Shown: positions 1 to 32,559 of the stretch, one piece after another
Layout of the letters: each line of letters begins with the position of its first letter
Position numbering within the stretch: the first letter of the stretch is position 1
Notes under the pieces: generated by a model
What the model was told of the DNA's origin: nothing
The model's input: only the letters and a program-made list of their open reading frames with translations
The model's database searches: none
Assembly (NCBI GenBank): GCA_937871435.1
Contig: CALMQM010000008.1
Location: 1-32,559 of the forward strand
Length of the DNA stretch: 32,559 bases
Direction of reading: 5' to 3'
From: an uncultured Bacteroidota bacterium
GTDB taxonomy: Bacteria > Bacteroidota > Bacteroidia > AKYH767-A > 2013-40CM-41-45
Made by a program: the position numbers and the translations under genes

Positions 1-1574
1 GCTATTCCCAATCCTGGCAGTGGGCAAAACAAATAAAAAATGTTTGTCAAAATGGGCCACTATCAATTAGTAGCTCATTTACAGACGGAGTTAATACCTA
101 TGTAGTTGGAGATTTCAGGGATTGTATTTCGTTTGGAACTGACACTTTGCAATCCATCGGAATTACTGATATGTTTATAGCCAAATACAATACACTTGGT
201 GATGTAATTTGGGTAAAAAAATTTGGAGGCGATGGGTCAGATATATCTTCATTGGAATTCTCGTCAGGTGCTATAGATACGATAAATCAGTGTATATATA
301 TTGCAGGGTCGTTTTGTGGAAACATGATACTAAGTCCAACTATTGTTTTGAATGGGCCAACCACTGATTCTAATACTTTTTTAGCAAAACTTGATTTGAA
401 TGGAAATTTTATTTGGGGCAAAGAAATCGGGAATACAAGAAATTCCCTGTTATTCCCATATTTACACAATGGTTTGCTTTACACCACTGGTGAAGTCTAC
501 GATACAATGTTTATCGATTCATATCTGCTTACTCGCGGTGAATTTCTTGCCAGGTTTGATTCAGTTGGAAATTGCTTGTGGGCAAAAACCATGATTAGTC
601 CAATTACTTCATCCTTTACTCAAGCTTCGTTTATTGATGATGATATTGTTTTATCAGGAATTTTTAATTGTGATACTTTGATCATTGATACTATTTCTTT
701 GAATGGGAAAGGTGATTTTGATGGATTTATTACAAGAATTGATAGTACAGGTAAAGTAAAGTGGGCGAAACAGATTGGATCTGCCGCATTTGATCAAATT
801 GGTTATATTTATATTGACAATAATAAGGATATTTATTTCGGAGGCAAATTCGAGGATTCTTTGACAATAGATACGATATCATCAACAAACACCGGGGTAG
901 ATTTATTCTTAGCAAAGTTAAATGGTAATGGAAACATCTACTGGTTAAAACAAGGCCATAGCACTGGTGAGAATGATTTTATAAACGATCTTACATCATT
1001 TCGCGATTCTGAAATAGTTGTTACAGGTTCATTCAGCGGAAGCATTACTTTTGGCAATCAGAACATGTCTACTGTACATAATCAGGATATGTTTATCTCA
1101 AGATTCAATAAAGATGGATTGTGTTTGGGAGCTGACCATTTTGGTGAGGCTAAAGGTTTTTTTGTTGTTAAAGATAATTCAGATGAACTTGTTTGCATTG
1201 GTAAATTTAATGACACAGTTACATTAAATGGCATTGCGTTAAATTCTGTAGGAGCAGTAGCTGACTTATTTATAGCTAAACATAGTGCTCTAACTGAAAT
1301 TCACGAGACCACGGAACGCCGTAACAATTCATTATTAATTTATGCAAACCCAAATCAGGGGATTTGCAATATTCAGGTTCCTGAAGAGTTTCGTGGAGAA
1401 AAATCTCTTACCTTGAAAGTGTATGGGCAAAATGGAGCATTGTTGAAACTAATTTCTATTGATCCGGGCAACAGCCATGTTGATCTCACAATAGAAAACG
1501 AAGCAAAAGGAATTTATACTGCAATCTTGAGCAATGGCAAAAAACAATTTACCGGAAAAATAATATTCGAATAA
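1..1574 (+). CDS. T9SS-sorted beta-propeller protein, 5' end outside window
   Basis: The reading frame is open from the left edge (first full codon at base 3), so the gene starts upstream; 523 residues are visible and the TTG near base 147 is an internal codon. At least six propeller-type repeats are seen, each centred on an 'F(I/L)A+(hydrophobic)(D/N)xxGxxxWxK' pattern, for example FLAKLDLNGNFIWGKEIG and FITRIDSTGKVKWAKQIGS. This is the SBBP-like beta-propeller repeat pattern. The last ~80 residues are a T9SS type A sorting domain: ANPNQG entry, a strand with KVYGQNGALLK, and a GIYTAIL strand before the C-terminus. The product is therefore probably exported through the Sec pathway and T9SS to the cell surface or medium; the signal peptide would lie outside the window. 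No enzymatic motif is visible. It converges on the SDR gene that ends at 1731. Confidence 0.85.
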   Translation, partial: YSQSWQWAKQIKNVCQNGPLSISSSFTDGVNTYVVGDFRDCISFGTDTLQSIGITDMFIAKYNTLGDVIWVKKFGGDGSDISSLEFSSGAIDTINQCIYIAGSFCGNMILSPTIVLNGPTTDSNTFLAKLDLNGNFIWGKEIGNTRNSLLFPYLHNGLLYTTGEVYDTMFIDSYLLTRGEFLARFDSVGNCLWAKTMISPITSSFTQASFIDDDIVLSGIFNCDTLIIDTISLNGKGDFDGFITRIDSTGKVKWAKQIGSAAFDQIGYIYIDNNKDIYFGGKFEDSLTIDTISSTNTGVDLFLAKLNGNGNIYWLKQGHSTGENDFINDLTSFRDSEIVVTGSFSGSITFGNQNMSTVHNQDMFISRFNKDGLCLGADHFGEAKGFFVVKDNSDELVCIGKFNDTVTLNGIALNSVGAVADLFIAKHSALTEIHETTERRNNSLLIYANPNQGICNIQVPEEFRGEKSLTLKVYGQNGALLKLISIDPGNSHVDLTIENEAKGIYTAILSNGKKQFTGKIIFE

Positions 1575-1608
1575 TCGATTTGAATCTGCGTTATGATAGC
1601 ATATTTCC

Positions 1609-1638
1609 ATTTTATTGAAATATCGATCACAATAAAAT
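1609..1638. repeat. AT-rich inverted repeat between convergent genes
   Basis: A perfect 9-bp inverted repeat (ATTTTATTG / CAATAAAAT, arms 1609-1617 and 1630-1638, 12-nt loop) lies between the propeller gene and the SDR gene, which converge here. The stem has almost no GC pairs and no clean T-tract follows, so it is at most a weak transcription-end signal. Confidence 0.3.
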
Positions 1639-1730
1639 AAATCTGCCTCTATTGTTGAAATCAATTGTTTTTGATTTGACTAATAAAATTAGCTTCCTTC
1701 AACATTCGGCTGAAATGAAAAAAATGAAGA

Positions 1731-2741
1731 TTAGTTCTTATTTCCCCTTTGTTCCGCAAGAAAAACTTCACAGGTGTGCGCGAGAGATTCCGACACAGGA
1801 ATAAAACGCATGCCGGTTTCACGGATTATTTTTTCGTTTGAATAAGTCCAGTGTCGCTGAGCATTCCGGCTCGTTTCTTTGGTGATGAGTGGTTTGTTTT
1901 TGGAGAACACATGCGCAAGCGCAATACTTCTCCAGGCTACTTCACCCAAAAATGGTGACACCCGAATGGAAGGCTGTGGTTTGTGTAAATTGGAAGCGAT
2001 GGTCTCAAAAAGATATTTATAGGAAACATTTTCCGCATTCAGAATATAACGCTGCGCGTGAATGTCTTTTTCCATCAGCAACACTGCAGCTTTCGCGACA
2101 TCCCGAACATCCACAAATCCTGTTGAGCCGGGTGTATAAAATCGCAATCCTTTCCAAACCTGCTGAATCATCTTCGCGCTTCCTTTGTTCCAGTCCCCCG
2201 GACCGAGAATGATCGTTGGATTGAGCACAACAACGTTCAACCCCTCCTCTATTCCTCTCCACACTTCCCGTTCTGCTCCATATTTACTGATCGCGTAATT
2301 CGAATTAAGCGAAGACGTTTTCCAGACCGATTTCTCATCGATCTGTTGTCCTTCAGCGGTTCGGCCCAAGGCAGCGACAGAACTGATGTGACAAAACTTT
2401 TTCACTCCTTTCTCGAGCGACATGTTCACCATGTTGGCAGTGCCTTCGATATTTACCTTCATCATCCGCTTCACTTCGGAAGGCGCGAACGAAATCATGG
2501 CCGCGGCATGGTATACTTCCTCCACACCTTCCAGCGATTCAAATACGGAATAAACATCAGTCACATCCCCTTCCACCCATTCTACACTTTTCAATAATTC
2601 AGGATGTGGAGCAAACAATTTTTCAACCAGAGCGGTGCTGCTCTCTTTTCTGAGTAAAGTCCGGCATTTTTTCCCTTTTCGGGTCAATTCCAAAAGTATA
2701 TGTGAACCTACCAATCCGGTTCCGCCGGTAACGAGAATCAT
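1731..2741 (-). CDS. NAD(P)-dependent epimerase/reductase, extended SDR family
   Basis: A 336-residue cytosolic Rossmann-fold enzyme. The nucleotide-binding motif TGGTGLVG is at residues 5-12, the active-site serine region HISSVAALG near 118-126, and the catalytic pair YAISK with Tyr149 and Lys153. The NPTIILGPGD stretch fits the extended SDR group that contains dihydroflavonol-4-reductase-like and NAD-dependent epimerase/dehydratase proteins. The substrate cannot be read from the sequence; in bacteria such genes act on sugars, sterol-like or small ketone substrates. The start at 2741 puts the nucleotide-binding strand right at the N-terminus, as expected. It is transcribed divergently from tyrS, and no partner gene lies on its strand. 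Family assignment is firm; specific function is unknown. Confidence 0.88.
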   Translation of the reverse strand: MILVTGGTGLVGSHILLELTRKGKKCRTLLRKESSTALVEKLFAPHPELLKSVEWVEGDVTDVYSVFESLEGVEEVYHAAAMISFAPSEVKRMMKVNIEGTANMVNMSLEKGVKKFCHISSVAALGRTAEGQQIDEKSVWKTSSLNSNYAISKYGAEREVWRGIEEGLNVVVLNPTIILGPGDWNKGSAKMIQQVWKGLRFYTPGSTGFVDVRDVAKAAVLLMEKDIHAQRYILNAENVSYKYLFETIASNLHKPQPSIRVSPFLGEVAWRSIALAHVFSKNKPLITKETSRNAQRHWTYSNEKIIRETGMRFIPVSESLAHTCEVFLAEQRGNKN

Positions 2742-2860
2742 GCGAATAATCTTCCCGCGAAGATGAGAAATGTTTTGAAAATGAAATAGTATGAAATCAC
2801 CTTTGAAAACAAGGATAAATGCTCATTTGAATGAGCTTTTTTATCTGATTCCTGCAGATT

Positions 2861-2893
2861 TTTGTATTCATATGATTGTCCTGCCTATCTTTG
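2861..2893 (+). promoter_or_regulatory. Bacteroidota-type promoter of tyrS
   Basis: TTTG at 2861-2864 and TATCTTTG at 2886-2893 match the Bacteroidota -33 (TTTG) and -7 (TAnnTTTG) boxes, with 21 bp between them. The expected transcript start near 2900 lies just before the ATG at 2911. It also rules out the upstream in-frame ATG at 2791 as the main start. Confidence 0.6.
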
Positions 2894-2910
2894 GCCGCAA
2901 AATCAGGTTT

Positions 2911-4191
2911 ATGAAGAATTTTATTGAAGAGCTGAGATGGCGGGGTATGCTACACGATGTGATGCCGGGAACGGAAGAATTGCTGAACTCCGGGATGACA
3001 AAAGGTTACATCGGCTTCGACCCAACAGCGGATTCACTTGGTGTAGGCAATCTGGTACAGGTGATGTTGCTGCTTCATTTTCAACAATGCGGACACAAAC
3101 CTATCGCTCTTGTTGGTGGCGCAACCGGAATGGTCGGTGATCCGAGCGGGAAATCACAGGAGAGGAATTTACTCAACGAAGAAATACTTGCTCACAACCT
3201 GGCTTGTCAGAAAGCACAACTGGAAAAATTTCTGGATTTCAATTGTGGAGAACAATCCGCTGAAATAGTCAACAATTACGACTGGTTTAAAAATTTCAGT
3301 TTCCTTGAATTTATCCGTGATGTCGGAAAACACATCACCATCAATTACATGATGGCGAAAGATTCTGTACAGAAAAGACTTGACAGCGGTATGTCTTTTA
3401 CAGAATTTTCTTATCAACTTGTTCAGGGCTATGATTTCTACTATTTGTGGAAACACATGGGCATAAGTCTGCAAATGGGAGGTTCCGATCAGTGGGGAAA
3501 TATCGTGACAGGAACAGAACTGATCCGCAGAAAAGAAAGCGGAGAAGCTTTTGCTCTCACCACTCCGTTGATTAAGAAAGCGGATGGAACCAAATTCGGT
3601 AAGACCGAAGGAGGGAATGTGTGGCTCGATGCAAAACGGACATCACCGTATCAGTTCTACCAGTTCTGGCTTAATGCGGCAGATGAGGATTCTAAAAATT
3701 TCATCCGGATTTTCACTTTGAAAACGAAGGATGAAATAGAGGCTCTCGAAGCTGAACATGAAAAAGCTCCTCACCTGAGATTATTGCAGAAAGAATTGGC
3801 GAAAGACATCACCATCAGAGTGCATTCTGAAAAAGATTACAATGCAGCGATTGAAGCATCGGAAATATTGTTCGGCAAAGGTACTGCGGAAGCACTGATG
3901 AATTTATCCGAGTCTGATCTGCTCTCAGTATTTGATGGTGTGCCGCAGGTAGAATTTCCAAAGTCCGCTCTCGATGGTGGAATCAATGTGATCGATTTCC
4001 TTGTAGAAAAAACGAATATTTTTCCTTCCAGAGGTGAAGCCAGGAAAATGATTCAGGGCGGCGGAGTGTTGATCAACAAAGGAAAAGTCGAAAGTGAAAA
4101 CAGAAACCTCGATAGTGCCGATACGATCAAAGGAAAATACATTCTTGCACAAAAAGGCAAGAAGAATTATTTCCTGGTTGTTCTCAAATAG
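2911..4191 (+). CDS. tyrS: Tyrosyl-tRNA synthetase (TyrRS, class I)
   Basis: Charges tRNA-Tyr with tyrosine using ATP in the cytosol. The product is 426 residues, normal for bacterial TyrRS. The N-terminus ([18 protein letters not shown]), the tyrosine pocket region GFDPTADSL, the [14 protein letters not shown] stretch, and the KFGKT form of the KMSKS loop (residues 228-232) are all present. A C-terminal S4 RNA-binding domain follows (about residues 355-426, with [18 protein letters not shown]-like spacing). The start at 2911 is preferred over the in-frame ATG at 2791 because a promoter lies at 2861-2893 and homologs begin at this MKNF. One oddity: the HIGH signature reads GVGN (residues 44-47), so the first histidine is replaced by glycine. 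Confidence 0.96.
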
Positions 4192-4212
4192 AGCGAATTT
4201 TAAAATCCGGAT

Positions 4213-4428
4213 TTATTTGCCCGGTCCATTGGGATTATTTTTATTCATGTGTTGGAGAAGCAGCGCGATTCCGACAACCACAGCGATGGCAAAGAAAAAA
4301 TTGAAGCCTAACTGAATATAATCATCCCGCTTCAGATTACCGAGTCGTTGTTTGACAATATACAGGGAGATCAAACTACCTACTCCTACTGAAGTGATGA
4401 TAATAAATAAACGGCGCCTGTCTCTCAT
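4213..4428 (-). CDS. Small two-helix membrane protein, unknown function
   Basis: A 71-residue ORF with two hydrophobic segments, about residues 7-25 (LFIIITSVGVGSLISLYIV) and 40-60 (the FNFFFAIAVVVGIALLL region), separated by a basic, polar linker (KQRLGNLKRDD). The N-terminus is very basic (MRDRRR). The tail (HMNKNNPNGPGK) is soluble. I do not recognise the family. It lies downstream of the nadB/LuxE-like genes on the same strand, 107 bp past the LuxE-like stop, and converges with tyrS. The clear membrane topology and position in an otherwise empty gap support a real gene, but there is no homology evidence beyond that. Confidence 0.6.
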   Translation of the reverse strand: MRDRRRLFIIITSVGVGSLISLYIVKQRLGNLKRDDYIQLGFNFFFAIAVVVGIALLLQHMNKNNPNGPGK

Positions 4429-4535
4429 TCTGATATTTTTTTAATGCTGTAAAAGTAATCATTGCCCGCATTTCCGGGACAGGATTTTTTACCGGCTGAA
4501 CAATTTTTCAGCTTGAAATTTAATTGCTTCGATCT

Positions 4536-5528
4536 TCAGAGTACCAATAGATTACATCCCCGGATATCGCTGTGATCAAACCTGCCGAGAACCTCGAAAC
4601 TTCCGTTAGCATGTGTTTTTCCCAAATCCTGTGTCGCGATAAACGCGCAGGAATCCAGGTTTGCAAGATCAATGACATTGATTCCTCCCGTCTTCCCGTT
4701 TCCGGTGAGGCTCAGCGGATCATTCGGATCACGGATGAGAACTTTCATCCAGGGAGGAGAGTCAAATATTCCTTCTCCTTTGGAATAGGCTTGCGACAAC
4801 AATTCGGTCATCCCGTATTCTGAATGAATGGCGCGGACGCCGAATCCTTTTTTCAGAACCTGATGGACTTCATCGCGCACCATTTCTTTTTTTCTTCCTT
4901 TCATTCCACCAGTTTCCATAACAATGAGTTCCGGAAAATCCAGCGGAAATTGTTCAGCAAAATCGAGCAGGGCAAATGTTACTCCGAGTAACAAAGTTTT
5001 TTGTCCGCTGTCAAGCAAATTCAGCAAAACGTTTTTCAACTCTTCTGAATGACGCAGATAAAAACCACTTTGAGGATGAGCACTTTTTTTGATGAGATCT
5101 TCTGCCATCAGAATGAGTGAAGAACCTTCTCTTTCCAAATAGGAAGGCAATAAGGCGAGCACACAATACTCAGCCGGTGAACCATAGAATAGTTCAAATG
5201 CTTTTCGAAAAGATGAAGTATACAAATCCGGATCAGGAACATAATGTCTGCTGCTTTCCATCCCGGAAGTTCCGCTGCTGGTGAAAACAGTTTCCGCATC
5301 GGTATAAGCGCTCAATATTTTGAAACTTTTGAAAAATTCTATCGGCAAAAACGGAATTTGTTCAATCGTATCTATGGTTGCACGGTTTTTCTTCAACGAA
5401 TTTACATAGTTCGCATAAACCGGATTCCATAGCATCTGATAGCGGAATACTTCCAACGCCAGGTCGCTGAAAGTATCCTTGCTCACAGAAAAAATTTTAT
5501 CACGAAGAGATGAACGGGAAGAAATCAT
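4536..5528 (-). CDS. LuxE-like acyl-protein synthetase (ANL superfamily)
   Basis: A 330-residue adenylate-forming enzyme of the LuxE type. The ATP/P-loop motif TSSGTSG is at residues 83-89, the second ANL motif EYGMTE at 237-242, and a late aromatic/glycine stretch (FEVLGRFDHSDIRGC) corresponds to the hinge region. It is shorter than full acyl-CoA synthetases (~500 residues) and close to LuxE, which activates a fatty acid with ATP and passes it to a cysteine. No LuxC or LuxD partner is in view, so bioluminescence is not implied; Bacteroidota carry such genes singly. It begins only 11 bp after the nadB stop and is probably co-transcribed with nadB. The carboxylic-acid substrate and acceptor are unknown. 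Confidence 0.82.
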   Translation of the reverse strand: MISSRSSLRDKIFSVSKDTFSDLALEVFRYQMLWNPVYANYVNSLKKNRATIDTIEQIPFLPIEFFKSFKILSAYTDAETVFTSSGTSGMESSRHYVPDPDLYTSSFRKAFELFYGSPAEYCVLALLPSYLEREGSSLILMAEDLIKKSAHPQSGFYLRHSEELKNVLLNLLDSGQKTLLLGVTFALLDFAEQFPLDFPELIVMETGGMKGRKKEMVRDEVHQVLKKGFGVRAIHSEYGMTELLSQAYSKGEGIFDSPPWMKVLIRDPNDPLSLTGNGKTGGINVIDLANLDSCAFIATQDLGKTHANGSFEVLGRFDHSDIRGCNLLVL

Positions 5529-5539
5529 ATTTAACGCCT

Positions 5540-7117
5540 TTACTTCTTTGGTAAAGTACTGGCCGGATTGTCGGTGCTGTAATGTAAGCCGACATTCTCC
5601 TTCCTGTCCATTGCAAATTTAATGATGAGATAAGCAACTGTGATGAGGTTGCGCAGCTCACAGATTTTCGGTGACAAAATGGTGCGCTCATACAAAGCTT
5701 CTGTTTCTCCGTAAATTATCCGTAAACGGTTTTGTGCCCGTTTCAAACGTTGATCGGAACGAACGATACCGACATAATTGCTCATCACATCCTGCAATTC
5801 ACGCAGGTTGTGCGTGATCAAAACCATTTCGTTTGGTTGCGTTGTTCCTTCAGCATCCCAATCAGGAACCTCCGTATTAAAATTATTTTTTTTGAAAGCC
5901 ATCAATGCATCAAGAGATGCTCTGTGTGCAAACACCAAGGCTTCGAGAAGAGAATTCGATGCCAGTCTGTTCGCGCCATGCAATCCTGTGCAGGCACATT
6001 CTCCTGCAGCATACAAATTGCCAATGCTGCTTCTCGCGAATTCATCTACCACAATTCCTCCACAAATGTAATGAGCGGCAGGAACAACAGGAATCATATC
6101 CTTCGTCACATCAATGCCTATACTTTTGCATTTCTGATTGATATTTGGAAAATGTTCCACGAACTGATCAAAAGGAATATGTCTGCAATCCAGATACACA
6201 TATTCATCACCGCGTACTTTCATTTCATTGTCAATGGCACGGGCAACAATATCTCTCGGAGCAAGTGATTTTCGTGAATCGTATTTGTGCATGAACTCAT
6301 CGCCGTCCTGTGTTTTCAGGATGCCACCAAAACCGCGAACTGCTTCTGTGATCAAAAAAGAAGGATGCTCACCCGGATTAAAGAGTGCTGTCGGATGAAA
6401 CTGAATAAATTCCATGTCCTTCACCTGGCCTTTTGCACGGTAAACCATAGCAATACCATCACCTGTGGCAATCACCGGATTGGTGGTGGCTTTGTATACC
6501 TGTCCTGATCCACCTGTGGCGACAAGTGTCACTTTGCTGAGGATAGTTTCTATTTCCCGTGTTTGCAGGTTCAAAGCGTAAGCTCCGTAACATTCGATGT
6601 CCGGAGTGCTTCGCATCACTTCTTTTCCGAGATGATGTTGAGTGATGATATCGACAGCGAAATAGTGAGTATAAATTGAAATGTTGGGATGACTGTGTAC
6701 ACGGGCGAGTAAAGCCCTTTCAATCTCGTTTCCTGTTGCATCTTTGAAATGAAGCACACGATGTTCACTGTGTCCGCCTTCTTTGGCAAGATCAAATTCA
6801 CCCTGTTCATTTCTATCGAAGCGTGTTCCCCATTCAATAATTTCGCGGATCCTGTCGGCACCTTCAGTCACCACCATTCGTACAATTTTTTCGTTGCACA
6901 AACCTGCTCCGCATTCCAATGTATCCTGCACGTGTTTTTCGAATGTATCAGGACCATGCATCACACCGGCTATTCCACCCTGCGCATATTTTGTGTTGGA
7001 TTCTTCCGCGTTTGCTTTTGTAATAATGATGACCTTGCCTTGGTCTGCAACTTTTAAGGCAAACGTAAGACCGGCAATCCCGCTTCCAATAATTAAGAAA
7101 TCTGTCTGTTTTTGCAT
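5540..7117 (-). CDS. nadB: L-aspartate oxidase
   Basis: FAD enzyme that oxidises L-aspartate to iminoaspartate, the first step of de novo NAD synthesis; NadA then makes quinolinate. The 525-residue length matches the family (E. coli about 540). The FAD-binding GSGIAGL motif is at residues 11-17, followed by TKYAQGGIAGV, the GGHSEHRVLH active-site stretch, EAVRGFGG, PRDIVARAI, and the C-terminal flavin motif AAGECACTGLHGANRLASNS. The succinate dehydrogenase/fumarate reductase relatives lack this arrangement, so NadB is firm. The ATG at 7117 is 9 residues before the FAD motif. nadA and nadC are not in this window. The LuxE-like gene follows after 11 bp. A G-rich tandem repeat lies 45-105 bp upstream of the start. 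Confidence 0.96.
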   Translation of the reverse strand: MQKQTDFLIIGSGIAGLTFALKVADQGKVIIITKANAEESNTKYAQGGIAGVMHGPDTFEKHVQDTLECGAGLCNEKIVRMVVTEGADRIREIIEWGTRFDRNEQGEFDLAKEGGHSEHRVLHFKDATGNEIERALLARVHSHPNISIYTHYFAVDIITQHHLGKEVMRSTPDIECYGAYALNLQTREIETILSKVTLVATGGSGQVYKATTNPVIATGDGIAMVYRAKGQVKDMEFIQFHPTALFNPGEHPSFLITEAVRGFGGILKTQDGDEFMHKYDSRKSLAPRDIVARAIDNEMKVRGDEYVYLDCRHIPFDQFVEHFPNINQKCKSIGIDVTKDMIPVVPAAHYICGGIVVDEFARSSIGNLYAAGECACTGLHGANRLASNSLLEALVFAHRASLDALMAFKKNNFNTEVPDWDAEGTTQPNEMVLITHNLRELQDVMSNYVGIVRSDQRLKRAQNRLRIIYGETEALYERTILSPKICELRNLITVAYLIIKFAMDRKENVGLHYSTDNPASTLPKK

Positions 7118-7161
7118 ATGCTCAATTCAGGGTTAAAAGTAATGAAAATAGGATTGAAGGA

Positions 7162-7222
7162 GGGACGAGGGACGGGGGACGAGGGACGGGGGACGAGGGA
7201 CGGGGGACGAGGGTCGAGGGAC
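7162..7222 (+). repeat. G-rich tandem repeat, 14-bp unit built of two heptads
   Basis: Three identical copies of GGGACGAGGGACGG (7162-7175, 7176-7189, 7190-7203), one copy with two changes (7204-7217) and a partial GGGAC. The unit is itself two heptads, GGGACGA + GGGACGG. Repeated G-runs of 3-5 bases with short ACGA or AC spacers satisfy the simple G-quadruplex pattern on the + strand. It sits in the divergent interval between nadB (minus) and nfu (plus). It is not a CRISPR: there are no spacers. Confidence 0.95.
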
Positions 7223-7350
7223 AAAAGTTGTTTAATCTTGAAATCTCCATTACCTAAAAGGTCTGAATTTGCCTGATGCTTTTTAACCTAAATTACCGTC
7301 TGCCAACTAAATCCATTGTTCATAGAGGCCCTCTCTTCAAAAACTAATTG

Positions 7351-7358
7351 TACCTTTA
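7351..7358 (+). promoter_or_regulatory. -7-like box of nfu
   Basis: TACCTTTA differs by one base from the Bacteroidota TAnnTTTG box and ends 8 bp before the ATG at 7367. No matching TTTG is found at the usual distance upstream, so this is a partial promoter match. Confidence 0.35.
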
Positions 7359-7366
7359 CATCCAGA

Positions 7367-7951
7367 ATGGAAATCAAAAAAGTCACTACTGTTTATGCGG
7401 AATCCACGCCGAATCCCGCCGCGTTAAAATTTGTCGCGAACAGATATTTATTGCAGGAAGGTAGTGTGGAATATACTTCAAAAAGTCAGGCAGTGAATTG
7501 TCCGCTTGCACAACAATTGTTTGATTTTTCTGGCATCTGCGGAGTTTTCATTACTACCAATTTTATCACCCTCACAAAGAACTCCGATGTCGACTGGCAG
7601 GAGACCATGGGTATATTGAGGGAGTTTATCAAGTCATACCTGGAAAATGGTCAACCGGTTTTTACCGGACCAACAGGACAGGTCGCTGACAGCAGAATTG
7701 AAAGAACGAAAACCGCTTCAGCCATTGAAACTAAAATCATAGAAACACTGGAAGAATATGTGAAACCGGCTGTTGAACAAGATGGCGGAGCGATACATTT
7801 CAAATCTTTTGATTCCGGAATTGTCACACTTGTACTAAAAGGCTCGTGTAGCGGATGTCCTTCGTCCACACAAACACTCAAAGGAGGAATAGAAAACCTG
7901 TTGAAACAATTTATTCCTGAAGTAAAGGAAGTAGTAGCCGAAGAAGGTTGA
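7367..7951 (+). CDS. nfu: Nfu-type iron-sulfur cluster carrier protein
   Basis: Cytosolic protein that carries [4Fe-4S] clusters to target enzymes. Residues 8-90 form an Nfu_N domain (TPNPAALKF signature, as in eukaryotic NFU1), and residues ~120-194 the Nfu/NifU C-terminal domain (VKPAVEQDGGAIHF) with the cluster-binding CxxC at Cys161 and Cys164 (SCSGCPSS). Length is 194 residues from the ATG at 7367. An in-frame TTG at 7316 would add 17 residues upstream of the Nfu_N domain and ahead of the -7-like box, so it is rejected. NFU1-type proteins are known to serve lipoyl synthase, and the nearby sucB product needs lipoylation; a functional tie is my inference. It is divergent from nadB and convergent with thpR. 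Confidence 0.93.
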   Translation: MEIKKVTTVYAESTPNPAALKFVANRYLLQEGSVEYTSKSQAVNCPLAQQLFDFSGICGVFITTNFITLTKNSDVDWQETMGILREFIKSYLENGQPVFTGPTGQVADSRIERTKTASAIETKIIETLEEYVKPAVEQDGGAIHFKSFDSGIVTLVLKGSCSGCPSSTQTLKGGIENLLKQFIPEVKEVVAEEG

Positions 7952-8053
7952 TCCTATCAATTTATTTTCATTCCCTGAGTTGCAGAAGCTACAGAAAATC
8001 TTTTTTTCTGCAGAACCAAAATATACTCCTACACATTTTTTTTGAACGAATAA

Positions 8054-8599
8054 TCAGGCAGTGATAAAATCAAACCTGCACAGCGAGTCATATCTCACGC
8101 CTTCATTTGTTTGTACTGTCTGCCACAATTCCGCATGATCAATTCGTTGTGTTTCCGGCAAAGGAGGATTTGTAAGAGCAGGTTCTGTGCCTGAAAATTT
8201 TACACGAGCAAGTGTGATGTGCGGAATTGGATCCGGATGTTGAATACGAATTGTCATGAATTCCTTCACTACATCCTGTACTTTGCGTGCAAGAGCGGAA
8301 AATTCATCCCGTTTGTGAAAACGAGCCCAGAAAATTCCATGTGATCCTTTTCCTTTCTTGATTTCAAAATGATCAAAATGCAGATCGAAAGTTGTTTGAT
8401 TTGAAAGCAACCTTTTTAATCTTACGGAAATTTCAGGGATATTCCTCTCTTCTACTTCACCAATAAAAAACAGTGTGATGTGAAAATTATTTTCACGCGT
8501 CCATCTGAATCCGGTCAGATGTTGATGAGCATAGGCAAAGTGAAGAAACTGATTACTTAACTTTTCCGCTACAGGGAAAGAAAGAAAAACTCGACGCAT
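8054..8599 (-). CDS. thpR: RNA 2',3'-cyclic phosphodiesterase (2H family, ThpR/LigT)
   Basis: A 181-residue 2H phosphoesterase. The two catalytic HxTx motifs are intact: HITL at residues 40-43 (followed by FFIGEV, typical of the family) and HITL at 127-130 (followed by ARVKF). The N-terminus MRRVFLSFPV and the 180-residue length match ThpR/LigT, formerly called 2'-5' RNA ligase. The enzyme opens 2',3'-cyclic phosphates on RNA and can ligate tRNA halves in vitro; the physiological substrate is not settled. It starts 83 bp after the sucB stop on the same strand, so read-through from sucAB is possible but unproven. The gene converges with nfu. Confidence 0.92.
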   Translation of the reverse strand: MRRVFLSFPVAEKLSNQFLHFAYAHQHLTGFRWTRENNFHITLFFIGEVEERNIPEISVRLKRLLSNQTTFDLHFDHFEIKKGKGSHGIFWARFHKRDEFSALARKVQDVVKEFMTIRIQHPDPIPHITLARVKFSGTEPALTNPPLPETQRIDHAELWQTVQTNEGVRYDSLCRFDFITA

Positions 8600-8682
8600 G
8601 AAAAGAATAACAACCTGATGAAAATATCATTTTTCCGTATTCCCGCGACATACAAAATAGCAAGCATACAGAGCGAAGCACC

Positions 8683-9933
8683 TCATAATCCAAGCAAAGT
8701 CTGAACCGGATCTTTCCCCTGAAACAACATTTTCACAGGTTCTTCCAGCATTTGTTTCACTTTAACGAGGAAGCCAACTGATTCGCGTCCATCGATAATG
8801 CGGTGATCGTAAGACAAAGCGACATACATGATCGGGCGAATTTCCACTTTGCCATTGATTGCTACCGGACGCTCGACAATATTGTGCATACCCAAAATCG
8901 CGCTTTGGGGAGGATTGATAATTGGTGTTGAAAGCATCGATCCAAAAACTCCTCCGTTGGTGATCGTAAATGTTCCGCCTGTCATTTCATCAATTGTGAT
9001 TTTCCCGTCTCTCGCTCTTCCTGCCAGATCCATTACGTTGCGTTCGATTTGAGCGAGGCTCATCGATTCAGCGTTGCGGATGACCGGTACCATCAATCCT
9101 TTCGGCGCGCTCACGGCGATTCCGATATCGCAATAATTGTGGTACACCAATTCCGCTCCGTCAATTCTCGCGTTCACAGAAGGAAAAGCCTGCAGTGCTT
9201 CACATACTGCTTTTGTAAAAAACGACATGAATCCAAGATTCACACCGTGTGTTTCTTTGAACTTATCCTTGTATTGTTTCCGGATCTCCATAATCGGAAG
9301 CATATCCACTTCGTTGAAGGTTGTCAGCATCGCGGTTTCCTGCTTCACTGCTACCAGTCGCTCCGAAACTTTTTTTCTGAGCATGCTCATCTTCTCTCTC
9401 CGCTCCTCACGGGAAGAAGTTCCGTTGCCGGCATCACTGATCATCGCAACTGCAGGACGCGAAGCAGCTTCCAATACATCTCCTTTTGTAATTCTTCCTC
9501 CTTTACCACTCGCCGGAACTTGCGAAGCTGCAAGGCCTCTTTCTTTCATTAATTTTTCCGCTGCAGGAGACGGGATACCGGCGGCATATCCTGTGCTTTG
9601 CACCGGAGCCGCTGCAGGAATAGTTGCCGGAGCGGATTTCGGTGTGTCTGTTTTTACAGCTTCCTTTACAGCAGTTTTTACTTCCTGCGCCACGCCTTCC
9701 GTATCAATTGAACAAACCACAGCACCAACAGCCACAGTTTCCCCTTCCTTCACCAGAATTTTAATCGTCCCGGATGCTTCCGCATTCAGTGTCAGGGTTG
9801 CTTTATCGGAATCAATTTCACAAATCTCATCGTCTTTCTCTACATATGCTCCGTCTTTACAAATCCAACGTGCAATCTGAACTTCTGTGATTGATTCTCC
9901 CGGACTGGGAACTTTCATTTCTACTTTTGACAT
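8683..9933 (-). CDS. sucB: 2-oxoglutarate dehydrogenase E2, dihydrolipoyl succinyltransferase
   Basis: Transfers the succinyl group from lipoate to CoA in the 2-oxoglutarate dehydrogenase complex of the TCA cycle. The 416-residue protein has one lipoyl domain (lipoylated Lys44 in EIDSDKATL), a flexible Pro/Ala/Thr-rich linker (~80-115), a peripheral subunit-binding domain (~117-155, [10 protein letters not shown]...[10 protein letters not shown]), and the catalytic domain with the SYDHRIIDG motif (His377, Asp381). The start at 9933 ([14 protein letters not shown]) puts the lipoyl domain at the N-terminus; a longer frame reaching 9990 would translate part of the intercistronic inverted repeat and is rejected. 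It follows sucA by 79 bp, giving the usual sucA-sucB order. Confidence 0.96.
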
Positions 9934-9950
9934 ATGTTTAACTTTTCCCT

Positions 9951-10006
9951 TGCGCCCTATGCGCCTTTGCGTGAATAGAATTTCCCGCAAAGGCGCAGAG
10001 AGCGCA
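9951..10006. repeat. Long inverted repeat between sucA and sucB
   Basis: Two 21-nt arms, 9951-9971 and 9986-10006, are complementary at 19 of 21 positions; the inner 11 bp (GCGCCTTTGCG / CGCAAAGGCGC) are perfect and the loop is 14 nt. The core sequence is a run of the TTTGCGC-like word. It fills most of the 79-bp gap between the sucA stop and the sucB ATG. On the minus strand no T-tract follows, so it does not look like a standard terminator. Confidence 0.9.
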
Positions 10007-10012
10007 AAGAGG

Positions 10013-12763
10013 TTAGTGATTGATTGCTACTTTTTCGAATACTTTTTGAATGAGTTCTTTCTGCTCCCTTTCATGCGCTTTGTGTGATCCGGTGGCAGGG
10101 CTCGCGCTTTCAGAACGCGCAATCACAGTAAACGGAATATCCTTCACCGTCCTCAACAGATACGACCATGCACCCATGTTCACAGGTTCTTCCTGCAACC
10201 AGATCCATTCCGTCGCTTTGTTGTATTTCTTCTTCAACTCTTTCAGCTGTTTCGCCGGTAGCGGATAGAATTGTTCCAGACGAACGAGCGCGATGTCATT
10301 CACCTGGTCTTTTTCTTTTTGCTCCAACAATTCGTAATAAACTTTACCGGAACACACTACAACCTTTCCGATCTGTTTTGGATCCGCAGATGAATCGTCG
10401 ATCACTTCCCGGAATTTTCCGGAAGACAATTCACTCAGTGAGGAAATACAGCGTGGATGACGAAGCAAACTCTTCGGTGAAAAAACAACGAGTGGTTTAC
10501 GGAACGGTCTCTTCAACTGACGACGCAATGCATGAAAGAAGTTTGCAGGCGTGGTGCAATTTATCACTTGCATATTGTGCTCTGCACACAAATTCAGGAA
10601 ACGTTCCAGTCTTGCGCTGCTGTGCTCCGCTCCCTGTCCTTCGTAACCATGAGGAAGCAACATCACGATACCGTTCATCCTGTTCCATTTGTCTTCGGCG
10701 CTGCTGATATATTGATCTATGACAATCTGAGCCCCATTCATGAAATCGCCAAACTGTGCTTCCCAGATCACAAGTGAATTCGGTGAAGCCATTGCATAAC
10801 CGTATTCAAATCCCAGCACAGCATATTCAGAAAGCAGTGAATTGTAAATGGAAAATGTCGCCTGCTTAGGATCAATGTTTGATAAAGGTGTGTACTGCTC
10901 TTCTGAATCTTCCACCCTGATTACTGCATGACGGTGAGAAAAAGTTCCCCGTTCCACATCCTGCCCGCTGAAGCGAATGGGAAATCCTTCTTTGAGCAAT
11001 GAACCATAGGCGAGCAATTCAGCCATAGCCCAATCCGCTTTGCCTTCCGACACAAGTTTTTTTCTGTCTTCAAACAAACGAACAGTTTTGCTGAAGAATT
11101 TTTTATCTGCCGGAAGCGTGGATATTTTCATTCCAATCTCAGATAAGCTTTTCTCCTCTACACCTGTTGAGGGTGATTCATCAAAATCAGATTCATTCGA
11201 AATCCGCAGTCCTTTCCAAGTCCCTTCAAGATAAGGAGTAACTTTTTTCTTACTCTTTTCCTGACGGGCTGTATCCAGACTTTTCTGCAACATCGCTTTG
11301 AACTCCTTTTCCAGTTCTCTCGCGAGATTTGCTTCCACTTCGCCTTGTGACAACAATTTGGCATTGTATACTTCACGCGCATTCGGATGTTCAGCTATTG
11401 CCTTGTACAGAAGCGGTTGTGTGAAGCGGGGTTCATCGCCTTCATTGTGTCCGTATTTTCTGTATCCAAGAATATCAATGAATACATCGCGGTGAAATTT
11501 CTGCCGGAATTCCATCGCCAATTCTATGGTGTATACCAAAGCTTCTACATCATCGGCATTGACATGGAAAACAGGCGATAAAGTAACCTTTGCGACATCT
11601 GTACAATAGGTACTGGATCGTCCGTCTGTATAATTTGTAGTAAAACCGATTTGATTGTTGGTAACAAGGTGAATAGTTCCTCCTGTCCGGTAGCCCTTGA
11701 GCAAAGACATCTGGATGACTTCGTACACAACACCTTGCGCGGCAATCGCGGCATCACCATGAATCAGGATTGGGGCGATGATATTTTCATTTCCTCCCGG
11801 CGTATTGTCAATCTTGGATCGCACGATCCCTTCCACCACCGGATCCACTGTTTCCAGGTGTGAAGGATTCGGAGCAACACTCAGGTGAACTTTTTTTCCG
11901 CTTGCACTCTGCACATCACTGGAGAAACCAAGATGATATTTCACATCTCCGGCAAATTCCATATCATCATATTCCGTTCCTTCGAATTCACCGAAAATTT
12001 CTTCGTAGGTCTTTCCCAGAATATTGGCCAGAACATTCAGTCTTCCGCGATGCGCCATCCCGATCACAAATTCCTTAATGCCATGTTCCGCACCACTTTC
12101 AATGATGGCGTCCAAAGCAGGGATCAGTGTTTCACATCCTTCGAGTGAGAATCTTTTTTGTCCGACAAATTTGGTGTGAATAAAATTTTCAAAAGCGACC
12201 GCCTCATTCAGCTTGCTGAGAATTCTTCTTTTCTTCTCAATGGAAAAAGCAATAGAGTTTTTGCTCCTCTCCATCTTTTGTTCCAGCCAGTCGACAATTT
12301 CCGGAGTACGGATGTATTTGTATTCCGCGCCAATAGAAGCACAATACGTTTGCTCCATGTGGGCGACAATATCTTTTAACTTCGCCGCTCCGATACCAAT
12401 GAGTGATCCCGCCTGAAAAGTTGTCTCCAGATCATTTTTCGACAAACCAAAATTCTCAAGATCAAGTGTAGGTGTATATTGTCTTCGTTCACGAACAGGA
12501 TTTGTTTTGGTAAAAAGATGTCCGCGGTTCCTGTATCCGTTAATCAGATTGATGACATTAAATTCTTTTTGAAAACTTTCCGGAACAATTCCCTTCACAT
12601 CCTTTTCTGCTCCGGGTACATCGTAAGTTGTACGGGCAAAATCAAAACCTTCAAAAAATTTCCTCCAACTTTCCGGCACTGAGTCCGGGTTCTTCAAAAA
12701 TTGTCGGTATTGATCTTCAATCTGCGACACATCGGCATTTCCGAGGTAGGAAAATTTGTCCAT
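10013..12763 (-). CDS. sucA: 2-oxoglutarate dehydrogenase E1 (thiamine diphosphate)
   Basis: Decarboxylates 2-oxoglutarate and passes the succinyl group to the lipoate of SucB. At 916 residues it is close to the usual 930. The N-terminal E1o segment ([18 protein letters not shown]) that binds partners is present. Further motifs include the TPP and substrate regions [49 protein letters not shown], and the C-terminal pyrimidine-binding half [15 protein letters not shown] and [20 protein letters not shown]. The ATG at 12763 is chosen because homologs begin MDKFSYLGN and a TACCTTTG -7 box lies at 12788-12795; a longer frame from TTG 12790 would overlap that box. No E3 (lpd) gene is in the window. 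Confidence 0.97.
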
Positions 12764-12787
12764 TGTAAATAAAGCTCTGAGATGCCA

Positions 12788-12795
12788 CAAAGGTA
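12788..12795 (-). promoter_or_regulatory. -7 box of the sucAB operon
   Basis: TACCTTTG on the minus strand is a full match to TAnnTTTG and ends 24 bp before the sucA ATG. I find no TTTG at 17-23 bp upstream (only one at 12 bp), so the upstream box is not assigned. Confidence 0.45.
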
Positions 12796-12940
12796 CAATT
12801 CCTTTTGCAAATGCTGCCCCGATCCCACAGCTGTTTCATAGGCTTCAGAAATCACTGTTGTATTTTATGCTAAAAAGATAGCCGGTCAATTCCCGTATAT
12901 TTTCCGCCAAAGAATTGCAATACGGACATTTGCAACAAAA

Positions 12941-13642
12941 TCAAAGTTCTTCTTGTGGACCGATTTTCACCACAGCCATTTCCCGAATGGATTTACCCTT
13001 TGAAAATTTTGCGCGATAAGAACGCATCCAGAATAACATTGCCGGAACTCCGATCAATGTTGGCCAGAGCCATTGAATACTCACCGGGAGCCATTCAAAA
13101 TTCAGGTTGACTGCGGAAAAGGCCGACACCGCCGCGATATAAGCTCCGATCATTCCTCCAATGTGACTGAAAAACCATTTTCCTTTAACATTGCGCGGAC
13201 GAATAAAAGACACCAGATCTCTGCTGCTATTGATCAATCCTATGCTTCCGAAAACGATAGAAATTGTTCCGAACGCATCAGGCAATTTTTGAATGCCGAT
13301 GATTATCAAAACAAGACAAAATACTCCGTTTAAACACACCACAAACCAATCGATAAATTTCACTTCGCGCCAGCTCTTCAGATTTTTCCGGTACAAGGCA
13401 CGGTACCCGGAGAAAGCCAGGTAAAAGGAGAAAACTGCAACAAGAGTCAAAAACAAGTTGTTGTGCATCGGCGCCATTATCAATGCAGCGAAGCTCACAC
13501 CGCACATCGCCCAAAAAAACACTTTTCCCCAACGACGATGAGCGTCTCCGCCTTTTTTAACTGCCATCGCTATCGGTGCAACAATAAATGCCGTGAATCC
13601 GCAGACGATGTGAATGATCAGAAAGAAGTTAAACAGAGTCAT
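12941..13642 (-). CDS. Multi-pass membrane protein, DUF2306-like
   Basis: A 233-residue integral membrane protein with about seven hydrophobic helices from residue 4 to 208. The first helix carries a histidine (LIIHIVCGFTAFIVAPIAM) and is followed by GGDAHRRWGKVFFW; this His-rich N-terminal pattern resembles DUF2306 membrane proteins. The function of that family is not known, and I do not assign one. The basic cytosolic tail starts near residue 208. It is preceded by a well-formed promoter (13744-13772) with a 100-nt leader, so it is probably transcribed on its own rather than only by read-through from the LytTR gene upstream. Confidence 0.72.
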   Translation of the reverse strand: MTLFNFFLIIHIVCGFTAFIVAPIAMAVKKGGDAHRRWGKVFFWAMCGVSFAALIMAPMHNNLFLTLVAVFSFYLAFSGYRALYRKNLKSWREVKFIDWFVVCLNGVFCLVLIIIGIQKLPDAFGTISIVFGSIGLINSSRDLVSFIRPRNVKGKWFFSHIGGMIGAYIAAVSAFSAVNLNFEWLPVSIQWLWPTLIGVPAMLFWMRSYRAKFSKGKSIREMAVVKIGPQEEL

Positions 13643-13743
13643 GATCTATAAGTTTTTGAAGGCTTTGATAAATCCTCCTGAAGAAATGTACTGTTGACAT
13701 TCGAAGGAATCTCTATTCAAGAACGCTTTGTTGTTTTATGAAG

Positions 13744-13772
13744 CAAATGTATATCACTAAAAATCCGTTCAA
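13744..13772 (-). promoter_or_regulatory. Promoter of the DUF2306-like gene
   Basis: On the minus strand, TTG (13770-13772) and TACATTTG (13744-13751) are separated by 18 bp, close to the Bacteroidota TTTG / TAnnTTTG promoter. The expected start of transcription is near 13738, giving a leader of about 95 nt to the ATG at 13642. Confidence 0.6.
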
Positions 13773-13776
13773 TGAA

Positions 13777-13828
13777 AATTGGGAGCAATGGCCGGAAATT
13801 GGGATAAAAGACAAGTTTTGGGACAAAT
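13777..13828 (-). promoter_or_regulatory. Three phased direct repeats, candidate activator sites
   Basis: The word (A/T)TTGGGAnnAA occurs three times with GGGA at 13781, 13801 and 13820, that is, at 20- and 19-bp spacing (two DNA turns). They start 5 bp beyond the -33 box of the promoter at 13744-13772. Relative to the predicted transcript start they centre near -44, -64 and -83. The binding protein is not known. Confidence 0.45.
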
Positions 13829-13965
13829 GGTAGGCCTACCGGGATGTTTGACATGATGATTTTAAATCGTTAAGCGGATAATTTACACAGTCAGACTGAA
13901 AAATCAACTCCATCCGGCTTTGATACATGAAAATTTATCTGCTCATCAATCCGGACACAAGTGTA

Positions 13966-14880
13966 TTAATTCTTGTTTGCAAAGAGACTGTTTAAGCGAT
14001 GATGCAATTCTTCTCCGGTCCTCCTGGCGACAGGAATACTTTCCTCGCAATTTTTCAGATGCAAACGATAACCTTGTGAATTTCCGGATACAGAAACCAC
14101 ATTGGACAAATTGACAAGAAATGAACGGTGACAACGAAACACAAAAGGATTGTGAATCTGACTTTCGGTTCGCTTCAAACTGGAACGCAACAATTGTGAT
14201 TTCACTTTGGCATTTTCCAGAAAAACAACTTTGGAATAGTTGTCAGCTGATCCAATATACAGGAGATTATTTTCAGCCAACCTCAACACTTCATCTTTTT
14301 CATTTTCCGAAACCAAAATAATTTCTCCCGGACTCAACGGTTGCTGAATGTGCTGCACTTCCGCTTCAATTTGCTTCGCTTCTGCAGTATTTAACTGCAA
14401 AAGCCGACTGTATTTAATCAGAGTTACAATACCAGCGACAACAAAAGCCACAGCGACAGTTACAAATTGAAAAAATAAAAAACTTCCCCACATCAAAGGC
14501 ATCGATGTAACGAAATGCGTATACAACAAATTCGCGATACCGATAAAGAAAAAGTTGAAAACAAAAAAGCCGATATTTTTACCAACCGTCCAGTTTTCTT
14601 CATTGAAATAATTTTTAAAAATATAGGGCAAGGGTAAAAAGAGAATCACCACCAGACTGGTCACCATTCCGTAACCCAACATGAAAAGATTAATATTTTT
14701 CACCGGAGACTGAACAATTCCAAACGGTTCAAATACCCACAGAAAAACGAAGACAATGCACCCACTCAGCAGAGCCATGCGCATGCCATGGCCTGATTTC
14801 CATTCCTTCGGATACGGTTGATTGAGAATTCGTAACAACATTTCGTTTGCAATATATTCAATCCATCTTTTCCGGTGCAT
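13966..14880 (-). CDS. Membrane-anchored LytTR-family transcription regulator
   Basis: A 304-residue protein with four predicted membrane helices (about 33-54, 65-87, 102-122, 133-156) and a C-terminal LytTR DNA-binding domain (about 186-300). Diagnostic LytTR features are ADNYSKVVF, the KRTESQI stretch, FVFRCHRSFLVN and the VPVARR-like IPVARRTGE end. There is no receiver domain with a phosphorylatable aspartate, so it is not a standard response regulator; the membrane part probably senses a signal directly. A short polar linker (~157-185, glutamine-rich) joins the halves. The ATG at 14880 is used; ATG at 14841 is possible without losing any helix. The promoter region of the next minus-strand gene carries phased repeats that may be its targets (inference). 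Confidence 0.88.
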   Translation of the reverse strand: MHRKRWIEYIANEMLLRILNQPYPKEWKSGHGMRMALLSGCIVFVFLWVFEPFGIVQSPVKNINLFMLGYGMVTSLVVILFLPLPYIFKNYFNEENWTVGKNIGFFVFNFFFIGIANLLYTHFVTSMPLMWGSFLFFQFVTVAVAFVVAGIVTLIKYSRLLQLNTAEAKQIEAEVQHIQQPLSPGEIILVSENEKDEVLRLAENNLLYIGSADNYSKVVFLENAKVKSQLLRSSLKRTESQIHNPFVFRCHRSFLVNLSNVVSVSGNSQGYRLHLKNCEESIPVARRTGEELHHRLNSLFANKN

Positions 14881-15465
14881 ACATCCGGCAATAATTTGAG
14901 AGGAAGAATTTTATTAAATACAATGATGGAATTTGGAGCGAGATGTTCCGGCTCCGCATCCATTGCCTGACCCGTGATCCGGTCGGCCCGCACAGGCCGG
15001 CCTCCCTCCTCCCGGGGCTGGATTACTTATTGGGCACCACTCAAAACCTCTTTCGGGTGCTGTCAATTTTATTCTCCGTTTCATACAAACATTTTCGAAG
15101 CTTGATCTTATTTGCTTCAGACCGTTGTTCGTCAGTCTGATACTTAATTACAGTGTCTTCCTTCCTCCGGCAATGCATTGTAAAAAAATCTCTGCGCACA
15201 TCATCAAAAACAGGTTTTTAAAGGTCCCCTGTTGAGCAGAAGCGATCGAATAATTTCTTCAGTATAAAAACAGGCTGAACTCAATTATTCATCATTGGTA
15301 ATTTAAAATAAAATCAATCCTCGTCATTTCATCATATTTTCCCCGATTTACCTCTGAAAATGCAAAAAATAATCTGAAAACGCTTGTTAAAAAGATTCCT
15401 TTCGCTCTAAATTTTTCTTTGTGATTTCCAATTATCTTCGTATGATTCTATAAAACCAACCATCC
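14881..15465. other. Gene-free divergent region, 585 bp
   Basis: No ORF with recognisable protein features lies here. It holds the upstream regions of the LytTR gene (minus) and the fibronectin-repeat gene (plus), a GC-rich island near 14937-15035, and otherwise AT-rich sequence. A TATCTTCG at 15433-15440 is a one-base-off -7 box for the gene at 15466. Confidence 0.7.
14981..15002. repeat. GC-rich hairpin, REP-like
   Basis: GGTCGGCC (14981-14988) pairs with GGCCGGCC (14995-15002) over 8 bp, with one G-U pair and a 6-nt loop. It lies in a roughly 100-bp GC-rich island that contrasts sharply with the AT-rich surroundings. The look is that of a dispersed intergenic palindrome, but other copies cannot be seen in this window. 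Confidence 0.6.
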
Positions 15466-17871
15466 ATGAGACGTCTTTTACTTCTTCTCAGCTTTTATTG
15501 CATTGCTGCGAGTATTTCTGCTCAAGTATCAACCATTCGACCTGATTTTGCTTTTCAGGGAACTACACTTACCACTACCATCACAATGGCCAGTGGTGTG
15601 TTGACTTCAGCTTCTCCTCCGAATTCCGCAACAGATATTTACCTGGAGCAAAACGGAACACAGATCTTCACCGATGCATTTGATGTGAGCCAGATCTACA
15701 CTGATTTTTCCGGTTACACCGATTCATTGTATACCGATTTTACAATTCCTGCTCTTGCAACTCCGGGTTGGTATGACGTTCACGTGATCACTTACACGAT
15801 AGATCCTTTCCAGCCATGGATCATGATTCCATCTGACAATGTATTTACAAATGGTTTCCTGGTTCGCATACCCGGAAGCTGTTCTGTACCAACAGGTGTC
15901 AATGCTGGAAATATTACGAATGTCACAGCAGATATCTCCTGGGATATTCAAACTGCTGATACTTTCCGGATTCGCTATGCAGTAAATGGTACAACAAATT
16001 ATCTGTACAAAGACATCAACGGAAGCGGTAACCCGATCCTTGCAACTTTAACAGGATTGCTGCCCGGAACAGAATATTCTGTTGAGATGGCAACACGCTG
16101 CACAGGAATACCAAGCACCTATTCTCTGCCTATCACTTTCACTACTGATTTCACTCCGGTGAATTGCATTGTTCCGGGCCAGCTCGATGTTTCCAATATC
16201 ATCAATACCACCGCTGATTTCAGCTGGACTCCTTTCATTCTCGCGGATACATTCCGTGTTCGTTATTCAGAAGATGGAACAACAAACTACCTGTACATCG
16301 ACGCGGATGGATCCAATGGTAGTCTCGTTTCTCTCAGCAACCTGAATCCGGGAATGACTTATCAGATTCAGGTAAGTTCCATTTGCTCCGGAACAAGCAG
16401 CGGTTACAGCGTACCTTTCATCTTCACTACAGATGTAACTCCTGTTCCTTGTATTCGTCCATACGGTCTTACCAATCCCGCGCTGACCAATACTACCGCG
16501 CAGATCGACTGGACGCCATATGTCACTGCCGATACATTCAGGATTCGTTACACCGAATTGGGAAGCGGAAGCTTCCGTTATGTGGATCGTAATGGAGCAC
16601 TCGGAAATTCCTACACAATCACCGGACTGAATCCCGCGACGACTTACAGCGTACAGGTGGGTGCAATTTGCAATGGATCCAGAGTCGGATATAGTCCGGC
16701 CATTCAATTCACCACTGACCCAACTCCGGTAAATTGCAACAAACCATTTGGTTTATCACAATCGAATACAACCAATACAACAGTTACTGTGAGTTGGTCG
16801 CCATACGTTGTCGCCGACACATTCCGAATCCGCTACCATGAATTCAATTCTCTGTTATTCCAGTACAAGGATATTGACGGAGCCGGCGGAACTGCGACAA
16901 GTGGAAACCTCAGCGGATTAAATCCAAACACACTTTACTACTACCAGGTTGCTTCCATTTGTAACGGAGTAAGTTCAGGCTACAGTTCTGTATCCAGTTT
17001 CACTACGCTCAGCATCGCGATCTCATGCTTCCGTCCCTATGGTTTATCGGAAAGTAACATCACCAACAGCTCAGCGCTCGTTAGCTGGGATAATTTTGTG
17101 ACTGCGGATACATTCCGCATTCGATATGCAGTGAACGGAACAACCAATTATCAATACATCGATCAGCCAGGATCTTCCGGAAATTCCGTAATCATCAGCG
17201 GACTGTTGCCTTCAACAACTTATCAGTATCGTATAAGCTCTATTTGTACCGGAGCCAGCAGCGGGTATAGCTTCCCATCTACATTCACTACATCGAGTGG
17301 CGCGGTTGCCTGCGGTATTCCGTATGGTTTGTCGAACACACCGTTGAACAATACAAGCGCAACCGTAAGCTGGACACCGTTGGTGACAGCTGACAGCTTC
17401 CTGGTTCGTTACTCAATTTTTGGAACGACCAATTACATGTGGAAAAAAATTCTCGGAACTCCCGGCGTAACAAGTACAACACTTACCGGACTCACTCCAA
17501 ATACAGTTTACCAATGGCAAATTCGTCCGATCTGCAATGGGGTTCCTGCCGGACCGTATTCCGTATCCGATATGATCACAATTCCTCCTTCACCGGTTCG
17601 TATGTCTGCTTCTATCAACAGTAACGAATTCCTTGTGTATCCTAATCCTGCCACGCAGTTAATCAACATTCGATTCGCTGCAGAGCAATCGGTAACAACA
17701 CGGGTTCAGTTGGTAGATCTTACAGGTCGTATCGTTCGCAATCAGGAATTCACGGCAGTGGCCGGAGAAAATCTGCTCACTATCGACATGAATGATCTCG
17801 CAAGAGGAATTTACACACTGATTGTTGACTCAGGAAATATTCAACAACAGTCAAGGATTACTCTGGAATAA
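15466..17871 (+). CDS. Secreted fibronectin type III repeat protein with T9SS sorting domain
   Basis: An 801-residue surface or secreted protein. A signal peptide covers residues 1-19 (MRRLLLLLSFYCIAASISA). Residues ~20-135 form an N-terminal beta-rich domain. Six fibronectin III repeats start with a cysteine at residues 139, 234, 329, 424, 521 and 616, each with an initial 'C-x-x-P-x-G-L' strand, a central 'TADTFRIRYA' strand and an 'L-x-P-x-T-x-Y' turn. The C-terminal ~80 residues (EFLVYPNPATQ ... ARGIYTLIVDSG) are a T9SS type A sorting domain. A role in adhesion or as a binding scaffold is likely for such repeats, but no ligand can be read. It ends 19 bp before a strong bidirectional terminator. 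Confidence 0.92.
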   Translation: MRRLLLLLSFYCIAASISAQVSTIRPDFAFQGTTLTTTITMASGVLTSASPPNSATDIYLEQNGTQIFTDAFDVSQIYTDFSGYTDSLYTDFTIPALATPGWYDVHVITYTIDPFQPWIMIPSDNVFTNGFLVRIPGSCSVPTGVNAGNITNVTADISWDIQTADTFRIRYAVNGTTNYLYKDINGSGNPILATLTGLLPGTEYSVEMATRCTGIPSTYSLPITFTTDFTPVNCIVPGQLDVSNIINTTADFSWTPFILADTFRVRYSEDGTTNYLYIDADGSNGSLVSLSNLNPGMTYQIQVSSICSGTSSGYSVPFIFTTDVTPVPCIRPYGLTNPALTNTTAQIDWTPYVTADTFRIRYTELGSGSFRYVDRNGALGNSYTITGLNPATTYSVQVGAICNGSRVGYSPAIQFTTDPTPVNCNKPFGLSQSNTTNTTVTVSWSPYVVADTFRIRYHEFNSLLFQYKDIDGAGGTATSGNLSGLNPNTLYYYQVASICNGVSSGYSSVSSFTTLSIAISCFRPYGLSESNITNSSALVSWDNFVTADTFRIRYAVNGTTNYQYIDQPGSSGNSVIISGLLPSTTYQYRISSICTGASSGYSFPSTFTTSSGAVACGIPYGLSNTPLNNTSATVSWTPLVTADSFLVRYSIFGTTNYMWKKILGTPGVTSTTLTGLTPNTVYQWQIRPICNGVPAGPYSVSDMITIPPSPVRMSASINSNEFLVYPNPATQLINIRFAAEQSVTTRVQLVDLTGRIVRNQEFTAVAGENLLTIDMNDLARGIYTLIVDSGNIQQQSRITLE
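15880..17595 (+). repeat. Six coding repeats, 285-291 bp each
   Basis: Units begin at 15880, 16165, 16450, 16735, 17026 and 17311. The first three steps are exactly 285 bp, the next 291 and then 285. Nucleotide identity between units is moderate (many silent changes), so the duplications are old and kept at the protein level. Confidence 0.85.
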
Positions 17872-17889
17872 AATATTTGTAATCATAAT

Positions 17890-17919
17890 AAAAAAGGCAG
17901 CTCAACGGCTGCCTTTTTT
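17890..17919. terminator. Bidirectional intrinsic terminator
   Basis: AAAAAA, stem GGCAGC (17896-17901), loop TCAACG, stem GCTGCC (17908-17913), TTTTTT. The A- and T-tracts on both sides let it stop transcripts from the fibronectin-repeat gene on + and the beta-helix gene on -, which converge here. Confidence 0.9.
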
Positions 17920-17932
17920 ATTTCTCCTGATT

Positions 17933-18991
17933 TCATTTTTTCCTTTTGAATAATCCCACATCCAGCTTTTCACCCGGAGAATCCGGCTGCAGACTCATGA
18001 AATCACGCGGTATTTCATCCTGCATATATAAAACAGAACTTCTGCTCATGATGATATGAGAATTCCTGTCGATGGAGTTTTCAATCAGATCAGAAGAGGG
18101 AAACTTCTTTTCTACCAATGTATCCGGTCTTTGCCATTCTCCGCTGAAATGTTCATTATCAGAAATAACACAATCATGAATAGAGTATAAAGCAGGATTG
18201 TAGAAATTTTTGATCCATGCAAAATTACTTTTAGTGATCACGTTGTGATGAAACTGAAAATCTGCATCCGGCATGGCTGTCCATACAGCTGCCTGATAAG
18301 CACCAATCACAAGGTTATGAGTGAATGCGCATCCTGTTCTTAAGGAATCCACACGCCAGTACACAACGGCATTTCTGCAATTGTAAAACACGCAATGATC
18401 CACAACGATGGCATTTCCGTGTACTAACATTCCACATTGAACAGGAGAAGAGAAACGATCTCCGATAAAAAGACATTGAGAAATTTCAAGATCCCAAAGA
18501 GCAGTATCTTCCCTTCCCACCGGATAATAAAAACCGGCATGATTCGGATTAGGATTCCCTGTGAATTTAATTCCTTTCAGACTGACATGACTGGATCTCA
18601 CCATTATCCCAACGCTGCAAGGAAAGCCCCAGTTTTCAGATGTATCTGCAACAGACGCAATCACCGGCATCATCTCCGGGCGCCAGGCTGTGTCATCGGG
18701 CATGTAAACAGCTTCGAGAATGTATCTTTTTTCGTTTGTCAAAGCAGATTTCGCCTGAATATCCAGTCTGTTCTCAAGAGTATACAAACCCGGATACAAA
18801 CGAATCACAACAGGACTGTTTTCCACCGAATTATTTCCGATCTTTAATGCGGCGGTAAGAGAATGAAGTGGCAAACTTTCCGTTCCCGGATTCGAATCCC
18901 TCCCTTTGGCAGGATCAACATACCAAATACCCGCGTTTGTGTATGTGATGCAGGCAAGAAAAAAGAACAACAGCGAAGGATACTTTTTCAT
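17933..18991 (-). CDS. Secreted right-handed parallel beta-helix protein
   Basis: A 352-residue protein with a signal peptide (residues 1-20, cut after NA) and an opening YVDPAKGRDSNPGT followed by SLTAAL, the usual start of DUF1565/PbH1-type beta-helix proteins ('xVxxxGxDxNxGTxxxPFxTlxxA'). The body contains successive beta-helix rungs with the patterns 'VSLKGIKFTGNPN', 'LEISQCLFIGDRF', 'IVVDHCVFYNCRNAVVYW' and 'AFTHNLVIGAYQAAVW'. These folds include polysaccharide lyases and other glycan-active enzymes, but I see no catalytic triad and give no activity. There is no T9SS sorting domain; the end (GLFKRKK) is basic, so it may stay in the periplasm. A TAGTTTTG -7 match lies at 19008-19015. Confidence 0.82.
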   Translation of the reverse strand: MKKYPSLLFFFLACITYTNAGIWYVDPAKGRDSNPGTESLPLHSLTAALKIGNNSVENSPVVIRLYPGLYTLENRLDIQAKSALTNEKRYILEAVYMPDDTAWRPEMMPVIASVADTSENWGFPCSVGIMVRSSHVSLKGIKFTGNPNPNHAGFYYPVGREDTALWDLEISQCLFIGDRFSSPVQCGMLVHGNAIVVDHCVFYNCRNAVVYWRVDSLRTGCAFTHNLVIGAYQAAVWTAMPDADFQFHHNVITKSNFAWIKNFYNPALYSIHDCVISDNEHFSGEWQRPDTLVEKKFPSSDLIENSIDRNSHIIMSRSSVLYMQDEIPRDFMSLQPDSPGEKLDVGLFKRKK

Positions 18992-19007
18992 AGGATCAGG
19001 TTTGTTG

Positions 19008-19015
19008 CAAAACTA
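19008..19015 (-). promoter_or_regulatory. -7 box of the beta-helix gene
   Basis: TAGTTTTG on the minus strand fully matches TAnnTTTG, 16 bp before the ATG at 18991. No TTTG at the expected upstream distance is visible. Confidence 0.35.
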
Positions 19016-19096
19016 TCCTATTCAACTCAACCAGACAGTTAAATCGTGCTAATACAAACTTAAAAGACCTTTAAATAAAACCCAAAATATCCTGCC

Positions 19097-19546
19097 ATGC
19101 TACAAGAAACTCTCCTTGAATTTTTCGAACGCGATTTAAATAAACTCTATTCCGAAATCGAGTTATATGAAAATGAATCACAGTTGTGGATTGTAAAAGA
19201 AGGAATCACAAATTCAGCAGGAAATCTTTGTCTTCATTTGATAGGAAACCTCAGACATTTTATCGGAGCTATCATGGGTAAATCAGGATATGTTCGTGAG
19301 CGTGACAAAGAATTTACATTGAAGAATATTTCCAAAAAAGATTTGTTGGATGCAATCAATGATACCAAATCTCTGGTGATAAAAATTCTTTCCAATATCA
19401 ACCAGGAAGATCTGGATAAAAATTATCCTATTGAAAAACACGATAAAATCGTGACCAATGAAAATATGCTTGTTCATCTTTTTGGTCATTTAAGTTATCA
19501 TCTCGGACAAATTAATTATCACAGAAGGTTACTTGCTATTTCCTGA
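19097..19546 (+). CDS. DinB-fold four-helix-bundle protein
   Basis: A 149-residue all-helical cytosolic protein. Histidines at positions 47 and 54 (CLHLIGNLRHFIG) and at 127, 131 and 135 (HLFGHLSYHLGQINYH) fit the DinB/YfiT metal site, where three of them bind a divalent ion. DinB-type proteins include thiol-dependent transferases (mycothiol or bacillithiol S-transferases) and proteins of unknown role. The sequence offers no way to choose the substrate. It stands alone between a divergent beta-helix gene and the secreted-protein genes, 87 bp before the next start. Confidence 0.85.
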   Translation: MLQETLLEFFERDLNKLYSEIELYENESQLWIVKEGITNSAGNLCLHLIGNLRHFIGAIMGKSGYVRERDKEFTLKNISKKDLLDAINDTKSLVIKILSNINQEDLDKNYPIEKHDKIVTNENMLVHLFGHLSYHLGQINYHRRLLAIS

Positions 19547-19633
19547 AGAAGCAATTATTAAAATTACTCTTTCATGAAATACTGAATTCAACATACAGTT
19601 GATCCACCTTCGATCGTTAACGATAAATCTTCC

Positions 19634-21091
19634 ATGAAATCTCTCATTCTAATTTCTGGTTTTTTTCTTTGTTTACTGATGGCAACAAATGGACAAACTG
19701 TCGTTTGGGATTCGCCTCAACAAGTTGCAGGAAGCAATTACGGAAACCTCCATCCAAGAATCCGCACAGACAGAGCAGGGAATCCTGTCATCTTATGGGG
19801 AAAAACCTCCAGTCAATCGGTTTATTTCAGCAGAATGAGTAGCGGAAATTTCACTGCTCCTGTCATACTTAATCCTGTTTCACAACCTGCCTTCACAGCA
19901 TCGTGGGCAGGTCCGGATATAACATCATTTGGGGACACGATTTATGCGGTGTATAAGCATACTCCGGAAGATACCAATCACATTTATCTCACACATTCAT
20001 ATGACGCCGGTTTTACATTCAGTACACCCGTTCGTGTAGATTTTATCGCTGACAGTATTTCACGATTCCCTACTGTGTCAACAGATCAATCCGGAAATCC
20101 ATTGGTGGCATTCATGAAATTCGATCCGGGATTTATTAATTCGAGGTATGTTGTAAGTAAATCAACTGACTATGGACTGAGTTTTTCACAAGATGTTTTA
20201 GCGAGCGGATTTTCCGGAGGAACTGTTTGCGATTGTTGTCCTGCTTCTCTGATCAATAGAAACAACAAAACACTCATGCTTTACCGAGATAACCTGAACA
20301 ATGTTCGAACCATCTGGGCAGGTCTTTCCACAGATGGAGGAAGTAATTTCTTAAGCGGATTTGAAGCAGACCCTACCGGATGGGTAATCAATGCTTGTCC
20401 GGCTACCGGTCCTGACGGTGTACTTATCGGCGACAGTTTATTTACCGTTTTCATGAGTGCAGCTACAGGTAATTCCCTCGTCTATCTGAGTTCATTAGAC
20501 CTCAGCAATCCGGTATTCGTCTCTGTAATTCCACTCACTGGTAATTTCAGCGGATTGTCAAATCAAAACTACCCGCGCATTTCTCAAGAAGGTTCTTCAG
20601 TAGGTATTGTTTGGCCTCAGTCGATTAATGGTCAGGGTCAGCTTGCTTTCAAATTCACTCAGGATATTCACACTATCACAACCAACACATTTGACACTAT
20701 TGCGCTTGGCAACATCGAAAATGCCGATATTCATATTTACAAAGATGAAATTCATGTTGTGTGGCAAGACAATGCATCCGGTACCGTATGGTACAGAAAA
20801 GGATCCATCACATCTACGAATAATGTGAATGAAATCGACAAGTCAGTATTTGCGGTGGCAGGAAATCCGGTTTCTGCAAATCAGCTTACAATCCAAACTG
20901 ATGCAAATAAAAACATATTCGGTATAGTAAGAATTCAAAATTCAATTGGTCAGATTTTATTCCAGAAAAGTACTGAATTGTCTCCCGGAACCAATACTTT
21001 CAGTATTCCCGGCTTAAGTCAGGGAATTTATTTGCTGAGTATAGAAAGTAAAGACAGTTTATATCAACTAAAACTTTCGGTAGATAAATAA
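19634..21091 (+). CDS. Secreted sialidase-like (Asp-box) propeller with T9SS sorting domain
   Basis: A 485-residue secreted protein. A signal peptide covers residues 1-20. Three Asp-boxes of the S-x-D-x-G-x-x-F form mark propeller blades: SYDAGFTF (122-129), STDYGLSF (177-184) and STDGGSNF (232-239). This is the sialidase/BNR six-bladed propeller layout. The RIP/FRIP arginine motif of true sialidases is not clear, so hydrolase activity is not claimed. A cysteine cluster, VCDCCPAS, sits near residue 199. The last ~80 residues (AVAGNPVSANQ ... SQGIYLLSIES) are a T9SS sorting domain with the GNP entry in place of YPNP. It is followed after 36 bp by another secreted propeller and is probably co-transcribed with it. 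Confidence 0.85.
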   Translation: MKSLILISGFFLCLLMATNGQTVVWDSPQQVAGSNYGNLHPRIRTDRAGNPVILWGKTSSQSVYFSRMSSGNFTAPVILNPVSQPAFTASWAGPDITSFGDTIYAVYKHTPEDTNHIYLTHSYDAGFTFSTPVRVDFIADSISRFPTVSTDQSGNPLVAFMKFDPGFINSRYVVSKSTDYGLSFSQDVLASGFSGGTVCDCCPASLINRNNKTLMLYRDNLNNVRTIWAGLSTDGGSNFLSGFEADPTGWVINACPATGPDGVLIGDSLFTVFMSAATGNSLVYLSSLDLSNPVFVSVIPLTGNFSGLSNQNYPRISQEGSSVGIVWPQSINGQGQLAFKFTQDIHTITTNTFDTIALGNIENADIHIYKDEIHVVWQDNASGTVWYRKGSITSTNNVNEIDKSVFAVAGNPVSANQLTIQTDANKNIFGIVRIQNSIGQILFQKSTELSPGTNTFSIPGLSQGIYLLSIESKDSLYQLKLSVDK

Positions 21092-21127
21092 TTTCTTAAA
21101 AACAGAACATTTACAAATGACTTTCTT

Positions 21128-22906
21128 ATGATTAGAAATTTACTTTTAATGAATTTTGCAATCTACTCTTGTTTATTTAACTCACAAGTACTGGCAATTA
21201 TTCCACCTGTCTGGACCCGAACTGTGAACGCTCAACCGGACACCAATCCGGTCTTTCCGGTGAAAGTATTGAATGACATCAACGGGAATTGCTATGTCCT
21301 GAGCACCTATTCTCATACTATCACTATAGGAAATGTGATCAACAAGGTGTATCTCACACGTTTCGATTTTCTGGGAAACATGACCTGGCAATTTGTTTTT
21401 GACAATGGCGGAATTGGCCAACCGCGAGGCTTTGACATGTGTCTTGACAATTCCGGGAATTGCTATATAGCCGGCGGGTGGATGAGTACGTTTTCGTATC
21501 AACCACTCCTTATAAAAGTAAATGTTAATGGCTCACTGGCATGGCAGCACACATCAACAACAGCTTTTCAAACTGATTATTTTGACGTAGTAATTTTAAA
21601 AAACAATTTTCTTTTTTTGAAAAGCAGTTCAGGCATCGCCAAATTCGACACCAGCGGAACGGAGTTGTGGTCACATCCTCAACCTGCCTATGCAATGGCA
21701 GTAGATGATTCATCCCGTATTGTTGTTTCTTCATTTACTTCCGGATTGCAAACATTGTTTCGTTATCACAGTGACGGAACATTTGATTTTTCAGCCCAGG
21801 CAATTTTGGCAAGAAACATTCTCTGTGATGCTTCGGGGAATATTTTTCTTCTTTCACAAAACCCCGACTATGCAGTGGCAAAATTTGATAGTGCAGGAAA
21901 TTTTTCCTGGCAAAGAGACAACTTCGCTACTCCTCTTTCATTTCAGGATCCCGGCTTTGGTTTTCTGATGGACCAAAACGGAGATTTGTTGTTGTTGGGA
22001 ATTCAGGATAGTATCTATAAATTTTCCTCAGGCGGGACATTTTTATGGCGATCGTCCATGCAGGGTTTGGACAGTTATCAAATCAGCGGGAAAATTTTTG
22101 ACAACAACTTATTGGTAGTAACAGGAAGTCTGAGTGGTTTTTCAGGCTACGACATGGTGGTTGTTACCTATGATTTGATGGGACATCCAAACTGGACAGG
22201 ATATTACAACGCGAATACAGGAGGTCGTGAATATGCATGGGATGTGGCGGCGGATGGAACAGGAATTTATGTTATTGAAGATGACAACAACCTGACCACC
22301 CTTGCTAAATTTAACAATCCGGCTCTGGATACGGTCATCGACTATTCGCTCATTTGTGTAGATAGCATCTGGTATGACGCGGTGAATCCTGCATTGATTC
22401 ATGTAAATGTTTTTAATGGAGGTGTAACACAGGTCAATTATCCTTCTGTTCAAATTGTATCGCCTCAGGGAGACACTATCAGTAATGAGAACAACGCAGT
22501 TGTTTACTTCGCTCAACTCGGAAACAGTTTCACGGAATATATCGACACAATTACACAAGCCGGAATTACTGATTTTAGCAATTATACATTTCTGTTGAGA
22601 GAAAACTTCGGCGCGCTTACACATAATATTTTACACTGTGCTACAACCGGTATTACAACTATTCAATCCGGTAATTTTCTTTTGTACCCGAATCCTGTTT
22701 TCGAACGCTTGCATTTTCGTAGAAATGCCGTTAACGGTGAAATGTACGAGATAAAAATTGTAAACTCTCTCGGGGAAGTGATTTACAGCAGTGGAAAAAC
22801 AAATTCCGCAGAGATCGCCATCGAAACAAGCGACTGGTCACATGGTGTGTATACTGTCATTTGTCTGGAAAATTCCGCACGAACCTGCGCGAAATTCATT
22901 CATTAA
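21128..22906 (+). CDS. Secreted beta-propeller protein with T9SS sorting domain
   Basis: A 592-residue protein with a hydrophobic signal peptide (about residues 1-23, ending VLA) and propeller repeats rich in 'GNCYVL', 'GNCYIAGG', 'KFDTSGTELW' and 'KFDSAGNFSW' strands, the same SBBP-type repeat as the protein at 1-1574. A 120-residue domain of adhesion-like beta strands (VDSIWYDAVNPALIHVN ...) lies between the propeller and the tail. The C-terminal T9SS sorting domain has the entry FLLYPNPVFERLHF and the HGVYTVICLENS end. It lies in the same run as the Asp-box propeller upstream and DUF2339 downstream (82-bp gap). Function beyond surface or extracellular location is unknown. Confidence 0.87.
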   Translation: MIRNLLLMNFAIYSCLFNSQVLAIIPPVWTRTVNAQPDTNPVFPVKVLNDINGNCYVLSTYSHTITIGNVINKVYLTRFDFLGNMTWQFVFDNGGIGQPRGFDMCLDNSGNCYIAGGWMSTFSYQPLLIKVNVNGSLAWQHTSTTAFQTDYFDVVILKNNFLFLKSSSGIAKFDTSGTELWSHPQPAYAMAVDDSSRIVVSSFTSGLQTLFRYHSDGTFDFSAQAILARNILCDASGNIFLLSQNPDYAVAKFDSAGNFSWQRDNFATPLSFQDPGFGFLMDQNGDLLLLGIQDSIYKFSSGGTFLWRSSMQGLDSYQISGKIFDNNLLVVTGSLSGFSGYDMVVVTYDLMGHPNWTGYYNANTGGREYAWDVAADGTGIYVIEDDNNLTTLAKFNNPALDTVIDYSLICVDSIWYDAVNPALIHVNVFNGGVTQVNYPSVQIVSPQGDTISNENNAVVYFAQLGNSFTEYIDTITQAGITDFSNYTFLLRENFGALTHNILHCATTGITTIQSGNFLLYPNPVFERLHFRRNAVNGEMYEIKIVNSLGEVIYSSGKTNSAEIAIETSDWSHGVYTVICLENSARTCAKFIH

Positions 22907-22988
22907 AATCTTTTTATAAATTGCTTGTTCAAAGGACCTCCGTGCTCCTATGCTTGTTATTTTATTCTTTCATTAAATTCTTCCTTCT

Positions 22989-25379
22989 ATGATCGGATTA
23001 ATCGGATTGCTGTTGTTTGCCTGGTTTATTGCTTCGGTATATTCATTCTTCTCCGCGATCGGAATGAAAGACAAAATTTCAAGACTGGAAAAGGCAATCA
23101 GAAATCTAAATGATGAATTAGCAAAATTTAAAAACAAAGAGCCACAACGTGAAACGGAAAAAGAATCACCAATCCGGAATGTTCAGGAGGAAATAATCTC
23201 CACTGAGATAATTCCCCCTGCACCCGTTGTCAACTCCGAACAAATTATTTCGGCAGAGATTGAGCAAACACTTCCGCATCCGGAACCAGAGAAAATAGAA
23301 CCTGAGAAGCCTTTTGCTGAAACTATCAAAGAAGAATTTACACCCTATGCATTCAGGCCGGCCAGGACCAATGCGGAATGGGAAGCATTCATTGGCGGGA
23401 AAATTCTCAATCGGATTGGTGCTTTGGCTTTAATCATTGGCGTTGGTTTCTTTTTGAAATATGCTTTCGACAATAATTGGATCACGGAAACCATGCGTGT
23501 GGCAATTGGTATTGTTAGCGGAGCTGCATTACTATTAACCGGAAATCATTTCAAGAAAAAAAACTTTCACATCTTCTCTCAGGGATTAGCAGGCTCAGGA
23601 ATTGCAATTCTTTATCTTTCTGTTTACTCTGCTTTCAATTTTTATCATCTCGTTCCACAGTTGGTTGCGATGATCATGATGTCAGCAGTGACTGCAATTA
23701 CACTCTGGCAGGCTTTTTCATACAACTCACAAGTAATCGGAATTTTCGGCTGGCTGGGCGGATTCCTTACTCCATTTTTACTAAGTACAGGAGAAGCCAA
23801 TGAAATTGGCCTGTTCTCTTACATAGCATTACTTGATCTTGGCCTGCTGATCGTAGCGGCGAAAAAAAACAATTGGTTCCTGATTGAACCCTTGTCGTTA
23901 ATTTCAACTATTGTAGTTTTCACTCTATGGTTTGGAGATTATTACACAGTGGAATCACTTTGGGTAACGATAGGTTTCACGATTCTGTTTTGGACACTCT
24001 TCCTGCTCGCCGAACTCAGACGAATCCACAATCGTGAAATTCCAATTCAAATACATCACCAGATTGTTTCAGTTTTGAATGGAGCATTTTTTTATATTTC
24101 TCTTTACAACATTATCAATCCACATTATCACAAGTGGATGGGATTGGTAACGGTATTTGTCGGACTGTGTTATTTGTTACTCTACTTCCGCATCCGAAAC
24201 AAGCGCGCTGATGAACCAGGCATACACATTCGTTATTTGCTTTCATCAATTTTACTCGCAGTTGTCTCCGCTTCTATTCAATTCGAACAATTTGAATTGA
24301 CCATTGCATGGAGTGTTGAATTTTTCTTACTTCTGATTATTGCTATCAGAACACGGATGAATACTGTGCTGATGAGCAGTCTGGGTGTACTTTTGCTGAG
24401 CTTGTTTTCTTTCCTTGTAATAAATGACAGTTTTGAAATTCCTGTAACACGATTTCATTTTCTGTTCAACAAACGTGCATTAGCACTACTTATACTTTTT
24501 CTCTGTGTATTCATCGCAAGGTTGATGACAAGGAAGCTTGATCACAAATTCTCCACTTCTATTCGAAACGGGCTCTCCCTAATTTGTGTTTTAATTGTTT
24601 TCGCCTTTGCGACTATTGAAACAAGCAATTACTCAAAGCAGTTAAGTTTCATCGCTGATTTTCCAAAAAGTTTGTGGATAGAACGCAATACTATTTTTGT
24701 TCTTGCAACTGAATGGATGCTGCTTTCAATAGTACTCTGGTTCTTAGGAAGAAAGAAAAACGATAACGCTCTTTTCCTGAGCGCAATGGTTCTTTTGGCT
24801 TTATCTGCTCTGTCTGCATTACCGGCAGCATTGAATGATTTTGAACCTATAGCTCTGTATAAACCGCTGTTCACATTCAGAATGCTCGCTTTGTTATTAC
24901 TCTCAGTCGGCTTGTTTTTGCAATCGCGTTGGACAGATATTTATCCTATCAACTTCTCAGTGCATCAGCTTGCCGATTTTTTACGCGTTGCTCTCGTGGC
25001 GACAATGTTCATATTGCTTACTGTAGAAGTTCGTGATTATTTCTATCTGAAAATTGAACAACAAGCTTCGGGATATGATGTAATGAGTATGCTTTACAAA
25101 AAGACCTGGAAAAATCAACAACAATTATCCATCTCATTTACCTGGCTTGCATATTCAATGTTACTGATGGTCATCGGAATTTACAGAAAGCGGTTAAATG
25201 TTCGGGTACTTTCAATCGTTTTGTTCGGTTTGACAATTGCCAAAGTTTTTTTCTACGACTTATCCTATCTTGACACTTTGCATCGAATCATTTCCTTCAT
25301 CGGTTTAGGAGTAATCCTGATCCTTGTGTCCTATTTGTATCAGCGTTACAAGGATGTTATTGGAATAAGCAAATCGTAA
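22989..25379 (+). CDS. DUF2339 polytopic membrane protein
   Basis: A 796-residue inner-membrane protein. Residues 1-24 form the first helix, 26-50 a short coiled coil (KDKISRLEKAIRNLNDELAK), 50-125 an acidic, proline-rich linker, and from ~128 a hydrophobic domain with roughly 20 helices begins. The domain opens EWEAFIGGKILNRIGALALI, a strong DUF2339 signature, and has further family strings GLAGSGIAILYLSVYSAFNF and IFGWLGGFLTPFLL. The molecular role of DUF2339 is not established; a cell-wall or envelope function has been suggested for relatives. The gene lies 82 bp after the second propeller gene on the same strand and faces the DUF2807 lipoprotein. Confidence 0.9.
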   Translation: MIGLIGLLLFAWFIASVYSFFSAIGMKDKISRLEKAIRNLNDELAKFKNKEPQRETEKESPIRNVQEEIISTEIIPPAPVVNSEQIISAEIEQTLPHPEPEKIEPEKPFAETIKEEFTPYAFRPARTNAEWEAFIGGKILNRIGALALIIGVGFFLKYAFDNNWITETMRVAIGIVSGAALLLTGNHFKKKNFHIFSQGLAGSGIAILYLSVYSAFNFYHLVPQLVAMIMMSAVTAITLWQAFSYNSQVIGIFGWLGGFLTPFLLSTGEANEIGLFSYIALLDLGLLIVAAKKNNWFLIEPLSLISTIVVFTLWFGDYYTVESLWVTIGFTILFWTLFLLAELRRIHNREIPIQIHHQIVSVLNGAFFYISLYNIINPHYHKWMGLVTVFVGLCYLLLYFRIRNKRADEPGIHIRYLLSSILLAVVSASIQFEQFELTIAWSVEFFLLLIIAIRTRMNTVLMSSLGVLLLSLFSFLVINDSFEIPVTRFHFLFNKRALALLILFLCVFIARLMTRKLDHKFSTSIRNGLSLICVLIVFAFATIETSNYSKQLSFIADFPKSLWIERNTIFVLATEWMLLSIVLWFLGRKKNDNALFLSAMVLLALSALSALPAALNDFEPIALYKPLFTFRMLALLLLSVGLFLQSRWTDIYPINFSVHQLADFLRVALVATMFILLTVEVRDYFYLKIEQQASGYDVMSMLYKKTWKNQQQLSISFTWLAYSMLLMVIGIYRKRLNVRVLSIVLFGLTIAKVFFYDLSYLDTLHRIISFIGLGVILILVSYLYQRYKDVIGISKS

Positions 25380-25401
25380 AAACAGCGGGTCTCGCTTTTT
25401 C
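25379..25401. terminator. Weak bidirectional terminator candidate
   Basis: AGCG (25384-25387) and CGCT (25393-25396) form a 4-bp GC stem with a GGTCT loop, flanked by AAAA on the left and TTTTT on the right. It lies directly after the DUF2339 stop and about 90 bp past the DUF2807 stop. The short stem makes it a low-confidence call. Confidence 0.35.
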
Positions 25402-25487
25402 AGTTGGGAAAAAAAGAAAATCTACTATCAAAAATATTTTGGAATCTTGAAACACAAAATACAATTCAAGAAATGAATTGTTAAAAA

Positions 25488-26204
25488 TCAATTATCATCT
25501 ACTACTTTTCCGCTACCTGTTACATTGGATTTTAGTTCCGGTTTACCCTTATACTTCACAGTACCGCTTCCTGCAATTTTGATCTCAAGGGTTTTGATCG
25601 CGTAAACAGAAGCATTCCCGCTTCCGGCAATTTTAACTTCCGCTTCATTGCATGGCAATTTTTCTCCCAGGATATCACCCGATCCGGCTATGACGGCGGA
25701 TTGAACATTCGCGGAACCAGCAAGAACAATTCTCCCGGAACCGCGTACTTTAGATTCAATATTTGCAGCAATCAATTTCGCATCAATTGTTCCGGAACCA
25801 TTCATTACCAATTCAACTTCATCAACAGCAAACGTATCAGGAACCCAGATTCTGCCGCTTCCATTTAATTCGAGCTTTTTAATATCCGGAACAGTCACGA
25901 GAATTTTTATCGGTTCGTGGCTGTCAAAGCATCCTTCGCTGCTTATTTTTACTATTCCATCATCAACATCTGTTTTAATTTTCTCCAGAATATTCTGTTG
26001 AGCGACAATATTGATCACTTCAACATCACCTTTCACAATGGATACGTCAGCATCCAGATTCAATTCTACACCCTCCGCTCCGTCAATTGGCCGTTTGTCT
26101 GAAACCATTTCACCCGTACCTTCTATACAATTCAGACCGCAGGAATGTAAAATCAAACTTATACTGAAAACCAAAATACTGAACGCAGACGAGCGAAGTT
26201 TCAT
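25488..26204 (-). CDS. Head-GIN (DUF2807) surface lipoprotein
   Basis: A 238-residue putative lipoprotein. The signal ends at the lipobox LHSC with the acylated Cys22. The mature part has the DUF2807 domain, a repetitive beta-strand fold in which blocks such as 'LELNGSGRIWV', 'ELVMNGSGTID', 'SKVRGSGRIVLAG', 'VIAGSGDILG' and 'VKIAGSGNASVYA' recur with a GSG core. The GSG repeat is known from predicted auto-transporter adhesin-like proteins of Bacteroidota. There is no acidic run after Cys22, so export to the cell surface cannot be assumed. The role is unknown; adhesion or envelope signalling has been proposed for the family. It stands alone, divergent from the S41 peptidase gene. Confidence 0.9.
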   Translation of the reverse strand: MKLRSSAFSILVFSISLILHSCGLNCIEGTGEMVSDKRPIDGAEGVELNLDADVSIVKGDVEVINIVAQQNILEKIKTDVDDGIVKISSEGCFDSHEPIKILVTVPDIKKLELNGSGRIWVPDTFAVDEVELVMNGSGTIDAKLIAANIESKVRGSGRIVLAGSANVQSAVIAGSGDILGEKLPCNEAEVKIAGSGNASVYAIKTLEIKIAGSGTVKYKGKPELKSNVTGSGKVVDDN

Positions 26205-26225
26205 GATGGCAGAGTTTTATTTTCT

Positions 26226-26256
26226 CAAACCTAACGTATTCTGCTGACTAAATCAA
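26226..26256 (-). promoter_or_regulatory. Promoter of the DUF2807 gene
   Basis: TTG (26254-26256) and TAGGTTTG (26226-26233) on the minus strand, 20 bp apart, fit the TTTG / TAnnTTTG pattern and end 21 bp before the ATG at 26204. Confidence 0.5.
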
Positions 26257-26325
26257 GGGTTGTTTAGAAACAATGGGAGAGAAAACACGATGACTTAAGT
26301 ACTCCGGCAGCACCGACAAGGATTA

Positions 26326-26356
26326 TTTGGAACAACGGTTTAAAAAACTATCTTAG
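26326..26356 (+). promoter_or_regulatory. Promoter of the S41 peptidase gene
   Basis: TTTG (26326-26329) and TATCTTAG (26349-26356, one mismatch to TAnnTTTG) lie exactly 19 bp apart, the spacing reported for Bacteroidota promoters, and 27 bp ahead of the ATG at 26384. Confidence 0.6.
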
Positions 26357-26383
26357 CATCATTCAACTGTGTAACCTGTTTTT

Positions 26384-27652
26384 ATGTTTGTTTTTTCGCA
26401 AAAGTCCCGGCTTCTCCATTCCAGAGGACTTTATCCTTCCGGATTATTGACGGTGCTGCTGTTTTTCCTTTGTATCTGTTCCGCATATAAATCGATCGCT
26501 GCTGACACCAAACCTCTTACAAAAGAAGATTATATCCTTGATATTGAAGACTACAAGAATAAAATCATTAAAAATCATGCGCATCCTTTCAATTACATAA
26601 CCAGGCAACAGTTTCTGGATTCCGTTGCTGCTTTTCAATCACGTGCTCCTCAGATGAATATCGATGAATTGAAAGTAGGTTTTTTAAAATTGAACGCACT
26701 ACTTCTTGATCCGCATACGAATGTAGATTTACCAAGAGATAAATTTCTGCCATTAATGGTCAATATGTTTGATGATGGCGTAATTCTGATTGGTACTTCT
26801 TTTCAATACTCCAGCTATTTAGGAGCACGAATTCTTGAAGTAGAACAAACGCCGATTGATACATTGTTACAAAAACTACGTTGTCTTGTTGGAGCGAACA
26901 ACCAAAGCTGGATAAAATATTCACTTCCGAGAATATTATCTGTCGCAGATTATCTTGCCGGTATGCACCTGATATCGTCAAAAGACTCCGTCCCTCTCAC
27001 TCTATTGGTTGATAAAGACACTGTACATTTTAAGATGGCAACAGAAAATCAGTACAGTATGGAAATGCAGTATTTTAAATCTGCAAAACCCATGTTGAGA
27101 TCGGGCAACAGTCAAAATTACTGGTACAAATACATTGAAGATAAAAAAGCAATCTATATTCAATATCAAAGTTGTATTGAAATGCCTGACAAGCCCATGG
27201 CTAAATTTCAGGAGACTGTACTTGCAGACATACATCGTTTAAACCCCGAAAGAATTATCATTGATATGAGGTATAACTCCGGCGGCAGGGTTCCGTTGTT
27301 TACTCCTTTTATCAAAGCAATGGCCAGAGACAGTATTTGTCAACTCAAGAAGACAGCAGTACTGATAGGTAGACGTACTTTCTCTGCCGCTATATGGAAT
27401 ACTTTTGAAATGAAAAACCAATTGAAAGCAACATTGATTGGAGAAGAAACCGGCGGTGATTTAAATCATCCCGGAGCTGTGTATACATTCGATCTGAAGC
27501 ATACAAAAATTAAAGTAGCCTATTCCAAATACGATTTTTATCTGGATGCAACTGTCAAGGCAGGAATTCTGCCTGACATTCCTGTAAAAAAACTCAGCGA
27601 TGATTATAAAAATGGAATAGATCCCGAATTGGAGAAAGCGTTTACGTATTGA
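26384..27652 (+). CDS. S41-family peptidase (tail-specific protease type), exported
   Basis: A 422-residue protein with an N-terminal hydrophobic segment (about residues 19-39, GLLTVLLFFLCICSAYKSIA) that acts as a signal peptide or anchor. Residues ~45-110 are a helical N-terminal domain. The C-terminal S41 fold carries the IIIDMRYNSGG strand-turn near residues 297-307 and the nucleophile region GRRTFSAAIW with Ser334, plus GEETGGD further on. These match C-terminal processing peptidases and IRBP-like S41 enzymes. No clear PDZ domain is visible in the middle, although VNMFDDGVILIG-like strands could form one. It is probably periplasmic. It lies 213 bp before pepD, transcribed in the same direction from its own promoter. 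Confidence 0.85.
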   Translation: MFVFSQKSRLLHSRGLYPSGLLTVLLFFLCICSAYKSIAADTKPLTKEDYILDIEDYKNKIIKNHAHPFNYITRQQFLDSVAAFQSRAPQMNIDELKVGFLKLNALLLDPHTNVDLPRDKFLPLMVNMFDDGVILIGTSFQYSSYLGARILEVEQTPIDTLLQKLRCLVGANNQSWIKYSLPRILSVADYLAGMHLISSKDSVPLTLLVDKDTVHFKMATENQYSMEMQYFKSAKPMLRSGNSQNYWYKYIEDKKAIYIQYQSCIEMPDKPMAKFQETVLADIHRLNPERIIIDMRYNSGGRVPLFTPFIKAMARDSICQLKKTAVLIGRRTFSAAIWNTFEMKNQLKATLIGEETGGDLNHPGAVYTFDLKHTKIKVAYSKYDFYLDATVKAGILPDIPVKKLSDDYKNGIDPELEKAFTY

Positions 27653-27843
27653 TTTTGATTGAATAGCTTTTTTTGTATGAAAATGTTTTTCCCCATTTTC
27701 AGATTACGAGAACATTCCAGGGAATTTCCTGAAGAGAAGATTTAAGAAAACATCTAGCATTTCCATTTAGACGAATTTCATTCTTAAGACATTCAATTAG
27801 AAAATAGTAAATTCTCAGGCTACCAGGCATTTCCAATTATTCA

Positions 27844-27851
27844 TACATTTG
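27844..27851 (+). promoter_or_regulatory. -7 box of pepD
   Basis: TACATTTG is a full TAnnTTTG match, ending 14 bp before the pepD ATG at 27866. No TTTG is present at 17-23 bp upstream. Confidence 0.45.
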
Positions 27852-27865
27852 CAAAAAATAATTTT

Positions 27866-29329
27866 ATGTCACAGGATATCCGATCTCTCGCACCAACATC
27901 AGTATGGAATCATTTCGCCGATTTGAATGCTATTCCCAGAGCATCAAAAAAAGAGCAAAGGGTGATTGAATTCGCAAAATCATTTGGTGAGAAACTGGGT
28001 TTACCAACACATGTTGATTCCATAGGCAATGTCATCATAAAAAAACCTGCTACACCCGGAATGGAAAGCAGAATGACCGTCGCATTACAAGGTCACCTGG
28101 ATATGGTGCATCAAAAAAATTCTTCTTCGAATTTTAATTTCGATACACAGGGAATTGACATGATCGTAGACGGTGATTGGGTGCGGGCAAATGGTACCAC
28201 ACTTGGCGCTGACAATGGAATCGGAGTTGCGTGTATCATGGCTTTGCTGTCATCAAAAGATATTCCCCATCCTGCACTGGAAGCATTGTTTACCATTGAT
28301 GAAGAAACCGGCATGACAGGAGCACTCGGATTAAAAGGTGGTTTGTTAAACGCCAAAGTGATGCTCAACCTCGACACAGAAGATGATCGTGAACTAACCA
28401 TCGGTTGTGCCGGCGGTGTGGATGTGACTGCGAACGGAAACTATACTGAAGAAAAATCCCCGGCAGGAAACAGTGGTTTAAAAATTCATGTCAAAGGACT
28501 CACAGGCGGACACTCCGGAATGGACATACACAAAGGTCGTGGAAACGCAAACAAGATTATGAATCGCATCTTGTCTAACTTGTCAGAAAGAGTTGAAATA
28601 CGCATCAACAGCATAGACGGAGGGAGTCTGCGAAATGCAATTCCACGGGAATCTGTTGCTGTTCTTAGCGTTCCGGCTAATCAGGTTTCGCAAGTCACCG
28701 GAATGGTGAAAGACCTTGCTGAAACTTTGAAAAAAGAAAATCATACTACAGATCCAAACCTTGTAATTGAAACAAGTACAGTAGATAATCCTGCTTTGGT
28801 TATAACCTTGGATCTTCAGAAAAATTTTATCCGAAGCGTGTATGCTTGTCCAAATGGCATCTACCGCATGAGCCCCGACATCCAGGATCTCGTGCAAACT
28901 TCCAACAATGTCGCGCGCATTCTTGTGAAAGACGGAAGCTACAGCATTCAGTGTCTGACACGTAGCGCTGTGGATTCCGAAAAAATGGATCTTGCACAAG
29001 CAATCAAATCATCCTTCGAATTGATTGGTGCAAACATAAGTTTTGCAGGCAGTTATCCGGGATGGGCTCCCGCTCCTGAATCTTCTATCGTAAAGTTGAT
29101 GAGTGGATTGTATGTTGAACGTTACAAAGAAAAACCGCATGTGAATGCTTGTCATGCCGGACTGGAATGCGGAATCATTGGCGCGAATTATCCCAACACG
29201 GAAATGATTTCATTCGGACCGAACATTACAGGTGCACATTCTCCCGATGAAAAAGTGCAGGTAAGTTCTGTTCAAAAATTCTGGTCGTTCTTACTTGAGA
29301 CTTTGAAACGAATGCCTGAAGCAAATTGA
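27866..29329 (+). CDS. pepD: Aminoacyl-histidine dipeptidase (M20C, PepD)
   Basis: Zinc dipeptidase that cleaves Xaa-His and other dipeptides in the cytosol. The 487-residue length equals that of E. coli PepD (485). The metal and catalytic residues are visible: His77 and Asp79 in QGHLDMVHQ, bridging Asp116 in TLGADNGIG, catalytic Glu146/metal Glu147 in IDEETGM, Asp170 in NLDTED, and a C-terminal His in GAHSPDEK. The ~200-380 lid/dimerisation insertion opens with GLTGGHSGMDIHKGRGNA, diagnostic of M20C. There is no signal peptide. The gene converges with the adhesin-like gene, with only 14 bp between stops. Confidence 0.96.
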   Translation: MSQDIRSLAPTSVWNHFADLNAIPRASKKEQRVIEFAKSFGEKLGLPTHVDSIGNVIIKKPATPGMESRMTVALQGHLDMVHQKNSSSNFNFDTQGIDMIVDGDWVRANGTTLGADNGIGVACIMALLSSKDIPHPALEALFTIDEETGMTGALGLKGGLLNAKVMLNLDTEDDRELTIGCAGGVDVTANGNYTEEKSPAGNSGLKIHVKGLTGGHSGMDIHKGRGNANKIMNRILSNLSERVEIRINSIDGGSLRNAIPRESVAVLSVPANQVSQVTGMVKDLAETLKKENHTTDPNLVIETSTVDNPALVITLDLQKNFIRSVYACPNGIYRMSPDIQDLVQTSNNVARILVKDGSYSIQCLTRSAVDSEKMDLAQAIKSSFELIGANISFAGSYPGWAPAPESSIVKLMSGLYVERYKEKPHVNACHAGLECGIIGANYPNTEMISFGPNITGAHSPDEKVQVSSVQKFWSFLLETLKRMPEAN

Positions 29330-29343
29330 CCGGTATCGCTTTC

Positions 29344-31752
29344 TCATCTTTCTACACTCAACCTGATATCGGAAGAATAACCATCTTCTGAAATGGCACG
29401 CAGGTAATACAATCCTGAGCTGAAAGCAGACAAATCAATTTTCGTTTCTTCTTTCATATTTACCACTCCGGCAAATACTTCTTTTCCATATTGATCTCGC
29501 AATATTATCCTCGAAGGAGTGCGTTCACTGTTTTTGACAAATAACAAATCAGAAGCAGGATTCGGATATAAGCTCAATCGCTCGGTGCGATTTTCAACTA
29601 CTGATATTTCACATATATCAGAATACTCCGACTTTCCATCAAAGTCAGTTTGTTTCAATCGATAGTATGTGGATTGATTCGGTTGTGTTTCATCATCCAG
29701 ATAATAGTAAAGCAACTGCGTACTGTTTCCAGCACCGGGAACATTCCCAACTACTTTGAAATGTATAGTATCAGTTGACTTTTCCACAGTGAAAAAATCA
29801 TTGTTTGTTTCTGAAGCTGTAGTCCAGCTAAGCCGAACTTTGTTGTCATCTTTCAATGTACAATGAAAATCGACAAGGTGAATTGGCAGGACAACTGAAT
29901 TAACTGTAGCAAGTGTGATCGGTCCTGTACTACTTAAAGCAGACGCGGACACAATTGTCCCTGCACTTATTGTTCCCGTTACACCACCATTACCATGATC
30001 TTTCCATTTTCCCTCTGTAACATCCCATCTTGCCAAACGCATATCCGTAGGAGTAGTCACATTACAACTATTCAATCCCCATCCGGCAGTGACTGTAACC
30101 GAAGATGTTCCGGAATTTCTGCTAAAACTCCAGTATTCACACCGACTAATATTCGCGAGTGTAGCATCTTTCTGAGTCACATCAAATGCACCATTTGGAT
30201 CCTGACTTCGATAGGTGACAGTAAACTGATCTGTTACAACAGAAGGTGCAGAAATTGCCAATGGGCTGTATACTCCCGCAGCACCCACCGGAAAAGTAAA
30301 CGCTGTGTTTCCCGTTTTCTTCACCGATCCATCCACGTATGAGTTGTTGCTTGCACCTGTCACAGCTGCTCCTGCAAGAATTTCAAGTGTAGCCAACTGA
30401 TTGACCACACCGGAAGTAAGTGTGAGCACCGACGAAACCTGATTCGTTCCACTTGACATTGTTACTCCATACGGATTATTAATCACCAATGAATAAAATG
30501 TTTCTGTTCCGCTACAACTGATATCGGATGAAGAGCTTCCGGAAAAAGTTACTGTTCCGGAACGACCGGTAAATGGCGGCGATTTACTGGATGTCACTGC
30601 CCAGTTTTTATTTGCTACAATAGAAAAGTTGGATGCACTCACATCCAGTCCTGCTGATCCAGCGATGGTCACATCTCCATTCACCACAATATTTCCTGCA
30701 AGAGTTTTGGTTCCTCCTCCTTGTACAGTCAGATGTCCATATGAAGCAGGTGTTGAAGAAACTGTTTGCGCACCTGTACTTTGGTAAACAACATTGCTCG
30801 TATTATTCAATGAAATATTTACCGTAGTGTATCCTGTAGGAAATGAAACATTGGTAGCACTTCCTGCATTTCCCAAATACAAACCTGTACCTGCTGCCAT
30901 GGTCAAAGTTCCGGTAGCATTTCCGGTTATCTGATATGTGTTGCATGCAAGAATCGCGGAGCCGGAGACATCAAGATTTTTGTTTATTGTAATCGCTCCG
31001 CTCAATGTTTTTGTTCCACTTCCGGAAATACTTAAGTGATGGTAGGTTGTAGAAAAAACAGATTGTGTTCCGCCTGCACAATAATTTACAGTATTACTCG
31101 CAGTAGATGCAGAAAAAGAATTTCCTGATCCCGAATACGAAATATTTCCGGAAATATTCAGGGTCGAACCATTCATGTTAGTCCAGCTGCTTCCTCCCAA
31201 TAAGTTCGCTAAAACAAGATTTCCGGTGTTGTTTACTGTTCCGGTATTGACAAAAGTGGAAAGCGTCAAAGTCATTGACGTGACTGTAATGGTTCCGGAG
31301 TTACTCATGTCACAATTGAATGTACTCCAGGTCCCAACATTCATTGTTCCGCTATTGGAAAAAGTTCCACCGAACAAAGGATTCAACGTGAAAGTACCAG
31401 AACCACTGATGGTACCTGAATTGCTTGAGACCGATGCACCCCAAAGACCGATGACCCGGAATGAACTATTCACAGTCATGGTACCACCGGATTGAACAAC
31501 AATTGAATTGACGCTGAATAAGCCGGATGTAGACATGGTATATCCATTTCCAATTACAACATCATCAAGACTACCGGGCGCTGATGCTGCGGCGATTCCT
31601 CCCAACGCCACAGTACTCCACGAAGCTGCTGCCGTAGTTAATCCGGAAAGTCTGGAATAATACGTTGCGGCCTGCATAGGATCGATCATCGAAAATACAA
31701 GGATTCCGATGATTATACAGCGTGTAAGGAAATGGCCCGCTTTCATTTTCAT
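29344..31752 (-). CDS. Large secreted adhesin-like beta-helix protein with T9SS sorting domain
   Basis: An 802-residue secreted protein. A signal peptide covers about residues 1-28 (ending MQAA). Residues ~30-430 are a Ser/Thr/Gly/Asn-rich beta-helix with a recurring unit such as HLSISGSGTKTLSGAITINK and HLTVQGGGTKTLAGNIVVNG. Residues ~610-720 form the widespread Bacteroidota module beginning HLVDFHCTLKDDNKVRLSW and TTASETNNDFFTVEKS, and the last ~75 are a T9SS type A domain (LSLYPNPASDLLFV ... SSGLYYLRAIS). A role in adhesion or matrix building is likely from the composition, but there is no direct evidence. Two in-frame ATGs (31752 and 31746) are equally possible starts. It ends 14 bp from the pepD stop with no visible terminator between them. 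Confidence 0.9.
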   Translation of the reverse strand: MKMKAGHFLTRCIIIGILVFSMIDPMQAATYYSRLSGLTTAAASWSTVALGGIAAASAPGSLDDVVIGNGYTMSTSGLFSVNSIVVQSGGTMTVNSSFRVIGLWGASVSSNSGTISGSGTFTLNPLFGGTFSNSGTMNVGTWSTFNCDMSNSGTITVTSMTLTLSTFVNTGTVNNTGNLVLANLLGGSSWTNMNGSTLNISGNISYSGSGNSFSASTASNTVNYCAGGTQSVFSTTYHHLSISGSGTKTLSGAITINKNLDVSGSAILACNTYQITGNATGTLTMAAGTGLYLGNAGSATNVSFPTGYTTVNISLNNTSNVVYQSTGAQTVSSTPASYGHLTVQGGGTKTLAGNIVVNGDVTIAGSAGLDVSASNFSIVANKNWAVTSSKSPPFTGRSGTVTFSGSSSSDISCSGTETFYSLVINNPYGVTMSSGTNQVSSVLTLTSGVVNQLATLEILAGAAVTGASNNSYVDGSVKKTGNTAFTFPVGAAGVYSPLAISAPSVVTDQFTVTYRSQDPNGAFDVTQKDATLANISRCEYWSFSRNSGTSSVTVTAGWGLNSCNVTTPTDMRLARWDVTEGKWKDHGNGGVTGTISAGTIVSASALSSTGPITLATVNSVVLPIHLVDFHCTLKDDNKVRLSWTTASETNNDFFTVEKSTDTIHFKVVGNVPGAGNSTQLLYYYLDDETQPNQSTYYRLKQTDFDGKSEYSDICEISVVENRTERLSLYPNPASDLLFVKNSERTPSRIILRDQYGKEVFAGVVNMKEETKIDLSAFSSGLYYLRAISEDGYSSDIRLSVER

Positions 31753-31783
31753 TTTCCAACTTCAGGGATCTTTATTTTCTTCA

Positions 31784-31915
31784 ATGTTAAAAAACACCGA
31801 AAGAATTCCATTCAAAATGGTTTACAATCCTGAATTTGATCTATTTTATAATATAATCTATTCTGAAGATGAAGTAAATGAATTCCGAAAAAGGCTTGCA
31901 GAAATAATAAATTGA
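31784..31915 (+). CDS. Possible 43-residue protein, unknown
   Basis: An ATG frame of 43 residues starting MLKNTERIPFK and ending in a charged, helix-prone tail (SEDEVNEFRKRLAEIIN). The codon choice and composition look protein-like (aromatic core PEFDLFYNIIY, then a charged helix). No family, ribosome-binding site or promoter is seen, and it lies in the upstream region of the adhesin-like gene on the other strand. It may be a real small gene, a gene remnant, or chance. Confidence 0.3.
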   Translation: MLKNTERIPFKMVYNPEFDLFYNIIYSEDEVNEFRKRLAEIIN

Positions 31916-32122
31916 AAGTGTAAGATTTAAATTCAATTTGTTCACCACTTTTTTTCAGAGAAAAAACGCATAAACGATTTGATCACGAGGCACAATGAAA
32001 TGTATCTGATTTCATTTCAAAACCAAATATGAAGACGGCTAAATAAAAAGGGCGTAAAAGAATTTCTCCTTCTACGCCCTCGCAGAAAACAGGTTTGACC
32101 CTGTCATTTCATCAATTTCTTT
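31916..32122. other. Intergenic, terminator only
   Basis: Apart from the hairpin at 32049-32080 I see no gene, RNA structure or repeat here. The sequence is AT-rich. Confidence 0.5.
32041..32080 (-). terminator. Intrinsic terminator of the partial gene
   Basis: Read on the minus strand, the 8-bp stem AGGGCGTA / TACGCCCT (arms 32073-32080 and 32049-32056) is followed directly by TTTTATTT. It lies 42 bp past the stop of the minus-strand gene ending at 32123. On the plus strand no T-tract follows, so it works in one direction. Confidence 0.85.
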
Positions 32123-32559
32123 TTAATAACTTAGAATTACACTGTTCGCATTTCCATTTACATTCCAGGAAACTTTATAGCCATATGCACAAGCATAAGG
32201 TGTCGGATTTCCATTCTGATCCAGGCCCAGTGTAAGTGTAAACACAGAACTGTTGATGTGATGTACCAATTCACCAGAATTAAATCTCCACAATCCGCAA
32301 TATGTATTCGACAAAATCGGACTGGTATAATTCGTTGTGAATGTTTCTCCGAATCTGTTAATTCCCCAACTGTCGACATTGGAATATCCATTTAATGTTG
32401 TGTCTCCTTTTGCTGTAAATACGATATGTGCATAAGGAATAGATGGATTCGTTGTTGCCTGTACATAACTCCACTCTGTGGTGCGTGCACTGTTCCAGGT
32501 TGCACTCAGACTATTGTCAAATGTCACCGCTATATTCAATGCTCTTTCCTGGTATTTTA
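32123..32559 (-). CDS. C-terminal part of an unknown, probably secreted protein
   Basis: The frame is open to the right window edge, so the 5' part is missing; a TTG near 32539 is internal (the frame continues as KYQERAL upstream). The visible ~145 residues are rich in Asn, Ser, Thr and aromatic residues (WSYVQATTNPSIPYAHIVF, CGLWRFNSGELVHHINSS, YKVSWNVNGNANSVILSY), as in beta-sandwich extracellular proteins. No T9SS sorting domain is at the end. I do not recognise the family. It ends before a strong terminator. Confidence 0.75.
   Translation of the reverse strand, partial: KYQERALNIAVTFDNSLSATWNSARTTEWSYVQATTNPSIPYAHIVFTAKGDTTLNGYSNVDSWGINRFGETFTTNYTSPILSNTYCGLWRFNSGELVHHINSSVFTLTLGLDQNGNPTPYACAYGYKVSWNVNGNANSVILSY

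Follow-up and report, generated by a model that had tools for sequence, protein, structure and literature searches.

The intergenic stretch between a gene for a predicted membrane-anchored LytTR regulator and a gene of the DUF2306 family contains a row of evenly spaced GGGA words, and the question is whether this row is an operator and which protein it serves. The window analyzed here, i.e. the whole stretch of DNA, comprises 32,559 nucleotides of a contig from an uncultured Bacteroidota bacterium. A first-pass annotation had described three repeats ahead of the DUF2306 promoter. Our analysis suggests that positions 13778-13854 are probably a four-copy operator of the DUF2306 gene that would be bound by the neighboring membrane LytTR protein, most likely with activation of DUF2306 as the outcome.

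On the plus strand GGGA is found at 13781, 13801, 13820 and 13841, with spacings of 20, 19 and 21 bp (Table 1). Read on the minus strand, the lytTR–DUF2306 intergenic region runs ...CATCCCGG...TTGTCCCAAA...TTATCCCAAT...GCTCCCAAT...TTG-N18-TACATTTG. The first three positions and the two spacings between them had been given exactly in the first-pass annotation and all three repeats are present, but the fourth copy had been overlooked. The spacings fit the pattern of LytTR operators, in which direct repeats of ~9 bp are separated by 10-13 bp and recur with a period of ~19-22 bp. A profile of 17 bp (TTGCCATTCRTCCCAAA in the orientation of the gene, consensus TTGCCATTCGTCCCAAA, 11.7 bits) that had been trained without the window selects exactly these four copies, and after them the next-best score in the window drops to 0.01. 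Within the 323-bp intergenic region the top three scores add up to 38.4, compared with a mean of 8.4 (SD 5.2) after shuffling, and this sum was matched by 0 of 2000 dinucleotide shuffles; the same was found for the family relative G008. Triples of GGGA spaced 18-22 bp also arise from a GAGGGAC tandem repeat at 7160-7222 (triple at 7162-7218). A bare GGGA triple can thus be found elsewhere in the window too; what carries the case is the longer motif together with its conservation.

Table 1. Features of the lytTR–DUF2306 locus, in window coordinates.
Feature	Position	Strand	Remarks
DUF2306 membrane protein, 233 aa, presumed target	12941..13642	(-)	Pfam PF10067, 34.3 bits vs cut-off 31.6
Putative -7 element TACATTTG, Bacteroidetes TAnnTTTG type	13744-13751	(-)	CAAATGTA on plus
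Putative -33 element, TTG	13770-13772	(-)	CAA on plus; 18 bp upstream of TACATTTG
Repeat 1, promoter-proximal, CGGCCATTGCTCCCAAT	13778..13794	(-)	profile score 9.4; CCC ends 8 bp before TTG, 29 bp before TACATTTG
Repeat 2, TTGTCTTTTATCCCAAT	13798..13814	(-)	profile score 15.5
Repeat 3, CTACCATTTGTCCCAAA	13817..13833	(-)	profile score 13.5
Repeat 4, distal, ATGTCAAACATCCCGGT	13838..13854	(-)	profile score 8.0, 4th best in intergenic; GGGA at 13841
Membrane LytTR regulator, 304-aa ORF	13966..14880	(-)	Pfam PF04397, 54.3 bits vs cut-off 22.6

TAnnTTTG is the -7 element of Bacteroidetes. A promoter of the form TTG-N18 had been proposed ahead of the DUF2306 gene, and both elements are indeed found on the minus strand at that spacing. 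A scan for sigma-70-type promoters did not detect the DUF2306 promoter, which is expected because this promoter is of the Bacteroidetes type. The distance between array and promoter recurs in relatives. The -7-like NNNNTTTG starts 29-30 bp past the last copy's CCC in 42 of 60 loci (29 bp in the window), and the first TTG past this CCC lies at an offset of 6-8 bp in 26 of the 60 (8 bp in the window). The leader from CCC to the start codon measures 138 bp in the window versus a median of 59.5 bp. Transcription is predicted to begin near 13738. A constant layout of repeats, -33 and -7 elements would be expected of an activator site. Table 3 of PMC6193735 lists Bacteroides promoters of the TATCTTTG type.

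The model of the LytTR protein (pLDDT 92.5) shows about four membrane helices, a long linker helix and a LytTR domain at residues 199-296, and it matches the LytTR structures of AgrA (DNA-bound, 3bs1) and ComE with E values of 1e-5 to 7e-4. A Pfam scan of the protein revealed no receiver domain and, at E<=1, no match to the MHYT domain (PF03707). With a DNA-binding domain, predicted membrane helices and no receiver, the protein fits a one-component transmembrane regulator. In alignments the open reading frame begins 13 residues ahead of the conserved part, which starts near residue 14, and the true start may be the ATG near 14841. For the DUF2306 protein, seven long helices are predicted (pLDDT 91.6). 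Five residues, H11, H35, H160, W191 and P194, do not vary among 38 sequences and would be compatible with a metal or haem site. A fold search with the DUF2306 model gave no match at E<=0.001 and helical-bundle matches only, and a sequence search of solved structures found none, so that neither a known fold nor a function was assigned on this basis. The fungal DUF2306 protein PraC is required for an epoxidation, reported as the sole function assigned to a DUF2306 protein so far (PMC12895699).

The sample of relatives was assembled from three sources. A search of 61 genomes, the own genome and relatives, gave a full-length membrane-LytTR match in 20, and in 11 of these 20, the own genome included, DUF2306 lies directly behind the membrane lytTR gene on the same strand. 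A scan of GTDB species genomes yielded 306 LytTR relatives, of which the 80 best were taken; these 80 include Chitinophaga, Siphonobacter, Adhaeribacter, Emticicia, Spirosoma, Runella and Flavobacteriales, along with records titled Ignavibacteria, Kapaibacterium and Zixibacteriota. Together with 22 loci from a class search, 122 loci were examined (80 + 20 + 22). A DUF2306 gene starts no more than 450 bp downstream of lytTR in 71 of the 122, and removal of 10 duplicates left 61 non-redundant pairs, which were chosen by adjacency and not by repeats; two of them, S_L004 and S_L005, are near-copies. The 17-bp profile was trained on 58 intergenic regions, with the window and G008 left out.

At least two copies of the motif are present in 60 of the 61 pairs and at least three in 55. 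Neighboring copies are spaced 18-23 bp apart in 121 of 143 cases, the remainder 29-49 bp. Controls from LytTR-coding, DUF2306-coding and reverse-strand sequence of the 61 pairs contained 0-1 copies, and shuffled sequences 0-2, with two occurring once; in the reverse complement of the intergenic regions, a single copy was found in 1 of 61. Because 58 of the 61 pairs trained the profile, the five-fold cross-validated count is the cleaner one: a tandem array was found in 60 of 60 intergenic regions of at least 60 bp, the 40-bp region of locus L174 having been dropped. The comparison with relatives that had been suggested for this promoter therewith found array, spacing and promoter distance conserved before DUF2306 across Bacteroidota and in some neighboring phyla, and the order lytTR–DUF2306 is kept across the phylum. 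In G008 (locus L002, gene-oriented 2494-3843) these two genes are followed by what we take to be a sucA-like gene, as in the window.

The array is also linked to the presence of the membrane LytTR protein. Among 20 DUF2306 genes that do not stand directly behind a membrane lytTR gene but belong to LytTR-bearing genomes, a set that includes paralogues of paired DUF2306 genes and five genes located no more than a few kb from lytTR, the array precedes six (G013, G380, G024, G045, G290 and G167) and is lacking at 14. In genomes in which no membrane LytTR was found, it precedes 0 of 40 DUF2306 genes; six candidates were scored per genome, so a few of these genomes may be misses, and the 40 were taken from roughly 48 counted by eye, with weaker matches left out. 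The contrast gives a Fisher p of 0.0008 with kinship ignored. In G024 the intergenic region behind lytTR holds neither DUF2306 nor array, while a DUF2306 gene on another contig has the array; a second LytTR protein shares that contig. Close DUF2306 relatives agree with this picture, as G008 and G013 have both LytTR and array and G007 has neither. A quick DUF2306 tree of 111 of 118 rows, seven having failed the DUF2306 check, gave about four independent pairs in the right direction, none in the opposite and two without difference (p 0.125), too few for significance. Motif divergence correlates with divergence of the DNA-binding domain, the membrane domain and DUF2306 to a similar degree (r 0.36, 0.34 and 0.35).

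A regular-expression search of the own genome was discarded as unspecific, with 57 matches, and an array model (R1) of 61 positions, for which 30 loci from other genomes were taken, was used instead. In the 4.36-Mb genome of the window its best match is the window array itself (E 2.4e-4). Because the runner-up reaches only E 0.49, the circuit appears to have a single target in this genome. Across the 61 genomes, scanned with stricter filters, the model gave seven matches at E<0.01, each of them at the DUF2306 promoter of a LytTR-bearing genome, and no match at this threshold in the 41 genomes lacking a full-length membrane LytTR. Two of 16 weaker matches lie at DUF2306 promoters of LytTR genomes, and 5 of the 11 paired genomes were missed.

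Related arrangements have been described before, and the locus was compared with them. In the LytTR Regulatory Systems (LRS) of Streptococcus mutans (HdrRM and BrsRM; PMC6193735) a LytTR gene likewise stands beside a membrane-protein gene, and direct repeats about two turns apart lie just upstream of the promoter. However, the LRS regulator is soluble and its membrane inhibitor is encoded downstream, whereas the regulator in the window is predicted to be itself membrane-anchored by about four helices. The window-type array has 3-4 copies and lies between regulator and membrane-protein gene, while LRS repeats precede the promoter of the regulator operon. Upstream of lytTR, two or more copies were found in 0 of 61 loci, and thus positive autoregulation of lytTR is not indicated. 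DUF2306 is not known as an LRS inhibitor. We considered the locus as an LRS and rejected it, on the missing autoregulatory repeats and the predicted membrane helices of the regulator.

Closer in phylogeny are LRS-like operons of Bacteroides thetaiotaomicron and B. ovatus (PMC6193735, Table 3), in which a LytTR protein with several transmembrane segments is combined with repeats of 22-bp period located 11 bp before a -33/TATCTTTG promoter. There, however, the membrane partner is NfeD/DUF2154, encoded ahead of the regulator, and there are two 11-bp repeats with a different sequence, TCCGGTATTCA. CoxC, an MHYT-LytTR protein, and RcoM1 (PMC11347149) need no partner kinase either, CoxC is membrane-bound, and their operators are triple direct repeats with intervals of 12-13 bp. 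They differ in the repeat, TTCNNGCA, and CoxC in its MHYT sensor domain, which was not found in the window LytTR protein. The E. coli YpdB operator at yhjX (PMC4847170) also consists of LytTR direct repeats about two turns apart before a single target gene, but YpdB is a soluble two-component response regulator and its two repeats read GGCATTTCAT. For the lytTR–DUF2306 pair, no published description was found in the open-access literature searched.

Taken from sequence and models, the following mechanism seems likely. Each copy, with the core ATTCRTCCC on the gene's strand, would be one LytTR half-site, and the two-turn spacing would bring all copies onto the same side of the helix, directly ahead of the -33/-7 promoter. 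On perceiving a membrane or envelope signal through its four-helix membrane domain, the neighboring membrane-anchored LytTR protein would bind these half-sites, probably in the form of a side-by-side oligomer, and the bound protein would most likely activate DUF2306 transcription. In the S. mutans LRS, repeats directly upstream of the -35 element are activator sites (PMC6193735). The main rival is that the array is a repressor site of the same LytTR protein, from which a signal frees it so that DUF2306 is de-repressed. This is how CoxC acts at PcoxB: a membrane LytTR protein that binds three direct repeats and represses. The CoxC repeats, however, overlap the -35 box (PMC11347149), whereas in the window the nearest copy ends upstream of -33 and the other copies lie still farther from the promoter, as at the activated LRS promoters (PMC6193735). 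We regard repression as unlikely.

It is also conceivable, but improbable, that the operator is real and that its main ligand is another regulator, either a different LytTR protein or a member of another family, with the neighboring gene there by coincidence. Because the window genome encodes 15 LytTR domains, another of these could bind the array; a DUF2306 gene away from lytTR can retain the array, and the co-variation of motif and domain is weak. Against this stand the kept gene order across the phylum and the absence of the array before all 40 DUF2306 genes without membrane LytTR, even though other LytTR domains occur in the majority of the genomes of the class (346 of 395 with a match). 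The repeats follow lytTR and could partly be read through, and so they might act in RNA or be residues of decayed sequence. However, they lie on one strand only, at a fixed distance upstream of -33, with the two-turn period that marks DNA binding, and in G024 they went with DUF2306 and not with lytTR, which makes this explanation very improbable. An accidental spacing of GGGA words by about 20 bp could appeal to the triple in the simple tandem repeat at 7162-7218, but it is refuted by conservation, and also by the profile, the cross-validation, the promoter distance and the genome-wide model, and we give it practically no weight. Activation by the neighboring LytTR protein hence remains our preferred reading. 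The proposal of the first-pass annotation that the LytTR protein controls DUF2306 through these sites keeps its ground in that the array is conserved and elsewhere seen only with a membrane LytTR; the binding itself we infer. Its picture of a two-gene membrane sensing unit went too far, as the evidence assigns the part of regulator to LytTR and that of regulated output to DUF2306.

DUF2306 is the commonest target of the array in the set examined. Some membrane lytTR genes without a DUF2306 neighbor still have an array downstream, followed by genes for a secreted protein of ~430 aa, a TonB-dependent receptor, a choloylglycine-hydrolase-like protein or a flavin amine oxidoreductase. Since the array also precedes such genes, DUF2306 is not the sole target of the LytTR family, and the operator belongs to the regulator family. 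The secreted ~430-aa protein recurs behind membrane lytTR at L098 (4997-7116), L114, L115, L125, L082, L088 and L091; the four of these seven that were scanned gave no Pfam match above cut-off. The gene of this protein is preceded by at least two repeat copies, and at L098 DUF2306 comes after it. At L106 (5006-6244) the same array is followed by an ICMT/PEMT-type methyltransferase gene and then by DUF2306, which hints that DUF2306 may have a lipid- or prenyl-related role.

A more far-reaching and tentative idea, which we hold to be possible but doubtful, is that a row of four-helix LytTR proteins on 3-4 half-sites of one DNA face stays membrane-bound and pins a single promoter, that of the seven-helix, histidine-bearing DUF2306 protein, to the membrane. 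Such a circuit would be phylum-wide, mostly single-target and tuned to the state of the membrane, its operator would have moved to other envelope genes in some lineages, and DUF2306 would perhaps be a membrane redox or lipid-modifying enzyme. With the preferred reading, DUF2306, an uncharacterised family of bacterial membrane proteins, gains a predicted dedicated and conserved regulator and an exact candidate operator. The membrane-anchored LytTR family gains a candidate DNA target in the cultivable Chitinophaga, Siphonobacter, Adhaeribacter and Emticicia, and the signal, the membrane binding mode and the function of the target become testable with a reporter of ~150 bp.

Two further features of the window were observed. 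The GAGGGAC repeat at 7160-7222 consists of nine copies of a 7-bp unit and lies between the divergent genes 5540-7117, presumably nadB-like, and 7316-7951, presumably NifU-like; similar GTCCC-rich runs are found on the genome contigs C21, C54 and C122. Finally, the open reading frame at 15466-17871 encodes an 801-aa protein, which we take to be secreted; several of its repeats resemble fibronectin type III, and its C-terminal tail resembles a type IX secretion sorting domain.
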